A stretch of 64,000 nt of DNA, taken from NCBI GenBank assembly GCA_019635585.1, contig JAHBZE010000002.1:558001-622000 (forward strand), in the 5' to 3' direction. Positions 1 through 64,000 of this stretch are shown in pieces. The stretch's first letter is position 1, and each line of letters opens with the position of its first letter. This stretch comes from Xanthobacteraceae bacterium. GTDB taxonomy: Bacteria > Pseudomonadota > Alphaproteobacteria > Rhizobiales > Xanthobacteraceae. The position numbers were made by a program, and so were the translations under genes. The notes beneath the pieces are model-generated. The model was given only the letters and a program-made list of their open reading frames with translations, made no database searches and was not told the DNA's origin.

Positions 1-946
1 GAAGGAAAAGGCCGCGCGCGTCTGGCGCCGCTCCTTTCGCGCGATGCAGGCGCTCACTGAAAAAATCCGCCGCTTAAAAATCGATTGCGATTACAAGGAG
101 CGCGAATCCCTGCTCTTGCCGGGCAAGGTTCTCGGGCCCTCCGGCCTGCGCCGCGAATGCGAAACGCGCGCCGCCCTCGGCCTTCCGTCACGCATCGCCG
201 AACGCGATGAACTGAAGCGCGAATTCAACATCGACCGCCCCTGCGCGATTCTTTCCGGCAATTCCGCCGAGGCCCATCCGGTGAAAATGGCGCGGGGGAT
301 TCTCGAAAAGGCCGCGGCAAATGGCACGAAGATTTTCTCGCCGGTCGAAGCAAAATCCATAGAGGCGACCGAAAAGCATGCGATCGTCACTACGAAATCG
401 GGCCACCGCATCCATGCGAATTTCGTCGTGCTCTGCTGCGGCTACGAACTGCCGAAGTTTCTCGTCGCAAAAAGCCACCTGATCGTTTCGACCTGGGCCG
501 CGGCGACGAGACCGCAGCCGGAAAATCTGTGGCGGTCGCGCGCGCTGATCTGGGAGGCCGCCGATCCCTATATCTATATCCGCACCACCGTCGACGGACG
601 TGTCGTGATCGGCGGCGAGGACGAAAGCCATAACGACAACGAGCGCCGTGCCAAACGCACGCCTGCGAAGATCGCGCGTTTCCGCAGCAAGTTGAAATTG
701 CTGATGCCGCAAATCCGGTTTGAGGATGAGGACGTCGAATTCGCCTGGTCGGGCGCCTTCGGTGCATCTGAAACTGGCCTCCCCGTTATCGGCAACGTAC
801 CGGGCCTGCCGCGCGTCTGCGCCGTACTCGGCTTCGGCGGCAACGGAACGACCTATGCGCAGGTCGCCTCCGAAATGATCGCAAATGCGTTGAACGGAAA
901 AGCCGAGCCCGACCTCGATCTGTTCGCATTCGGCGAGAACGATTAG
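1..946 (+). CDS. FAD-dependent oxidoreductase (DAO/DadA family), 5' end outside the window
   Basis: The reading frame is already open at base 2 and runs through the first ATG at 44, so the N-terminal dinucleotide-binding half is cut off by the window edge. What remains is the substrate-domain and C-terminal half of a D-amino-acid-oxidase-type flavoprotein. It has a hydrophobic strand ending in a CCGYE-like turn, a long beta-rich central part with GGEDE after a VVIGG strand, and near the end IGNVPGLPRVCAVLGFGG, the usual FAD-closing segment of this family. Such enzymes oxidise an amine or amino acid in the cytosol; the substrate cannot be read from sequence. A paralogous flavoprotein lies at 15425-16714. 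The family call is good; the exact reaction is unknown. Confidence 0.8.
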   Translation, partial: KEKAARVWRRSFRAMQALTEKIRRLKIDCDYKERESLLLPGKVLGPSGLRRECETRAALGLPSRIAERDELKREFNIDRPCAILSGNSAEAHPVKMARGILEKAAANGTKIFSPVEAKSIEATEKHAIVTTKSGHRIHANFVVLCCGYELPKFLVAKSHLIVSTWAAATRPQPENLWRSRALIWEAADPYIYIRTTVDGRVVIGGEDESHNDNERRAKRTPAKIARFRSKLKLLMPQIRFEDEDVEFAWSGAFGASETGLPVIGNVPGLPRVCAVLGFGGNGTTYAQVASEMIANALNGKAEPDLDLFAFGEND

Positions 947-964
947 CGCGATAAGGCCGCCGCG

Positions 965-1340
965 AAATTAAATCTTGACATCTCCATTAATGGGATTATA
1001 TTCCTTGATGCTGTTTCCGTCGAGGGCGCGCTCATGAGGCGTTCTGGGATGCGGGAAACAGCCGGCGCCTGCCGATACGGTTCGCAGCCGTATTGCCGGG
1101 AGGCTTCGGGGTCACCGTCCGCGCGCATTACGACGCGCTGCCTTCCTCGAACGAGGGCGGTCCGGACACCGGATCGTGTCGGCTGGAATGGAAACCGGAA
1201 GCGAAGAAGAAACCTCTTCGCGGAAAGTTTCAGAAGCACGGTCCTGAAGACTGAAGAACGCCGAAGTGGAGCGCCGAAAGGCGAAGCGCGTTTCGCGGTT
1301 TCCGGGAAACGCGCCGAGGAATGCCCTGCGCCCTTCGGCG
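965..1340 (+). repeat. Dispersed intergenic repeat, copy A, with built-in promoter
   Basis: This fills most of the 947-1442 gene-free stretch. It opens with a sigma70-like promoter (TTGACA 975-980, 16-base spacer, TATATT 997-1002). About 60-250 bases downstream come blocks shared with the copy at 24735-25020, which lies on the opposite strand: GGTTCGCAGCC, then GGTCACCGTCCGCGCGCA followed by TTACGACGCG, then GGCTGGAATGGAAACCGGAA, then AGAAGCACGGTCCTGA. The GGCTGGAATGG block is read in different frames in the two copies, so DNA or RNA rather than peptide sequence appears conserved. The right boundary is approximate. Confidence 0.7.
975..1002 (+). promoter_or_regulatory. Sigma70-like promoter inside repeat copy A
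   Basis: TTGACA at 975-980 and TATATT at 997-1002 with a 16-base spacer. The same arrangement (TTGACT, 17 bases, TATATT) starts copy B on the minus strand at 25018-24990. Transcription would run toward the membrane protein at 1443. Confidence 0.6.
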
Positions 1341-1442
1341 CTCCGCCCCTCGAATTTCGCGGGAAGTTTCAGGCTGCGCGCTGTTTGACAACCTGTAGGA
1401 GCCGGCGCTCACTGAACCCGGCCGATTTTTCCGGAGAGTCGC

Positions 1443-1814
1443 ATGAGCGTATATGATACACGTTACGAAGAGGCGCCGCCTCCCCGCCGCGGCGGAGGAT
1501 TTCTCTCCGCCTTCGTCGGCAAGACGATCCTGCTCGCCTTCACCATCGTCATCGTCTGGCTGCTCTACGGATATCTGTTCGCGTTCCAGCTCGACTTCCT
1601 CGGCTGGGCCTATACGAAACTGCAGCCGCTCACGAATTATCTCTACGCGATCGTGGACGGCTATTTTCCGGAGAGCATCAAGTTCAAATTCCGCGCCGCG
1701 ATCACCGACGATCTCGGCCAGCGCGCGCTGTTTCTGCTTTTGCTGACGGCAGTCGTGGAGCTTGCGCTCTACACGATCTTCCGGTTTTTCAAATTTCTGT
1801 TCGGCAGCCGCTAG
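1443..1814 (+). CDS. Small two-helix membrane protein, unknown function
   Basis: A 123-residue protein, not recognised by name. The N-terminus is short and polar with a proline-arginine patch (PPPRRGGG). A strong membrane helix follows at about residues 24-48 (ILLAFTIVIVWLLYGYLFAF), then an aromatic-rich middle segment. A second helix lies at about 95-115 (ALFLLLLTAVVELALYTIF), with a basic end. An inner-membrane location is inferred. GGAGAG lies a few bases before ATG 1443. It sits downstream of repeat copy A, whose promoter could transcribe it. Its TAG shares the palindrome CTAG with the stop of the convergent gene at 1811-2092. No catalytic motif is visible. Confidence 0.75.
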   Translation: MSVYDTRYEEAPPPRRGGGFLSAFVGKTILLAFTIVIVWLLYGYLFAFQLDFLGWAYTKLQPLTNYLYAIVDGYFPESIKFKFRAAITDDLGQRALFLLLLTAVVELALYTIFRFFKFLFGSR

Positions 1815-2092
1815 TTCCAGCGCGGGTTCGTCAACAGAAGAAGCAGCACGAACAGAAGATAAGCGAACGCCGGCAGCGCGATAACCAGAAGCACGAGGTT
1901 CGCAAGCACGCGGTTGCCGTTCGCGTTCAGCGCATATCCCGCGGCAAGCACCGCCGCAACGGCAGCGAGCAGTCCCGCCCATAGTCCGAAATTGAAAGAC
2001 GAAACCGTCCCGTCGGAAACGCCCCAGAAGAAAAAGAACAGGACGACGGCCGCCGCCAGAAGATCGAAGATAAAAAGCAGCCGGTAAAACAA
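1811..2092 (-). CDS. Small hydrophobic membrane protein, unknown function
   Basis: A 93-residue protein that is almost entirely hydrophobic, with three likely membrane helices: about residues 4-24 (LLFIFDLLAAAVVLFFFFWG), 35-55 and 62-87. There is one short polar loop containing NANGNR. It ends only a few bases before the convergent neighbour's stop and follows dksA on the same strand with a 3-base gap, so it is probably co-transcribed with dksA. No family was recognised. An inner-membrane location is inferred from composition only. Confidence 0.7.
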   Translation of the reverse strand: MFYRLLFIFDLLAAAVVLFFFFWGVSDGTVSSFNFGLWAGLLAAVAAVLAAGYALNANGNRVLANLVLLVIALPAFAYLLFVLLLLLTNPRWN

Positions 2093-2095
2093 GCG

Positions 2096-2509
2096 CTATT
2101 CGTCCCGATAGACTTTCTCGCGGCGCTCGTGACGCTCCTGCGCCTCGATCGACAAGGTCGCGATCGGGCGCGCCTCGAGGCGCTTCAGCGAGATCGGATC
2201 GCCGGTTTCGACGCAGTAGCCATAAGATCCGTCCTCGATCCGCTCGAGCGCGGCGTCGATTTTCGCGATCAGCTTGCGCTGGCGGTCGCGTGCGCGCAGT
2301 TCGATCGCGCGGTCGGTTTCCGAGGATGCACGGTCGGCGAGATCGGGGTGATTGACGTTCTCTTCCTGCAGATGCTGGAGCGTCTGCTTCGCCTCGCGAA
2401 GGATGTCGTCCCGCCAGCGCAACAGCTTCTGGCGGAAATATTCCTTCTGCTTCTCGTTCATAAACGGCTCGTCGTCGGTCGGACGATAGGTGTCGAGCAA
2501 CACAACCAT
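2096..2509 (-). CDS. dksA: DksA/TraR-family RNA polymerase secondary-channel regulator
   Basis: A 137-residue protein with the DksA layout. A leader (YRPTDDEPFMNEKQKEYF) precedes an antiparallel coiled coil at about residues 20-95 with the conserved ETDRA-type tip. The remnant of the zinc-finger globule, GSYGYCVETGDPISLKRLEA, is followed by RPIATLSIEAQE. Known family members bind in the RNA polymerase secondary channel and, with ppGpp, reset rRNA and amino-acid promoters. Only one of the four canonical zinc cysteines remains (YCVET; the later pair is SIEA), so this is the zinc-independent type often found in alphaproteobacteria. It is probably in one unit with the small membrane gene 3 bases downstream. 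Confidence 0.92.
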   Translation of the reverse strand: MVVLLDTYRPTDDEPFMNEKQKEYFRQKLLRWRDDILREAKQTLQHLQEENVNHPDLADRASSETDRAIELRARDRQRKLIAKIDAALERIEDGSYGYCVETGDPISLKRLEARPIATLSIEAQERHERREKVYRDE

Positions 2510-2681
2510 AAGAACGGTCCCCTAACGCTTTGTCCCTGGCACTTCCGGCGGGGCTTGTGGCCGCCCCTTCCGAATTGGGCGGGGCTTATAGCGATGTACC
2601 CCGCCCGCTTCAATGGGCGGACGGCGTTGCCACTAGACGGGAAACGTGACGGGGAAATTGCGGCGGGCGGAACCCGCGCAA

Positions 2682-3101
2682 TCAGGCCGCTTTTGGCGTC
2701 CGTTTGGCGATTTCGACCGCCACGCGAAGCTCGATTTCGCCCAGAACCTGGTCGAGGCCGGGCGTTCCGCTCTTTTCGGTAAGCTGGGCGAGCGTTCCCT
2801 GAAGCCGGTCGAGAGTACCCCGGCGCAGGTCCGCGGCGAGCAGTTCCGCCTTCAGTTCGTCGAGCAGATCCAGCGCCGATTTGCCCCGGCGGGCGAAGCG
2901 CTTCCGCCGCTCGCCCGAATCTTCGACCGCCTGCAGTGCGAGAAGGGAATCGAGCCCACCCACGCTGCCGCTTGCGGAAGCCGCCGCGGGCTTCGCGGTC
3001 TCCGACGCACTTTCCAGCGAAAACTGACCGGCCGGCCCCGCTTTTCGTGTGGCCGAGGTGCCGGTCGCATTGTTCGTCTGGTTGGTGCCGTAGATGCGCA
3101 T
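2682..3101 (-). CDS. fliX: Flagellar assembly regulator FliX
   Basis: A 139-residue protein starting MRIYGTNQTN, the typical FliX N-terminus. A disordered Ala/Ser-rich linker is followed by helices containing LDSLLALQAVED, a basic RRKRFARRGK stretch, LDELKAELL, and a C-terminal PGLDQVLGEIELRVAVEIAK helix. In Caulobacter, FliX links completion of the early basal body to activation of FlbD and sigma54-dependent late flagellar genes. It is divergent from flgI, as in Caulobacter, and the shared spacer carries a CtrA box and a sigma54-type element. No residues appear missing. Confidence 0.9.
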   Translation of the reverse strand: MRIYGTNQTNNATGTSATRKAGPAGQFSLESASETAKPAAASASGSVGGLDSLLALQAVEDSGERRKRFARRGKSALDLLDELKAELLAADLRRGTLDRLQGTLAQLTEKSGTPGLDQVLGEIELRVAVEIAKRTPKAA

Positions 3102-3125
3102 GATCGCAAAGTCGGCCCGCCATGG

Positions 3126-3140
3126 TTAACGAGCGGTTAA
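3126..3140. promoter_or_regulatory. CtrA-type box TTAA-N7-TTAA, fliX/flgI spacer
   Basis: TTAA (3126-3129), seven bases, TTAA (3137-3140) is an exact match to the alphaproteobacterial CtrA consensus. It starts 25 bases upstream of the fliX start codon on the other strand. It could activate or repress fliX and influence flgI. Confidence 0.65.
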
Positions 3141-3255
3141 GCACCCGGCAGTTCTTGCCGCGCCGGACGGAGTTCTTTGCCGCCGGGCAGACGCGGATTT
3201 CCTGTCCGATTCAAAAAAGACGAGTCGGTTCAAGCGCTTAGGATTCGGCTCGCCT

Positions 3256-3271
3256 TGGCACGCGCTTCGCA
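3256..3271 (+). promoter_or_regulatory. Sigma54-type -24/-12 promoter for flgI
   Basis: TGGCACGCGCTTCGCA has GG (3257-3258), exactly ten bases, then GC (3269-3270). Compared with TGGCACGN4TTGCA it has one mismatch in the -12 box. It ends 46 bases before the flgI start, giving a short leader. Confidence 0.6.
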
Positions 3272-3317
3272 AAGGCTACCCCGGTTTCAACCATCGACCC
3301 GCTGGGGAGCCCTGTCG

Positions 3318-4424
3318 ATGAACAAGACGATCGGTTTTCTGCTCGGTGCGCTGCTCGCGATCTTCGTCGCGAGCGATGCCTTCGCGGCTTCGCGCCTGAA
3401 GGATCTCATCGACGTCGAGGGCGTCCGCGAGAACCAGTTGATCGGCTACGGCCTCGTGGTCGGCCTGAACAATACCGGCGACAGCCTCAACAACTCGCCG
3501 TTCACGAAGCAGAGCCTGCAGGCGATGCTCGAGCGCCTCGGCGTCAACATCCGCGGCGCGCAGCTTCGCACCGGCAACGTCGCGGCGGTTATGGTGACCG
3601 CCAATCTTCGCGCCTTCTCGACACAAGGCACGAGGCTCGACGTCGTCGTCTCCGCGCTCGGCGACGCGAAAAGCCTGCAAGGCGGCACGCTGCTCGTGAC
3701 GCCCCTCCTCGGCGCTGACGGAAATGTTTACGCGGTCGCGCAGGGTACGGTCGCCGTCGCAGGCTTCCAGGCCGAAGGCGATGCCGCGAAAATCGTGCGC
3801 GGCGTACCGACCGTCGGCCGCATCTCAAACGGCGCGCTGGTCGAGCGCGAAATCGAGTTTACGCTCAACCGCATGACCAGCGTGCGGCTGGCACTGCGCA
3901 ATCCCGATCTGACGACGGCAAAACGCATCGCCGGCGCGATCAACGATTTCATGGGCGCACCGGTCGCCGAACTGGTCGATCGTGCAACCGTCTCGCTTTC
4001 CGTCCCGCCGAAATACAAGGGCAATCTGGTTTCGCTTCTGACCGAGATTGAGCAGATTGTTATCGAGCCCGATCAGCCGGCGAAGGTCGTGATCGACGAG
4101 CGCTCCGGCATCATCGTGATGGGCCGGGACGTACGTGTCTCCACGGTGGCGGTCGCGCAAGGGAATCTGACGGTCACGATCACCGAGCAGCCACAGGTCA
4201 GCCAGCCTAATCCCTTCAGCCGCGGCGAAACCAAAGTCGTGCCCCGCACGAATATTCAGGTGCAGGAAGATGGCCGCAAGTTCGGCCTCGTGAACGAAGG
4301 CGTCTCGCTCAAAGAACTTGTCGATGGCCTGAATGCACTCGGCGTCGGCCCGCGCGACCTGATCTCGATCCTGCAGGCCATCAAGGCTTCAGGCGCGATC
4401 CAGGCTGAAATCGAGGTGATGTGA
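3318..4424 (+). CDS. flgI: Flagellar P-ring protein FlgI
   Basis: A 368-residue protein that polymerises in the periplasm into the P-ring bushing around the flagellar rod. The signal peptide covers about residues 1-24 (hydrophobic core FLLGALLAIFV, cleavage near AFA/AS). The mature start, SRLKDLIDVEGVRENQLIGYG followed by a GLVVGLNNTGDS segment, is the family signature. The C-terminus has VSLKELVDGLNALGVGPRDL and ends IQAEIEVM. ATG 3318 was chosen because a signal peptide and a GGGGAG ribosome site follow logically; an upstream in-frame start at 3177 would bury the signal peptide. The stop overlaps the next start (TGATG). Confidence 0.97.
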   Translation: MNKTIGFLLGALLAIFVASDAFAASRLKDLIDVEGVRENQLIGYGLVVGLNNTGDSLNNSPFTKQSLQAMLERLGVNIRGAQLRTGNVAAVMVTANLRAFSTQGTRLDVVVSALGDAKSLQGGTLLVTPLLGADGNVYAVAQGTVAVAGFQAEGDAAKIVRGVPTVGRISNGALVEREIEFTLNRMTSVRLALRNPDLTTAKRIAGAINDFMGAPVAELVDRATVSLSVPPKYKGNLVSLLTEIEQIVIEPDQPAKVVIDERSGIIVMGRDVRVSTVAVAQGNLTVTITEQPQVSQPNPFSRGETKVVPRTNIQVQEDGRKFGLVNEGVSLKELVDGLNALGVGPRDLISILQAIKASGAIQAEIEVM

Positions 4425-4741
4425 TGGTTGCGCCTGTGTTGGCTGCGCTCAGCGCCGCAAGTTCCATAGGCGAAACCGTCGAAAAACTTTCGCCGGCCGC
4501 GAACAAGAAGATCAAGGAAGCCGCCCAGCAGTTCGAAGGCGTTTTCTTAACCAACATGTTCGAAGAAATGTTCGCCGGCGTCGAAGAGCCGGAAGGCCCG
4601 CACGCTAGCGGCCCCGGCCAGAAAACCTGGCGCTCGATGCTTACCGAAGAATACGCGAACACGATCGCCAAGAGCGGTGGCGTGGGTATTGCCGATCAAG
4701 TCCAACGCGAACTTATAGCCTTGCAGGAGCGTAGCCGATGA
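4424..4741 (+). CDS. FlgJ-type rod-binding protein (no muramidase domain)
   Basis: A 105-residue protein corresponding to the N-terminal rod-binding half of FlgJ. It contains AAQQFEGVFLTNMFEEMF, where the family has FE-x-hydrophobic-hydrophobic-x-x-M-x-x-E/M, then GPGQKTWRSMLTEEYAN and GVGIADQVQREL. Enterobacterial FlgJ has an added peptidoglycan hydrolase domain that is absent here, as is usual in alphaproteobacteria. It is probably a periplasmic scaffold for rod assembly. It is translationally coupled to flgI (TGATG overlap) and to flgN downstream (ATGA overlap), so these three form one operon. A GTG three bases upstream is an alternative start. Confidence 0.88.
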   Translation: MVAPVLAALSAASSIGETVEKLSPAANKKIKEAAQQFEGVFLTNMFEEMFAGVEEPEGPHASGPGQKTWRSMLTEEYANTIAKSGGVGIADQVQRELIALQERSR

Positions 4742-5211
4742 ATGACGAAGTAAAACGGATTTCCCAGGCGATTAAGAGCCGCGACGAAGCCGAAATGTTG
4801 CTGCGCCGCATTGGCGATTCGATGGTCAGGCTCGTCCAGATCTTCGAGAAGGAAACCAAGCTGGTCGAGGCCGGCCAGATCGCGAAAGCGACGCAACTGA
4901 CGCAGGAGAAGACCGATCTTGCCGCGACCTATCTTCGCGAGATCGAACTCCTGAAAAGCAACGCGGGCTTCATCGGCCAGACCGTTCCGGTGCTGGTGGA
5001 TGAGTTGCGCCGCGCACACCAGACCTTCCGCGAAATCCTGAGCCATAACCTGCGTGTCGTCGCGACCGCCCAATCGGTGGCCGAAGGCATCATGCGCGGC
5101 GCATCCGAAGAAGCGGCCCGAAAGGCTGCACCCCAGGGATACGGGGCGAACGGCAAGGTGGCCGCCCCTTCCCGCGGCGGTCGGCCGGTGATGGTCAGCC
5201 GCGCCAGCTAA
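4738..5211 (+). CDS. flgN: FlgN-like flagellar export chaperone
   Basis: A 157-residue, mostly helical cytoplasmic protein. The first ~115 residues form long amphipathic helices (RDEAEMLLRRIGDSMVRLVQ; ETKLVEAGQIAKATQLTQEK; LRRAHQTFREILSHNLRVVA). A disordered Gly/Pro-rich tail follows. This matches alphaproteobacterial FlgN, which escorts the hook-associated proteins FlgK and FlgL to the export gate. Its start overlaps the upstream stop by ATGA. The assignment rests on layout and position as much as on motifs, since FlgN proteins diverge strongly. Confidence 0.75.
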   Translation: MNDEVKRISQAIKSRDEAEMLLRRIGDSMVRLVQIFEKETKLVEAGQIAKATQLTQEKTDLAATYLREIELLKSNAGFIGQTVPVLVDELRRAHQTFREILSHNLRVVATAQSVAEGIMRGASEEAARKAAPQGYGANGKVAAPSRGGRPVMVSRAS

Positions 5212-5241
5212 GACGCGGCCGAACGCACTCAGACCTGTTTG

Positions 5242-5266
5242 ACGCCGGCCGGCGAACGGCCGGCGT
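5242..5266 (+). terminator. Hairpin after flgN
   Basis: Ten-base-pair perfect GC stem (ACGCCGGCCG at 5242-5251 and its complement at 5257-5266) with a 5-base loop. No T run follows, so it may be a weak terminator or an mRNA-stabilising hairpin. Confidence 0.45.
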
Positions 5267-5425
5267 TAACCATTTGAGGGTCCAAAAACACGAGAATAAG
5301 CCAGCATTTTCGGGGGTTCTGACGGAAAAGTAACTTTTTGTTAGGCACGTTTCTTTACGAAGATTGACGAATATTAACCGCGCCGACCGCGCGAATGATT
5401 CGGGCAGATTCAGAAGGACGATGCC

Positions 5426-6886
5426 ATGGCCAACGATGTAACTCTCTCAAAGGGCGTGCGAGCAAATCTCCTTTCGCTGCAGCAAACCGCGGAAATGATG
5501 GCGCGCACACAAGAGCGGCTTTCGACCGGCAAGAAAATCAATTCCGCGCTCGATAACCCGGTGAACTATTTCACCTCGGCGGGCCTTCAGGCCCGCGCCT
5601 CGGATTTGAGCACGCTGCTCGACTCGATCGGCAACGGCGTCCAGACACTCGCCGCAGCCGACAAAGGTATTACGGCGATCACCAAGCTCGTCGAAAGCCT
5701 CAAATCCACCGCGAAGCAGGCGCTGCTCGCAGGCCAACCGACCGCTACCTACGCGCTGAACGTCGCGGGCACCGCAATGGCCGCCGATCAATCCGTGGCG
5801 ACCGGTACGGTCGGCTCGATCACCGGCGCCTCGACGTTGGCATCGCTCGGCATCGCGAACGGCGAGACGATCACCATCTCCGATGGCACCAACACCGTGA
5901 CCCACACCGTCGTCAATGCCGCGACGGAAGACGTTGACGATGTCATCACGACGCTGAACGGCGGTGCTGCGACCTGGACCGTCGCTGTCAATGGCTCCGG
6001 CCAGCTCGAAGTGACCGCAGGCAGCGCAGCCGATACGCTGACGATCTCCGGCAACGGCGCCGATAGCGTTTTCGGTACCACCACCACGTCCAGCGTTGTT
6101 AACGCCGACATCGGCGCTCTCACCGGCACACTGACTGTTGCGTCCGGCAACGGCACGCCGCAGACGCTTACTTTCGGCGCAGGCAATATCACCAACCGGA
6201 CGCAACTCACGGCCGCACTCGCCGGTCTCGGCATTACCGGCCTGACCGCATCGATCACGGGTAATGCGATCACCTTCACGTCCACCTCGGACGACGCGCT
6301 CACCCTTGGCGGCACCGTGCTGCCCGCGCTCGGCCTCACCGCCGGCACGACGAACCCGACCCCCACCGTGACCGGGCCGAATGCTACCCGAACGTCGCTC
6401 ACGAACGACTACAACGAGTTGCTCAACCAGATCACCCAGCTTGCGCGGGACGCCTCGTACAACGGCGTCAATCTGCTCAACAGCGACAATCTCGGCGTGA
6501 TCTTCAACGAAGACGGCTCGAGCTCGCTCACCATCGACGGCGTGGACTTCACCGCCGCCGGGCTTGGCCTCACGCCACTGACCGGAAATGCGTTGCAGAT
6601 CAATTCGGATGTAAACGCTGTAATCGCCCAGATCGACGCGGCCACCGCGCAGCTCCGCGCGCAGGCGTCCGCCTTCGGCTCGAACCTGTCCATCGTGCAG
6701 GCCCGGCAGGATTTTACGAAAAACCTGATTAACGTGCTGCAATCGGGCGCCGATAACCTCGTGCTCGCGGACTCGAACGAGGAAGGCGCGAACTTGCTCG
6801 CGCTCCAGACCCGCCAGTCGCTATCCACGACCTCGCTCTCGATGGCGGCGCAAGCGGACCAGAACGTGCTGCGGCTCTTTCAGTAA
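5426..6886 (+). CDS. fliC: Flagellin, first of two tandem copies
   Basis: A 486-residue flagellar filament subunit exported by the flagellar type III apparatus. The N-terminal D0/D1 part is at about residues 1-120 (NLLSLQQTAEMMARTQERLS, STGKKINSALDNP). The central part contains a flagellin hook-IN-like stretch (GETITISDGTNTVTHTV; WTVAVNGSGQLEVTA). The C-terminal helices are at about 320-486, ending LSMAAQADQNVLRLFQ. It has the same length as the second copy. Its centre, normally the variable part, is almost identical to that of the second copy (5800-6110 against 7487-7797), suggesting recent duplication or gene conversion. A ribosome site (AAGGA) precedes ATG 5426. A GC hairpin with a short T run follows. 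Confidence 0.96.
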   Translation: MANDVTLSKGVRANLLSLQQTAEMMARTQERLSTGKKINSALDNPVNYFTSAGLQARASDLSTLLDSIGNGVQTLAAADKGITAITKLVESLKSTAKQALLAGQPTATYALNVAGTAMAADQSVATGTVGSITGASTLASLGIANGETITISDGTNTVTHTVVNAATEDVDDVITTLNGGAATWTVAVNGSGQLEVTAGSAADTLTISGNGADSVFGTTTTSSVVNADIGALTGTLTVASGNGTPQTLTFGAGNITNRTQLTAALAGLGITGLTASITGNAITFTSTSDDALTLGGTVLPALGLTAGTTNPTPTVTGPNATRTSLTNDYNELLNQITQLARDASYNGVNLLNSDNLGVIFNEDGSSSLTIDGVDFTAAGLGLTPLTGNALQINSDVNAVIAQIDAATAQLRAQASAFGSNLSIVQARQDFTKNLINVLQSGADNLVLADSNEEGANLLALQTRQSLSTTSLSMAAQADQNVLRLFQ

Positions 6887-6911
6887 GCTAACAATTCCTG
6901 AACGGCATCGG

Positions 6912-6937
6912 CGGCGGAGCCAAAAGCTCCGCCGTTT
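6912..6937 (+). terminator. Terminator after first flagellin
   Basis: Nine-base-pair stem (6912-6920 with 6926-6934), loop CAAAA, followed by TTT. It has the same design and loop as the hairpin after the second flagellin. Confidence 0.7.
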
Positions 6938-6978
6938 CCGTTTGCACCCACCCCGATCGCGATGGCGGCTGCGGATTC

Positions 6979-6993
6979 TTAAGAGCTCGTTAA
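6979..6993. promoter_or_regulatory. CtrA-type box TTAA-N7-TTAA upstream of second flagellin
   Basis: TTAA (6979-6982), seven bases, TTAA (6990-6993), an exact consensus match 119 bases before the start codon of the second flagellin. No comparable full box was seen in front of the first copy, so the two flagellins may be controlled differently. Confidence 0.6.
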
Positions 6994-7112
6994 GCAATCG
7001 AACCGCCGTGCGGCAGTAACCGAGCGTTAGGAGGCGGCGTGAGAAAACCGTCGCCCCGGCCACCAGAACGGTAGGCCGACTAGTAACGTGTAACTCCTAG
7101 GAAGGATTAGCT

Positions 7113-8573
7113 ATGGCTAACATTACTCTTTCGGCTGGCGTTCGCGCCAACCTGACCTCGCTGCAGTCGACGGCGGAAATGATGAACACCGTCCAGCAGC
7201 GTCTTGCCACCGGCAAGAAGGTCAACTCCGCTATCGACAACCCGGTCAACTTCTTCACCGCCGCCGGCCTTACGTCTCGTTCGAACGATCTCTCCACGTT
7301 GCTCGACAGCGTCAGCAACGCGGTGCAGACGATCAGCGCTGCCGACAAGGGCATCACGGCGATCACGAAGCTTGTTGAAGCTGCCAAGTCGACCGCGAAG
7401 CAGGCGTTGACGACCTCGGCTCCGGCCGCGACCTACGCGCTCAGCATCACCGGTTCGTCGGCGATTGCCGATGACGCGGCTGTTGCGACGGGTACCGTCG
7501 GTTCGATCACCGGCGCCTCGACGCTCGCATCGCTCGGCATCGCGGACGGTGAAACGATCACGATCTCCGACGGCACCAACACCGTTACCCACACGGTTAC
7601 GACTGCCGCGACGGAAGACGTGGACGATGTTATCACCACGCTGAACGGCGGTGCCGCGACCTGGACCGTTGCCGTCAATGGCTCCGGTCAGCTCGAAGTC
7701 ACCGCTGACGATCCGACCGACACGCTGACGATCTCCGGCAACGGTGCCGACAGCGCTTTCGGCACCACGACCACGTCCAGCCTCGTCAACAGCGACATCG
7801 GCGGCCTCACCGGCACGCTGACGTTCACGGTTGGCACCGGCTCGGCGCAGACGCTGACGTTCGGTTCGGGCAACATCGAAACCCGCGCTGACTTGCTGAC
7901 CGCCCTCGGTAACCTGACGGGCGTCACGGCAACGATCAACGGTTCGGACCAGATCGCGATCACGTCGACTTCGGCTAACGACGTCACGATCGGTGGTACC
8001 ACGACGCTTGCCACGCTCGGCCTCACCGCCGGCACGACGAGCCCGACTGCCACGATCGGTACGCCGAACGCGACCCGCGCTTCGCTGCAGACGGACTTCA
8101 ACGACCTGTTGACGCAGATTTCGCAGCTCGCTGCGGACTCTTCGTTCAACGGCGTGAACCTCCTGAACGGCGACAACCTCTCGGTCGTGTTCAACGAAGA
8201 CGGCTCGTCCTCGCTCGCGATCAACGGCGTCACCTTCGACGCCGCTGGCCTCGGCCTGACCGCGCAGTCGGGCAACGCCTTCCAGTCCAACACGACGATC
8301 AATTCGGTCATCGCGTCGCTGGATGCGGCGACCACCACGCTGCGTTCGCAGTCTTCGACCTTCGGTTCGAAGCTCTCGGTCGTGCAGACCCGTCAGGACT
8401 TCACTAAGAACCTGATCAACGTCCTGCAGGTCGGCGCCGACAACCTGACGCTCGCTGACTCGAACGAGGAAGGTGCGAACCTCCTCGCGCTGCAGACCCG
8501 TCAGTCCCTGTCGACCTCGGCTTTGTCGATGGCCGTTCAGGCGGACCAGAACGTCCTTCGCCTGCTCCAGTAA
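7113..8573 (+). CDS. fliC: Flagellin, second tandem copy
   Basis: A 486-residue filament subunit paralogous to 5426-6886. The termini are family-typical (SLQSTAEMMNTVQQRLATGK; FGSKLSVVQTRQDFTKNLIN; end VQADQNVLRLLQ). Its codon usage is smoother than that of the first copy (frequent GGT, GCT, TCG), consistent with higher expression. A ribosome site AGGAAGG precedes ATG 7113. It has its own 5' region with a CtrA box and its own strong terminator, so it is probably monocistronic. In Caulobacter, FlbT, encoded just downstream here, acts on flagellin mRNA leaders; whether it does so here is inference. Confidence 0.96.
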   Translation: MANITLSAGVRANLTSLQSTAEMMNTVQQRLATGKKVNSAIDNPVNFFTAAGLTSRSNDLSTLLDSVSNAVQTISAADKGITAITKLVEAAKSTAKQALTTSAPAATYALSITGSSAIADDAAVATGTVGSITGASTLASLGIADGETITISDGTNTVTHTVTTAATEDVDDVITTLNGGAATWTVAVNGSGQLEVTADDPTDTLTISGNGADSAFGTTTTSSLVNSDIGGLTGTLTFTVGTGSAQTLTFGSGNIETRADLLTALGNLTGVTATINGSDQIAITSTSANDVTIGGTTTLATLGLTAGTTSPTATIGTPNATRASLQTDFNDLLTQISQLAADSSFNGVNLLNGDNLSVVFNEDGSSSLAINGVTFDAAGLGLTAQSGNAFQSNTTINSVIASLDAATTTLRSQSSTFGSKLSVVQTRQDFTKNLINVLQVGADNLTLADSNEEGANLLALQTRQSLSTSALSMAVQADQNVLRLLQ

Positions 8574-8598
8574 GCAGTCGGAATATCAAGACAAAAGG

Positions 8599-8626
8599 CG
8601 GCGGGGCCAAAAGCCCCGCCGTTTTT
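8599..8626 (+). terminator. Terminator after second flagellin
   Basis: Nine-base-pair stem (8599-8607 with 8613-8621), loop CAAAA, then TTTTT. A strong intrinsic terminator. Confidence 0.85.
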
Positions 8627-8707
8627 CTTATGGAGAGTTGAAAGGACCCCTTCTTTCGCGCACCGTCCGGCGATACGTCGGCACCGTTGATTCGGGAGGA
8701 CTGGGCG

Positions 8708-9091
8708 ATGGGCCTGAAAGTCGAATTGAAGCCTGGTGAGCGCATCATCATTGGCGACTCGATCGTGACCAACGATGACCAGCGGACCAAGCTCATCATC
8801 GAGGGCGACGCCCCGATCCTCCGCGAAAAAGACATCATGACTTCCGACGCGGCGAATACGCCGTGCAAGAAGATCTACCTGTTGGTCCAGTTGATGTACC
8901 TGAGCCGCGATCCCGCGGTGCACCATGAGCTGTATTTTACGCTCATGAAGGAGACGGTGAACGCCGCTCCGAGCACGCAGCCCTACTTCGACCGCATCAA
9001 TAATCAGATATTAACCGGAAATGTTTATAAAGCCCTGAAAGAGACCCAATCCCTCATTGAGTACGAGAAGGAATTGCTCGCGAATGCATAA
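8708..9091 (+). CDS. flbT: Flagellin mRNA regulator FlbT
   Basis: A 127-residue protein with the FlbT signature: MGLKVELKPGERIIIGDS at the start, then ILREKDIM and KKIYLLVQLMYLS. Known members bind flagellin mRNA leaders and hold flagellin translation back until the hook is complete. ATG 8708 was chosen over an in-frame start seven codons earlier because GGGAGGA lies just upstream and homologues begin M-x-LKVELK. The 3' end overlaps flaF by 8 bases. The order here is flbT then flaF. Confidence 0.93.
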   Translation: MGLKVELKPGERIIIGDSIVTNDDQRTKLIIEGDAPILREKDIMTSDAANTPCKKIYLLVQLMYLSRDPAVHHELYFTLMKETVNAAPSTQPYFDRINNQILTGNVYKALKETQSLIEYEKELLANA

Positions 9092-9464
9092 CGCGGCGAA
9101 TGCCTACGCAAAAAATGCCCAGCAGACGGGCAACCCCCGAGAACTTGAGGCGCAGCTTCTGATGCGCGCCGCCGCCAAATTGCAGGCCGTCAACGACGGT
9201 TCGCTGGTCAAAAGCGAAGAGGTCGTCTCCGCCATCCGCTACAATCGCCGCCTCTGGACGCTGTTCGGCGGCTCCGTCGGCCGCCCGGAAAACCCGCTAC
9301 CCGCCGAGATCAAACAGAACCTCGCCAATCTGGCGAACTTCGTCGTGAACCATTCGATGAAGCTCGAAACCTCGACTGAATCCACTGCCGGCCGCGTCGG
9401 CGTGCTGATCAACATCAACCGCGAAATCGCCGCTGGCCTCCGGACAAACCTCCAGGCCGCCTGA
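9084..9464 (+). CDS. flaF: Flagellin biosynthesis regulator FlaF
   Basis: A 126-residue helical protein beginning MHNAANAYAKNAQQTGNPRE, the typical FlaF start. It has a conserved core (LEAQLLMRAAAKLQAV; YNRRLWTLF) and a C-terminal helix with GRVGVLININREIAAGL. In other alphaproteobacteria FlaF promotes flagellin synthesis or secretion in partnership with FlbT. It overlaps the end of flbT by 8 bases, so the two are translationally coupled. A bidirectional terminator follows. Confidence 0.93.
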   Translation: MHNAANAYAKNAQQTGNPRELEAQLLMRAAAKLQAVNDGSLVKSEEVVSAIRYNRRLWTLFGGSVGRPENPLPAEIKQNLANLANFVVNHSMKLETSTESTAGRVGVLININREIAAGLRTNLQAA

Positions 9465-9484
9465 ACCGCGCGAAAAGCGAAACG

Positions 9485-9519
9485 AAAATGCCGCGACGGA
9501 TTTCCGCCGCGGCATTTTT
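9485..9519. terminator. Bidirectional terminator between flaF and flgL
   Basis: Eleven-base-pair stem (9485-9495 with 9508-9518) starting in an A run and ending in a T run. It can stop transcription from flaF (+) and from flgL (-). The ATGCCGCG core is reused in the terminator at 17311-17352. Confidence 0.85.
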
Positions 9520-9531
9520 CTTTGCGAAAGC

Positions 9532-11040
9532 TTAGAGGAAGTTGACCAGCGAAAGCTGCGAGAGCATCGACGTCACCTGCAATGACGCTTGCATACGCGT
9601 GTTCAGTGCCAGCAATTTCACGCTGATCTCTTCGTCCGAAACATCCTCGACATCGGAGATCATATCCTGAAGCACGGGCACTCGCTCCGAGAGCCGTTGT
9701 TTCGCGGATTGCGCGGAGACGTTCGCGCCGGCGATCTCCGTCTGAATTGCTTCGACCTGCTGCATACCTGAGGGTATGTCCATCGCCGCGCCGACGCGGC
9801 CTGCGAGCGCATAATAAGCCGCGCGCGCGTCGGGATCTGTGGGCGAAAACGTCATGGCGGCGAACACGGCTTCGTTCTGCACGATCCAGCGGATGCCTTC
9901 CTCGTTCGCGCGTGCGCCATAGTTCACCGTGATTGCGTCGTCAACGCGTGCGACCGAAGTGCTGCGTGCGCTGTCGGTGGCGTCGTCTCCGGTGTACCAG
10001 GAAACCGTATTCGCAGTCGTGCCGTCGGTCAGCGCCGTCGCCGCATAAAACGGCGGCGTACCGGCGATCCGCTGTGGTGGATTGGAAGCATCCGTCGCGA
10101 AGAAATCGTTCCCGGCCTGCATCGCGGATGCGGCGACGAGTTCGGTCTTGCCGAGCGTCTGCAACTGCGTGTCCATCGCGGCCGTGATGTTCGCGGCGGT
10201 GTCCGCGGGAGTCGCACCGATCGTGAATTTGCCGTCACCCGGCGGATCGTCGGTCGTCGCGGTGAGGTCGATGGCGGTCGTCGTACCGTCCGGCATCGTC
10301 AGCGAAATACGCACCGTGCCGCCGACAGGAGGGTTGGTCGCACCGAGATCGATCGAAATCGAATGAGGCGAGGCGCCCGGACCCGTGATGGTCGCGCCGA
10401 AACTCGTCGTCGCACCTGCGATCTTGAAGCCGAACGGATGCGCGCCGTCCTCCTCGAGCGAGACGACGCTACCCGCGGCGGGATTCACCGTGAGCCGGCC
10501 CCGTTGATCGGCGCCCTGATCGGCCTGCAAGCGCTCGCTAATGATCTGCTTCAAGCCCGCCTGCGTGCCGTCACCGTTCAGGATACGGTCCATCGTATCG
10601 GTTGCTGGCTTGTCGGTTGCGCGCCCAGAAAAAAGATAACGACCGCCGGCATCGAGATTGAGCAGACTCAGCATCTCGCTGAGACGGCCGATCGCGGAAC
10701 GTTGCGAGGCGGTCTGTCCGTCCTGGACAAGCGAATAGTCGTAAGGCGCGGTGAGATCCGAGCGTGTTTCATCGCGCAGATCCCCGATCCGCTGCAATGA
10801 CGTATTCATCAGCTTCACGCGCGTTTCGATATTCGTCGAGTTCGACTGATAGATATCGACGCGCGAAAGTTGCGAGCGCAGATTGAGCACGGTCCCGCTG
10901 CCGAGGCCGAGACCGCCATAGGTATCCGATTTCTTTCCGGTACTGAGCTGGCGCTGCAGTTCGGCAAGCTGCTCGCGCATCTGCGAGATCGTGCGCGCCG
11001 CCATTGTCGTCGTCAGACTGGTTCCTGTCACCGACGCCAT
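9532..11040 (-). CDS. flgL: Flagellar hook-filament junction protein FlgL (HAP3)
   Basis: A 502-residue protein forming the second junction layer between hook and filament. The N-terminal flagellin-like helices (MREQLAELQRQLSTGKKSD) and the C-terminal helices (QRLSERVPVLQDMI; ISVKLLALNTRMQASLQ; end SQLSLVNFL) are clear. Between them, about residues 190-400 hold a long beta-rich insert (SISIDLGATNPPVGGTVRIS), so the protein is much longer than enterobacterial FlgL (~317) but like other Rhizobiales versions. The start lies 3 bases after the flgK stop, in one operon with flgE and flgK. Confidence 0.92.
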   Translation of the reverse strand: MASVTGTSLTTTMAARTISQMREQLAELQRQLSTGKKSDTYGGLGLGSGTVLNLRSQLSRVDIYQSNSTNIETRVKLMNTSLQRIGDLRDETRSDLTAPYDYSLVQDGQTASQRSAIGRLSEMLSLLNLDAGGRYLFSGRATDKPATDTMDRILNGDGTQAGLKQIISERLQADQGADQRGRLTVNPAAGSVVSLEEDGAHPFGFKIAGATTSFGATITGPGASPHSISIDLGATNPPVGGTVRISLTMPDGTTTAIDLTATTDDPPGDGKFTIGATPADTAANITAAMDTQLQTLGKTELVAASAMQAGNDFFATDASNPPQRIAGTPPFYAATALTDGTTANTVSWYTGDDATDSARSTSVARVDDAITVNYGARANEEGIRWIVQNEAVFAAMTFSPTDPDARAAYYALAGRVGAAMDIPSGMQQVEAIQTEIAGANVSAQSAKQRLSERVPVLQDMISDVEDVSDEEISVKLLALNTRMQASLQVTSMLSQLSLVNFL

Positions 11041-11043
11041 TTG

Positions 11044-12912
11044 TTAAATCCTGATCAGCATATCGAACAATTCCTTGACCGCGGTCATGACGCGCGCATT
11101 CGCGGCATAGGCGTTCTGGAGCGTGAGCAGCCGGGCCATTTCCGAGTCGATATTCACGCCCGTGCTCTCGGTCATCCGATCCTGGAGTGCATTAAGAACG
11201 ATGTCTTGACCGTCTTTCAGCCGCAGCGCGTTTTCGGTTGCCGTGCTTTGATTGGTGACGACCTGTTGTGCGAAACCGACCACCGAGCCGGTAAACGGCT
11301 GGCCGAGACCGCCAATGCCGGTCGAGGGCGAGAACATCTGATTTGTTGCCGTCAACCGCTGCCATAGAAACTCGGGACGGGTGGAATCGCCGGAAAGCGT
11401 ATTGGCGTCGTAGTTGATGAGTCCAGACGAGTCTGAAAGCAGGGACGAGTTCACGGCGATCCGCGCTGCAAAGCCGACCTTCTGCTCGCGTCCGCCCGCG
11501 ATCGCGTTTGAGTAAAGCGTATTTCCGTTGCCGTCGGTGAAGAACGGCAGCGTGCCGTCGCCCGACTGAATCGTATTCGTGGTCACCGTCGCACTGAGCG
11601 CGTCGATATTCACGAGATCGGGCGCGCCGTCGTCAAGCACACGCAGAATCGTGCCTGCGCCGGGATTGTCGAACTGCACGCTCGGGCCCAGCGCGGTATT
11701 GAGCGCGGCAAGAGCGCCCGCAACGCCGCCAGCGAAGCTCACGCCGATAACCTGATCGCCTGGATCGGCCGTCAGCGAGTTTGAAAGCGGCAAAGATGAG
11801 GGATCGTCGACCCGGACAATCGTTACCTTGTGTTGCGTCGGGCCGGAATTGTCGGTGTATGTGAGCGTGATCGAATTACCGTTCTGCAGATCGGCAAGGT
11901 CGATTTCGTAGCCCGTCTGCGCACCCGAACCCGCGGTCGTGCTGTCCACGGTACGGTTCGACAAAGACGTCGCGAGCGCATTGGCAATCTCATCGAGCTG
12001 CGCCTGCGCTTTAACGAGAATGTCGTCGCGCAATTCGACTAGCGCAGCAATCTTTCCCGAGCGAATGGATTTATTCGCAATGAGATCAATCGAAGCCCCG
12101 TTTGGAGAAACCAGCCTGATCGTGCCCGTACCGGACTTCGTCGGGTCCGCGTTCCAGAGCGATTGTGCGCCGAGCGGTTTTTCGTCGAACGTCAGCCGCG
12201 CCGCCTGCATGTCGAACAGACTGACGCCGGAGTTCGTAAAAATCGAAATCTGGTTTTCGCCGCTGTTCATGACCTGGATATCAATCAGCCCGGCAAGCTG
12301 GTCGATGGCCTTGTCGCGCTGGTCGAGCAATGCGCCGAGTTCGACGTCCTGCGAGGACAACGCGATAATCTGGGTCTGGGTATTCTCGATCGTACTGAGA
12401 AGACTGTTGACCTGCTCGACCGCATCGCCGATGCCGCCTTCCGCCTGGTTGCGCATGGTCGTGACGTCGGTCGAAAGGCTGTTCAGCTTCTGCGCCATCA
12501 CTTGCGCCGCGTTCAGGACCGACTGTCGCGTAGCCGCCGATTGCGGATCGGCGGAGAGCGCCTGCAACGAGCTCGTAAATCCGTTGATGATGGTGTCGAG
12601 CGCGCTCGCTGCGCCCGGCGTGCCGTACATCTGGTCGATCTGCTGCCGGAATTTGGCGATGGCGTTGATGTACTCGGAACCCGCGCTCTCGGTGCGAAGC
12701 TGCCGCTGCACATAGATATCGAGTTCACGGTTGACGTTGGTCACGCGGACGCCGATGCCCGAACCGCCGGCGAGCGCGGTTTCGAGCCCAAGCGTCTTAC
12801 GCGTATATCCGGGCGTCTCGGCGTTCGCGACGTTGGTCGCGACGACACCGATGCCGGTCTGGGTAGCCCGCAGCCCGCTGAGCGCGGACGATAACGCGGT
12901 AGTCAGCCCCAT
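11044..12912 (-). CDS. flgK: Flagellar hook-associated protein FlgK (HAP1)
   Basis: A 622-residue protein, the first junction layer on the hook. The N-terminal motif TGIGVVATNVANAETPGYTR is the flagellar rod/hook signature. A coiled-coil D1 region with QIDQMYGTPG follows, then a long variable middle. The C-terminus (MARLLTLQNAYAANARVMTA followed by KELFDMLIRI) closes the axial helix. Its ATG lies 23 bases beyond the flgE stop and flgL follows after 3 bases. The order flgE-flgK-flgL matches assembly order; FlgN encoded at 4738-5211 is the expected chaperone. Confidence 0.95.
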   Translation of the reverse strand: MGLTTALSSALSGLRATQTGIGVVATNVANAETPGYTRKTLGLETALAGGSGIGVRVTNVNRELDIYVQRQLRTESAGSEYINAIAKFRQQIDQMYGTPGAASALDTIINGFTSSLQALSADPQSAATRQSVLNAAQVMAQKLNSLSTDVTTMRNQAEGGIGDAVEQVNSLLSTIENTQTQIIALSSQDVELGALLDQRDKAIDQLAGLIDIQVMNSGENQISIFTNSGVSLFDMQAARLTFDEKPLGAQSLWNADPTKSGTGTIRLVSPNGASIDLIANKSIRSGKIAALVELRDDILVKAQAQLDEIANALATSLSNRTVDSTTAGSGAQTGYEIDLADLQNGNSITLTYTDNSGPTQHKVTIVRVDDPSSLPLSNSLTADPGDQVIGVSFAGGVAGALAALNTALGPSVQFDNPGAGTILRVLDDGAPDLVNIDALSATVTTNTIQSGDGTLPFFTDGNGNTLYSNAIAGGREQKVGFAARIAVNSSLLSDSSGLINYDANTLSGDSTRPEFLWQRLTATNQMFSPSTGIGGLGQPFTGSVVGFAQQVVTNQSTATENALRLKDGQDIVLNALQDRMTESTGVNIDSEMARLLTLQNAYAANARVMTAVKELFDMLIRI

Positions 12913-12935
12913 TGCTTACTCGCCTTCGTCCGCGG

Positions 12936-14318
12936 TTAGCGGATCATGTTGATCGTTTCCTGCAGCATCTGGTCCGCCGTGGTCACGATTCGCGTGTTTG
13001 CCGCATAAGCCTGCTGCGTCACGATCAGCTTCGTGAATTCGTCCGCGATGTCGGTATTGGATCCTTCCAGCGACTTGCCGACGATCTGGCCGGACGCGCC
13101 GTAGATCGCAGGTCCCGACTCCGACGTCGCCTCGAAGGCGCCGCCGTCCAGGCGCTTCAGGGCGTTGTCGCCAAGGAAGCTCGCAAGCGGAATCTCCGCG
13201 ATGTCGATCGAACGGCCGTTTGAATAGCTCGCCACGATACGGCCCTTGTCGTTCACCGCGATCGATTGCAGTTCGCCCGCCGCATAGCCGTTCTGGGTGA
13301 GAAGGTTCACCTTTGCAACGCCGTTCGCGTCCGCAAATTGCGTGACGCCGGCATTTCCATGCGAAAGAATGACGTCGCCGATCACGACACCGTTGACCGT
13401 GAGCCCGGTGATCGTCACCGCCGGAATATTCGGCGTGAGAATGCCGCTTGCGTTGAATTCATAGACCTGACCCACGTTCTGCCATGCGACATCGGTCGTG
13501 CCCGGATTCGAATTGGTCTGATAGAAAAGCTCCCAGGTATCGCTGGTGCCGGTCGCGGCCGAGTCCGTTTTCACCCAGCGCAACTGCACGTTCACTTCGT
13601 TGCCTAGCGCGTCGTAGACCGTGACTGCGCCGCCCGCGACCGATTGCTCGAGAAACGTATTGACGTCCGCGCCTTCCACGGTGCCGTCGCCGGAAGCGCG
13701 AGGATCGCTGCCTGTGAATGCACCCGGCACCAGGAGTTCGCTGCCCGGAGTGTCGGGCGCGTTAGTGTAAGACTGGTTGCGCGGCAAGCTGGCGAGGTTC
13801 GCGCGGTATTCGATAATCGTCGTTGTCTGGGAGGGCAGGAAGTCATTGGTGAATTGCAACACTTCCGGCACGCTGCCAACGGTGTTGCCGGTGGTTGGAT
13901 CGACCCGCAGCGCTTTCAGGTAGTAGCCCGAGCCGTTTACAAGATAGCCGTTCTTGTCGAGTTCGAAGTCACCGCGGCGGGTATAGAGATCGACGCCGAC
14001 AAAGGTCGGCTGACCGTCCGGAAATGCGGAAGGCTTCTGCACGACGAAGTAGCCGTCGCCCTTGATCGCCATGTAGGTGTCGACGCCGGCAGTCTGAATG
14101 TCGCCCTGGACATTGTTGGTCTGGCGCGAGAGTGCGACCACGCCGCCGGACGACTGGCGCTTGGCGCTAGAACTCGCGACCATGTCGGCGAAGCTCGTAT
14201 CGACGCGCTTGAACCCGGTGGTCTGCGAGTTCGCGATGTTGCCCGAGATGTTTTCGAGCGCGTAGGACTGCGCCTGCAGGCCGCCGACCGCGTTCGTCAT
14301 TGCACCGAAGATACCCAT
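12936..14318 (-). CDS. flgE: Flagellar hook protein FlgE
   Basis: A 460-residue hook subunit. The N-terminus is MGIFGAMTNAVGGLQAQSYA followed by ENISGNIANSQTTGFKR. The C-terminus has LEGSNTDIADEFTKLIVTQQ and ends DQMLQETINMIR, both diagnostic of hook/rod axial proteins. The middle carries the FlgE domains with VYDALGNEVNVQL. ATG 14318 has GGAGGAG just upstream; an in-frame start 16 codons earlier would add a basic leader foreign to exported axial proteins. A sigma54-type promoter lies 51-66 bases upstream and probably drives flgE-flgK-flgL. Confidence 0.95.
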   Translation of the reverse strand: MGIFGAMTNAVGGLQAQSYALENISGNIANSQTTGFKRVDTSFADMVASSSAKRQSSGGVVALSRQTNNVQGDIQTAGVDTYMAIKGDGYFVVQKPSAFPDGQPTFVGVDLYTRRGDFELDKNGYLVNGSGYYLKALRVDPTTGNTVGSVPEVLQFTNDFLPSQTTTIIEYRANLASLPRNQSYTNAPDTPGSELLVPGAFTGSDPRASGDGTVEGADVNTFLEQSVAGGAVTVYDALGNEVNVQLRWVKTDSAATGTSDTWELFYQTNSNPGTTDVAWQNVGQVYEFNASGILTPNIPAVTITGLTVNGVVIGDVILSHGNAGVTQFADANGVAKVNLLTQNGYAAGELQSIAVNDKGRIVASYSNGRSIDIAEIPLASFLGDNALKRLDGGAFEATSESGPAIYGASGQIVGKSLEGSNTDIADEFTKLIVTQQAYAANTRIVTTADQMLQETINMIR

Positions 14319-14368
14319 TACACTCCTCCGAAATCGCAGCCGCGCGCGTGCCGGCCCCACGACCAATT

Positions 14369-14384
14369 GGCAACCGCCATGCCA
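14369..14384 (-). promoter_or_regulatory. Sigma54-type -24/-12 promoter for flgEKL
   Basis: On the minus strand TGGCATGGCGGTTGCC has GG, exactly ten bases, then GC, and an intact TTGC in the -12 box. Predicted transcription start is about 14357, roughly 40 bases before the flgE ATG. Confidence 0.7.
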
Positions 14385-14578
14385 GTCCCAGAATTCATCT
14401 AAGTAATTGCATTTATTACTTTATTTGCCATGCGCGAGCGGTCTTCGGACGGCATCCTTTGCCGTCCCGGCAAGTTCTGCCGGGCGGAACGCGCCAAAGC
14501 CGGCTGGCGGATTCCCGCCTTGCTCGGTCCGGTCCACGCCCATAGGGTGCGCCGCCTTGAGGAATCCCGGAGCCGAAA

Positions 14579-15421
14579 ATGCGTTTTGAAGGTACCAAGA
14601 GCTACGTCGCGGCTGACGATCTGAAAGTGGCGGTCAATGCCGCGATCGCGCTCGAACGCCCGCTGCTGATTAAGGGCGAACCCGGCACCGGAAAAACCGT
14701 GCTCGCGGCGGAAGTCGCACGCGCGATCAAGGCGCCGCTGATCGAATGGCACATCAAGTCCACGACCAAAGCCGCGCAGGGTCTTTACGAATACGACGCG
14801 GTTGCGCGCCTGCGCGACAGCCAACTCGGCGATCCGCGCGTCTCCGAAATCAGGAATTACATCAAGCGTGGCAAGCTGTGGGATGCCTTCACCTCCGAAC
14901 AGCGCCCGCTGCTCCTGATCGACGAAATCGACAAGGCCGACATCGAATTCCCGAATGATCTCCTGCAGGAGCTCGATCGCATGGAATTCCATGTTTACGA
15001 GACCGGCGAGACTATCAAGGCAGCGAAGCGCCCGATCATCGTCATCACCTCGAACAACGAAAAGGAATTGCCGGACGCGTTCCTGCGCCGTTGCTTCTTT
15101 CACTACATCCGCTTCCCCGACGCAGACACGATGCGCGCGATCGTCGAGGTCCACTTCCCCGGCATCAAGCAGCGTCTGGTCGCCGAGGCGCTCCGCATGT
15201 TCTACGAAATCCGCGAAGTGCCGGGCCTGAAGAAGAAGCCTTCGACCTCGGAATTGCTTGATTGGTTGAAACTACTGATGGTCGAGGACATCGGCCCGGA
15301 AACGCTGCGCGAGCGCGACCCGAAGAAGCTGATCCCGCCGCTGCACGGCGCGCTTCTGAAGAACGAGCAGGACGTTCACCTGTTTGAGCGGCTCGCTTTT
15401 CTCGCTCGCCGCGAGGGATAA
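14579..15421 (+). CDS. MoxR-family AAA+ ATPase (CoxD-like)
   Basis: A 280-residue cytosolic AAA+ ATPase. Walker A is GEPGTGKT at 33-40, Walker B LLLIDEID at 111-118, sensor 1 VITSNNEKELPDAFLRRC around 155-172. The C-terminal lid has LIPPLHGALLKNEQD. MoxR ATPases act as chaperones that, with a von Willebrand factor A partner, mature or activate enzymes such as molybdenum hydroxylases. The expected partner, a CoxE-like VWA protein, is 13 kb away on the other strand (28147-29328). It stands alone here; the next gene is convergent and ends 4 bases away. Confidence 0.88.
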   Translation: MRFEGTKSYVAADDLKVAVNAAIALERPLLIKGEPGTGKTVLAAEVARAIKAPLIEWHIKSTTKAAQGLYEYDAVARLRDSQLGDPRVSEIRNYIKRGKLWDAFTSEQRPLLLIDEIDKADIEFPNDLLQELDRMEFHVYETGETIKAAKRPIIVITSNNEKELPDAFLRRCFFHYIRFPDADTMRAIVEVHFPGIKQRLVAEALRMFYEIREVPGLKKKPSTSELLDWLKLLMVEDIGPETLRERDPKKLIPPLHGALLKNEQDVHLFERLAFLARREG

Positions 15422-15424
15422 TCG

Positions 15425-16714
15425 TTAGGCGGTTTTCCGGCTTTTCTTGCGTGCGTCGCCGATGCGGTCGCGCAACTTGCGCGACCACCAGTTAACCTGC
15501 GCAAACGCCTTGCCGAACCAGCCGCCGGCCCAAACCAGCCCGAAGGGGATGAAGAGCCGCCAGCGGTCATCCTTCTCCGCGATCGCCGAAGCGATCAGTT
15601 CGCCCGCGATCGCGGTCGTATTCAGCCCCTGCCCGCCGAACGCGCCCGCAATCCAGGCGCCGGGCTGCAACATGCCGATCTGCGGCATGCGGTGGATCGA
15701 AAAACCCATGTTTCCGCTCCACGCGGATTCGATCGCGACGCCGGCGAGCTGCGGATAGACAGTGGTAATGCGCTCGCGCAGATCGTCCTCGAGATGGAGC
15801 GGACGTTTCAGATTCATGGAAATCCCCGCGCCCCATAGGATGCGGTCGCCGATCAGGCGATAGTAGTTGAACGCATTGCGTTCGTCTTGAATGCAACCCT
15901 CGAAGCGGATCGCCTCCGCGATCTTCACGCCCAGTGGTCGCGTAACGCCCAGATAGGTCGCAACCGGGAACACGGTTCGCGCAAGCTCTGGAAATGCATT
16001 GCCGGGAAAATAATTTCCGCAGAACACGATGTGCTCGGCGCGCACCTTGCCGCGCGGCGTATTCACAACCTTGCGAACGCCGTCGATGTCAGCATCCAAC
16101 GCAGGCGTATCCTCATAAATCTTACCGCCATTCCGCTCGATTTCCTGCGCGAGCGCATGAGCGAGATTGAGCGGATGGATATGAAACGCATCCCGCTCGT
16201 TCATCGCCTGAAAATAATCGCTGGTACGAAGCACCTCGCGCACGCGATCCGTCGGCCAGTATTCCATGTCGTGGTCGAGTTCGCGCGCGTACCATTCGGC
16301 GCGGCGCTTGACCCTTTCGGCATCGTCCTCCACCGCCGCCTTCAAATAGCCGGGCGTGAGATTGATGCCCGGAAATCCGAGCTTCGTTTCCTCGCGGACG
16401 ATTTCGACGCCCTGACGCGACAGACGGTAAAGCGCTCGTGCATGATCCACACCGACCCGCGCAATGACCGCCGACATGCTTTGGTTGAACCCGGAGGAAA
16501 CGAAGCCGCCATTTCTTCCCGAAGCCCCGGCCGCGACCTGGTGCCGTTCGATCAATACGACATCCTTGCGCCGCCGCTGCAATGCACGCGCCGTCCATAG
16601 CCCCGCGAAGCCGCCTCCGATCACGCAAACATCGGTATCGACGTCGTGAACGAGTTGCTGCCGCGCGGAAAACGGCGAGGACGAGGCTTCGTAATATGTC
16701 TGTGCAGGAGTCAT
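15425..16714 (-). CDS. FAD-dependent oxidoreductase (DAO/DadA family)
   Basis: A 429-residue flavoprotein. The FAD-binding motif is DVCVIGGGFAGLWTARAL at about 27-44 with the acidic strand end VVLIER. ASGRNGGFVSSGFNQS near residue 63 is the RNGG signature of glycine/D-amino-acid oxidase-like enzymes. GAWIAGAFGGQGLNTTAIAG lies near the C-terminus. It resembles gamma-glutamylputrescine oxidase-type enzymes, but the substrate is not resolvable. ATG 16714 precedes the dinucleotide fold by a normal distance; the open frame continues upstream to 16888 without protein-like features. It is divergent from the SixA-type gene with a 74-base spacer. Confidence 0.85.
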   Translation of the reverse strand: MTPAQTYYEASSSPFSARQQLVHDVDTDVCVIGGGFAGLWTARALQRRRKDVVLIERHQVAAGASGRNGGFVSSGFNQSMSAVIARVGVDHARALYRLSRQGVEIVREETKLGFPGINLTPGYLKAAVEDDAERVKRRAEWYARELDHDMEYWPTDRVREVLRTSDYFQAMNERDAFHIHPLNLAHALAQEIERNGGKIYEDTPALDADIDGVRKVVNTPRGKVRAEHIVFCGNYFPGNAFPELARTVFPVATYLGVTRPLGVKIAEAIRFEGCIQDERNAFNYYRLIGDRILWGAGISMNLKRPLHLEDDLRERITTVYPQLAGVAIESAWSGNMGFSIHRMPQIGMLQPGAWIAGAFGGQGLNTTAIAGELIASAIAEKDDRWRLFIPFGLVWAGGWFGKAFAQVNWWSRKLRDRIGDARKKSRKTA

Positions 16715-16788
16715 GCAATTACCGGGACCGGACTTCGTCAAACCTGATAAACAGACCTTCGCCCGCTGTCGAGGAAACCGCTTATCGC

Positions 16789-17304
16789 ATGCGCCGTCTG
16801 CTGCTCTTGCGTCACGCCAAATCCGACTGGCCGGAAGGTATTGACGACGCCATGCGTCCGCTTGCCGACCGTGGCCGGCGCGATGCACAGGAGATGGGCA
16901 AAGCCATCAAGCGGGAAGGCTTCGTACCTGATTTTGCGATGATCTCTACGGCGCTTCGCACACGCCAGACATGGGACTTGGCGTCGCCGCAGTTCGGAAC
17001 CAAAGTGCCGATGCGCGAGGAAAACGGCCTCTACGCCGCGTCCGAGCGGGCAATCCTCGAGTTCGTCCGTGCAGCGCCGGACGATGCCAAAACGCTGATG
17101 ATCGTCGCTCACAATCCCGGCCTCGAACGGCTCGCGCGAAGTTTTGCGAAATCGGGCGACCCCGACGCGATACGCCGTCTCGAGAAAAAATATCCGACCT
17201 GCGGTCTGGCCGTGATCGAACTGCCGGTGAACGCCTGGAAGGAAACGGGCCCTCCTGCGGGCCGTCTTGAAATTTTTCTTACACCGAAAACGCTCGACGA
17301 ATAG
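16789..17304 (+). CDS. SixA-type histidine phosphatase
   Basis: A 171-residue member of the histidine phosphatase superfamily. The catalytic RHA motif is LLLLRHAKSDWP (residues 4-15). The second histidine is in LMIVAHNPGLERLA, and the conserved arginine is probably in STALRTRQTW. SixA proteins remove phosphate from phosphohistidine, for instance on HPt domains, in the cytosol; an HPt protein is encoded at 38174-38473, but no link is shown. ATG 16789 was chosen because the catalytic motif must lie at the N-terminus; the frame stays open upstream only as a shadow of the divergent oxidoreductase. Confidence 0.88.
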   Translation: MRRLLLLRHAKSDWPEGIDDAMRPLADRGRRDAQEMGKAIKREGFVPDFAMISTALRTRQTWDLASPQFGTKVPMREENGLYAASERAILEFVRAAPDDAKTLMIVAHNPGLERLARSFAKSGDPDAIRRLEKKYPTCGLAVIELPVNAWKETGPPAGRLEIFLTPKTLDE

Positions 17305-17310
17305 TCGCGC

Positions 17311-17352
17311 AAAAAAAATGCCGCGCAGCCCGACCAAAGACTGCGCGGCATT
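17311..17352 (-). terminator. Terminator of the lactate permease gene
   Basis: Twelve-base-pair stem (17317-17328 with 17341-17352). The A run at 17311-17318 becomes a T run on the minus strand. It ends transcription coming from 17367-19025; the plus-strand side lacks a T run. Confidence 0.85.
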
Positions 17353-17366
17353 CGGAGTTTGTCGGT

Positions 17367-19025
17367 TTACGGCGTTACGATCATTCCTGTAAACACATAG
17401 GCCTGCAGCATAACGAGAATGCCGACGAGACAGGCCAGCGCAATCGAGTGCCAGAACACGAAGCGCAGGATCGTGCCTTCATGTCCGAACCAGTTGGTCG
17501 CAGTGGAAGCCACGACGATCGACTGCGCGTCGATCATCTTGCCCATAACGCCACCGGACGAGTTCGCCGCACCCATGAGGATCGGCGAAAGCCCGAGCTG
17601 CTCCGAAGTGATCTTCTGCAGATTGCCGAAGAGCACGTTCGACGCGGTGTCGGAACCGGTCAACGCAACGCCGAGCCAGCCGAGCAGCGTTCCGAAGAAC
17701 GGGTACAATACGCCGGCGCTCGCGAAAGCCAGCCCCAGCGTCGCATCGATGCCCGAAAGACGGGTCAACGTGCCGATAGCAAGCATCGCCGAAATCGTAA
17801 TCAGCGAATAGGCGCAGACTTTGATTGTCTTGCCGTACTCTTTCACGATTTTCACGGGCGAGAAGCCCATCAGCAGGCCCGCGATGATCGCCGCGATCAA
17901 CATGCCCGAGCCGGTGTAGCTCAGCCACGTGAAAGAGAAGACTGCGCCTTCCGGAGTCGGCTTTGCGACAATCGGCGCGACCTTGTTGATCATGTTGTGC
18001 AGGTCGGGAACGGCGTAGTTCCAGGTCGCCCACGGATTGACCTGCGCCTTGAACCAGTTCGTGCCCCACAGAAGCAGAATCACGCAGACAATGATCCAGG
18101 GCAGCAGTGACATCCACACTTCGCCGGAGGTCGGCTTCTTGGTCGAAACCTTCGGCGCCGGACGGCCCTTGGCGGAGTCGTCCTTGGTGCGCAGTGCCGG
18201 CGAGGTCCAGACTTCCTTCGGCTTCCAGATTTGCAGGAAGCCAATCAGGCAGGCCATCGAAATCAGCGATGCGCCGATGTCCACGATCCAAGGATTGACG
18301 AAATTCGAGATCAGGTACTGCGGCACGGCAAAAGAAATGCCCGTGACAAGAATGGCGGGCCAAATTTGGATCATTCCGCGCCAGCCAGCGAAAACCCAGA
18401 TCAGCCAGAACGGCACCAGCAGCGAGAAGAACGGTAACTGGCGTCCGACCATCGCGCCGAGCAAGAACGGGTCGATGCCGGTTACGCTGGACAGGCCCTG
18501 AATCGGGGTGCCGAGCGCGCCGAATGCAACCGGCGCGGTGTTCGCGATCAGCGAAAGTCCCGATGCGGCAAGTGGCGAGAATCCGAGGCCGATCAGGATC
18601 GCACCGGTCACTGCAACCGGCGTGCCGAAACCCGACGCGCCTTCGAAGAACGCGCCGAAGGCAAACGCAATCAGCAGAAGCTGAATGCGACGATCATTCG
18701 AGATACCGCCGATCGTATTCTGCAGCGTTTCGAATGCGCCCTTCTCCACCGTAAGCCGGTAAAGAAAGATAACGTTGAGCACGATCCAACCGATCGGAAA
18801 AAAGCCAGTTACGGCGCCCAACACAGTGGCGCGCAGCGACAGCCCGGCCGGCATCGTGAAGATGAGAATGGCGACAAGATTGGCCACGATCAGGGCGATG
18901 ATCGCCGCGATGTGTGCCTTCACTTTATTCGACGCGATGAGAACGAGCAGCGTCACCACCGGAATAGCGGCAGCGATCGTGGACAGCACCGTACTGTTGA
19001 GCGGATTGTAATGTTGATCCCACAT
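17367..19025 (-). CDS. lldP: L-lactate permease
   Basis: A 552-residue polytopic inner-membrane proton symporter of the LctP family for lactate or glycolate. The diagnostic segment FGAFFEGASGFGTPVAVTGA lies about one quarter in. GVALTGSDTASNVLFGNLQK and LGLSPILMGAANSSGGVMGK are in the C-terminal half. About twelve or more hydrophobic helices are visible, with one charged loop carrying KGRPAPKVSTKK in the middle. The second ATG (19025) is preferred because GGGGA lies six bases before it but directly abuts the ATG at 19031. No lactate dehydrogenase gene is adjacent. Confidence 0.93.
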   Translation of the reverse strand: MWDQHYNPLNSTVLSTIAAAIPVVTLLVLIASNKVKAHIAAIIALIVANLVAILIFTMPAGLSLRATVLGAVTGFFPIGWIVLNVIFLYRLTVEKGAFETLQNTIGGISNDRRIQLLLIAFAFGAFFEGASGFGTPVAVTGAILIGLGFSPLAASGLSLIANTAPVAFGALGTPIQGLSSVTGIDPFLLGAMVGRQLPFFSLLVPFWLIWVFAGWRGMIQIWPAILVTGISFAVPQYLISNFVNPWIVDIGASLISMACLIGFLQIWKPKEVWTSPALRTKDDSAKGRPAPKVSTKKPTSGEVWMSLLPWIIVCVILLLWGTNWFKAQVNPWATWNYAVPDLHNMINKVAPIVAKPTPEGAVFSFTWLSYTGSGMLIAAIIAGLLMGFSPVKIVKEYGKTIKVCAYSLITISAMLAIGTLTRLSGIDATLGLAFASAGVLYPFFGTLLGWLGVALTGSDTASNVLFGNLQKITSEQLGLSPILMGAANSSGGVMGKMIDAQSIVVASTATNWFGHEGTILRFVFWHSIALACLVGILVMLQAYVFTGMIVTP

Positions 19026-19210
19026 AGGCATTCCCCAGCTTGACGCGCATTATCATTGGCGCGTTCGGCAGGGAGCATCGTGGAAAGCGGGATTCGCAAC
19101 AACGCGTCGAGGATAATTCCTGCGTAAAATTACTGCTCCGGCGCGAAACTAGTTTAGATAGGCAGGAAGGCGTTGCATTTCGGCGACGCCGTTCTTCCAT
19201 AAACTACAAA

Positions 19211-19795
19211 CTACGACGCTCGCACTGCGGGAAGAATGTCTTCGGGAATTGCGTTCGGCGCATAGCGTCGCGGGCGATTGCGCATAACGATGTTCCAGAT
19301 TTGCCAGACGAACCATATGCCAATGAGTGCGATGACTGCAGCCATCCAATACTGCGCAGCAACAACGGCTTTCACGGCGACATAAGCGACTGCTAGCAGA
19401 ACGCCCACGCCGACGATTGCCGACGGCCACCAGCGCCACGCCGGGAAACCGATGTCATAAACGCAGTCCGGCGTCGCCGCCTTCACCCGGCTATGAAGCT
19501 CGCGGAGAAATTTCGAATACTCTTTTCCTTGGTCGGCCGTATCGGTGAGAGATTGAGCCGACACCGAATGCAGCGCGATCTTCGGCGCATTGAGCGGCCA
19601 GATTTCCGCAATGAAGCGCGCGCTCGCCAAGTTGGTGGGCTTATAGCCGAGACGAATATGCCGGATCATCGGGTAGCTGATGCGTCCGGTGCGCGCGCCG
19701 ATGCTCCAGTCGAGCCCGTCGGTCGAAAGACGGAATTCGTAGCTGGGACCCATCAGGCGCGGCTTGTAGGAATAAGTGAGATCTTCGGTTGTCAT
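19211..19795 (-). CDS. Predicted membrane protein with PH-like N-terminal half
   Basis: A 194-residue protein of unknown function. Residues 1-110 are a soluble beta-rich region (YEFRLSTDGLDWSIGART; SYPMIRHIRLGYKP) reminiscent of bacterial PH-like domains. Two adjacent membrane helices follow at about 125-142 and 147-167 (IVGVGVLLAVAYVAVKAVVA; MAAVIALIGIWFVWQIW). A short basic cytoplasmic tail ends the protein. It stands alone, with the small tyrosine-rich exported protein upstream on the same strand. Confidence 0.7.
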   Translation of the reverse strand: MTTEDLTYSYKPRLMGPSYEFRLSTDGLDWSIGARTGRISYPMIRHIRLGYKPTNLASARFIAEIWPLNAPKIALHSVSAQSLTDTADQGKEYSKFLRELHSRVKAATPDCVYDIGFPAWRWWPSAIVGVGVLLAVAYVAVKAVVAAQYWMAAVIALIGIWFVWQIWNIVMRNRPRRYAPNAIPEDILPAVRAS

Positions 19796-19884
19796 GGCGC
19801 GCGCGTTGTAAACTGCGCGCGGCAGGCAGGCAAAGAAATTCGAGGCGCCGCTTTCGCAGACGCCTCGAATTCAATTTTCAGGGC

Positions 19885-20250
19885 TTACCAGCCCGGATAT
19901 CCGTAACGATACGGGCCCGGGACGAAGGGAGCCGGGTAAGGGTAATAGGCAGCACCGTAGTACGGATTATAACCGTAATAGGGACCGTAACCGTACGGGC
20001 GGTAATAGCGGCGATTGTAGTAGCTGTTTGCCGCGATCGCGCCGATGACGCCAAACGCTACGGCCGGACCGATCCAGCGGCCACGGCGCCAGCGGACGTT
20101 GTCGGTTTGCTGCGGCGCAGTCTGCTTCACGGAGTTCTGGCTCGGCGCAATTGGTGCCGCCGAAACCTGAACCGGCGCAGTCGCGAGCGCGCCCGCCCCA
20201 ACAGTGGCGGCAACGGCGATCGCGTTAAGCTTTTTGCGTAGGGTGTTCAT
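19885..20250 (-). CDS. Small exported Tyr/Gly/Pro-rich protein
   Basis: A 121-residue protein of a type common in Rhizobiales. The signal peptide is at 1-32 (IAVAATVGAGALATAPVQVS, cleavage at SAA). A Gln-rich linker leads to RWRRGRWIGPAVAFGVIGAI, a single glycine-rich hydrophobic segment at about 57-75. The tail is tyrosine-rich (YYNRRYYRPYGYGPYYGYNP). It is probably an envelope protein of unknown function. ATG 20250 has a strong AAGGAGG ribosome site eight bases upstream. Confidence 0.8.
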   Translation of the reverse strand: MNTLRKKLNAIAVAATVGAGALATAPVQVSAAPIAPSQNSVKQTAPQQTDNVRWRRGRWIGPAVAFGVIGAIAANSYYNRRYYRPYGYGPYYGYNPYYGAAYYPYPAPFVPGPYRYGYPGW

Positions 20251-20343
20251 CAGAACCTCCTTTTCAACCACGCGAGGCACTCGATGTAAGCACGGCGCAT
20301 GCGCGTTCAATGCCCATAACTCCCGGAACAAACTATTGTTTCA

Positions 20344-20357
20344 TGAATATACATTCA
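20344..20357. promoter_or_regulatory. Inverted repeat TGAAT-ATAC-ATTCA in a divergent spacer
   Basis: A perfect 5-base inverted repeat around ATAC lies between the genes starting at 20250 (-) and 20458 (+). It could be an operator. It is short, and no regulator can be named. Confidence 0.3.
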
Positions 20358-20457
20358 GCTTCGCGTCGTGTTTCACCTCCGGACGGGAGCAGAAACCGGA
20401 TGTGCCGAAGCCGCGCATCATGCAAAACTGGATACCTTCGCGACCAGGGAGACGCGC

Positions 20458-21429
20458 ATGAAATCCCAAAGCCACCTTGCACTGACGCGGCGCGACCTGA
20501 TCATTGGGGGAGCCGCACTGGCTGCCGCCGGCACAACCCCCTCGCCCACGGCTGCGAAGATGCCGCCGGCCAAAGCGCAGGCACCGGGATTTTTTCGCCG
20601 CAAGCTCGGCGAGTTCGAGATTACCGCGCTACTCGACGGCGACATCGCGCTCGAACTCAAACTCTTCTCCGGCGACGCGGCCGAAATGGAAAAACTCTCG
20701 CATGCCCATTATCAGCCCTCTCCTCCGCATGCGCATGTCAACGCTTTCGCAGTCAATACAGGCGACAAGCTCTATCTGGTCGATACCGGCACCGGAAATC
20801 TGATGGGCTCCTCGCTTGGGCGCGTCACCGAGAACATGGTGCTCGCCGGCATCGATCCGGATCAAGTCGATGTGATCCTGCTCACGCATTTGCACCCGGA
20901 CCACTTCGGCGGCCTTACGGTCGAGGGCCGTCCCGCGTTCAAGAACGCGGACATTTATCTGTCGGAAGCGGACGCGAAATTCTGGCTCGGCAATGAAATG
21001 ATCGACAAGGTGCCGGCTGACTTCCGGCCTTTCTTCCAGATGGCTTCCGCCGCGGTGAAACCCTATGCGCACCGGCTGATGCCGCTGCCGCAGAACGGAG
21101 AAATCGGTGCTGGCGTGACCACGCTCGCGCTTCCCGGACACACGGTGGGGCATACCGGCTTCCGCTTTTCCTCGGGCAAGGAGCAGATGCTGGTCTGGGG
21201 CGACATCGTGCATAACCTCGCCCTGCAGTTTCCGAAGCCGGAATGGACCTTTGCCGGCGACACCGATCGGGAACAGGCCGCAGCCTCGCGCAAAAAAGCA
21301 TTCGACATGGCCGCTGCCGACCGGCTTCTCGTCGCAGGCGCCCATCTGCCCTATCCGGGCGTCGGTTATGTCGAGCGGTCCAGGGATCATTATCGCTATC
21401 ATCCCGACTTCTGGCCCTCGAAAATCTAA
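20458..21429 (+). CDS. Metallo-beta-lactamase-fold hydrolase with Tat-type leader
   Basis: A 323-residue protein. The leader LALTRRDLIIGGAALAAAG (7-25) is a twin-arginine signal, so the enzyme is probably exported folded. The fold is shown by LYLVDTGTGNL, the metal-binding HLHPDHFGG (144-152, H-x-H-x-D-H), ALPGHTVGHTGF with the next histidine, and LVWGDIVHN with the bridging aspartate. It is close to the AHL-lactonase/PQQ-type MBL hydrolases common in Rhizobiales; the substrate is unknown. ATG 20458 was chosen so that the double arginine follows a short polar stretch. Confidence 0.87.
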   Translation: MKSQSHLALTRRDLIIGGAALAAAGTTPSPTAAKMPPAKAQAPGFFRRKLGEFEITALLDGDIALELKLFSGDAAEMEKLSHAHYQPSPPHAHVNAFAVNTGDKLYLVDTGTGNLMGSSLGRVTENMVLAGIDPDQVDVILLTHLHPDHFGGLTVEGRPAFKNADIYLSEADAKFWLGNEMIDKVPADFRPFFQMASAAVKPYAHRLMPLPQNGEIGAGVTTLALPGHTVGHTGFRFSSGKEQMLVWGDIVHNLALQFPKPEWTFAGDTDREQAAASRKKAFDMAAADRLLVAGAHLPYPGVGYVERSRDHYRYHPDFWPSKI

Positions 21430-21543
21430 GGTTTGGGCCGCCTCGGGCTGTCTAGGAAAAGCCAAAGAGCGGCCTATAACGGTCTCGCCTGCGGCTGATT
21501 CGCAAAGCTCCAAATGCGGCATCCGCAAACCATGGAGATTCCC

Positions 21544-21744
21544 GTGAAGAATTTGATGATTGCCCTGACCGGCCTCGCTTTCCTGGCCGGCGCCGCCAAC
21601 GCGCAGTCGACCGCGCCGATGGAGAAAGACGCCAAGAAGCAGGACCAGAACGCGCCGATGGGCAAGGACCGCAAGGACATGCCGAAGGGTGCGACCAAGG
21701 ACATGCAGAAGGGCTCGGAAATGCCCGGCGGCCAGAAAAAGTAA
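21544..21744 (+). CDS. Small exported Lys/Met-rich protein
   Basis: A 66-residue protein. The signal peptide covers about 1-21 (MKNLMIALTGLAFLAGAANA when the GTG is read as Met). A highly charged mature part has repeated KD-M-P-type units (MEKDAKKQDQ; MGKDRKDMPKGATKDMQKG). GTG 21544 is preferred because GGAGA lies five bases upstream and it opens the signal peptide directly; an in-frame ATG at 21532 lacks a ribosome site. A strong terminator follows at 21766. Function unknown, probably periplasmic. Confidence 0.7.
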   Translation: MKNLMIALTGLAFLAGAANAQSTAPMEKDAKKQDQNAPMGKDRKDMPKGATKDMQKGSEMPGGQKK

Positions 21745-21765
21745 TTTTTACGAAGCGTGCGGATG

Positions 21766-21797
21766 AACGGCCGGCAAATTGCCGGCCGTTTTCTTTT
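21766..21797 (+). terminator. Terminator after the Lys/Met-rich protein gene
   Basis: Ten-base-pair perfect stem (21766-21775 with 21781-21790), loop AAATT, followed by TTCTTTT. Confidence 0.85.
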
Positions 21798-22159
21798 GCG
21801 CGCTTGCTTTGTGCGGCCGGCGGTCTCGACCCATTTGCAAACGCATGCGTGCTGCGCGCGACAAACATTATCCGCTACGGCGAAACTGCGGCACGCGCCG
21901 GAATGAAGCCGCAAAGCCGGGAGCTTTCGTAACCGCGGGATATTTTGTCTGCGACTTTCGTCCCGAACGCGCGCGTAAAAATGCGAATGTGCAACGCGGA
22001 TGTTGCACGCCGGCAGAAATGAGAACGCGAAGATTTCGCGCGGACGCTACGATCACGCCGTCGTGATGCGGCAACGCATCCAAATTCCATTTTCGCGGGA
22101 TTACCTGATGTGAAGCGGCGCTCATATCCGCGCGCCGCGAATGCATAAAGGAGAATCCC
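21798..22159. other. Gene-free stretch with a run of small hairpins
   Basis: No protein-like reading frame is evident. Three perfect short inverted repeats lie close together before the next gene: GTGCAAC/GTTGCAC (21989-22008), ATCACG/CGTGAT (22052-22067) and GATGCG/CGCATC (22065-22080). The last two overlap by three bases and so exclude one another. This could be a structured leader of the gene at 22160 or a small RNA. Confidence 0.4.
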
Positions 22160-22333
22160 ATGAAGAAGATCGTTTACGCGACGCTCGCCGCCGCCACGCT
22201 GTTCGCTTCCGTCGGCGCTGCCTCGGCGCAGACCATGCACCGCCACTGGCAGGACCAGCACATGTCGCTGAACACCGGCGGCGCCTCGCAGGGCTACAAC
22301 GAGACGCTGACGAGCTACGACAACATCAAGTAA
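22160..22333 (+). CDS. 57-residue exported peptide
   Basis: A short gene with a clear AAAGGAG ribosome site and its own terminator. The signal peptide is at about 1-23 (KKIVYATLAAATLFASVGAA, cleavage at ASA/QT). The mature peptide of ~34 residues contains HRHWQDQH and ends YNETLTSYDNIK. The histidine-rich patch could bind a metal, but this is only a possibility. It has its own leader with several small hairpins. No family was recognised. Confidence 0.75.
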   Translation: MKKIVYATLAAATLFASVGAASAQTMHRHWQDQHMSLNTGGASQGYNETLTSYDNIK

Positions 22334-22344
22334 CGGCTTCTCCG

Positions 22345-22378
22345 GCGGCCGGCGCAAGCGCCGGCCGCGCTTCCTTTT
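22345..22378 (+). terminator. Terminator after the 57-residue peptide gene
   Basis: Eleven-base-pair perfect GC stem (22345-22355 with 22358-22368) with a very tight loop, followed by a mixed T-rich stretch ending TTCCTTTT. Confidence 0.7.
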
Positions 22379-22395
22379 CAAGCTTGAGGTTCGCC

Positions 22396-22623
22396 TTAAC
22401 CAAGACGGTATTCCCTGCATTCCGCGCACTCGTACATCCGCGACACGCGGATTCCGCCGGTATCCGCCTCGTCTTGCTCGTTCACCTTCAATTCGTTCAC
22501 CAGCACGAAGCGCTCCGACCCGCATTCGCATTTTCCGAGACGCGGACTTTCCGCGACCTGAAGCGCGGGCGCGGCGGCTTCGCTCGCCGCAGGCGCATCC
22601 GTTTCTTCCGGCGTTTTTGGCAT
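22396..22623 (-). CDS. Small zinc-ribbon-like protein
   Basis: A 75-residue acidic protein. An Ala/Glu-rich disordered N-terminus is followed by CECGSERFVLVNELKV, a linker rich in Asp/Glu, and MYECAECREYRLG. The spacing C-x-C-G ... C-x2-C suggests one zinc ribbon formed from two knuckles. Function unknown. ATG 22623 is preferred over a TTG two codons upstream. It is divergent from the ribbon-helix-helix-like gene, with a 199-base spacer. Confidence 0.7.
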   Translation of the reverse strand: MPKTPEETDAPAASEAAAPALQVAESPRLGKCECGSERFVLVNELKVNEQDEADTGGIRVSRMYECAECREYRLG

Positions 22624-22822
22624 GGACAAAGATTCCTTTCTGGCCCGGAAGCTGGGCCTGCGAGGCCGGAGAATAAAGTCCGCAAGACCTCGGGCTGCCC
22701 GGTCTGTGCCTCTTACTCAAAATGAGCCGATGGAACCTTTTGCCCAGCCGGGGGTTATCCCGGCGTTCCATCACAAGCGAAAACGGAGGACGGGCGGCCG
22801 CCAGCCGCCGGAGGAGACACGC

Positions 22823-23080
22823 ATGAATAACGGAAACCGCAACGTGCGCGAGGAGCGGCTGCAGGTGATGCTGCGCCCGGAGGAAATCCGCGCGATCGAC
22901 GACTTCCGCTTTGCCAAGCGCATGCCGAGCCGCGCAGCCGCGATTCGCGAGCTCCTGCGCTGCGGGCTCGCTACCGAAACGTGCGGCGAGGCCGAACGCG
23001 AAACGCGCTCGAGCGAATTCGGCGTACTGCGCTCGCCGCAGCACGACGCCAAGAACGGCAATGGGAGCCAGGACGAATGA
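22823..23080 (+). CDS. Ribbon-helix-helix-like small DNA-binding protein
   Basis: An 85-residue protein. Residues 10-50 (ERLQVMLRPEEIRAIDDFRF, then MPSRAAAIRELLRCGL) have the strand-helix-helix pattern of Arc/MetJ/CopG regulators, where the strand LQVML would insert into the DNA major groove. The tail is polar and probably disordered. GGAGGA lies just upstream of ATG 22823. The stop overlaps the next gene (ATGA), so it is translationally coupled to the small zinc-finger protein. No toxin partner is evident. Confidence 0.72.
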   Translation: MNNGNRNVREERLQVMLRPEEIRAIDDFRFAKRMPSRAAAIRELLRCGLATETCGEAERETRSSEFGVLRSPQHDAKNGNGSQDE

Positions 23081-23280
23081 AGCGCCTGCTCGATCTGTTC
23101 CGCAAGCAAACTCCGGCTGAGCCGCCCCCGCCGCGGCAGCCGGACTTTTTTTGTCTTTATTGCAACGCCAAGTTTCCGCACGACGATCTCGAGCGCGTAC
23201 TCGCGCACCTGAAGCCGCACCGCGACCGGGAAGAAGCGGAAGCGCGCCTTTCGGACGATACGCAGCACGGCGCCGGATAG
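23077..23280 (+). CDS. Small C2H2-type zinc-finger protein
   Basis: A 67-residue protein. FFCLYCNAKFPHDDLERVLA, then HLKPH, gives C-x2-C, 14 residues, H-x3-H, the classical finger spacing with slight length variation. A proline-rich stretch precedes it and an acidic tail follows. It overlaps the upstream RHH-like gene by ATGA. It could be a DNA- or protein-binding accessory factor; function unknown. Confidence 0.68.
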   Translation: MKRLLDLFRKQTPAEPPPPRQPDFFCLYCNAKFPHDDLERVLAHLKPHRDREEAEARLSDDTQHGAG

Positions 23281-23337
23281 CGCGGAAGCCGGAACCAAGC
23301 TTTGCCTCGCGCCGTTGCAAAGGCGAAAGGACCGCCG

Positions 23338-23784
23338 ATGCACAAACACGCTTATTTGCGCCTCGCCGCGATGACGGCGCTCTCCTTCGTTGCGATGTAT
23401 GTCCTGATGTATGCGATGGTCGATCGCTTCGATAACGTATTTCCGAACACCAACCAGATCTACATGGCGGGGCTGATGACCGCGCCGATGGTGATTTTCG
23501 AGCTCGCGCTGATGGGCGCGATGTACCGGAACCGCGCGGCGAATATCGCGATCTATGCCGTGAGCGCGGTCGCGCTGATCGGCTTCTTCGCCGCGATCCG
23601 CGCGCAGCTTGCCATCGGCGACACGCAATTTCTCAAAAGCATGATTCCGCATCACGCCGGCGCGGTGCTGATGTGCGAGCGCGCGCCGATTTCCGATCCG
23701 GAGATCGAGCGGCTCTGCGCGACGATCGTCAAGGGCCAGAATGAGGAAATCGCGCAGATGAAGGCGCTGCTGGAGAAGCGCTGA
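23338..23784 (+). CDS. DUF305-type membrane protein
   Basis: A 148-residue protein. Three membrane helices are at about 8-29, 43-63 and 69-87. A C-terminal DUF305-like ferritin-fold module follows: FLKSMIPHHAGAVLMCERA, then IVKGQNEEIAQMKALLEKR. The HHAGAVLM and QxxEIxxM motifs are the usual metal-associated signature. Related proteins occur with copper or metal handling genes. ATG 23338 has AAAGGA upstream; the frame upstream is not protein-like. Confidence 0.8.
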   Translation: MHKHAYLRLAAMTALSFVAMYVLMYAMVDRFDNVFPNTNQIYMAGLMTAPMVIFELALMGAMYRNRAANIAIYAVSAVALIGFFAAIRAQLAIGDTQFLKSMIPHHAGAVLMCERAPISDPEIERLCATIVKGQNEEIAQMKALLEKR

Positions 23785-23789
23785 GCGCG

Positions 23790-24278
23790 TCACGATTTCG
23801 CTCCGCCGCATCCGGCAGAACTCATCGGGCGCTCCGCAGCCGCGCGTAACTCGCGCGTATGGCTTTGCAGGAAGCGCTGCATCGCGACATCGACCGCATC
23901 GAATTCGCGCAGATAACAGGCGTCGGCCCCGCCCGTGCATTGTTTCGCGCGGCGGCAGGAAGGCTTGTGACAGCGCGGCGGATGCCCCGCCACGCGCGCC
24001 ATTTCTTTGGCGAGCTTCTGCCAGATTTCGTGTTCGGCGAGCGTGCGCGAACGGGGCACGAGCGGGGGTGGGGTGAGGTCGTAGGATTGCTTCGCTCGCT
24101 CGTTTTCGTCATGCCCGCGCTGGTCGCGAACATCCGCGCCTTGCGGTGGCGCGACGCTCGAAGGCGTGGATGCATGGCATGACGGAGTTGGTTTGGACGG
24201 CACTCCCTTCTTCATCATCCGCGCCACCTCGCTCGAATGCATCAGCACGCGGCGGCCGTTTTGCCAGCAACTCACCAT
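23790..24278 (-). CDS. Hypothetical Cys/His-rich protein, 5' part built from intergenic repeats
   Basis: A frame of 162 codons, not recognised. Only the C-terminal ~90 residues look like a real protein: LAEHEIWQKLAKEMARVAGH, then PPRCHKPSCRRAKQC, ending in a polar tail. The four cysteines and nearby histidine suggest a small metal-binding module. Upstream, residues ~30-70 are encoded by sequence resembling dispersed repeat DNA (SSVAPPQGADVRDQRGHDEN), so the true start is uncertain. It may be nearer the C-terminal module, or the gene may be a remnant. ATG 24278 is one possibility. Confidence 0.4.
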   Translation of the reverse strand: MVSCWQNGRRVLMHSSEVARMMKKGVPSKPTPSCHASTPSSVAPPQGADVRDQRGHDENERAKQSYDLTPPPLVPRSRTLAEHEIWQKLAKEMARVAGHPPRCHKPSCRRAKQCTGGADACYLREFDAVDVAMQRFLQSHTRELRAAAERPMSSAGCGGAKS

Positions 24279-24346
24279 GTGACCGCGCTTCGCGGGATTG
24301 GAGAGTGTGTCGCTTCTTCTTCCTTCGTCATGGCTTAAATATCTTT

Positions 24347-24640
24347 CCCTCTCCCCGCTCGCGGGGAGAGGGTGATCGCAAAGCGATCGGGTGAGGGGCG
24401 CGATTTGCGCCCGCCCCTCATCCGGCTCGCGGCTTTGCCGCTCGCCACCTTCTCCCCGCTCCGCTTTGTTGACGCGAACCGCGCAAGTGCGGCGCGCGCG
24501 GGGAGAAGAAAGCTGAGAAGGCGCGACACGTTTCATGCAGGCAGACTCCATTATTCGCACGCGACGATCGCGTGCGTTCGAAGCCTCCCCTTTTGGATCG
24601 CCCCTTTTTGTCGTCGCGAACCGCGTAAACACGGCGCGCG
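24347..24640. repeat. Mosaic of intergenic palindromic repeats
   Basis: A dense set of hairpins in a gene-free region: CCCTCTCCCCGC/GCGGGGAGAGGG (24347-24372), GATCGC/GCGATC (24374-24388), GAGGGGCGCG/CGCCCGCCCCTC, GCGGC/GCCGC. An outer CTTCTCCCCGC / GCGGGGAGAAG pair lies around 24450-24520, and CGCACGCGA/TCGCGTGCG near 24557-24577. A unit GCGAACCGCG...CGGCGCGCG occurs twice (near 24477 and 24615). This resembles the REP-like elements of Bradyrhizobium and relatives. No transposase is nearby. Confidence 0.7.
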
Positions 24641-24734
24641 AGAGCTTGGGGCCGGCGAGCGCCGTAAAGCGCCTTCGGTATTCCTGCCGCGAGGCTACGC
24701 GCCCCGCGTGACGCCTTGCGGCGCTCGCAAGCGG

Positions 24735-25020
24735 CGTAGAAGAACCTCAGGACCGTGCTTCCGAAACCATCCGCGCAGGCGTTTCTTCCTGTGCTTCCGG
24801 TCTCCATTCCAGCCGTCACGAGCGAAGCTCGCCCCTCAAAGAGGGATCGGCGGCGCGTCGTAGTGCGCGCGGACGGTGACCCGAGGCCTCCCGGTATCCA
24901 TGGCTGCGAACCAAGGACAGCGGGCGCCGCACCCTTTCCTCCTCTGACGACGCCTCGCGAGAGCGGCCCCATGAGGAAAAGGCGATAGGAATATAGTCCG
25001 CTATACCTTCAAAGTCAAGA
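24735..25020 (-). repeat. Dispersed intergenic repeat, copy B, with built-in promoter
   Basis: On the minus strand it starts with TTGACT (25018-25013), a 17-base spacer and TATATT (24995-24990). The same blocks as copy A at 965-1340 follow in the same order: GGTTCGCAGCC, GGTCACCGTCCGCGCGCA, GGCTGGAATGGA, GAAGCACGGTCCTGA. It is most of the gene-free stretch 24641-25113. Any transcript would run toward the hairpin mosaic at 24347-24640. Confidence 0.7.
24990..25018 (-). promoter_or_regulatory. Sigma70-like promoter inside repeat copy B
   Basis: TTGACT and TATATT with 17 bases between, on the minus strand. Predicted start of transcription is near 24982, heading away from the gene at 25114. Confidence 0.6.
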
Positions 25021-25067
25021 TTTTTGTGAGTTCCATCTTCCGGTTGTGGCGAGGAAGCAGCGAACCG

Positions 25068-25118
25068 GACATTTTTCATCCGGGCACAACCTTCGGGGAA
25101 CGAAGAATGAAAAATGTC
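25068..25118. promoter_or_regulatory. Twelve-base inverted repeat spanning a start codon
   Basis: GACATTTTTCAT (25068-25079) is the exact reverse complement of ATGAAAAATGTC (25107-25118), 27 bases apart. The second arm covers ATG 25114, so an mRNA hairpin could hide the start, or a dimeric regulator could bind. Confidence 0.45.
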
Positions 25119-25449
25119 GCGAAGGAAAGGCGAGCTATCCCCTGCCCGCATTGACCTAGGGTGGCCCTATCAGATCGCCGTGGCCGACACCGCCATGCGC
25201 GCCAAGCCCTTCGAGGAATGGCGCGCATCGCAAGAGCGGCTGAAAGCCTGCGAGCGCGGCCACACCGTCTATTTCGAAGGCGAGTTCTGGCATGTCGTCT
25301 GCTTTGCGGACGCGCATGCCGCGCTGGAATTCAAGAAGGAATGGAACGGCGTCAACTTCGATCCGGCAGATCGCGGCCGGGGTACGCGCTGGGCGGTATG
25401 GAAGCGGCCTTATGCCGAGCCGCCGCTGGGCGGCTGGCGGCGCAGATGA
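25114..25449 (+). CDS. Small conserved Rhizobiales protein, unknown function
   Basis: A 111-residue protein. The start SRRKGELSPARIDLGWPYQI resembles a recurrent N-terminus of small Bradyrhizobium-group proteins, which supports ATG 25114. Later parts include ACERGHTVYFEGEFWHVVCF and RGRGTRWAVWKRP. No catalytic motif is evident. Its start lies in one arm of a 12-base inverted repeat. It overlaps the next gene by ATGA, so the two are coupled. Confidence 0.68.
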   Translation: MSRRKGELSPARIDLGWPYQIAVADTAMRAKPFEEWRASQERLKACERGHTVYFEGEFWHVVCFADAHAALEFKKEWNGVNFDPADRGRGTRWAVWKRPYAEPPLGGWRRR

Positions 25450-25709
25450 TCGGGCGGCTCTACAACAAGGCGCGGAAAGAACGCGAGCGCGAGGAGCAGA
25501 AAGAGCGCCTGCGTCCGCAATGGGAGCGCTTTATCGCTGAGCAGGAGCGCCACCGCGAATTGCGCGAGCTTTGGGATTCCGACGCGCCGTGGCGCAACAC
25601 GCGCCGCATCAAATGCGCCTGCGGCAACACCGCCCGCTTCGACATTCCGCAATTTCCGATGACGTTCCAATGCACGAAGTGCGGCGGGAGGCAGACGGTG
25701 ATTGGGTAA
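25446..25709 (+). CDS. Small zinc-ribbon protein with coiled N-terminus
   Basis: An 87-residue protein. Residues 5-45 are a highly charged helix (KEREREEQKERLRPQWERFI), followed by IKCACGNTARFDIPQF and FQCTKCGGRQTVIG. The C-x-C-G ... C-x2-C-G pattern forms one zinc ribbon, similar in plan to the protein at 22396-22623. It is coupled by ATGA to the gene at 25114. Repeat copy C follows directly. Function unknown. Confidence 0.7.
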   Translation: MIGRLYNKARKEREREEQKERLRPQWERFIAEQERHRELRELWDSDAPWRNTRRIKCACGNTARFDIPQFPMTFQCTKCGGRQTVIG

Positions 25710-25800
25710 TGCCAGTGACCCGAGGAGTTCTCGTACCCTAGATTGCGAACCGGGACAGCGGCCACGGCGCCCTTCCCTACTCAAGCGACGCGCGACAGCA
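25710..25800 (-). repeat. Truncated copy C of the dispersed repeat
   Basis: The minus strand carries AAGGGCGCCGTGG, GCTGTCC, GGTTCGCA and CCTCGGGTCAC in the same order as copy B, but the promoter and the 3' blocks are missing. It lies exactly between the zinc-ribbon gene and the low-GC two-gene cassette, so it marks one edge of that cassette. Confidence 0.6.
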
Positions 25801-25826
25801 AAAGTACTGTCTGGCGGAGAATGACC

Positions 25827-27335
25827 TTAAAGCATCTTCGCAAAGTCGCGGTGATCAATGTATTCCTTGAACTTGCGAGTGAAGAGATCAGCTTCGTCTT
25901 CAAGGCCACTGACGTTCAGGGCGTGGATCAATCCTTTCCAATGACTTTCGCGCTCGGGATGATCCGCTACGAGCGATCTGTACAGATCAATAGATTTCAA
26001 GTTGTCCTGCGCTTCTAAATAAAGATCTGCGAGCTGACGTTTTGCAGCGAATAGCCCAGGAAACGCCCCTAAGACTCGCTCGTGCACCACAATAGCTCGC
26101 CGAAGCGGCTTCAATTTTCTCATCACAGGCAATAAAAAACCGCGCGATTTCTGCGATGCTGGCAATTTAGCGCGAGAATTGCTGTAGTAGCCTAAGAGGT
26201 CAAACGCTTCGGCGTCTCTGACCGCCTCAAAATGAGCCGCTATCAAGCGAAGTCTGGTGAGATGATCATGAGGAAACTTGTGAAGGGTATCGGAGTAAAT
26301 TGAGATCGCGTCCTCAACCTTACCCATCACTTTCAGTGTGGCGGCGTAGTCTCGCCACGCCGTGATCTCATCAGGAAACTTTGAAATTATCGCCTTGTGC
26401 GTTTCCAACGCATCATCAAAAAACTCCATTTTTCTAAAACCAATCGCGGCTTCTCTCCAAGCGAAAAGATTATCTGAAAAACTAGCTAGTGCCTGTTTAT
26501 ATAAGTTATACGCCTCTTCTTTTTCGCCTCTCTTCCTTAAAGTCGCGGCGTACTCCATCCAGATTTGTACGTCGAACGGGAAGCGCTTTATAACTTCTCG
26601 ATATAGATCCAGTACAGCTTCCCACTGACGTCTAATGCGCAACTCTTGAATAAGACGCGTTAGCTCTTCCCTTGTGAGTTGATCGTTACTGCCGTCAGCC
26701 AGATCAGATGATGTGGGCTGCCCAGTAGATGGCGTATTGCGCACCGAAACTTCTGAGTCGGATCGTATAGATTTTTCAGAAGAAAGGATTCGCGCTACTG
26801 AGCTTGCTTTTGGAGAAAGCGTAGCATTGCCTATCCAAGAGCGAGCAAGACTATCTGATTTTGCCTTAAGAACTGAAAAGCACTTCAGGACAAACGAAGT
26901 CTCCCGCGCCACATCGCCGACGAATCTAGCCAACTCCAGGGCCGCAAATGGATTCTTTGCAAAGTCGTCCTCATCTAGAACTTGCTGTAGCTGAGGAACG
27001 ATTCGAGCTTTATTGCCGACGACAATTTGACCACCAATCGTCTCATAAGCGTAGATGAGATAATCACCAAGCGAGACATCAACATCTAGTTGCCGATTGA
27101 CGGTCAGTAGGCGTGCGTCAACTAACTCAAAATCTTCCACAAAGTAGGAAATACGACCTTGATCATTGGAATATTGATATAGGAATGGACCTTGAGAATT
27201 ATCTAAACCTCTAAATACAGGCATTACTGCCGAAGGCTTCCTTTCGACGACACGAAGGAAGCCTGCGAGTTTTGCGGCTTTAACATCTGAGATTCTGAGA
27301 GATCGGAAAGAATTAATTCCCGCCGAGCCTTTCAT
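25827..27335 (-). CDS. TPR-repeat protein of the low-GC cassette, unknown N-terminal domain
   Basis: A 502-residue protein. Residues ~1-165 form an unrecognised mixed alpha/beta domain (VMPVFRGLDNSQGPFLYQYS; DVSLGDYLIYAYETIGGQIV), followed by a polar Ser/Thr-rich linker at ~165-220. From about 225 on, TPR-like helical repeats of 34-36 residues occur, such as WEAVLDLYREVIKRFPFDVQ, EEAYNLYKQALASFSDNLFA and LKSIDLYRSLVADHPERESH. TPRs bind partner proteins, so it probably recognises or holds another factor. ATG 27335 is preferred because it overlaps the upstream stop by ATGA; a frame start at 27395 would overlap by 64 bases. Codon use is AT-rich, unlike the neighbours. Confidence 0.75.
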   Translation of the reverse strand: MKGSAGINSFRSLRISDVKAAKLAGFLRVVERKPSAVMPVFRGLDNSQGPFLYQYSNDQGRISYFVEDFELVDARLLTVNRQLDVDVSLGDYLIYAYETIGGQIVVGNKARIVPQLQQVLDEDDFAKNPFAALELARFVGDVARETSFVLKCFSVLKAKSDSLARSWIGNATLSPKASSVARILSSEKSIRSDSEVSVRNTPSTGQPTSSDLADGSNDQLTREELTRLIQELRIRRQWEAVLDLYREVIKRFPFDVQIWMEYAATLRKRGEKEEAYNLYKQALASFSDNLFAWREAAIGFRKMEFFDDALETHKAIISKFPDEITAWRDYAATLKVMGKVEDAISIYSDTLHKFPHDHLTRLRLIAAHFEAVRDAEAFDLLGYYSNSRAKLPASQKSRGFLLPVMRKLKPLRRAIVVHERVLGAFPGLFAAKRQLADLYLEAQDNLKSIDLYRSLVADHPERESHWKGLIHALNVSGLEDEADLFTRKFKEYIDHRDFAKML

Positions 27336-28150
27336 CGCAAGAAGCCTTGCTTGCGGTAGAAATCTATTATTATTTGATAAATCTGCCCTGACCAAGTTTG
27401 CCCAGGCATCGCATTCAGAGCGTCATAGTTGAGCACGGTCGGAACATTCCAACGCGTTATCGCATCCCGAATGTCCGCGTCATCTAGATATGCCGTGGGC
27501 AGGATGATTGCCAGAAGTGCATCTGATAAATCAAATCGATCACTTATCTGGATTTCGATAGTAGATGATCGTTCGTCACCAGCACTACCATCTTTTTTCT
27601 GCGCAGGGTTTCTGGACAATTCATGCAATCCCTGAACTTCATACTGACGGTGAGGCACCTCAACATTCTTACGTGATCCGCCAAAAAAATACTCATTGTG
27701 ATCTTGGTTAAAAGCACCAACTATTTTTCGAACAGTCTCGAAAGACCCGTTCAAAATGAAGTCACTTAGCCTCGAATCTTTGTCGAAGTATTCTTCATAC
27801 AATTTGGCTGCGAAAGCACCAGAATCGAAAGGCATTACTCGCCGAATTTTCGCAATCTTATCGGGGTGAACTACGAAGACGATTGGCCAGCTGAATTCTA
27901 ATTGGCCGTTGTTATTCCCATGCGGACGAAATGCAGGTCGCCCGTAGAAAAAATAGAGCAGTTTCTCGTTGAATACTTTGCAGTGCTGAGGTTCTAAGTG
28001 ATTGCCATCAATTATGTCTTCAAACACAAATGAGCGAGTAATGTGAACGAGAGGTAATCGACCTTCAGCCTCTTTCTGATCATCAATATACTTGCTTAAT
28101 CTACCTTTTGCTCGTCTATTTTTCTTTTCTTCGTCCGTTGAATCGTTCAC
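27332..28150 (-). CDS. Unknown protein of the low-GC cassette
   Basis: A 272-residue soluble protein that I do not recognise. A basic, polar start (EEKKNRRAKGRLSKYIDDQK) is followed by LPLVHITRSFVFEDIIDGNH and LLYFFYGRPAFRPHGNN. Then come WPIVFVVHPDKIAKIRRVMPFDSGAF, a region with HRQYEVQGLHEL, and a C-terminal part with ILPTAYLDDADIRDAI. The spacing of His and Tyr near the N-terminus could fit an NAD-using ADP-ribosyltransferase-like fold, but this is weak inference. It begins with GTG overlapping the stop of the VWA gene (GTGA) and ends overlapping the TPR gene (ATGA). Base composition is markedly lower in GC than the VWA gene upstream. Confidence 0.72.
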   Translation of the reverse strand: MNDSTDEEKKNRRAKGRLSKYIDDQKEAEGRLPLVHITRSFVFEDIIDGNHLEPQHCKVFNEKLLYFFYGRPAFRPHGNNNGQLEFSWPIVFVVHPDKIAKIRRVMPFDSGAFAAKLYEEYFDKDSRLSDFILNGSFETVRKIVGAFNQDHNEYFFGGSRKNVEVPHRQYEVQGLHELSRNPAQKKDGSAGDERSSTIEIQISDRFDLSDALLAIILPTAYLDDADIRDAITRWNVPTVLNYDALNAMPGQTWSGQIYQIIIDFYRKQGFLR

Positions 28151-29328
28151 CTCACCAACTCCCGCATCGCTTCATCCAGCCCCTCTAACGTGAGCGGATA
28201 CATACGGTCGGAAAACAGCTGCCGCATCATGCGGATCGATTGCGTGTAGTCCCAGTGCTCGCGCGGCACCGGGTTCAGCCACACCGCGTGATGATAGATG
28301 CGCGTCACGCGCTCGATCCACGCCTGCCCCGGCTCCTCGTTCATGTGCTCGACCGAGCCGCCTGGCATCATGATCTCGTAGGGGCTCATGCTCGCGTCGC
28401 CGACGAAGATCACCTTGTAGTCGGACGGAAACTTGTGCAGCACGTCCCAGGTCGGCGTGCGCTCCGAGTGCCGCCGCACGTTCTGCTTCCACACGCTCTC
28501 GTAGAGGCAGTTGTGGAAGTAGAAGGTCTCGAGGTTCTTGAATTCCGTGCGCGCGGCGGAGAACAGCTCCGAGCACAGCTCGATGTGCCAGTCCATCGAG
28601 CCGCCGATGTCGAGGAACAGGAGCACCTTCACGGCGTTGCGCCGCTCCGGCCGCATCTGCACGTCGAGATAGCCGTGGTTCGCGGTCTCGCGGATCGTGC
28701 CGGGAAGATCGAGCTCGTCCGGCGAGCCGGTGCGCGCGAATTTGCGAAGGCGCCTGAGCGCGACCTTGATGTTGCGCGTGCCGAGTTCGACCGTGTCGTC
28801 GAGATCCTTGAACTCGCGCTTGTCCCAGACTTTCACCGCGCGGTTGTTGCGGTTCTTGTCCTGCCCGATGCGGATACCTTCGGGGTGATAGCCGTAGGCA
28901 CCGAACGGCGACGTGCCCGCGGTGCCGATCCATTTCGAGCCGCCCTGATGCCGGCCCTTCTGTTCTTTCAGGCGCTCGGCGAGCGTCTCCATGAGCTTGT
29001 CCCAGCCCAGCTCCTTGATCTGCGCCTTCTCTTCCTCGGTGAGATATTTTTCGGCGAGCTTGCGGAGCCATTCTTCCGGGATCTGCGCGGTGCCGGCGTT
29101 GTCCGACATCAGGTCGAGGCCCTTGAAGACATGGCCGAACACGCGGTCGAATTTGTCGAGATTGCGCTCGTCTTTGACGAGCGTGGCGCGCGACAGGAAA
29201 TAGAAATCCTCGACGCGCCGGTTCGCGAGATCGGAGTCGCTATTCAGCGCCTCCATCAATGTGAGGTACTCGCGCACCGTGACCGGAAGGCCCGCCGATT
29301 TCAGTTCGTTGAAAAACTGGATGAACAT
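28147..29328 (-). CDS. CoxE-like von Willebrand factor A protein
   Basis: A 393-residue protein. The N-terminal half is a helical CoxE/VWA-accessory region (FNELKSAGLPVTVREYLTLM; LSRATLVKDERNLDKFDRVF). The VWA domain starts near 232 with VKVLLFLDIGGSMDWH. The metal site D240-x-G-x-S244 deviates from D-x-S-x-S but is typical of this subfamily. VIFVGDASMSPYEIM gives the later aspartate. These proteins work with MoxR ATPases in activating metalloenzymes; the likely partner is at 14579-15421. Start 29328 follows the stop of the membrane protein by one base. The stop is shared with the GTG of the low-GC gene downstream. Confidence 0.85.
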   Translation of the reverse strand: MFIQFFNELKSAGLPVTVREYLTLMEALNSDSDLANRRVEDFYFLSRATLVKDERNLDKFDRVFGHVFKGLDLMSDNAGTAQIPEEWLRKLAEKYLTEEEKAQIKELGWDKLMETLAERLKEQKGRHQGGSKWIGTAGTSPFGAYGYHPEGIRIGQDKNRNNRAVKVWDKREFKDLDDTVELGTRNIKVALRRLRKFARTGSPDELDLPGTIRETANHGYLDVQMRPERRNAVKVLLFLDIGGSMDWHIELCSELFSAARTEFKNLETFYFHNCLYESVWKQNVRRHSERTPTWDVLHKFPSDYKVIFVGDASMSPYEIMMPGGSVEHMNEEPGQAWIERVTRIYHHAVWLNPVPREHWDYTQSIRMMRQLFSDRMYPLTLEGLDEAMRELVR

Positions 29329-29329
29329 T

Positions 29330-29641
29330 TCAGATTCCGTCGCCGCTCGAATAGGGCTCCCGGGTTGTACGGCGCCGTGCCCGGAGCGCAAGTAGCGCAC
29401 CCGCGAGCGGTCCGCCGACAGAAGCCAGCGCGCCGAACGCCAGCCATTCCGTCCAGCGCTCGCGCACTTGCGGCTCCGCGATGACGGCCAGCCGATACAT
29501 ATAATAGGCGACCGCGGCACAGAGCAGAGCGATTACCACCGGCACCATCACGTCCCGCACCAGATGAAACCTCGCCCAGCACAGACGATAGGTCAGCGCC
29601 AGGCCGAAAAACGCGACAACGCCAAGAGCACTCATCCGCAT
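29330..29641 (-). CDS. Small membrane protein upstream of the VWA gene
   Basis: A 103-residue protein with three probable helices: at about 5-20, 30-52 (VMVPVVIALLCAAVAYYMYR) and 67-87. It has a basic C-terminus (RARRRTTRE). It lies immediately before the VWA gene with one base between stop and start, so it is in the same operon. ATG 29635 is an alternative start. No family was recognised. Confidence 0.65.
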   Translation of the reverse strand: MRMSALGVVAFFGLALTYRLCWARFHLVRDVMVPVVIALLCAAVAYYMYRLAVIAEPQVRERWTEWLAFGALASVGGPLAGALLALRARRRTTREPYSSGDGI

Positions 29642-29772
29642 ACCTCTGCGGTCTATTCTGCTCCGTAGTTCTACCGGGAAACGGCGCCCGCGTTAAGGAT
29701 AGCCGATCTTAAAGCCCGGCTGCGGCGCCGGGACAATGAATAAGTAAGCGGCGGCCCGCTAGAACTGCGCTT

Positions 29773-30960
29773 ATGCCGGTCGAACTCGCCCTCGAATTCT
29801 TTGCCTCGCTCGAATCCCTGCCCGAACTCGCGGCGGGCTTCGAGAGCCTGCGCCGCTCCGGACAGTTGGAACGCGCGGCTGGAGAAGCGGAGGTTTTTTC
29901 GGGCCGCGAAGCGCTCGACGCGGTCGAGGCGGACTGGCGCGCGATCGAGCGCGAAGGCGCACTTTCCACCCCGTTTCAGTCTTTCGCGGTCGCCGCTGCG
30001 TCGTTACCCGCGCATCTCGCGCATGGGCACGAACCGCAGATCATCACTGTCCGCGAGAATAGCGAGACCCGCGCGATCCTGCCGCTGGTGATGACGCCGA
30101 TGGCGGGCGCGCGCGTGCTGCGCTTCTTCGGCGATCCGCTCATTCAATATGGCGACGCGGTGTTGTCGCGCGCGGGCACGGACGCGCATCTCGTGACCGC
30201 GCTGAATGCCGCCGCAACGCTCGGCGCGGACGCCGCACTCTTCCGCAAGGTTCGTAGCGATGCAAAACTCGCGAGCGTGCTCTCGCGCCGCGCGAACGTG
30301 TCGCGCGTGGAAGAAGCGCCGTTCGTGGATTTGCGGCGCGACGTTTCGCTTCCATCCCGCGACGCGCGCGAATTGCGCCGGTATCGCCGCAGGCTTGGCG
30401 AGCACGGCGAAGTAAAGCTCCACATCACGCGCGGCAGCGACGCGCTGTCCTGCGTGCAGACCGCGCTGGAATTGAAACGCAACTGGCTCGCGGCCAAAGG
30501 CTTCGCGTCTTCCGTGATCGGCGACGAGGCATGGGAGTCCGTGCTGACCTCGCTCGTCACGGGACACGCGAACTTGCTCGCCTGCGCACGCCTCGAAGCC
30601 GGAGGCAGGCTCGCCGCGATCGAAGTCGCGATCACGCATGGCAAGCGCTGGCACGCCTTCCTCGGCGCGATCGATCCGGCGTTTGCGAAATGCGGTCCGG
30701 GCCAGGTGCAGATGGCCGACACCATTGCGCATGCGCGCGCAAACGGCTTCGCCGCCTACGACCTGCTCGCGCCCGCCGACGCCTTCAAGCGCGTGATCGC
30801 GACCGGCGCGATTTCGGTCCGCGACCATGCGCTGCCATTTTCGCTACAAGGACAACTCGCAGCCCGCGCGCTCCGCTTCGCGCCGCAGGCGAAATCGCTG
30901 CTCGGACGCCTGCCCGCCCCGCTCCGCTCGGCGGCAAAATCGTTGCTGCGTCTGCACTGA
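29773..30960 (+). CDS. CelD/BcsL-type GNAT acetyltransferase
   Basis: A 395-residue protein of the large GNAT type (BioF2-like fold) with two related acyltransferase halves. The N-terminal half has VEADWRAIEREGALSTPFQS, the usual opening. The C-terminal half has ELRRYRRRLGEHGEVKLHIT, LELKRNWLAAKGFASSVIG and QVQMADTIAHARANGFAAYD (lipid II-independent FemAB-like plan). Related proteins acylate exopolysaccharide or cellulose precursors in the cytosol; the true acceptor is unknown. It stands alone and no polysaccharide operon is adjacent. Confidence 0.82.
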   Translation: MPVELALEFFASLESLPELAAGFESLRRSGQLERAAGEAEVFSGREALDAVEADWRAIEREGALSTPFQSFAVAAASLPAHLAHGHEPQIITVRENSETRAILPLVMTPMAGARVLRFFGDPLIQYGDAVLSRAGTDAHLVTALNAAATLGADAALFRKVRSDAKLASVLSRRANVSRVEEAPFVDLRRDVSLPSRDARELRRYRRRLGEHGEVKLHITRGSDALSCVQTALELKRNWLAAKGFASSVIGDEAWESVLTSLVTGHANLLACARLEAGGRLAAIEVAITHGKRWHAFLGAIDPAFAKCGPGQVQMADTIAHARANGFAAYDLLAPADAFKRVIATGAISVRDHALPFSLQGQLAARALRFAPQAKSLLGRLPAPLRSAAKSLLRLH

Positions 30961-31008
30961 CTTCATATCCGTTTCTGCTAGACTGACGTTCAGAGGCAGA
31001 GGCCGGTC

Positions 31009-31482
31009 ATGAAATCGCAACATCCGCTTTCGTTTGCGCTTGCCGTCGTCCTGTTACTGGCTTCGATCACAGCCAGCGAGGCGCAACGCAAAAATCCTCA
31101 ATTCCAGAACATCGAGCCGAATTACAATCTGAAAGACCGCAGCGATCCGCGCTACGCGCCGCATCCATCGGGCGGCAATGTCTGGAATTTCAATGAAAGA
31201 TACCGCGCACGCGCGGCGAGCGGCGAATTCTGGCGCGTGACCAGCGACTGCGCTTCGGCCTGCACCATCGGCTTCGGGCATTTCCCGAAAGACCGCATGT
31301 GCATCGCGCGCAACGTGCGGCTCGGCTTCCACCACGGCAACACGCCGGCCGCGACCGCGGTGATGTGGAATTCCTATCCCGCCGCCGTGAAGGCACTGAT
31401 CAATGCGCGGGGCGGATTGAAGCCCGAATGGCTCTGGATTCCGGCCTCGGCGTTTTACGCGATCGGCTACAAGCCCTGCTGA
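31009..31482 (+). CDS. Exported Cys-rich protein, CxSAC-motif family
   Basis: A 157-residue protein. The signal peptide is at about 1-25 (LSFALAVVLLLASITASEAQ). The mature part has VTSDCASACTIGFGHFPKD and MCIARNVRLGFHHGNTPA. The S-x-C-x-S-A-C-T pattern followed by GFHHG resembles periplasmic COG3904-like proteins related to ClpP/crotonase folds, where the serine of SAC would be the nucleophile position. Whether it is a protease is unproven. Four cysteines suggest disulfides. An AGGCAGAGG stretch lies upstream of ATG 31009. Confidence 0.72.
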   Translation: MKSQHPLSFALAVVLLLASITASEAQRKNPQFQNIEPNYNLKDRSDPRYAPHPSGGNVWNFNERYRARAASGEFWRVTSDCASACTIGFGHFPKDRMCIARNVRLGFHHGNTPAATAVMWNSYPAAVKALINARGGLKPEWLWIPASAFYAIGYKPC

Positions 31483-31564
31483 GCAAGGCGGCGCGTCCAC
31501 GGATCGTTTTGCCCGCTCGCGCGTTTTCCTCCCTGTCGGGAGGGCCGACGAAGAGGAGGTCACC

Positions 31565-31684
31565 ATGCGCCTCGATCAGGATTTTGAAGACACCGGCCGT
31601 GAAACGATTTCCTGGGCCGCGGGTGCCGCGGTGACTGCCGGCATCCTCCTCGCCCTCGCGGCTGCTCAAGCCGCCGGCTTCTAG
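31565..31684 (+). CDS. 39-residue single-helix membrane peptide
   Basis: A short gene with a very strong ribosome site (GAGGAGG) five bases before ATG 31565. It encodes MRLDQDFEDTGRETISWAAG, then a hydrophobic segment AAVTAGILLALAAAQAAGF to the end. It ends thirteen bases before the LexA box of the Y-family polymerase gene. It may be an inner-membrane peptide; no name can be given. The site and clean frame support it being translated. Confidence 0.6.
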   Translation: MRLDQDFEDTGRETISWAAGAAVTAGILLALAAAQAAGF

Positions 31685-31696
31685 ACCCTATCTTTC

Positions 31697-31717
31697 GTTC
31701 TTATTTTGTTCTATACT
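31697..31717 (+). promoter_or_regulatory. LexA box GTTC-N7-GTTC with -10 element
   Basis: GTTC (31697-31700), seven bases, GTTC (31708-31711) is an exact alphaproteobacterial SOS box. TATACT (31712-31717) immediately follows as a -10 element, so bound LexA would block polymerase. Predicted start of transcription is about 31724. Confidence 0.75.
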
Positions 31718-31753
31718 GCGATACCTTCGGAATCGGGCCGCGGTACGGGCAAC

Positions 31754-33001
31754 ATGGGCCGCTTCAGCTACCTCACCATCGACTTCAACTCGTATTTCGC
31801 GAGCGTCGAGCAGCAAATGAATCCTGCGTTGCGCGGGCGTCCGGTCGCGGTCGTGCCGGTGATGTCAGACACCACCAGCGCGATTGCCGCGAGCTATGAA
31901 GCCAAAGCCTTCGGCGTGAAGACCGGCACCCGCATCTGGGAAGCCAAGCGCATGTGCCCGGGGCTCGTCCTCGTCCCTGCCCGTCACGAACTTTACGTCG
32001 ATGTGCACGAGCGGCTCAAAGAAGAAGTACAGAACCATGTGCCGCTGCTTTCCACCGGCTCCATCGACGAATTCACCTGCAAGCTGATCGGCGACGAATG
32101 CGAAGCCGCGAACGCACGCCAAATCGCGCGCAACATGAAAGCGGGCATCGCAAAGAACGTCGGCGAATGTCTCAACTCGTCGATCGGGATTGCGCCGACC
32201 CGCACGCTCTCGAAAATCGCCTCCGACATGCAGAAGCCGAACGGGCTGACGCTGATCGAGCAAAAAGACCTGCCGCACATTCTCTTTCCGCTGAAACTCA
32301 CCGACCTCCCCGGCATCGCCGCGAACATGGAAGCCCGGCTGCACAAGGCCGGCGTCACCAGCATCGAGCAACTGATGTCGCTCGAGCCGAAGGCCGCGCG
32401 CCATGTATGGGGCTCGGTCGGCGGCGAACGCTATTGGTATGAATTGCACGGCGTCGATGTGCCGAAAGCCGAAGACGGCCGCCGCTCGGTCGGCCACTCG
32501 CGTGTGCTTGCACCGAAAATGCGCGGGAAGGACGACGCGCGCTTCGTCGCCCGCTCGCTGCTTTTGAAGTGCGCGACCCGCATCCGCCGCCTCGAACTCG
32601 TCGCCGGCGGCTTCGGGCTCGCGGTGCATCCCGAATACGGTAACCGCGAGCCGATCGTGCATGAAAGCAAGATCGCGCCGACGCAGGATTCCTTCACGTT
32701 GCTCGAATATCTCGACCAGTTCTGGGACGAGTTGCCCAAGAAGAGCGGCCCGTTCCGCAAGGTTTCGGTCTGGCTCTATCGCCTTTCCGACGAAGGCAAG
32801 CGTGCGCGCGATCTCTTCGTCGAGACCCGCGCCGACGGCTTCACCAAGCAGGAAACGCTGTGGCGCTCGATCGACAAGCTGGTCGCGCGCTATGGCCGCG
32901 AGACGGTGACCCTCGCCTCGCAAAAGGATCTCGGCCTGCAATATCTCGGCGCGAAGATCGCCTTCACCCGCGTCCCCGACGCGCAGGAATTTCGGGAATA
33001 A
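31754..33001 (+). CDS. Y-family DNA polymerase (DinB/ImpB type)
   Basis: A 415-residue translesion polymerase. FSYLTIDFNSYFASVEQQ (4-21) holds the first catalytic aspartate (D10), and LLSTGSIDEFTCKL around 100-113 holds the D-E pair. IGIAPTRTLSKIASDMQKP and LPGIAANMEARLHKAG give the palm and helix-hairpin-helix. A little-finger-like C-terminal part follows from ~245. It copies past damaged bases during SOS. ATG 31754 was chosen because the LexA box and -10 element end at 31717, leaving a 30-base leader; a TTG start at 31706 would lie inside the operator. Homologues are sometimes misnamed type VI protein ImpB. Confidence 0.9.
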   Translation: MGRFSYLTIDFNSYFASVEQQMNPALRGRPVAVVPVMSDTTSAIAASYEAKAFGVKTGTRIWEAKRMCPGLVLVPARHELYVDVHERLKEEVQNHVPLLSTGSIDEFTCKLIGDECEAANARQIARNMKAGIAKNVGECLNSSIGIAPTRTLSKIASDMQKPNGLTLIEQKDLPHILFPLKLTDLPGIAANMEARLHKAGVTSIEQLMSLEPKAARHVWGSVGGERYWYELHGVDVPKAEDGRRSVGHSRVLAPKMRGKDDARFVARSLLLKCATRIRRLELVAGGFGLAVHPEYGNREPIVHESKIAPTQDSFTLLEYLDQFWDELPKKSGPFRKVSVWLYRLSDEGKRARDLFVETRADGFTKQETLWRSIDKLVARYGRETVTLASQKDLGLQYLGAKIAFTRVPDAQEFRE

Positions 33002-33245
33002 GAGTTTCGCGAATAAGAATTCCGCTAAAAAATCGCTTTTGAATTTTGTTCCCGCATGAACACGCGTTCATCGCGCGCTGCATAAGTGCGCGCCAATCTG
33101 CTTACGCCCACCTTCTCCAAAGTTTAATGCGCCGGGTCTGCATGCCGCGGGAACCGGATGCGCGTTCTGCGCATTCTATTCGCGACTGACGACAAAACCT
33201 TCCGGCGCGGCGCGACGAACGCCCGCGCTCGCCCGGAGTGCACGA

Positions 33246-34709
33246 ATGGCGTTCAAACCGCTTCCCTTCCTGCGTGTCTCGCCCGCGATCGTTGCGGCTT
33301 TCCTTGCATCCGTGTTGCTGCTGCTCGCGCCCGCGATCTGGAACGGATTTCCGATCCTGTTCTACGACAGCGGCGACTATTTCGCGCGCGTGCTCGACGG
33401 CGTGCTGAACAACGGCCGCTCTATTGTCTATGGCGCGGTGATGACGGGACTGCGCTATCCCTATTTCTGGCCGCTCGCGATCCTGCAATGCGCCCTCACC
33501 GCCTGGACGATCTATCTCGTTTTGCGCACGCACGGGCTCGCAAAACGCCCCGTTGCGCTCCCGCTCGCGCTCGTCGGCGTGATCGCGGCCCTATCCGCGC
33601 TGACCGCGCTCGCCTGGGTCGCAAGCATGCTGATGCCGGATCTGTTCGCGGCCCTCGGCGTGCTCGCGCTTTATCTGCTTCTGCGCAAACGCGGCGAACT
33701 CGGCCGCTTCGAGCGCTACGGCCTCGTCGCGCTGATTGCGTTCTCGGCGGCAGGCCACAACGCGACACTTGCGGTCGTGGTCGCGCTGTTCGCGGTTGCG
33801 ATTGCGCTGCATTTCTGGCGGCGGCTGCTCATCCCGCGCGCGGCGCTGAAGCAGGCAGCCTGCGCGGTCGTACTCACTGCATTTCTGGTGCCTTCCGCCG
33901 GGTATATTTTCGCGGGCAACTTCGCCTGGACGCCGGGCGGCGCCGGTTTCATTTTCAGCCGTCTGGTGCAGGACGGCATTGCGCAGCGTTATCTTGCGGA
34001 CAACTGCCCCGATCCGAAGCTGAAGCTCTGCGAAGTGCGTCACGCGCTTCCCGACAAGGCCGACGATTTCCTGTGGCATCAGGGCGACCGCGGGCCGTTC
34101 GCGCATATCGGCGGCTTCGAAGGCGGCGCCGACGAGATGAAGCGTATTGCGCTCGAGAGTCTCGTTCAGTATCCGCTGATGCATGCCGTGACCGCGTTCA
34201 CGTCGACGCTCGAACAACTTGTCAGCGTCGGCACCGGCGACGGCGTGGTGCAGGACATCGGCTACACTTACGGCGTGCTCGAAGACAAGGCGCCCGAGAT
34301 GACGCTCGCGATTGCCGCGTCACAGCAGAAGCGCGGCAAGCTCGAACCGTTGTTCGAAAAGCTGAACTATATCCACGAGCCGGTGACGCTCGGCGCGATC
34401 GCGTTCCTGCCGATTCTGCTTCTGCTCGCATGGCGGCGCGGATCAATGCGCGACACCGACTGGCTGGCCGCGACCGTGATCCTCGCGCTGCTCGCGAATG
34501 CTTTCGTAACAGGCGTGTTGTCGAACCCACATGACCGCTATGGCGCGCGGCTGGCATGGACCGCGCCGCTGGTCTGGAGCGCAATCTTTGCGCACTTCCT
34601 GGTGACGAGCGGCATCTGGCGCGAACGTCTCGCGCGCGCATTCGCGCGGAGCGAAATCCTGCCGAAGGCGGCGCCGGTAAAGTTATCGTCGCGAAAGAAC
34701 GAGCGCTAG
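33246..34709 (+). CDS. Multi-pass membrane protein, GT-C-like
   Basis: A 487-residue protein with about ten membrane helices. A first helix (AIVAAFLASVLLLLAPAIWN) is followed by a periplasmic loop with FPILFYDSGDYFARVLDG. A long loop at ~245-360 has LADNCPDPKLKLCEVRHALP, and a late helix has NPHDRYGARLAWTAPLVWSA. This plan (acidic D-S-G-D in the first loop, large periplasmic segment) resembles GT-C membrane glycosyltransferases, but no family was recognised. It is convergent with the hydrolase at 34706, sharing CTAG. Confidence 0.72.
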   Translation: MAFKPLPFLRVSPAIVAAFLASVLLLLAPAIWNGFPILFYDSGDYFARVLDGVLNNGRSIVYGAVMTGLRYPYFWPLAILQCALTAWTIYLVLRTHGLAKRPVALPLALVGVIAALSALTALAWVASMLMPDLFAALGVLALYLLLRKRGELGRFERYGLVALIAFSAAGHNATLAVVVALFAVAIALHFWRRLLIPRAALKQAACAVVLTAFLVPSAGYIFAGNFAWTPGGAGFIFSRLVQDGIAQRYLADNCPDPKLKLCEVRHALPDKADDFLWHQGDRGPFAHIGGFEGGADEMKRIALESLVQYPLMHAVTAFTSTLEQLVSVGTGDGVVQDIGYTYGVLEDKAPEMTLAIAASQQKRGKLEPLFEKLNYIHEPVTLGAIAFLPILLLLAWRRGSMRDTDWLAATVILALLANAFVTGVLSNPHDRYGARLAWTAPLVWSAIFAHFLVTSGIWRERLARAFARSEILPKAAPVKLSSRKNER

Positions 34710-35404
34710 CTACGCGCAATCGTATCGAGCACGTCGGTAAGTTCTTCCGGTGCGGTGACGTGCGGCGAGTGGCTCGCGTCCATCTCGAAATACTGCCAGC
34801 CCTCCCTCTGCGCGCGTTCCGCGAAAGGCCGGAACGGATCGCCGGGATTGTGCCGCTTCGCGTAAATATAAGCGCGCGGCATTTGCGGCTCGCCGTTTTC
34901 GAGCACCAGCGGTTCCTGAAAACACGCGAGCGGCTGATGCACGCGGCGTGGCGTGATCCAGTCGATGTCGCGTTGCGAAGTGTCCGGTGGCGGCGGCGAC
35001 GGCGGCAGCTTCCAGCCGTCCACGACGCCCGCAAGACGTCGCTCGCGCTCTTCCGGGGTCACGAGATCGAACACGCCCTCGCCGTGACGCGGCACGAAGG
35101 CGTCGAGATAGACGAGCTTGGAAATCCGTTCGGCTGCGAGATCGGCAACACCGGTCGCGACCATGCCGCCGTAAGAATGGCCGATCAGGATTGCGTCGCG
35201 CACGTCTTCCATCTGCAGGACCATGAGCATGTCCTGCACATGGCTCTCGAGACCGATCGCGGACGACGCAAGATGCACGCGCTCGCCGAGGCCGGTGTAG
35301 GTCGGCGTGATCAGCTCGTGGCCTTTCGCGCGCATCAAGGGATGCATCTTCTTCCACACCCAGCCCGCGGACCAGGCGCCATGCGCGACGATGAAGGTGG
35401 CCAC
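34706..35404 (-). CDS. Alpha/beta hydrolase
   Basis: A 232-residue cytosolic alpha/beta-fold enzyme. FIVAHGAWSAGWVWKKM gives the oxyanion-hole strand HGAW. AILIGHSYGGMVATG is the nucleophile elbow G-H-S-Y-G with Ser as catalytic base. The histidine is probably in MDASHSPHVTAPEEL near the end, with Asp earlier in the last third. The plan resembles the salicylate-esterase/pyrethroid hydrolase-like group. The substrate is unknown. The stop is convergent with 34709 (shared CTAG). Confidence 0.85.
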   Translation of the reverse strand: MATFIVAHGAWSAGWVWKKMHPLMRAKGHELITPTYTGLGERVHLASSAIGLESHVQDMLMVLQMEDVRDAILIGHSYGGMVATGVADLAAERISKLVYLDAFVPRHGEGVFDLVTPEERERRLAGVVDGWKLPPSPPPPDTSQRDIDWITPRRVHQPLACFQEPLVLENGEPQMPRAYIYAKRHNPGDPFRPFAERAQREGWQYFEMDASHSPHVTAPEELTDVLDTIARS

Positions 35405-35415
35405 TTCGCTCTCCC

Positions 35416-37771
<2,356 letters not shown>

Positions 37772-38173
37772 GGCCGTCGAGTTCGTCGGTGACCTTGATC
37801 TGGCACGACAGCCGCGAGTTCGGCCGCACGTCGAAGGCGAAGTCGAGCATGTCTTCTTCCATCGGCGCGGGCTTGCCGACTTTCTCCATCCACGCCTCGT
37901 CGACATGCACGTGACAGGTAGCGCAGGAGCACGCGCCACCGCACTCGGCTTCGATGCCGGGAATGCCGTTGCGGATCGCATTTTCCATGACGGTGCTGCC
38001 GACTTCGGCGTCCACCGTGCGGCTGGTGCCGTCGTGTTCGATGTAGGTGATTTTGGGCATATCGTGCTTGCGGATGAAAAGGCGGGGCGGAACGGGCCGC
38101 CTCTATATAATGTGAAATCGGGAAATGCGAGGGCTTGCGCGGAGCGGCAGATCGCCCATGCGCGGGCCGGGCG

Positions 38174-38473
38174 CTAAGCCGCGAGCCGGTCCGCTTCGCG
38201 GCTGGCATCCGCCGCGAGTTGCAGGAGCCGGGCAAGCGAATCCGCTTCGCCGAGTTCGACCGACTCCGCGGCTTTCGCAAGCTCGAACGCGCCGATGCCG
38301 AGGGCTGCACCTTTGAGCGTATGCGCGGCCGCCGAGCGTGTCTCCGCATTCGCGCTACCGATAATCGAGACGAGGTTCGCGACCTGTCCTGCGAACAGCC
38401 GCAGCACTTCGCGCTTCAGGGCGCTATCGCCGAAGGTAGCGGTTTCCAGATGTTCGAGATCGATCGCCGTCAT
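38174..38473 (-). CDS. Histidine phosphotransfer (HPt) protein
   Basis: A 99-residue four-helix protein. AAAHTLKGAALGIGAFELAK carries the phosphorylated His51 with the conserved K-G-A/S-A context; helices are LKREVLRLFAGQVANLVSII before and AKAAESVELGEADSLA after. HPt proteins shuttle phosphate between hybrid kinases and response regulators in the cytosol. No kinase or regulator gene is adjacent, so its partners are unknown. It is transcribed in the same direction as the ferredoxin. Confidence 0.88.
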   Translation of the reverse strand: MTAIDLEHLETATFGDSALKREVLRLFAGQVANLVSIIGSANAETRSAAAHTLKGAALGIGAFELAKAAESVELGEADSLARLLQLAADASREADRLAA

Positions 38474-38510
38474 CGCACAGGATGATGCAACGCCGCCGGT
38501 AAACAGCCTC

Positions 38511-38819
38511 TCAAGACTTCTGTGGCTTGCGCCGTTTTGCCGGGTCGAAGCCGAGCACCCGGTAGCCCTCGTCGGTCAGCCGGCAGACCAGCCAGTCCGG
38601 GTGGATGGGGTTTTTGCTCCAGGGTTCCGCCCAGCCGTGCTGGATACAGGCCCGGATCGTGACCTTGGGAATTTCCTGACCGACTTCGTCGAATAAAGGC
38701 AGCTTTCCGCCGGGCTGGTCGATGCCGCGCTGAAGGTATCGCCGCTGCGCGTCGGAACCCCCGGCATCGCTATGCCAGGGCTTGGGGCCTTGCTCTTTGG
38801 GCCATTTCCCCCGCGCCAT
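38511..38819 (-). CDS. Small conserved protein, unknown function
   Basis: A 102-residue basic protein. MARGKWPKEQGPKPWHSDAG opens a disordered part, followed by a compact domain with VTIRACIQHGWAEPWSKNPI and VCRLTDEGYRVLGFDPAKRR. The tail TDEGYRVL resembles winged-helix endings, hinting at nucleic-acid binding, but I do not recognise a named family. It lies 37 bases upstream of the HPt gene on the same strand and may be co-transcribed. Confidence 0.7.
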   Translation of the reverse strand: MARGKWPKEQGPKPWHSDAGGSDAQRRYLQRGIDQPGGKLPLFDEVGQEIPKVTIRACIQHGWAEPWSKNPIHPDWLVCRLTDEGYRVLGFDPAKRRKPQKS

Positions 38820-39078
38820 TGCTCAATCCGTATGGTGAACAAGACGTTAAGCCGTTAACGATGTTTCTAGTCCGGGCCGGATTACCGTTCCATTTTCACA
38901 CAGCCGCGCGGTAAGATACCGCAAGCGGTGGACCGGAGTCCCGGCCGGCCGGCATTTCTTTTGAATTTGAAAGAAATTGCCGCCTCGGGGCCCAATGAGC
39001 GTGGTCCTGTTTGAGTGAATTTCCGGCCCGAGCGGCATGTTGCCGGTCGCGGTATCGAGTACGGACCGGAGGCAAGAA

Positions 39079-42000
39079 GTGAAGAACAAGAAATCCCAAG
39101 ACCCGACCGAGGCAGCGCTGTCCGCGATCGAGGATGCGTTGAACATCGGCGGCGACGTGCCGAATGTGACGCCGCCCGCGCCGCAGCCGCGCGTAGAAGC
39201 GCCGCGCGCGCAGCAGGCCGAACCGGCCGGCGATATTTTTGCGCAGCGCTCCCGCGGCACCCGCGAGCGCCTGCCCCGTCCCGCTGCGAACGACGACCGC
39301 CAATCCGTCGGCCAGATCTTGCAGGCGTTGCATCGCCGTCCTTCCGGCGCTCCGATTCTGATCGCGCTCTTGTTCTCGATCATCTGGATCATCGGCGGCG
39401 CTGCAATCGCCGCAACCCAGTATCGCGGTGCCGACGGCGCCGTCATGCGGCTTTCCGAAATCGCGAGCCAGCCGACCTTCCTTCCGAGCCTCGCCGCGAT
39501 CTTCCTGCCGCCGCTTCTGTTTTTCATGACGGCGATGCTGATCCGCCGCTCGCAGGAAATGCGCCATATCTCGCGCGCAATGACGGAAGTCACGCTGCGC
39601 CTCGCCGAACCCGAAGGCGTCTCGACCGACGCGATCGTGTCGGTCGGCCAGGCGATCCGGCGCGAAGTCGCGGCGTTGGGCGACGGCATCGAACGCGCGG
39701 TCGCCCGCGCGTCGGAACTGGAATCCATGGTTCGCGGCGAAGTCGTGACGCTGGAGCGCGCGTATGACGAGAACGAAAATCGCGTGCGCTCGCTCCTGAC
39801 CGAACTGCACACCGAGCGCGATGCCGTCATCGGCCATGCGACCCAGTTGCGCGAGGCCGTGGCGAACGCGCACGAAGCCTTCGCTTTCGACGTCCAGAAC
39901 ATCGCCGACCGCGTTTCCAGCGCGCTCGACAACGTCACCGGCCGCATCACCGACAACATCCTGTTGCGCGCGGAAGAAGCGCGCGATCAGTTGTCCGAAT
40001 CCGGCAATTCGATCATCGAAAGCTTCACCGAAAAGAGCGCGGAAGCGACCGAGCGTCTGACGGACGCGGGCAAACTGATCGTGGAAAGCCTTTCCGGCCG
40101 CAGCGCCGAGGCGACCCAGCGCCTGACCGAAGTCGGCGTGCAGATCGCGAAAGCCATCGCCGACCGCAACGAGAAGGTCTCCGAGGAGCTGGCGCAGTCC
40201 ACCACCGATATGCACGCGAGACTCGCGGAGCGTGCGGCCGGCATCTCGAAGATGATCGCAGAAAGCGGCCAGACCTTCGAGAATACGATCGGCCAGCAGT
40301 TGCAGAATCTTGCCAACACCGTACTGAACCACGGCAACGAGATCGCCTCGCGCGTCTCCGCCGACGCCGGCGCACTCAGCACCAAGATCACCGAGAACAT
40401 CCAGACTTTCGAAACCACCGTGAAGGTCCACGGCGCCAATATCGCCAGCGAGATCAAGAGCACGATCGCCGGCATCACGGAAGCGTCGCGTGACAGCCTT
40501 GCCGCGCTCGATCAGCACGTCGCCGCCAAGGCCGGTGAGGTCACCAGCCAGATCGACGAGCGCATTTCGCGCATCGAGACCACGCTCGACGAACGCGCCA
40601 AGAACCTCAACGAGGCGCTCGCGACCCGCACGCTCGATTTTGCCAAGACGATCACCGACGGCTCCAAGGCCGCGACCGACGCGGTCGATCAAAGCGTAAC
40701 CGGCATGGGCGAATACTTCTCGGCGAAGACCGCGGAGATGGCCGCGACCCTTTCCGAACGCGCGTCGAAGATCGACGAGACGCTCGGCAACCGCGCCATG
40801 CAGCTGACCGAAACGCTCGACACGCGCGTCAACAAGTTCGAGGAACTTATCGTCAACCGCCTCGAGACGGTGACGAGTTCGATCGAGCAGAGGAGCCTGG
40901 CCTCGGCCGACCTTCTGGTCGAGCGTGTCAACGCCGTGAATGAGAATATTCGTGCGACCGCCGAGGAGGTCGAAAAACGCATCGGCGATACCTCGCAACA
41001 AACGCAGAAGAATCTCAACGAACTCGCCGACGGCATTACCAAGAACTTCATCGAGCGGGTCAACAACATCACCGGCGCGCACGAAACGCTGCGCGCGGAA
41101 GTGCGCGACATCATCGCCGAACTGGGCCAGACCCACAGCCTGTTGCAGGCGGCGATCGATACCGCTTCCTCCACGCTCGGTCCGATCGAAAGCCGTGTCG
41201 CGGAGAAGGTGCAGACTTTCCATCAGACGCTGGAAAACACGATCAACGCCACGCGCTCGACCGCCGAGCGCATGGATCACCAGATCCGCGAATTGAACGA
41301 GTCGTCGAACGGCGTGCTGCGCGACGTTTCCAACCTCACGCTGCGCTTCGAGGAGCAGGTCCGGCTCGTCGCCTCGACCACGGAATCGCTCAACGAAACG
41401 CATCGCCGGATCGACCAGGGTCTCGAGAACCGCAAGACTGCGATCACGCAGATCACCGACCTGCTTTCCGAGCGCACCAATGAACTCGAGGAACGGCTCA
41501 CCCGCTTCAACAAGATGCTGGGCGACACCTTCGAGCACGCGCAAGGCAAGGCGCAGGACGTCGCCCGCATGGTCGCGGAATCCACCGCCGGCGCGACCCA
41601 GTCGATCGCGCGTCAGTATGAACTGATCCGCTCCTCTTCCACCGAAGAGCGCGAGCGCACCAACGTCGCGCTCAAAGACACCTACGAAGAAGCGATGCGC
41701 TCGGTGAACGCGATGTTCGCGGAAACCAATTCGCGCTTCCTGGAAGCTTCGCGCGACCTGCGCGAGATTTCGGACGACATCCAGCGCACGCTCGACAGCA
41801 CGCGCGAGGAAATTCGCCGTACCGCATTCGAGCTTCCGACCGAAACCCGGGAAAGCGCGAACGCGATGCGACGCGTCGTGGCCGACCAGATCAAGGCGCT
41901 CTCCGAACTCAACGACATCGTTGCGCGCCACGGCCGCAATTCGGAAGCCGCGCCTGCGCAGCTCGGCTATCGCGAGGAAGAACTCGCCGCGGTCGGCGGA

Positions 42001-42540
42001 CGCTCCGCCCCGCGCAACGCGCTGCCGCGCCCGGCCTATAACGAGGCCGACGACCTGCCGCCGGCCCCGCCCGCGCGCCGCGACCCCGCTCCGGAGCCGC
42101 GCCGCCCCGCCCGGACGCCCGACCGCAGCGCGCGCTTCGACGAAGCGCTGAACAAGAAGGCGCGCCAGCCCGAACCGGAACCCGAAGACATCACCACCGG
42201 CATCGAGTCGCTCGACTCGCTTTCGATCGACATCGCGCGGATGATCGACCATGACGCGGCTGCCGAATCCTGGGAGCGCTTCAAGCGCGGCGAGCGCGGC
42301 GTGTTCAACCGCCGCCTCTACACCACCGCCGGCCAGAAAGCGTTCGAGGATATTCGCAAGAAGTATCGCCGCAGCGCCGAGTTCCGCGAGACTGTCGACC
42401 GTTATATCGACGAATTCGAGAAACTGCTCGAGCAGGTGTCGCGCGACGAACGCGGCCAGGCGCTGACCAAGACCTACCTCACCTCGGATACCGGCAAGGT
42501 CTATACGCTCCTGGCCCATGCCGCGGGCCGTCTCGGCTAA
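39079..42540 (+). CDS. Large apolipoprotein-like coiled-coil protein (GPR/RgsE-like)
   Basis: A 1153-residue protein. Residues ~1-85 are disordered and Pro/Ala-rich. Two membrane helices lie at ~95-120 (GAPILIALLFSIIWIIGGAA) and ~140-165. About 750 residues then form Thr/Glu/Ala-rich heptad repeats like apolipoproteins (AERAAGISKMIAESGQTFEN; SVTGMGEYFSAKTAEMAATL). A Pro/Arg-rich linker precedes a compact C-terminal domain with AESWERFKRGERGVFNRRLY. In Agrobacterium and Sinorhizobium, similar proteins (GPR, RgsE) ring the growing pole and are needed for polar growth. This one is shorter than Agrobacterium GPR. GTG 39079 follows GGAGG by six bases; an ATG at 39037 is also in frame. Confidence 0.75.
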   Translation: MKNKKSQDPTEAALSAIEDALNIGGDVPNVTPPAPQPRVEAPRAQQAEPAGDIFAQRSRGTRERLPRPAANDDRQSVGQILQALHRRPSGAPILIALLFSIIWIIGGAAIAATQYRGADGAVMRLSEIASQPTFLPSLAAIFLPPLLFFMTAMLIRRSQEMRHISRAMTEVTLRLAEPEGVSTDAIVSVGQAIRREVAALGDGIERAVARASELESMVRGEVVTLERAYDENENRVRSLLTELHTERDAVIGHATQLREAVANAHEAFAFDVQNIADRVSSALDNVTGRITDNILLRAEEARDQLSESGNSIIESFTEKSAEATERLTDAGKLIVESLSGRSAEATQRLTEVGVQIAKAIADRNEKVSEELAQSTTDMHARLAERAAGISKMIAESGQTFENTIGQQLQNLANTVLNHGNEIASRVSADAGALSTKITENIQTFETTVKVHGANIASEIKSTIAGITEASRDSLAALDQHVAAKAGEVTSQIDERISRIETTLDERAKNLNEALATRTLDFAKTITDGSKAATDAVDQSVTGMGEYFSAKTAEMAATLSERASKIDETLGNRAMQLTETLDTRVNKFEELIVNRLETVTSSIEQRSLASADLLVERVNAVNENIRATAEEVEKRIGDTSQQTQKNLNELADGITKNFIERVNNITGAHETLRAEVRDIIAELGQTHSLLQAAIDTASSTLGPIESRVAEKVQTFHQTLENTINATRSTAERMDHQIRELNESSNGVLRDVSNLTLRFEEQVRLVASTTESLNETHRRIDQGLENRKTAITQITDLLSERTNELEERLTRFNKMLGDTFEHAQGKAQDVARMVAESTAGATQSIARQYELIRSSSTEERERTNVALKDTYEEAMRSVNAMFAETNSRFLEASRDLREISDDIQRTLDSTREEIRRTAFELPTETRESANAMRRVVADQIKALSELNDIVARHGRNSEAAPAQLGYREEELAAVGGRSAPRNALPRPAYNEADDLPPAPPARRDPAPEPRRPARTPDRSARFDEALNKKARQPEPEPEDITTGIESLDSLSIDIARMIDHDAAAESWERFKRGERGVFNRRLYTTAGQKAFEDIRKKYRRSAEFRETVDRYIDEFEKLLEQVSRDERGQALTKTYLTSDTGKVYTLLAHAAGRLG

Positions 42541-42559
42541 ACCGACGGGAACGAAAAAG

Positions 42560-42592
42560 AAAAAGCCCGCGAGCAATCGCGGGCTTTTTTTA
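42560..42592. terminator. Bidirectional terminator
   Basis: Eleven-base-pair stem (42561-42571 with 42578-42588), A run before and T run after. It separates the large coiled-coil gene (+) from the Mla-type operon (-). Confidence 0.9.
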
Positions 42593-42609
42593 TTTCTATG
42601 CGGCGGTCT

Positions 42610-43266
42610 TCAGATCCGGCGCGAGGTCCACTTCACCATTTGCACCAGCACGTCGGAGAACGCCTGATCGAGCGCAAGCGTCGCCGCCTGCCCGCTGGTG
42701 CCGCTCGCGGCGACCCGCGACATCAACACGGTGCCCGCGGCGATGCGCCCGCCGCGCTGATAGACGATCTTGACGGAAAGCTCGACCACCGCTTCCGGGC
42801 TTTCGCTGGCGACGATGCCGAACTGCCGGATGTCGATCACGAGCAGATAGTCGGCGTTGACGCGGTCCTGAGTCTTGGCGACCGCGCGGATACGGCTCGA
42901 GTTTTCGAAGGATTGCACGATGCGCGCCTGCATCAGCTTCGGCAGGCGATCGACCCATTGCGCGTCGGGAAGATACGCGACCTCACCCGGCGTCGGCGAA
43001 ATGACGATCTTTTCGGTATCGAGGATCTGGAGCGCGGTCGGCTGCTCGATCGCGAGCAGGCCGCGCGCGCGCGGCGGCAGCACGCCGAAATTCCGTGGCG
43101 CGGACAGATCGAAGGTCGGCGTCGGATTGTTGCCGGTGCCGATCAGGCCGCCGAGCACACCGCTGCCGCCGCAGCCCGCGAGCGAAAGCGCGAGCGCAAT
43201 CCCGAGCGCGGCCCGTGCCGCGTTCCCTGCCTTCGACTTCAACTCTTTACCCAGCCCCAACTGCAA
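42610..43266 (-). CDS. ABC-type auxiliary lipoprotein (PqiC/MlaT-like) of the MCE system
   Basis: A 218-residue outer-membrane-type lipoprotein. The signal ends in LSLAGCGG with lipobox Cys32. The mature domain (YLPDAQWVDRLPKLMQARIV; RVNADYLLVIDIRQFGIVAS) is the ABC-transport auxiliary fold found with MCE transporters, which gives contact to the outer membrane. It is the last gene of a four-gene operon (permease 46045, ATPase, MCE protein, this lipoprotein). A bidirectional terminator follows at 42560. Confidence 0.88.
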   Translation of the reverse strand: MQLGLGKELKSKAGNAARAALGIALALSLAGCGGSGVLGGLIGTGNNPTPTFDLSAPRNFGVLPPRARGLLAIEQPTALQILDTEKIVISPTPGEVAYLPDAQWVDRLPKLMQARIVQSFENSSRIRAVAKTQDRVNADYLLVIDIRQFGIVASESPEAVVELSVKIVYQRGGRIAAGTVLMSRVAASGTSGQAATLALDQAFSDVLVQMVKWTSRRI

Positions 43267-43293
43267 ATGCCTTCTTCGTGAACGATCGTATTC

Positions 43294-44064
43294 TTATCGA
43301 TTGTATTGCGGCACGGTGCCGCCGTTATTGAACAGAAACTGCCGCGGATTGCGCTCGATATTGCGCACCAGCCGGTCGATTTCCCCAACTGCGCGGCGCG
43401 CGTCCGAGGCAAGCGAGCGGTATTCGTTGAGCGTCGGCCCCGCATTGTTGGAAAGGTTGTCGGCGGCCTTGCGGATCGATTCGGCCGCCGCCTGCACCTC
43501 GAGCAGCGTGTCGTTGGAGCGCGTGGCCAGCACGCGCGAAACGTCGCTCAGGTCCTTCATGATCTGCGAGAAGCGTTGCTCGTTGGTTTCGACCAGCTTG
43601 TCGAGGCGCTGCATCAGCTTGGCGGCCGCCTGGAAGGCGTCCGTGGTCGGCTCGGCGACCAGCCGCGGCGGACGGTCGCCCTGTTTGGTCGCCATCAGCA
43701 TGGAGGCTTTGGGATCGCCGCCGGTGAGCGCGACCGAAGCGACGCCGGTAAGCCCCTGATATTCGAGCGTGACTTTGGTGTCCGTCCGCACCGGGGTGCT
43801 CTTGTTGACCTCGATGATCGCGACCACGGCGCGCGGGATATCCGGAACCAGCGCCAGACTGCGAACTTCGCCGACACGGATGCCGTTGAAGTTCACGGTC
43901 GCGCCGGTGCGCAAGCCCGCCACCGGACCGTCGAAATAGATCTCGTATTGCGCCTTGGCTTCGCCGGTTCCCAGCCGCTGGAACCACCAGACGAACGTGA
44001 AAATGCCGACGACCACGGCCAGCGTGAAGACGCCGATCAGCACATAATTGGCGCGCGTTTCCAT
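43294..44064 (-). CDS. mlaD: MlaD-type MCE protein
   Basis: A 256-residue inner-membrane anchored protein. One helix at 7-28 (YVLIGVFTLAVVVGIFTFVW) is followed by the MCE domain (GLRTGATVNFNGIRVGEVRS; VTLEYQGLTGVASVALTGGD). A long helical tail with heptads from ~165 is typical of MlaD-like hexamers forming a lipid tunnel across the periplasm. It lies 8 bases downstream of the ATPase and 27 upstream of the lipoprotein gene. Confidence 0.9.
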   Translation of the reverse strand: METRANYVLIGVFTLAVVVGIFTFVWWFQRLGTGEAKAQYEIYFDGPVAGLRTGATVNFNGIRVGEVRSLALVPDIPRAVVAIIEVNKSTPVRTDTKVTLEYQGLTGVASVALTGGDPKASMLMATKQGDRPPRLVAEPTTDAFQAAAKLMQRLDKLVETNEQRFSQIMKDLSDVSRVLATRSNDTLLEVQAAAESIRKAADNLSNNAGPTLNEYRSLASDARRAVGEIDRLVRNIERNPRQFLFNNGGTVPQYNR

Positions 44065-44072
44065 GCCGTTTC

Positions 44073-44906
44073 CTAAGCCTTCTTCCCGTCCAACCGGCTG
44101 GAAGCCCGCTTTCCGTGGAAATAAGCCCTCAGCCAGGGGTGATCGGATTTTAGCATGTCCCCGATCGGCCCCGTCGCAATGACTTTCCCGTCGGCGAGAG
44201 CCGCGATCCGGTCACATGCGTTGTGAAGGCTGTCGAGGTCGTGGGTTACCATGAATACGGTGAGCCCCAAAGTCTGCTGCAGCGCCTTGATCAGGTCGTC
44301 GAATTCGCCTGCGGAAATGGGGTCGAGACCGGAGGTCGGCTCGTCCAGGAACACGATTTCGGGGTCGAGCACCAGCGACCGGGCGAGCGCCGCGCGCTTC
44401 ACCATGCCGCCGGAGAGCTGGGACGGATACTTCTCGGCGACGAAAGCGGGCAAGCCCACCATTTCGAGCTTCGCGATCGCGATCTCGTCCATCAGCCGCT
44501 GCGAAAGATTGAGATATTCCCGGAGCGGGAACTGAATGTTCTGCCGGACAGTGAGCGACGAGAACAGCGCGCCATGCTGGAACAGCACGCCCCAGCGCCG
44601 CTCGATGGCATGCAGTTCCTCTTCGCTGAGGCGGTCGACGTCGTGGCCAAAGACTTCGATCGTTCCCTTCTGCTTCTTCACCAGCCCGATGATGGTGCGC
44701 ATGAGCACCGACTTGCCGCCGCCCGACGCGCCGACGAAGCCGAGGATTTCTCCCTGCTTCACATCGAGATCGAGCCCTTTCAGCACGGCATGCGAGCCGA
44801 ACGACACCCAGACGTCGCGAACGCGAATAATCGGGTAGTTGTTCGGGACCTTGGACGGCTTGCGTGCCGCCTGCGTTTGATTGCCGACTTCCGCCATCAC
44901 GCTCAC
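44073..44906 (-). CDS. mlaF: MlaF-type ABC transporter ATPase
   Basis: A 277-residue cytosolic ATPase. Walker A is GASGGGKS, the signature LSGGMVKRAALARSL, Walker B IVFLDEPTSGLDPISAGEFD and switch VTHDLDS. LDVKQGEILGFVGASGGGK starts the nucleotide fold. It energises lipid movement through the permease and MCE proteins. GTG 44906 overlaps the permease stop (GTGA), giving tight coupling; ATG 44897 is an in-frame alternative. Confidence 0.93.
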   Translation of the reverse strand: MSVMAEVGNQTQAARKPSKVPNNYPIIRVRDVWVSFGSHAVLKGLDLDVKQGEILGFVGASGGGKSVLMRTIIGLVKKQKGTIEVFGHDVDRLSEEELHAIERRWGVLFQHGALFSSLTVRQNIQFPLREYLNLSQRLMDEIAIAKLEMVGLPAFVAEKYPSQLSGGMVKRAALARSLVLDPEIVFLDEPTSGLDPISAGEFDDLIKALQQTLGLTVFMVTHDLDSLHNACDRIAALADGKVIATGPIGDMLKSDHPWLRAYFHGKRASSRLDGKKA

Positions 44907-46045
44907 CAGTCGATGCTCGCAAAAAAGATGGCGAAGAAGCCGTCCAGCACGATCACGAGAAAGATGGATTTAACGACCGAAGCGGTGGTGTGCTCGCCGA
45001 GCGACTCGGCGCTGCCCTGAACCCGCAGGCCCTCGACGCAGGCGACGAGCGCGATCACAGCGCCCATGAACGGCGCCTTGATCATGCCGACCCAGAAGGT
45101 CGACCAGGAGATCGCATCGCGCAGCCGTTCGGCGAAAATTTCCGGCGTGAAGCCGCCGTAGAGCCAGGCCGTTACCATGCCGCCGAACAGCGCCGCCATG
45201 CTGCCGATAAAGGTGAGCAACGGCAGCGCGATGATCAGCGCGATCATGCGCGGCAGGATCAGGATTTCCATCGGATCGCGGCCCATGACCCGCAATGCGT
45301 CGACTTCCTCGCGCATTTTCATGGAACCGAGTTCGGCGGTGTAGGCGCTGCCCGACCGGCCTGCGAGCATGATCGACGTGATCAGCACACCGACCTCGCG
45401 CAGCACGAGGATGCCGACCATGTCGACCACGAAAGTTTCCGCGCCGAACTTGCGGAAATGGAAAATGCCTTGCTGCGCGAGAATGCCGCCGATCAGGAAC
45501 AGGATCAGCACGATGATGGGAATGGATCGGAAGCCCGCCCTGTCCATCTGGTTCACGACGGACGTGAAGCGGAAGGTCCAGGGCCGAACGAGCACGCGGC
45601 CCATGGTGACGACCGCCGCACCCAGGAATTGGACGAACTCGGCGGAATCCTTCACGAAGCCGACGACCATTTCGCAGACATAGCCGAGCGTATCCTCGAC
45701 CGCGTTGTGATCGCGCTGCTCTTCCGCGTCCTTACCGGTGTTGGTCTGCTTCACCTCTTCCAGCAGAACTTTGTAGCGCGGATCGAGACCGACGATTTCG
45801 GCCTTCGCGCCCTTGCCCTCGAAATCGCGCCGCATCCGCTCGAGCAGCCAGGCACCCGCGGTGTCGAGTTGCTCGATATGGCTTGCGTCGATCGAGACCG
45901 CGGCGGATTTGGCGCGCTTGGTTTCGAGATCGACCACGAGACGTTCGATCTGGCCGGCAAACGACGAAATCCACCGGCCCGCCGCCTCGAGGACGAGCTT
46001 GCCGGCTTCTTCCTTCCGGTTCAGGGAAACGGCCTGTGCTGCCAA
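44903..46045 (-). CDS. mlaE: MlaE-type permease with N-terminal STAS domain
   Basis: A 380-residue inner-membrane permease. The STAS/MlaB-like domain is at ~20-100 (AAVSIDASHIEQLDTAGAWL). The MlaE permease follows from ~140, with LILFLIGGILAQQGIFHF, REVGVLITSIMLAGRSGSAY and LGSMKMREEVDALRVMGRDP as the family core. Fusion of the STAS module replaces a separate MlaB gene. TTG 46045 is preferred because GGAG lies nine bases upstream; the frame stays open further toward the divergent gene at 46170 without protein-like sequence. It is the first gene of the operon ending at 42610. Confidence 0.88.
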   Translation of the reverse strand: MAAQAVSLNRKEEAGKLVLEAAGRWISSFAGQIERLVVDLETKRAKSAAVSIDASHIEQLDTAGAWLLERMRRDFEGKGAKAEIVGLDPRYKVLLEEVKQTNTGKDAEEQRDHNAVEDTLGYVCEMVVGFVKDSAEFVQFLGAAVVTMGRVLVRPWTFRFTSVVNQMDRAGFRSIPIIVLILFLIGGILAQQGIFHFRKFGAETFVVDMVGILVLREVGVLITSIMLAGRSGSAYTAELGSMKMREEVDALRVMGRDPMEILILPRMIALIIALPLLTFIGSMAALFGGMVTAWLYGGFTPEIFAERLRDAISWSTFWVGMIKAPFMGAVIALVACVEGLRVQGSAESLGEHTTASVVKSIFLVIVLDGFFAIFFASIDW

Positions 46046-46169
46046 AACGCTACTCTCCAACCCGCTGACGCCGGCCCGCTGCCGGGCTCTCTTTTGGCTG
46101 CTAGAACCTACCACAGGGCCATCGTGAAGCCGGACGGGCCCCTGAAGGTTCCAGGAGAGAGTGACATTT

Positions 46170-47150
46170 ATGCCGCGCCGCTTGGGGTTCCGGGTCGAGA
46201 AATGGCCGATTTCCGGGGCCTTCACCATCAGCCGCGGGGCGAAAACCGAAGCCACTGTAATCGTCGTGGAAATTTCGGACGGAACCCGCGCCGGAAGAGG
46301 CGAATGCGTGCCCTATGCCCGCTACGGTGAGTCGCCCGAAAGCGTGGCCGGTCAGATCGAAGAACTGGCGGCCGAGATCGCGAACGGCATGGACCGGCAG
46401 GCGCTACAAGCAAGATTGTCCGCAGGCGCGGCACGCAATGCCATCGACTGCGCGCTCTGGGACCTGGAAGCGAAGCATTCGGGCAAGCGCGTGACGGCGC
46501 TCGCGAGCCTTGCCGCACCCGCCCCCGTCATCACCGCCTATACGCTCAGCCTCGATACGCCGGAAAAAATGGCGGCGGCGGCAAAGCAGGCTGCGCGGCC
46601 CGTATTGAAACTGAAATTCGGCGCAAGCGGAGATGTCGAACGCCTGCGCGCGGTGCGCGAAGCCGCACCGGCCGCGAAACTCATCGTCGATGCCAACGAA
46701 GGCTGGAGCCGCGCGAACCTCGAAGAAAATCTGCGCGCCTGTGCGGAAATGAACGTCGCCCTGATCGAACAGCCGCTGCCCGCCGCGGAAGACGATCTCC
46801 TGCGCGGCATGGCGCGTTCGGTCCCGATCTGCGCCGACGAGAGCTTTCATGACCGCGCGAGCTTCGCGAAGATCGAAGGCAAATACGACGCGGTGAACAT
46901 CAAGCTCGACAAGACCGGCGGGCTGACCGAAGCGCTCCTTGCCGCCGATGAAGCGCGGGCGCGCGGTCTGCAAATCATGATCGGCTGCATGGTCTCGACG
47001 TCGCTCAGCATGGCGCCCGCATTGCTGCTTGCAAACCGCGCGGCCTTCGTCGATCTCGACGGGCCGTTGTTGCTCGCGAAAGACCGCGAGCACGCACTTC
47101 GCTACGAGGGTTCGACCGTCTTCCCGCCCGAGCCCTCGCTTTGGGGCTGA
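46170..47150 (+). CDS. dgcA: Dipeptide epimerase / N-acylamino acid racemase-like enolase-superfamily enzyme
   Basis: A 326-residue enolase-superfamily enzyme. The N-terminal capping domain has RRLGFRVEKWPISGAFTISR. The barrel has VLKLKFGASG with the second-strand Lys (K-x-K), LIVDANEGWS (metal Asp), ALIEQPLP (Glu), PICADESFHDRASF (Asp/Glu) and VNIKLDKTGGLTEALLAADE with the opposite catalytic Lys. This matches L-Ala-D/L-Glu epimerases and DgcA-type racemases. ATG 46170 is preferred with GGAGAG eight bases before; a GTG at 46161 is in frame. It is divergent from mlaE. Its last 49 bases overlap the convergent MFS gene. Confidence 0.87.
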   Translation: MPRRLGFRVEKWPISGAFTISRGAKTEATVIVVEISDGTRAGRGECVPYARYGESPESVAGQIEELAAEIANGMDRQALQARLSAGAARNAIDCALWDLEAKHSGKRVTALASLAAPAPVITAYTLSLDTPEKMAAAAKQAARPVLKLKFGASGDVERLRAVREAAPAAKLIVDANEGWSRANLEENLRACAEMNVALIEQPLPAAEDDLLRGMARSVPICADESFHDRASFAKIEGKYDAVNIKLDKTGGLTEALLAADEARARGLQIMIGCMVSTSLSMAPALLLANRAAFVDLDGPLLLAKDREHALRYEGSTVFPPEPSLWG

Positions 47151-48295
47151 ACGAGCGCGATGAGCGCGAGCACGCAGCCGAGCGCTGCGATCAGCGACGA
47201 GCCGAGAAACGCATAAGCGCCATAGTGCGCGTAGAGCGGCCCCGCCGCGAAGGTCGCAAGCAGCATCGCGATGCTCACGGCGGTTGAGGAAAATGCCTGT
47301 GCCCGCCCCTGCGCGCCCGCGCCGCCGCTGTCGCCCGCGATCGAAACCATGCCGAGGAATGTCGCGGTGAAGGTGAAGGCATGCATCATCATCAGCGGCA
47401 CGAGCAGCATCTGCGGCGGGTCGAGCGCGGTCAGCGCGAAGCGGATGATCGACGAAGCGCCGCCGAGCAGGATCAAACCGATCGGCGAGAAGCGCCGGAG
47501 CATCACGGTCGCGAAATAGAACACGACGACTTCGGCTGCGACGCCTGCGCCCCACAGAAATCCGACAAAGCTCGACGAGATGCCGCTCGCGCGCCAATGC
47601 ACCGAGCCGAAAGTGTAGATCGCGGCATGGCTCGCCTGCACCAGCGCCGCGGCGAAGACCGCGAGCAATACACGCGCGCCGAGTTTCGGCGGCTTTGCGG
47701 ATTCCTCCGCCGGAGGTTTCTTAAGTCTCGGCAGAAATTGTACCGAGACCGTGTAAAGCACGAGCGCTGCCGCGATCAGCCACACTACCGACGACGGCGG
47801 CAGCACTTCGAGCGCGACTCCTAGCCCGATATTGGCCGCGATGAAGGATACCGAACCCCACAGCCTCGCGCGGCCGTAATCGACCCCGCGCTCGCGCGCG
47901 AGCCGCTGCCCGAAGGCATCGGTCAGTGGAAATGCCGGCCCCCAGAATAAGGTCGCCAATCCCACAAGAATGAGCACCGCCGCTGTTCCCGGGATCAACG
48001 ACATCAGTGCGAAGGCGATTGCGCCGCCGACGCCGAGCACCGCCAGAAATCGCCGGGGGCGGCCCGAGCGGTCCGAAAGAATTCCCGCTACCGGATTGGC
48101 GAGTAGCCGGACCCCTATCGGGATACCGATGGCGATGCCGATAGCTTCCGGCGACAGGCCGAGCGACGCCAGAAACACGGGAAAGAACGGCAAGTAGAAG
48201 CCGGGCGCCGCGAACATCGCGGCATAGACCACGGCAAGCGTCACGGCACCGGTGGAACCGCGCGAAGGGGTGCGGACAGGCGGGGAATCAGACAA
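47102..48295 (-). CDS. MFS transporter (PPP/HcaT-like)
   Basis: A 397-residue major facilitator protein with 12 helices. The first loop has GIPIGVRLLANPVAGILSDR, then SGRPRRFLAVLG, the G-x-x-x-D-R motif-A region. A charged middle loop (LKKPPAEESAKPPKLGAR) separates the two halves. It is closest in plan to phenylpropionate-type permeases (HcaT family). The substrate is unknown. The 3' end overlaps dgcA by 49 bases on the other strand. Confidence 0.85.
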   Translation of the reverse strand: MSDSPPVRTPSRGSTGAVTLAVVYAAMFAAPGFYLPFFPVFLASLGLSPEAIGIAIGIPIGVRLLANPVAGILSDRSGRPRRFLAVLGVGGAIAFALMSLIPGTAAVLILVGLATLFWGPAFPLTDAFGQRLARERGVDYGRARLWGSVSFIAANIGLGVALEVLPPSSVVWLIAAALVLYTVSVQFLPRLKKPPAEESAKPPKLGARVLLAVFAAALVQASHAAIYTFGSVHWRASGISSSFVGFLWGAGVAAEVVVFYFATVMLRRFSPIGLILLGGASSIIRFALTALDPPQMLLVPLMMMHAFTFTATFLGMVSIAGDSGGAGAQGRAQAFSSTAVSIAMLLATFAAGPLYAHYGAYAFLGSSLIAALGCVLALIALVQPQSEGSGGKTVEPS

Positions 48296-48370
48296 TGGTT
48301 ATCTTTCGTAAGGAATTAGTCGTTCATCCTGACGCCGAGGCACGCGCCTTCTAGCCGATCCCGGTCCAAT

Positions 48371-49216
48371 ATGCCGCTCCCGCCTACCAGCCAGCCGATT
48401 TCGGAGACCGACTACGAGGCGATCGAAGCCGCGGTCAAAGAAACTGCGCGCGGCCGCTGGTTTCTCGAGGAATACGCGCAACGCAACCGCAGCGCCGACA
48501 CGCGGCTGGTGCTCGACGCGATCCAGCGGCTGCAGCGCACGGTGTTCGGCGCTGAACCGGCGCCCGCTTCCGCCCCCCAGACTCCTACAGCGGCGCACGA
48601 CCTCGACGAGATCGAACGCGCCGCCGAGGCGACGCGCAGCGCGCTTTCCGAAATCGACGCCGCGCAGCAACGCGACGGCGACCTCGGCCAGGAACTCCAT
48701 CACATCGTTGCCGTTTCCGCGCAGGCGGTCTCCGGCGTACTCTCCGACGCCGACCGCATTGCCGAGATTTCGGCGACCATGCGCGCGCAAGGCGCCGACG
48801 GCTATATCTGCGACCAGCTTGACGGCCTGACCGAACACATCAACACGGCCTGCGTGTTTCAGGATCTCACCGGCCAGCGCACGCAGAAAGTCGTGGCGGC
48901 GTTGCGGCTGCTCGAAGAGCGCGTGCATCAACTCGTGAAACTCTGGCAGGCGGAAAGTCCGGCACAGGCGCCGGCAGCGGATGCGCTTCTGAGCGGTCCG
49001 GCGCGCGAAGGCGAAGGCTTGATGCAGGATCAAGTCGACGAACTACTTTCGATCGACGAGAACCACGATATTTTCTGGGAAGAGAACGCGCCGGCGGCAG
49101 TTGCTGCGCAGGTCGAAACGCAAACGGCGCCGCGGAAAGCGGTGCCGCCAAAGCCGGATGAGCGCTCCGGAATTGAAAAGCTCACACCGGAAGAACGGCT
49201 CGCGCTTTTCTCGTAG
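48371..49216 (+). CDS. cheZ: CheZ-type chemotaxis phosphatase
   Basis: A 281-residue protein. The diagnostic helix is CVFQDLTGQRTQKVVAALRL at 161-180, where D165 and Q169 would attack phospho-CheY. Long helices precede it (DLGQELHHIVAVSAQAVSGV). The C-terminus, DERSGIEKLTPEERLALFS, would bind CheY in known CheZ proteins. It ends flagellar reversal signals in the cytosol. No cheA, cheY or receptor gene is adjacent; the flagellar genes are 34 kb away. It is known as a stand-alone gene in several Rhizobiales. Confidence 0.88.
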   Translation: MPLPPTSQPISETDYEAIEAAVKETARGRWFLEEYAQRNRSADTRLVLDAIQRLQRTVFGAEPAPASAPQTPTAAHDLDEIERAAEATRSALSEIDAAQQRDGDLGQELHHIVAVSAQAVSGVLSDADRIAEISATMRAQGADGYICDQLDGLTEHINTACVFQDLTGQRTQKVVAALRLLEERVHQLVKLWQAESPAQAPAADALLSGPAREGEGLMQDQVDELLSIDENHDIFWEENAPAAVAAQVETQTAPRKAVPPKPDERSGIEKLTPEERLALFS

Positions 49217-49219
49217 GCG

Positions 49220-49630
49220 CTATTGCGCGTTCCCGGTACAGAATTCCTTCAAAATCCTGCAGTCGGTGCCGCCGTCGTTACGGCAATTCGCGAGCGAACG
49301 CCGCGTGCGTTCCGCCGCGTTATAGCCCGACACCCAGTTCACGACGACGTTCTTTGGATCCTCGTTACGCGCGACCGCGACGCAGACGTTCTGGAACACG
49401 CGCACGATCTGGCAGCCTTTGCCGTATTTCTTGCATTCCTCGATCGCGCGATCCTGCGCGATGTCGATGGTGGCAAAGCTCGCCGAATAACCCCACGCGC
49501 CTTCCGGCGAAAGCGCGAGCGCGCCGAACTGGCCCTGCGCCTGCGCGCCGGAAGCCGAGCCGAGGACGACCAAAAATCCCAAAACGAACAGGAGCTGTTT
49601 CAAACCGAAGCGGGTCATTGCCTTCCCCAT
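49220..49630 (-). CDS. Exported DUF4189 protein
   Basis: A 136-residue protein. The signal peptide is at about 1-31 (GLKQLLFVLGFLVVLGSASG, cleavage at AQA). The mature DUF4189 domain contains FGALALSPEGAWGYSASFAT, AIEECKKYGKGCQIVRVFQN and CRNDGGTDCRILKEFC; six cysteines probably pair. The role of this domain is not established. A related tail ends the hydrolase at 36620-37771. ATG 49618 (residue 5) may be the true start, since GGAAGG lies just before it. Confidence 0.85.
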   Translation of the reverse strand: MGKAMTRFGLKQLLFVLGFLVVLGSASGAQAQGQFGALALSPEGAWGYSASFATIDIAQDRAIEECKKYGKGCQIVRVFQNVCVAVARNEDPKNVVVNWVSGYNAAERTRRSLANCRNDGGTDCRILKEFCTGNAQ

Positions 49631-49689
49631 GTGGTGATTTCCAAGGGGAGCCTAATTCCGCGCGCAAAAACCCGCAATCGGATGCCGGA

Positions 49690-50685
49690 TCAATAGCCGG
49701 TGATCGCGCGCGCAAATACTTCCGGGTCGGCATTGCCGCCGGAAAGCACCGCGACCGCGACCTTGCCCTTTACCTCGATTTTTCCCGACAGGATTGCCGC
49801 GAGCGCCACCGCCCCGCCCGGCTCGACCACGAGCTTCAGTTCCCGGAACGCGAAGGCCATCGCGGAGAGCACCTCTTCGTCGCTCGCGGAGACGCCTTCG
49901 CCCGAAAGCCGCTTTGTAATCTCGAAGGTAAGCTTGCCCGGATCGGCCATCAGCAGCGCGTCACAGATCGACCCGGTCACCCGATCGTTCTTCTCGCGCT
50001 TGCCAGACTTGAACGAGCGGGCGTGATCGTCGAACAACTCCGGCTCCGCGGTGACGACCCGCGCCCGCGGATATCGCGCCTTGATGCCGAGCGAGATACC
50101 GGCCGCAAGCCCGCCGCCGGACGCCGGCATCGTCACGATGTCCGGCGCGAGACCGAGGACCGCCAGATCGTCCGAGATTTCGAGGCTGATCGTGCCTTGT
50201 CCCGCGATCACATGAAAATCGTCGAACGGCGGCACCACAACCGCGCCGCGCTCAGCGGCGAGCTTGCGGCCGATAGCATCGCGATCCTCGGTTGCGCGAT
50301 CGTAGAGAATGACTTCCGCGCCGTGACCTTTGGTGCGCTCCTGCTTCAGCTTGGGCGCGTCGCGCGGCATGATGATCGCGGCCTTGACGCCGACGAGCTT
50401 GGCCGCAAGCGCCACACCTTGCGCGTGGTTACCCGAGGAATAGGCGACGATGCCGCCCTTCTTCTCCTGAGGCATCAGGCGGGAAATACGGTTATAGGCA
50501 CCGCGAAACTTGAACGAGCCGGTACGCTGCAAGACTTCCGGTTTCAGGAACACCCGGCCGCCGGTGATCTCGTCGAGCGGATCGGAGCGTAACAGCGGCG
50601 TGCGCACGGCAACGCCTTTCAGCGCGCGGGCGGCGTCCTCGACATCGGCGATCGTGGGCAACTTGATCTCGGCGGGCGAATGCAT
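49690..50685 (-). CDS. Threonine/serine dehydratase, PLP-dependent
   Basis: A 331-residue fold-type II PLP enzyme. GSFKFRGAYNR holds the PLP lysine K59. VAYSSGNHAQGVALAAKLVG binds the substrate carboxylate. TMPASGGGLAAGISLG is the phosphate-binding glycine loop and VAVLSGGNADPEVFA near the end is typical. It deaminates Ser or Thr to an oxo acid or racemises Ser; the exact choice is open. It lacks the C-terminal ACT domain of biosynthetic IlvA, so it is the short catabolic or racemase type. Confidence 0.9.
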   Translation of the reverse strand: MHSPAEIKLPTIADVEDAARALKGVAVRTPLLRSDPLDEITGGRVFLKPEVLQRTGSFKFRGAYNRISRLMPQEKKGGIVAYSSGNHAQGVALAAKLVGVKAAIIMPRDAPKLKQERTKGHGAEVILYDRATEDRDAIGRKLAAERGAVVVPPFDDFHVIAGQGTISLEISDDLAVLGLAPDIVTMPASGGGLAAGISLGIKARYPRARVVTAEPELFDDHARSFKSGKREKNDRVTGSICDALLMADPGKLTFEITKRLSGEGVSASDEEVLSAMAFAFRELKLVVEPGGAVALAAILSGKIEVKGKVAVAVLSGGNADPEVFARAITGY

Positions 50686-50717
50686 GGCGCGGAACCTATG
50701 CGCCTCTCATCCTTCTG

Positions 50718-51758
50718 TCACGCCGCGGCTTCGAGTTCCTCGCGCAATGCGCCCATGCCGTTCGCGCGGAGCGCATTGCCGAAGAACTGCCGTGCGCTCT
50801 GCCGCCACGTGAATTGCAGGGCATATTTCCGGCAGCGGTCGCGCGGAATGCTGAGCGCGGCAGCCGCCGCGCGTCCCAGATTGTTGTCGAGTACGCCGGT
50901 TCTGGAGTCGGCGATCACGTCGCGCGGGCCCGCGACCGGAAAGCCCGCTACCGGCACGCCGGAGGCGAGCGCTTCCAAAAGCACCACGCCGAAAGTATCG
51001 GTGAGACTGGGGAAAACGAAGGCGTCGGCGGAAGCGAAAATCCTCGCGAGCGCTTCGCCCCGATGCGCGCCGAGAAAATGCGCGTCCGGAAACTGCGTCT
51101 CGAGTTGCGCACGCGCCGGGCCATCACCCACGACGAGCTTCGAGCCCGGCAGATCGAGCCCGAGATACGCGCCGAGGTTCTTCTCGACCGCGACCCGGCC
51201 CGCATAGAGAAAGATCGGACGCGGGAATGGCAGCCGCTGCGCCTTGCCCGGATGAAACAGTTCGGCGTCCACGCCGCGCGTCCAGCGCACGAGGTTTTTA
51301 TAGCCCTGCGCGGCAAGTTCGTCTTCGAGCGTCTGCGTCGAGATCATGGTCGCGGCGGCGGCGGAATGAAAGCGGCGCAACAGCGCCGCGAGCGGCCAGG
51401 CCGGCACCGGCAGCCGCGCGGAAAGATATTCCGGAAAGCGCGTGTGATAGCTGGTCGTAAACTTCAGCCCGCGCTTGAGGCAGAAACGCCGCGCAAGAAT
51501 CCCGAGCGGCCCTTCGGTCGCGATATGGATGCAGTCCGGCGCGAAAGCCTCGATACGCCGCGCGATTTGCGAGGGCGAAGCTAGCGCGAGCCGGATTTCC
51601 GGATAGCCCGGCATCGCGACCGAAGAAAAACTTTCCGGCGTGAGATATTCGACCGAAAAGCCGAACGCCGCCCCCTGTTTTCCGATCTCGGTAAGCGAAC
51701 GCACCACGCCGTTGATCTGGGGATGCCAGGCGTCGGTGACGATCAGGAGTTTGTTCAC
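50718..51758 (-). CDS. GT4-type glycosyltransferase
   Basis: A 346-residue GT-B glycosyltransferase. KLLIVTDAWHPQINGVVRSL opens the acceptor domain. The donor domain has FPRPIFLYAGRVAVEKNLGA and FPSLTDTFGVVLLEALASGV, the E-x7-E signature of family 4. It resembles GDP-mannose-dependent mannosyltransferases and lipid glycosyltransferases. The GTG 51758 start overlaps the stop of the metallophosphatase (GTGA); an earlier in-frame part is a shadow. The coupling suggests both act in lipid or envelope glycan synthesis. Confidence 0.86.
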   Translation of the reverse strand: MNKLLIVTDAWHPQINGVVRSLTEIGKQGAAFGFSVEYLTPESFSSVAMPGYPEIRLALASPSQIARRIEAFAPDCIHIATEGPLGILARRFCLKRGLKFTTSYHTRFPEYLSARLPVPAWPLAALLRRFHSAAAATMISTQTLEDELAAQGYKNLVRWTRGVDAELFHPGKAQRLPFPRPIFLYAGRVAVEKNLGAYLGLDLPGSKLVVGDGPARAQLETQFPDAHFLGAHRGEALARIFASADAFVFPSLTDTFGVVLLEALASGVPVAGFPVAGPRDVIADSRTGVLDNNLGRAAAAALSIPRDRCRKYALQFTWRQSARQFFGNALRANGMGALREELEAAA

Positions 51759-52600
51759 GCCGCGACCGGAACGCCTGCGGGAACGGCCCGCGCCGGCAGC
51801 AGATCGCTCTCCGGTATCGTCCACGTCAGCAATTCGAACGTGCCGTCGTAGTGTTCGGCAAGCGCGGTGCAGCTTTCGACCCAGTCGCCGCAGTTCATGT
51901 AGCAGGTGCCGTAGAGATCGTGGATCGTGGCGTGGTGGATATGGCCGCAGATCACGCCTTCGACGTTCTGCTTGCGCGCTTCCAGCGCCACCGCCTGCTC
52001 GAACTCGCCGATAAAGTTCACCGCGTTCTTGACCTTGTGCTTCGCCCACTTCGAGAGCGACCAGTAGGTCAGGCCGAGCTTGCGCCGGATCCAGTTGAAA
52101 TAGCGGTTGGCGAAGATCGCGAAATCGTAGGCCCAGTCGCCGAAATAAGCGAGCCAGCGTGCGTTACGCACGATCACGTCGAACACGTCGCCGTGCAGGA
52201 CGAGAAACTTCCTGCCGTCGGCGCTTTCGTGGATCGCGGTCTCCATGACCTCGATGCCGCCGAAATGCGTGCCGTAATAGTCGCGCAGAAATTCGTCGTG
52301 ATTGCCGGGAATGTAAATCATCCGCGCGCCCTTGCGCGCCTTGCGCAAGAGCTTCTGCACGACATCGTTATGCGCTTGCGGCCAGTACCACGACGAGCGC
52401 ATCCGCCAGCCATCGACGATGTCACCGACGAGATAAATCGTGTCGGCATCGTGATCGCGGAGGAAGTTGAGGAAGAGATCGGCCTGGCATCCCCTTGTGC
52501 CGAGATGAACGTCGGAGATGAATAGAGTACGAAATTTCCGGCTGGCTGGAGCGTCCGTATCCGCGGACTGTTCTTTGAAATCTATCGGGATCTGCAACAT
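51755..52600 (-). CDS. LpxH-like metallophosphoesterase
   Basis: A 281-residue calcineurin-type phosphoesterase. The metal motifs in order are FISDVHLG, LVGDIVDGW, IPGNHDEF, LHGDVFD and VICGHIHHATIH. A helical cap (RKLGLTYWSLSKWAKHKVKN) lies between the last two. It is close to LpxH/LpxG-type UDP-diacylglucosamine pyrophosphatases but also to other inner-membrane-associated phosphatases, so the substrate is open. It is first in a two-gene operon with the GT4 glycosyltransferase. Confidence 0.88.
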   Translation of the reverse strand: MLQIPIDFKEQSADTDAPASRKFRTLFISDVHLGTRGCQADLFLNFLRDHDADTIYLVGDIVDGWRMRSSWYWPQAHNDVVQKLLRKARKGARMIYIPGNHDEFLRDYYGTHFGGIEVMETAIHESADGRKFLVLHGDVFDVIVRNARWLAYFGDWAYDFAIFANRYFNWIRRKLGLTYWSLSKWAKHKVKNAVNFIGEFEQAVALEARKQNVEGVICGHIHHATIHDLYGTCYMNCGDWVESCTALAEHYDGTFELLTWTIPESDLLPARAVPAGVPVAA

Positions 52601-52655
52601 GTCGCCCGCGTACCGTATTCGTACTACGGTTATATGACGCGGCCGTTCGGAGAAT

Positions 52656-53294
52656 TTAGATAAACAGAAACGCGATCGAGAGCACCAAAATTACCGCAAG
52701 CGTGTAGTTAAAGATACGCCGTTTCTTTTCGTCCTTGAGCATCGCCGAAATCGCGACTCCGAACAGGCACCAGAACACCAGCGCCGGAAAGGTGATGATG
52801 GCGGAGATCGCGGTGAAGATTGCGACCTCGCGGAAGAAATCTCCGGCCGGAAGTCCCGGTGTGGTGAACGCCGCGAGCGCACCGAGCGCGATCGACCACG
52901 CCTTCGGATTCAGCCACTGGAAGAAGAAAGCCTCGATGAAGCCGACCGGCTGCGCGGTGCCTTTGGCTTCCGGCGCGTTCGCGCGCACGAGCTTCCACGC
53001 GAGATAGATCAGGAACGCCGCGCCGACATAACGCATAGCGCCGTGCAGCCACGGCACATGCTTGAAAACCTCGCCGAGGCCGAGCCCGAGTGCCGCCAGC
53101 ATCAGGGGATAGCCGACGGATACCCCGAGCATCTGCGGCAGTGTTCTTCTAAAGCCGAAAGTCGCGCCGGAGAGCGTCGAGATCGTGTTGTTCGGCCCAG
53201 GCGTCACCGCACCGGCAAGCGTGAACAGGGAGAATGCGAGGAGTTGTTCGGGCAAAGCGAGCGTTGTTTGCCACAAACGGCTCCCTCGATCCAT
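52656..53294 (-). CDS. LysE-family exporter
   Basis: A 212-residue inner-membrane protein with six helices. LFTLAGAVTPGPNNTISTLS is the LysE/RhtB signature (TPGPN). FFFQWLNPKAWSIALGALAA is the second half's NPKAW motif. Members export amino acids. The start is uncertain: the first ~13 residues are polar and unlike the usual short N-terminus, so a TTG or CTG start before LPEQLLAFSL is possible. It is divergent from the MgtC gene. Confidence 0.85.
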   Translation of the reverse strand: MDRGSRLWQTTLALPEQLLAFSLFTLAGAVTPGPNNTISTLSGATFGFRRTLPQMLGVSVGYPLMLAALGLGLGEVFKHVPWLHGAMRYVGAAFLIYLAWKLVRANAPEAKGTAQPVGFIEAFFFQWLNPKAWSIALGALAAFTTPGLPAGDFFREVAIFTAISAIITFPALVFWCLFGVAISAMLKDEKKRRIFNYTLAVILVLSIAFLFI

Positions 53295-53361
53295 GTGGCG
53301 CCGCGCATTGCAGGGCTTCGCGAATTGCTCTTAGCTGCGCGAAAAATAGAGAGGAAATGCC

Positions 53362-54069
53362 TTGCCCATTACCGAGCATTCGATCCCCATTCTGATTCAA
53401 CTCGGCGCGGCCTGGCTCGCCGGGAGCCTGATCGGTCTCGAGCGCAGCTTTCGCGGCCGGCCCGCGGGCTTCCGGACACACGCGCTGGTGTCGCTGGCCT
53501 CGGCGCTCCTGATGCTGATTACCGCCTACCCGCAGGATTGGCTCCCCGTCGGCCGCAGCGAGGCCGGCGTGAATACGATCCTCGATCCGCAGCGCATGGC
53601 GCAGGGCATCATGACCGGCATCGGCTTCCTCGGCGCGGGCGTGATCTTCAAGGAAGGGCTCACCGTGCGCGGGCTGACCACCGCCGCCTCGATCTGGATC
53701 ACCTCCGCGCTCGGGATTCTATACGGCGTCGGCTATTACTTCCCCGCGATCCTCGGCACACTCGCGACGCTCGGTACGCTCCAGGTCTTCCACTGGATCG
53801 AAAGCTGGATGCCGACCCAGGCTTACGCGCATTTTATTCTGCGTTTCCCCCGCACCCGCGTGATGAGCGAGGACAAGGTGCAGAAGATGATGCGCGATCA
53901 CAGCTTCTCGGTTGCCAATATCAATTACCGGATGGAAGATGGCGGTAAGATTTTCGAATACCGCATGACCATCCAGACCACCCAGAAAGACGCGATGGAG
54001 CGCCTCGCCGTTACGCTCCGCGACAAGAAAGACGTACTCGAATTCCGTATTTCGCCCGCTGGCGACTAA
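53362..54069 (+). CDS. MgtC/SapB-family membrane protein
   Basis: A 235-residue protein. Four or five N-terminal membrane helices carry the family motifs AAWLAGSLIGLERSFRGRPA, FRTHALVSLASALLMLI and GIGFLGAGVIFKEG. A C-terminal cytosolic ACT-like domain covers ~145-235 (FRMTIQTTQKDAMERL-like plan). MgtC proteins support growth at low magnesium and dampen the ATP synthase in pathogens. The start is TTG 53362 with GAGAGGAAA upstream; there is no in-frame ATG nearby. Confidence 0.88.
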   Translation: MPITEHSIPILIQLGAAWLAGSLIGLERSFRGRPAGFRTHALVSLASALLMLITAYPQDWLPVGRSEAGVNTILDPQRMAQGIMTGIGFLGAGVIFKEGLTVRGLTTAASIWITSALGILYGVGYYFPAILGTLATLGTLQVFHWIESWMPTQAYAHFILRFPRTRVMSEDKVQKMMRDHSFSVANINYRMEDGGKIFEYRMTIQTTQKDAMERLAVTLRDKKDVLEFRISPAGD

Positions 54070-54104
54070 TCACTCGAAAAACAGAAAGTATTGGGGAGCG
54101 AACC

Positions 54105-54953
54105 ATGAAACTCGTCCGTTACGGCCCTGCCGGAAAAGAAAAGCCCGGTATCATCGATAAGAACGGCAAGCTGAGAAGTCTTGCGAAGATCGTTCCGGAC
54201 ATCACGCCCGCAACGCTCGCCGCCGGCGCGATCAACAAGATCAAGAAGGCGAAGATCGAAAAGCTCCCGCTCGTTTCCGGCAAGCCGCGGCTCGGCTCGC
54301 CGGTCGGCAACGTCCGGAACTTCCCCGCCATCGGCCTAAACTACGCCGACCACGCGGCGGAAGCCGGCATGCCGATCCCGAAGGAGCCGATCATCTTCTC
54401 GAAAGCGCCGAACTGCATCGTCGGGCCGAACGACAACGTGATGATCCCGAAGGGCTCGACCAAGCTCGACTGGGAAGTCGAGATCGCGATCGTGATCGGC
54501 AAGCGCGCGCGCTATATCGAAGAAAAAGACGCGGTGAAGCACATCGCGGGCTACGCGGTCTGCAACGACGTTTCCGAGCGCGCCTTTCAGCTCGAAGGCA
54601 CCGGCCAATGGCTCAAGGGCAAGTGCGCCGAAACCTTCGGTCCGCTCGGGCCGTGGCTCGTTACCACCGACGAAATCAAGAACCCGCAGACGCTCGCGAT
54701 GTATCTCGACGTCAACGGCAAGCGCATGCAGAAGGGCAATACGAAGACCATGATCTTCTCCTGCGCCTTCATCGTGGCCTATGTCTCGAAATTCATGGTG
54801 CTGGAGCCGGGCGACGTGATCACCACCGGCACTCCGCCGGGCGTCGGCATGGGCATGAAGCCGCCGGTCTTCCTCAAGGCAGGCGACGTCATGACCCTCG
54901 GCATCGAGGGCCTCGGCGACCAGAAGCAGAAGGTCGTCGCGTTCAAGAAGTAA
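54105..54953 (+). CDS. Fumarylacetoacetate hydrolase-family enzyme
   Basis: A 282-residue FAH-family enzyme. An N-terminal ~65-residue domain is followed by the catalytic fold. NFPAIGLNYADHAAEAGMPI, IFSKAPNCIVGPND, LDWEVEIAIVIGKRARYI (metal Glu pair) and GYAVCNDVSERAFQLE are typical, as is DVITTGTPPGVGMGMKPPVF. It hydrolyses or tautomerises a 2,4-dioxo acid, possibly in fuconate or aromatic breakdown; the substrate is not resolved. A terminator follows at 54961. Confidence 0.9.
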   Translation: MKLVRYGPAGKEKPGIIDKNGKLRSLAKIVPDITPATLAAGAINKIKKAKIEKLPLVSGKPRLGSPVGNVRNFPAIGLNYADHAAEAGMPIPKEPIIFSKAPNCIVGPNDNVMIPKGSTKLDWEVEIAIVIGKRARYIEEKDAVKHIAGYAVCNDVSERAFQLEGTGQWLKGKCAETFGPLGPWLVTTDEIKNPQTLAMYLDVNGKRMQKGNTKTMIFSCAFIVAYVSKFMVLEPGDVITTGTPPGVGMGMKPPVFLKAGDVMTLGIEGLGDQKQKVVAFKK

Positions 54954-54960
54954 GCAAAGG

Positions 54961-55007
54961 CGGCTGCCCAAGACGAATAAAGACGAAAACTTGGGCAGCC
55001 GGTTTCT
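54961..55007 (+). terminator. Terminator after the FAH-family gene
   Basis: Twelve-base-pair stem (54961-54972 with 54990-55001), 17-base loop, then a short T-rich tail. Confidence 0.75.
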
Positions 55008-55065
55008 TGAGCGCGGGCTGCCGAGCGAATAGGCTCGCACCGACTCTCCAGGAAGGGCTTTCCCG

Positions 55066-55665
55066 ATGAAGACCGGCTTTCGCGCGCTCACCCTGTTTAT
55101 TCTGCTCGTGCCTTCGATGGCGCTGGCGCATAGCGGTCCCGCCGGTCATACCCATGGCTTCGCGCAGGGCTTTCTGCATCCGCTCGGCGGGATCGATCAT
55201 GTGCTGGCGATGGTCGCGGTCGGCCTGCTTGTCGCCCATCTCGGCGGCCGCGCGCTTCTTCTGGTGCCCGCGAGTTTCGTAACCGTGATGGCGGCTGGCG
55301 GCGCGCTCGGCTTCACGGGCTTTGCGCTGCCCTACACCGAACTTGCCATCGCGCTTTCGGTAATCGTGCTCGGCGCACTGGTCGCGTTCCGCGCGAACCT
55401 TTCGCTCGCGCTCGCCTCCCTTATCGCGGGCGGCTTCGCGATCTTCCACGGCTACGCCCACGGCGCGGAATTGCCGGCCGGCGTGTCGTCGTTTTCTTAT
55501 GCGGCGGGCTTCCTGATCGCGACCGCGCTGCTGCATCTTGCGGGCATTGCGCTCGGGCTCGGCTTCGCAAAACTCTCCGCGAGCGATCTCGGCCCTCGCA
55601 TCGTGCAAGCGGGCGGCTTTGCGACGACGCTTGCGGGCGTTGTGCTGCTCACCCGCGCGTTCTAG
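55066..55665 (+). CDS. HupE/UreJ-family metal permease
   Basis: A 199-residue inner-membrane protein. The signal-like first helix ends at LAHSGPAGHTHGFAQGFLHP, then LGGIDHVLAMVAVGLL with the conserved histidine. Five more helices follow, with FHGYAHGAELP in a loop. These histidine motifs are typical of nickel or cobalt permeases of the HupE/UreJ group. No urease or hydrogenase gene is nearby. The stop shares CTAG with convergent thiD. Confidence 0.88.
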   Translation: MKTGFRALTLFILLVPSMALAHSGPAGHTHGFAQGFLHPLGGIDHVLAMVAVGLLVAHLGGRALLLVPASFVTVMAAGGALGFTGFALPYTELAIALSVIVLGALVAFRANLSLALASLIAGGFAIFHGYAHGAELPAGVSSFSYAAGFLIATALLHLAGIALGLGFAKLSASDLGPRIVQAGGFATTLAGVVLLTRAF

Positions 55666-56477
55666 CTCTTCGCCAGTCTCGCCCAGAGTTGATGGAAGTG
55701 GTGTACGGGCCCGCGGCCTGTACCAATTCCTAAATTCACGCCCGCCTGCAACGCGCCGGTGATGTAGTTCTTCGCCGCCGCGATCGCGTCATGCAGCGCA
55801 AGCCCCTTGGCAAGTCCCGCCGTGATCGCAGATGACAACGTGCAGCCGGTGCCATGATTATTTTTTGTCTCGATCCGCTCTGCGGTGAAGCGGCGGATAC
55901 CGGAAGGCTCGATCAAGAGATCGACCGCGTGCTTCGTCGGCGCGTGACCGCCCTTGACGAGCACCGCCTTCGCGCCGAGCGCAAGCAGCGCCTCGCCCTG
56001 CGCGGCCATCTCGCTTTCGTTTTTCGCCATCGGCTGGTCGAGCAGCGCGCCGGCTTCGGCGAGATTTGGCGTGATCAGATCGGCGAGCGGAAAGAGTTCA
56101 CGCTTGATCGTTTCGACCGCTTCCGGCACCAGGAGCCGGTCGCCGGATGCCGCCACCATCACCGGGTCGAGCACCACGCTTTTCGCGTGAAATTTTTTCA
56201 GGCCCGCCGCGACCGCGTGAATGGTCGCAGGCCGCGACAGCATGCCGATCTTGGTTGCGGAAACTTTCAGGTCCGAATAGACCGCGTCGAGTTGCGCAGT
56301 GACGAACTCCGGCGGCACGTCATGAATGCCGCTGACGCCCTTCGTATTCTGCGCGGTGAGCGCCGCGATCACGGTCGCGCCGTAGACGCCGAGCGCGGAG
56401 AAGGTCTTCAAATCCGCCTGGATGCCTGCGCCGCCGCCTGAATCCGACCCGGCAATGGTTACTGCGATAGGAATCAT
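55662..56477 (-). CDS. thiD: Hydroxymethylpyrimidine/phosphomethylpyrimidine kinase ThiD
   Basis: A 271-residue ribokinase-fold enzyme that phosphorylates HMP twice in thiamine synthesis. [20 protein letters not shown] is the HMP-binding start. [20 protein letters not shown] and [20 protein letters not shown] (anion hole with catalytic Cys region) are diagnostic. All main motifs are intact. It is convergent with hupE. Other thiamine genes are not in the window. Confidence 0.95.
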
Positions 56478-56609
56478 GGTTTTTCTTGTCCGCCGGCGAA
56501 ACTATGGGACGGAACCGCCGCCTTCAAGGCCGCTTCTCGTTTCCTTCCCTTGCAACTCGCGCCGCTTTTTGCTCCCCTCGCCTTCCAAGTCCCCGCCGGA
56601 GGCGTTTCG

Positions 56610-56849
56610 ATGATTCCATTCTTCGTCCAGATCAAGTGCAAGCTCGGCAAATCCTACGACGTTGCCAATGCGCTTGCCGACGCGGAGATCGCCTCCGAGG
56701 TCTATTCCACCGCGGGCGAGTTCGACCTCTTGGCGAAGTTCTATGTCGACGGCAAAACCGACATCGGCCATTTCGTGAACGAAAAAGTGCAGTGCATCCC
56801 CGGCATTCAGGACACGCGCACCATCATCACTTTCAAGGCCTTCGGCTGA
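56610..56849 (+). CDS. Stand-alone Lrp/AsnC ligand-binding (RAM) domain
   Basis: A 79-residue protein consisting only of the C-terminal sensing domain of Lrp regulators. [20 protein letters not shown] and [20 protein letters not shown], then [17 protein letters not shown], give the beta-alpha-beta-beta-alpha-beta plan. The helix-turn-helix half is missing, as is known for short Lrp-like proteins. It could modulate a full-length Lrp protein. CCGGAGG lies ahead of ATG 56610. The next gene ends directly adjacent on the other strand (TGATCA). Confidence 0.88.
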
Positions 56850-57788
56850 TCATTCGACCGGCGGACCGGCGGGAGGCGTGGTCGCCTCCTTCTCCTTCTG
56901 GCGGTTGATACCGAGCGCGCGCTCGCGGAAGATCACGAACAAGCCCGCCGCGACCACGATCGCAGCACCCGCGAGCACGATCGCATCCGGCAATTCCCTG
57001 AACAGGAAATAGCCGAGCACCACCGCCCAGATCATCGAGGTGTAGGAAAACGGCGCCACCACCGAAGCCGGCGCGTGGCGATAAGATTCGGTGAGCAGGA
57101 TTTGCGCGATTCCGCCGAACACGCCGATGCCGAGCAGCGCAAGCGCGTCTCCGGGCGTGGGCATGATCCATGTCCACGGAAACATGAGCAGGCCGCAACA
57201 GGCTGCGATCAGCTGGAACGAGAACACGAGCGAAGCGGTGGTTTCGATATTGACCATCGAGCGCACCTGCGTCATCGCGGCCGCCGTGAAGAACGCGCCG
57301 CAGAGCGTCATCAACGCACCGGCCGCGGCGGCATTCGTCATTTCCGCGGAGCCGAGGTGCGGCGAGAGCATCACGATCACGCCCACGAAGCCTACGAAGA
57401 CCGCGCTCCAGCGCCACAGCCGCACGCGCTCGCTCAGGAAAATCGCGGCGAGCGCGACATTGAACAGCGGCGTAACGAAGCTGATCGCGGTAGAATCCGC
57501 GAGCGGCAACCGCGCCAGCCCGAGGAACATCAGCACCATCGCCGCGATGCCGGTAAATGCGCGCGTGAAATGCCGAAGCGGGCTTTTCATCCTGAGCGCC
57601 GACTTCACCTCGCCGCGCCACAACAGCATGATCATCAACGGGATCAGCGCCAGAAAGCTACGCGCGAATACCTGCTCGCCGATCGGAATGCGATCACCGA
57701 CGTAACGGATCAGCGCGCCCATCAACGTAAACAGGAACGTCGCGCCGAGTTGCAGCCCGATGCCCAGGAATACGTTCTTGCGCTTCAT
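56850..57788 (-). CDS. EamA/DMT-family transporter
   Basis: A 312-residue protein with ten helices in two repeated EamA halves. The first half has IGEQVFARSFLALIPLMIML and FLGLARLPLADSTAISFVTP. The second half has GIAQILLTESYRHAPASVVA and APFSYTSMIWAVVLGYFLFR. DMT proteins export or import small metabolites; the substrate is unknown. The short cytosolic tail is basic and acidic mixed (RQKEKEATTPPAGP). It lies downstream of the molybdenum hydroxylase gene with a 3-base gap. Confidence 0.88.
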   Translation of the reverse strand: MKRKNVFLGIGLQLGATFLFTLMGALIRYVGDRIPIGEQVFARSFLALIPLMIMLLWRGEVKSALRMKSPLRHFTRAFTGIAAMVLMFLGLARLPLADSTAISFVTPLFNVALAAIFLSERVRLWRWSAVFVGFVGVIVMLSPHLGSAEMTNAAAAGALMTLCGAFFTAAAMTQVRSMVNIETTASLVFSFQLIAACCGLLMFPWTWIMPTPGDALALLGIGVFGGIAQILLTESYRHAPASVVAPFSYTSMIWAVVLGYFLFRELPDAIVLAGAAIVVAAGLFVIFRERALGINRQKEKEATTPPAGPPVE

Positions 57789-57791
57789 GGT

Positions 57792-60101
57792 TCAGCCGTG
57801 CTGCGCGGCCCGGATGGTCTGCCAGACTTTGAGGGGCGTCGCAGGCATGTCGATATGCTTGATGCCGTAGCCGCGATGCAGTGCGTCGACGACCGCGTTC
57901 ATTACCGCGGGACAGGAGCCGATCGCACCCGCCTCACCCGCGCCCTTCACGCCGAGCGGATTGGTCGTGCAGGGAACGTTCTTGGTCTCGAACGAATAAT
58001 CCGGCACGTCGCTCGCGCGCGGCAGCGCGTAGTCCATCAGCGATGCGGAGATGAGCTGGCCGTCCGCGTCATAGACCGTGTCTTCCATGATCGCCTGGCC
58101 GATGCCCTGCCCGATGCCGCCATGCACCTGCCCCGCAAGCAGGAGCGGATTGAGCGTCACGCCGAAATCGTCCACCACCGTATAGTTCTTGAATTCGGTG
58201 TGGCCGGTTTCCGGATCGATTTCGACTTCGCAGATATGCGTGCCGTTCGGATAGGTCGGCGCGGGCGGAATGAAGTTTTTCTCCACGCCTGAAAGTTGGT
58301 CCGCGGAAACACCAGGTTTTCCCGCCAGTTCAGCAAAGGAAAGCGCGCGGTTCGTGCCGCGCACGCGCGCGAGCCCGTCCACGATCTCGACTTCCTCGGG
58401 CTTCGCATCGAGATGCTCGGCTGCGAGCGCCTTGAGATTGTCGGCAAGCTTCGTCGTCGCTTTCGACACCGCCGAGCCGCCGGTCGGCATCGAACGCGAA
58501 CCGACGGTGCCGCCGCCGGTCGGAATGAGATCGGTGTCGCCGGTGATCACGTTGATTTTCTCGAGCGGTAGCCCAAGCTGGTCGTGCACGAGCTGGCGGA
58601 ACGTCGTGGCATGCCCCTGCCCGTTGGTCTGCGTGCCGATCAGCACGGTCGCAGTGCCATCTTTCTCGACGCGCACGGTCGAAGTCTCCGGCGCGGTCTG
58701 GCCGCAGGCTTCGATATAGCTCGCGATCCCGATGCCGCGCAGCTTGCCGCGCTTCTTCGATTCCGCATGGCGCGAGGCGAAGCTCTTGTAATCGGCGGCG
58801 TCCAGCGCGCGCGTCAAATGCTGGTTGAAATCGCCGCTGTCATAGGTGCGCGCAGTCGCGGTCTTGTACGGCATCGCTTCTTTTTTGACGAAGTTCCGGC
58901 GGCGCACGTCTTCCGGCGCAATGCCGGTGTCGAGCGCGACCGCGTCGACCAGCCGCTCGATCAGATAGGCTGCTTCCGGGCGGCCCGCGCCGCGATAGGC
59001 ATCGACCGGCACGGTATGGGTCCACACCGCGCGCACGCGGCCGAATACGACCGGAATATCGTACACGCCGGTCATCATCGACGCGCCTAAATAAGGAATG
59101 TACGGCGCGACTTCCGAGTAATAAGCGCCCATGTTCGCGATGCAGTCGAGCCGCATGGCGAGAAAGCGCGCATCCTTGTCGATCGCCATTTCCGCGACCG
59201 TGACATGATCGCGGCCCTGATTGTCGCCGATGAAATGCTCGCTGCGGTCCGCGATCCAGGCGACGGTTGCGTTCAGCTTTTCCGCGGCGAGCGCGGCCAG
59301 TGCATATTCGCGATAGGCCGGCGCCTTGGTGCCGAAGCCGCCGCCGACGTCATGCGTCAGCACGCGCAGCCGTTTCGGGTCCAGCTTCATGATCCCGCAG
59401 ACGCTGTTATGGATCATGTTCGCGCCCTGGCTCGACACCGTCATGGTGTAGCGCTGGTCGTCGCCATAAGACACGACCACGCCGCGCGTCTCCATGAAGT
59501 TCGTGACCAGCCGCTGGTTGACGATCTCGATCTTCACGATTTTCGCGGCGGCGTCGAACGCCTGCTTCGTTGCAGCTTCGTCGCCGATCTCGCCGATATA
59601 GGCGTTGTTCCGTTCGCGTCCGGGCCAGACCAGCGGCGCGCCGGGCTTCGTCGCTTCCGCCGTGCCGGAAATCGCCGGCAGCGGTTCCCACTCCACTTCG
59701 ATCGCTTCCAGCGCATTGCGCGCGGTCTGCACACTGTCGGCGACCACGAAGGCGATCGCATCGCCGACATGACGCACTTCCTCGCTGCACAGCACTTCGT
59801 AAGGCGGGATGTAGCAAGCCTTCTCGCCAACCGGCTTGATGAAGGCCGCCGCCCGGCAGGCGAGGTTTGCGAAATGCGTGACATCCTTCGCGGTCAGGAT
59901 CAGCTTCACGCCGGGCATTTTCTCGGCGGCTTCCGTGCTCGCGATCCTGAACTTCGCGTGGGCATGCGGCGAGCGCAGCACGGCTGCGCGTAGCGCGCCT
60001 TGCGGAATGCAGTCGGCGACGAACTTGCCCTGCCCCATGATCAGCGGCGGGTCCTCGAGACGGACATGCGGCTGGCCGGAACCGAATTTCAGCGGACGCA
60101 T
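57792..60101 (-). CDS. Molybdenum hydroxylase large subunit (xanthine dehydrogenase/CO dehydrogenase type)
   Basis: A 769-residue molybdopterin-binding subunit. LEDPPLIMGQGKFVADCI and LRAAVLRSPHAHAKFRI open the protein. VGGGFGTKAPAYREYALAAL binds the cofactor. VPVDAYRGAGRPEAAY is the active-site loop of the AYRGAGR form, not the AYxCSFR loop of true CO dehydrogenase. GVKGAGEAGAIGSCPAVMNA near the end holds the catalytic Glu. Small 2Fe-2S and FAD subunits are not in the window. ATG 60101 has GGAG upstream and opens the conserved part. Confidence 0.9.
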   Translation of the reverse strand: MRPLKFGSGQPHVRLEDPPLIMGQGKFVADCIPQGALRAAVLRSPHAHAKFRIASTEAAEKMPGVKLILTAKDVTHFANLACRAAAFIKPVGEKACYIPPYEVLCSEEVRHVGDAIAFVVADSVQTARNALEAIEVEWEPLPAISGTAEATKPGAPLVWPGRERNNAYIGEIGDEAATKQAFDAAAKIVKIEIVNQRLVTNFMETRGVVVSYGDDQRYTMTVSSQGANMIHNSVCGIMKLDPKRLRVLTHDVGGGFGTKAPAYREYALAALAAEKLNATVAWIADRSEHFIGDNQGRDHVTVAEMAIDKDARFLAMRLDCIANMGAYYSEVAPYIPYLGASMMTGVYDIPVVFGRVRAVWTHTVPVDAYRGAGRPEAAYLIERLVDAVALDTGIAPEDVRRRNFVKKEAMPYKTATARTYDSGDFNQHLTRALDAADYKSFASRHAESKKRGKLRGIGIASYIEACGQTAPETSTVRVEKDGTATVLIGTQTNGQGHATTFRQLVHDQLGLPLEKINVITGDTDLIPTGGGTVGSRSMPTGGSAVSKATTKLADNLKALAAEHLDAKPEEVEIVDGLARVRGTNRALSFAELAGKPGVSADQLSGVEKNFIPPAPTYPNGTHICEVEIDPETGHTEFKNYTVVDDFGVTLNPLLLAGQVHGGIGQGIGQAIMEDTVYDADGQLISASLMDYALPRASDVPDYSFETKNVPCTTNPLGVKGAGEAGAIGSCPAVMNAVVDALHRGYGIKHIDMPATPLKVWQTIRAAQHG

Positions 60102-60117
60102 CGGGGATTTCACTCCA

Positions 60118-63100
60118 TCAGGACTTAACGCCGGCAGCGCGGCCCGGTTGCGCGGGCGGTGCGCTCCGGCGCAGGCCGAGCCGGCGGGAGACGACATAGA
60201 AAACCGGCGTGAAGATCAGGCCGAAGATCGTGACGCCGACCATGCCGAACACGACCGGCGTGCCGAGCGCCTGCCGCAGTTCCGCGCCCGCGCCGATCGC
60301 AAGCATCATCGGCGTCGTGCCGAGGATGAAGGCGAGCGAGGTCATGATGATCGGGCGCAGGCGGAGCCGCGCAGCCTCGACCGCCGAATGTTCGGGGTCC
60401 TCGCCGCGGTCCTCAATCTGCTTCGCGAATTCCACGATCAGAATCGCGTTCTTCGATGCCATCGCGATCAGCACGATGAAGCCGACCTGCGTGAGGATGT
60501 TGTTGTCCTGCCGGAATGCCCAGACGCCGATAATCGCCGCGATCAGACACATCGGCACGATCAGGATGACCGCGAGCGGCAACCGCAAGCTTTCGAACTG
60601 TGCCGCGAGCACGAGGAACACGAACACGGTCGCGAGAATGAAGACGAAGATCGCGGTATTGCCCGCGCGCAACTGCTGGAACGCGAGCGTCGTCCACTCG
60701 TAGGAATAGCCCTGTGGCAGCACTTCGGCCGCGAGCTTCTGCATGATCTCGATCGCCTGACCCTGGCTGTAACCGGGCGCGGCGGAGCCGTCGAGCTCGG
60801 CGGCCGGATAGAGGTTGTAGCGCGGAATACGGTACGGACCGGATTCGTTGCGAACCGTCGTAAACGAACCGAGCGGCACGGTCTGTCCGGTCGCATTCCG
60901 CACGCGGATTTTCAGCACGTCAGACGGATCGAGCCGGTCGGCTGCATCCGACTGCGCGATCACGCGGAAGGTGCGGCCGAACAGATTGAAGTCGTTGACG
61001 TAGTTCGAGCCGATATAGGTCGAGAGCGACGAGAACACGTCGGTGATGTTGATGCCGAGCAGTTGCGCTTTCTGCCGGTCGATGTCGAGATAGAGCTGCG
61101 GCGTCTGCGTCTCGAACAGCGAGAACACCTGTTGCACGCCCTGCGTCTGCGCGGCGCGGCCCATCATCTGGTAAATCACACCCTGCAACGCAGCCGAGCC
61201 CTGCCCGCTGCGGTCCTGCACCATCATGCGGAAACCGCCCGCGTTGCCGATGCCCTGCACCGGCGGCGGCTGCACGACAATTACGAGTCCTTCCTGCAGC
61301 GGCGCGAGCGCGCGCTGCAACGCCTGCTGGATGCCCGTTGCCGATCTTGCGGAATCGCCTGCACGGTCGCGGAACGGATCGAGCACGACGAAGATCGCGC
61401 CGGCATTCGGCGCCACCGAGAAGGTCGCGCCCGAGAAGCCGACGATGTTGATCGCATGCGCGATGCCCGGAACCTTGCGCGCGATCGCGGTCGCGCGCCG
61501 CATCACGTCGTCGGTGCGGCTCAGCGCAGCACCCGGCGGCAGTTGCACGGCGACGATGAGATAACCGCGGTCGAGCTGCGGGATGAAGCCCTGCGGCGTG
61601 CGCGTGAACTGGAACAGGCCGAACGCGACCACGACCGCATAGATCACGAGCATGGTTCCGACGATGCGCACCGCGCGCGCCGCGAACATGTTGTAGCGGT
61701 TCGCGATCCAGTCGAAGCCCGTATTGAAATAGCCGAAGAATTTGCGGATCGGGATCGCGAGCCCCTTCGGCGCTTCGTGGCTGTGCGGCTTCAGGAGCAG
61801 CGCGCACATCGCGGGAGAAAGCGTCAGCGAAACGAGCAGCGAAATCGCGGTCGCGGAAATGATGGTGAGCGCGAACTGCCGGTAGAACTGGCCGGAAATG
61901 CCGGTGACGAAGGCGGCCGGAATGAACACGGATGCGAGCACCAAGGCGATCGCGACCAGCGCACCGCCGACTTCATCCATCGACTTATGCGTCGCCTCTT
62001 TCGGCGCCATGCCGGCTTCGATGTTGCGCTCGACGTTCTCGACCACCACGATCGCGTCGTCGACCACGATGCCGATCGCGAGCACCAGCCCGAACAAAGT
62101 CAGATTGTTGATGGTGAAGCCGAAAACCGTCATCAGGAAGAAGGTGCCGATCAGCGACACCGGAATCGCGAGAATCGGAATCACCGCCGCGCGCCAGGTT
62201 TGCAGGAACAGCACCACGACGAAGATGACGAGCAGGATCGCCTCGAACATGGTCTCGACGACCGCATTCACCGATTCCGAGATGAACTGCGTCGGGTCGT
62301 AGATGATGTCGTACTTCACGCCGGCCGGAAGATTTTTGCCGATCTGCTCCATCGCCGCGCGGATGTTGTTCGCGGTCGTCAGCGCGTTCGAGCCGGGACG
62401 CTGGAACACCGCGAGCGCCACCGCCTCGTATTCGTCGAGATAGGAATTCGAGCCGTAGTCCTGCGCCGCGACCTCGATCCGCGCGACGTCCTTCAGAAGC
62501 ACCACGGCGTTCGCGGTGGTCTTCACGACGATGTTGGCAAACTCCTCGGGCTTGGCGAGACGCCCCTGCGTCGTGACCGCGATCTGGAATTCGCGGCCGG
62601 TTTCGACCGGCGGCGCGTTCAGAATGCCGCCCGCGACCTGCACGTTCTGCCGCTGGAGCGCGGCGACCACGTCGTTTGCCGTGAGACCGAGCGTCTGCAG
62701 CCGGCCGGGATCGAGCCAGACGCGCATGGCGTAATCGCGGCTGCCGAACACGGTGATCGAACCGACGCCGTCCACGCGGGTCAGAACGTCCTTGATTTCG
62801 AGGTTCGCATAGTTGGAGACGAACAGCGCATCGCGCGTCTTGTCCGGCGAATAGAGATGCACGATCAGCATCAGGTCGGGCGAAGACTTCGTCACCGTGA
62901 CGCCGATGTTGCGCACCTCCTGCGGCAAACGCGGGTTCGCGATCGCAACGCGGTTCTGCACCTGCACCTGCGCCTGATCGAGATTGGTGCCGATGTCGAA
63001 GGTAACCTGAATCGTGAAGCGGCCGTCGGCGGTCGAGTTCGAAGACATGTAGAGCATGCCTTCGACGCCGTTGATCTGTTCCTCGATCGGGCCGACGACC

Positions 63101-63285
63101 GTGGTCGCGACCGTTTCCGCGTTCGCGCCGGGATACTGGCCGGAGACGTTGATCACCGGCGGCGCGATCTCGGGATATTGCGCGACCGGCAGGCGCAGGA
63201 AGCTGACCGCGCCGAGGATCACGATCACGATCGAGACGACGGAAGCGAAGATCGGGCGATTGATGAAAAAATGCGAAATCGTCAC
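60118..63285 (-). CDS. RND multidrug efflux pump permease (HAE1/AcrB type)
   Basis: A 1055-residue inner-membrane pump subunit. MTISHFFINRPIFASVVSIV begins helix 1. Periplasmic domains with GIEE-type QINGVEGMLYMSSNSTADGR follow. GIVVDDAIVVVENVERNIEA in the fourth helix holds the proton-relay Asp pair. The second half repeats the plan with LVLAAQFESLRLPLAVILIV and FVGGDSAR-free loops. It works as a trimer with the adaptor at 63298-64000 and an outer-membrane channel not seen here. No close regulator gene is visible. Confidence 0.94.
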   Translation of the reverse strand: MTISHFFINRPIFASVVSIVIVILGAVSFLRLPVAQYPEIAPPVINVSGQYPGANAETVATTVVGPIEEQINGVEGMLYMSSNSTADGRFTIQVTFDIGTNLDQAQVQVQNRVAIANPRLPQEVRNIGVTVTKSSPDLMLIVHLYSPDKTRDALFVSNYANLEIKDVLTRVDGVGSITVFGSRDYAMRVWLDPGRLQTLGLTANDVVAALQRQNVQVAGGILNAPPVETGREFQIAVTTQGRLAKPEEFANIVVKTTANAVVLLKDVARIEVAAQDYGSNSYLDEYEAVALAVFQRPGSNALTTANNIRAAMEQIGKNLPAGVKYDIIYDPTQFISESVNAVVETMFEAILLVIFVVVLFLQTWRAAVIPILAIPVSLIGTFFLMTVFGFTINNLTLFGLVLAIGIVVDDAIVVVENVERNIEAGMAPKEATHKSMDEVGGALVAIALVLASVFIPAAFVTGISGQFYRQFALTIISATAISLLVSLTLSPAMCALLLKPHSHEAPKGLAIPIRKFFGYFNTGFDWIANRYNMFAARAVRIVGTMLVIYAVVVAFGLFQFTRTPQGFIPQLDRGYLIVAVQLPPGAALSRTDDVMRRATAIARKVPGIAHAINIVGFSGATFSVAPNAGAIFVVLDPFRDRAGDSARSATGIQQALQRALAPLQEGLVIVVQPPPVQGIGNAGGFRMMVQDRSGQGSAALQGVIYQMMGRAAQTQGVQQVFSLFETQTPQLYLDIDRQKAQLLGINITDVFSSLSTYIGSNYVNDFNLFGRTFRVIAQSDAADRLDPSDVLKIRVRNATGQTVPLGSFTTVRNESGPYRIPRYNLYPAAELDGSAAPGYSQGQAIEIMQKLAAEVLPQGYSYEWTTLAFQQLRAGNTAIFVFILATVFVFLVLAAQFESLRLPLAVILIVPMCLIAAIIGVWAFRQDNNILTQVGFIVLIAMASKNAILIVEFAKQIEDRGEDPEHSAVEAARLRLRPIIMTSLAFILGTTPMMLAIGAGAELRQALGTPVVFGMVGVTIFGLIFTPVFYVVSRRLGLRRSAPPAQPGRAAGVKS

Positions 63286-63297
63286 GAGCGGAGCGCC

Positions 63298-64000
63298 CTA
63301 CTTCTTTTGCTGCTGCTGTTGCTGCTGTTGCGCTTTCATCTGTTCTTCGGTGAGCGGCGTCACCTTGGCGCCGGCTCGCGCCCGCATCAGCCCGTTCACG
63401 ATCACGCGTTCATCGGCCTCGAGTCCGCCGCGAATGACGCGAAGATTGCCCTGCAGTGTGCCGAGTTCGACGTATTTCTGGCGCACGGTGTTCTCGCCAT
63501 CGACGACATAAACGAATTTGCGGATCTGCTCGGTGCCGATCGCGGTGTCCGGAATGAGCAGCGCTTCATATTCCGCCGAACCCGGCACGCGGATTCGTCC
63601 GAACATGCCGGGCGTGAATAGCGCGGTCGGATTGGCGAATTGCGCGCGGCCGCGGATCGTGCCCGAATTCGTGTCGATCACGTTGTCGACGAAGTCGATG
63701 CTGCCTTTGTGCTCGAAGCTTTTCTCGTCGAGCAGCCGCAATTCGACCGGCAGCTTGGTGCCGCGCTCGTCCGCCTTGCCCGCGTCCTTCGCGATGCGCT
63801 GGTAGCGAAGGTACGAGGCTTCGTCGAAAGTGAATTCGAAACGGATCGGATCGATCGAAACCACGGTAGCAAGCAACGTCGTCGAGCCGGTCGTCGTGCC
63901 GGTCACCAGATTGCCTGGGGACACGCGGCGATCGCCGATGCGGCCCGAAACCGGCGACCGGAGTTCGGTAAATTCCAGATTGAGTTCGGCGGTTTTCACC
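63298..64000 (-). CDS. RND periplasmic adaptor (membrane-fusion protein), 5' end outside the window
   Basis: Only the C-terminal ~233 residues are present; the frame runs off the window. The beta-barrel and membrane-proximal parts of an AcrA/MexA-like adaptor are seen: ELRSPVSGRIGDRRVSPGNL, FEFTFDEASYLRYQRIA, IRGRAQFANPTALFTPGMFG and IPDTAIGTEQIRKFVYVVDG. The tail, KVTPLTEEQMKAQQ onward, is a run of nine glutamines encoded by CAG/CAA codons, followed by two lysines. It lies 12 bases upstream of the pump gene. Confidence 0.9.
   Translation of the reverse strand, partial: VKTAELNLEFTELRSPVSGRIGDRRVSPGNLVTGTTTGSTTLLATVVSIDPIRFEFTFDEASYLRYQRIAKDAGKADERGTKLPVELRLLDEKSFEHKGSIDFVDNVIDTNSGTIRGRAQFANPTALFTPGMFGRIRVPGSAEYEALLIPDTAIGTEQIRKFVYVVDGENTVRQKYVELGTLQGNLRVIRGGLEADERVIVNGLMRARAGAKVTPLTEEQMKAQQQQQQQQKK

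Follow-up and report, generated by a model that had tools for sequence, protein, structure and literature searches.

A conserved gene pair joins a predicted ADP-ribosyltransferase to a protein with exchangeable, sometimes host-like tails and may be a mobile anti-phage unit

Behind a CoxE-type VWA gene in the window (the whole 64,000-nt stretch of DNA analysed here) lie two genes, named A and B, which probably form a mobile, likely anti-phage unit, with A as an ADP-ribosyltransferase toxin and B as its inhibitor carrying an exchangeable phage-sensing bait. The pairing of A and B is conserved, B keeps a constant N-domain while its tails are swapped, several tails are near-copies of proteins resident in the same genome, some with motif residues replaced, and the A-B loci lie in defence-rich surroundings. 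We infer the toxicity of A, its inhibition by the N-domain of B, the triggering through the bait and the phage as trigger. The coordinates of all features are given in Table 1.

Table 1. Features of the A-B locus in the window
Feature	Position	Strand	Description or basis
Gene A	27332..28150	-	272 aa, GTG start; predicted DarT-fold ADP-ribosyltransferase
Gene B	25827..27335	-	502 aa, ATG at 27335; constant N-domain and variable C-terminus
B residues 20-174, conserved N-domain	26814..27278	-	Profile and structure model
B residues 223-482, TPR array, exchangeable (presumed bait) portion	25890..26669	-	Pfam, tail comparison
CoxE-type VWA gene, upstream, insertion-site anchor	28147..29337	-	Kept in same-genus genomes
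Stretch without counterpart in L155 and L156	25001..28148	.	Homology breaks against both relatives
Degenerate repeat copy of 24876-24953	25715..25791	.	Sequence self-comparison

The first-pass annotation had described two open reading frames of 272 and 502 codons that are far poorer in GC than their surroundings, and both were found as described. The start of A overlaps the stop of the VWA gene in GTGA, the end of A overlaps the start of B in ATGA, and the GC content falls to 43.3% (A) and 46.8% (B) versus 61.7% window-wide. Low GC is common in the A family: of the 81 loci measured, 72 have A more than 2 points under its flanks and 62 have it more than 5 points under. The truncated repeat proposed for the other edge is real though weak (a 73-77% copy), but it need not mark the edge of the element: homology to related genomes breaks already at 25000. 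Two further stretches of the window, 993-1247 and the end of 24211-25000 (about 24750-25000), match one same stretch in L155 and L156, the degenerate copy in Table 1 being the third copy of this repeat.

The VWA gene was present in 8/8 same-genus genomes searched, the host's own included, and A was not found in any of the 6 other same-genus genomes covered by the search (completeness 72-100%; a seventh relative, G544, lay outside it). Within the host's family, 7 of 149 genomes carry A, own included, one of them (G014) as a marginal fragment at 9e-4. In L155 and L156, two relatives of the same genus, the window loses its counterpart at 25000 and regains it at 28149, inside the VWA stop, with an identity of the homologous part up to 25000 of 75% and 91%, respectively. 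The variable stretch therefore exceeds the two genes. The 3.3 kb gap of L156 holds neither A nor B. In L155, a 524-aa gene (L155:8067-9641) stands behind the VWA gene at the site corresponding to A-B; it matches solved dGTP triphosphohydrolases (up to 4e-52) and the Pfam families HD and HD_assoc. The PADLOC dGTPase model matched 1 of 86 control ORFs (1.4e-122), and the L155 gene is the sole dGTPase-family member among these 86. The site thus accepts alternative cargo, and the region behind the VWA gene is a small variable cargo spot. dGTPases can be either defence or housekeeping enzymes. The earlier idea of a transferred two-protein system is supported by the conservation of the pair elsewhere, by its variable presence behind the VWA gene and by the alternative cargo. 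Of its suggested role as a defence or stress module, the part that advanced is the predicted assignment of A to the DarT-like ADP-ribosyltransferases; the defence function is what we infer.

This assignment comes from a structure model, which predicts a DarT-like ADP-ribosyltransferase fold for A, and by this fold the target of A is likely nucleic acid. Residues H36, Y66, D109, G111, D192, R194 and E199 are invariant in 78 aligned A sequences (alignment A3, built from L020 onwards, with the fragments and duplicates L058, L068, L074, L075, L084, L097, L102 and L104 set aside). When searched against the Pfam, PADLOC and NCBIfam models, A gave no match up to E 1. Pfam DarT (PF14487) gave no match to A up to E 1, none to the 15 members of A1 and 0 in the window's genome. 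At E<=1e-10, a database search returned 479 A proteins, counting that of the window; none of the 120 listed has a Pfam domain, and those given a name are called 'hypothetical protein'.

Across the loci, A and B are two adjacent or overlapping co-directional genes that are conserved as a pair, which bears out the pairing elsewhere that the first-pass annotation had proposed as a check. Of 104 loci, 103 gave a profile match to A. In 91 of 94 pairs the B N-domain starts less than 100 nt from the stop of A, the median distance being 9 nt. Out of 96 confirmed genome loci, 80 were kept. They belong mostly to Alphaproteobacteria but, judging by record titles, also to other Proteobacteria, Bacteroidota, Bacillota, Verrucomicrobiota, Acidobacteriota, Planctomycetota and Chloroflexota, and many of the non-alphaproteobacterial ones are metagenome-assembled. 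As some loci are duplicated (L014/L055, L017/L084, L022/L075 and L010/L013), the counts are not fully independent. Using tblastn, A was found in 12 plasmid records, and in the 8 of them that are annotated and have A intact, the following gene overlaps it or begins within 90 nt. In addition, 5 viral contigs carry A. On a viral contig (L020:1-10130), where A is 48-49% identical to that of the window, the pair lies between ORFs that by eye resemble tail and lysis genes. We recognised no account of the A-B pair in the literature searched.

A profile grown from the N-terminus of the window's B matched 95 of 100 second ORFs, from the window and 99 loci. This B set leaves aside L001, which is the window, L019, where the profile found no A, and L068, L074 and L097, which have no second ORF. 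The profile also matched a neighbouring ORF in L027 and L095, and had no match in L012, L044 and L058. Run against the complete set of 6516 ORFs from the loci, it gave 98 matches, every one adjoining A, and 0 among reversed ORFs. Because the profile was grown from the same loci, the weight rests on the adjacency and on the reversed control. The N-domain is modelled as strands followed by helices (pLDDT 92.5). Both Pfam and this profile confirm the description of B as a domain of about 165 residues joined to TPR repeats.

The tails of B are swapped between loci, whereas the N-domain stays constant. A Pfam batch of 89 B proteins gave 62 families, 25 of them listed, and tails were named individually by separate searches; outside the batch were also L012, L013, L015, L027, L044, L055, L058, L075, L084, L089 and L095. 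Tails were then compared with resident copies, with L020, L036, L042, L046, L065, L066 and L079 set aside. Of 10 presumed baits from 10 genomes, 8 have a clear resident homologue, at 34-85%. The DnaA tail matches the resident DnaA of the same genome at 83.3% (384/461), the peroxiredoxin tail its resident at 84.8%, and the FtsZ tail, which keeps the C-terminal peptide of FtsZ, at 70.9%. The S9 tails of three genomes match resident S9 at 80.8, 73.1 and 61.8%, the SpoT tail reaches 34.0%, and the cold-shock tail matches a resident cold-shock protein in up to 43/63 positions. In a fourth S9 genome the fused copy alone was found, with no separate resident. For the remaining 2 of the 10, the DnaA-like tail of L073 reaches 21% and no resident copy was found for L069. 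Further tails resemble helicases, an ornithine monooxygenase, a restriction subunit and A itself. The window's own TPR tail reaches 21% only against a resident protein, and the searches yielded neither a resident nor a well-matched model for it. Five tail clusters (L003, L004, L030, L040 and L080) span 290-750 residues; the tails reported singly (L003, L004 and L006) have no Pfam domain, and clustered tails without a recognised domain may be baits copying unknown proteins. In L049, the ORF that follows B (L049:6679-8406) shares homology with the tail of this B (E 9e-36); it could be the protein under guard or a second copy of the bait. The B of L081 (L081:6758-8026) ends in a degenerate version of A, with other residues in place of H36 and Y66, and this tail may be a bait that attracts A inhibitors.

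Judged from their sequences, some of the host-protein copies look inactivated. In the DnaA copy, S replaces the last Walker A glycine, which is kept in 13/13 other DnaA, and AP replaces DH in GGRDHTTV. The peroxiredoxin copy carries S where PVCTTE has its cysteine, and the SpoT copy has another sequence in place of the NGYRSIHT stretch. These motifs have functional roles in the intact proteins. Motif losses thus concern the DnaA, peroxiredoxin, SpoT and A-like tails, with none clear in S9 and cold-shock, any other tails being judged by eye at most. In a leave-one-out test over 35 invariant positions, the DnaA copy differed at 3, its own host at 0 and other hosts at 0-8 (0-3 without L118); the DnaA count alone therefore decides little.

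In the mechanism that we propose, the constant N-domain of B would keep A in check, and its exchangeable C-terminus, presumably the TPR array in the window, would mimic a cellular protein under attack by phage and so serve as bait. Binding, modification or degradation of the bait by a phage factor aimed at the genuine protein would change B or lead to its loss. A would then be freed to ADP-ribosylate its target, and growth would stop before phage release. Since a constant predicted toxin and a constant adaptor are combined with host-copied, sometimes motif-depleted tails, an integrated decoy is the simplest account. We give roughly even chances to a modular immune receptor of this kind, in which a single ART toxin and a constant adaptor are combined with a collection of baits taken from the host genome, often inactivated and presented in such a way that the toxin is set off by any phage factor attacking the genuine protein. 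Its baits would, with the same even confidence, include a replication initiator, the division tubulin, a ribosomal protein, a stringent-response enzyme, a restriction subunit and the toxin itself.

Alternatively, the C-terminus could be an address label and no sensor, with B carrying the ART to ribosome, origin, septum or DNA. A cellular address can be named for S9, the cold-shock protein, DnaA, FtsZ and helicases, and the FtsZ tail retains its C-terminal peptide, but the DnaA copy is without the DH pair and the Walker A glycine, and the peroxiredoxin, ornithine monooxygenase and A-like tails have no obvious address, so that we regard this as unlikely. A plain toxin-antitoxin or addiction pair, in which the tails have nothing to do with phage and serve only to stabilise the antitoxin or drift neutrally, would fit the overlapping two-gene order and the occurrence on plasmids and viral contigs. 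We find it more doubtful still, because the tails are repeatedly whole domains of housekeeping or defence proteins, some closely similar to the resident copy, which is unexpected under neutral variation.

It is very improbable that the C-termini function as effector or accessory enzymes attached to a constant toxin module: other tails have replaced active-site residues or, as S9 and FtsZ, are structural and without effector chemistry. The housekeeping tails might also have no function and simply result from insertion next to or within host genes. In L032, A-B indeed lies directly behind the resident dnaA, the gene copied in its tail. For FtsZ, peroxiredoxin and three S9 cases, however, the resident copy is on a different contig of the draft genome, and the tails are long and in frame, which makes this explanation hardly credible.

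Among known systems, A-B can be compared with DarTG. A has a modelled ART fold, and its invariant H36, Y66 and E199 may correspond to the H-x-T, Y and E of DarT; R194 is invariant as well, a conservation in sequence only, the catalytic arginine of DarT2 being R51. In DarTG the toxin gene comes first, as it does in A-B. Moreover, the tail of the L079 B matches 7yk3_B, a DarTG-complex chain (DNA ADP-ribosyl glycohydrolase; E 2e-26) that we take to be the C-terminal domain of DarG. In contrast to DarTG, A lacks a Pfam DarT match, the tails of B are swapped and the window's B has no macrodomain or NADAR match in Pfam. No macrodomain was among the folds listed for the model of the B N-domain, although one may still be present. 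In plant NLRs with integrated decoys, a constant immune protein carries a fused copy of a pathogen target, and this copy varies. B likewise joins a constant domain to a varying tail homologous to a resident host protein, but A-B is bacterial, its toxin is on a separate gene, and no NB-ARC or leucine-rich repeat match was found in the window's A or B. According to excerpts of its description, CmdTAC holds an mRNA ADP-ribosyltransferase toxin inactive and releases it on sensing a phage protein (PMC11618068). This release principle may be shared with A, whereas CmdTAC has three genes including a SecB-like chaperone sensor, and the conserved unit of A-B is two genes with a fused exchangeable tail. 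PARIS, Ronin and Panoptes detect phage counter-defence via a look-alike or decoy, of one kind each as far as excerpts of the source describe them (PMC12409349); the look-alikes of B vary and include housekeeping proteins.

A adds a large unnamed family of predicted ADP-ribosyltransferases. Many tails of B lack a recognised domain and may copy proteins of unknown role in phage infection. If our reading is true, A-B would be a bacterial counterpart of the integrated-decoy receptors of plants. Phage targets would then be readable from genomes, each tail nominating an attacked host protein, and the baits would form a natural catalogue of phage targets per host.
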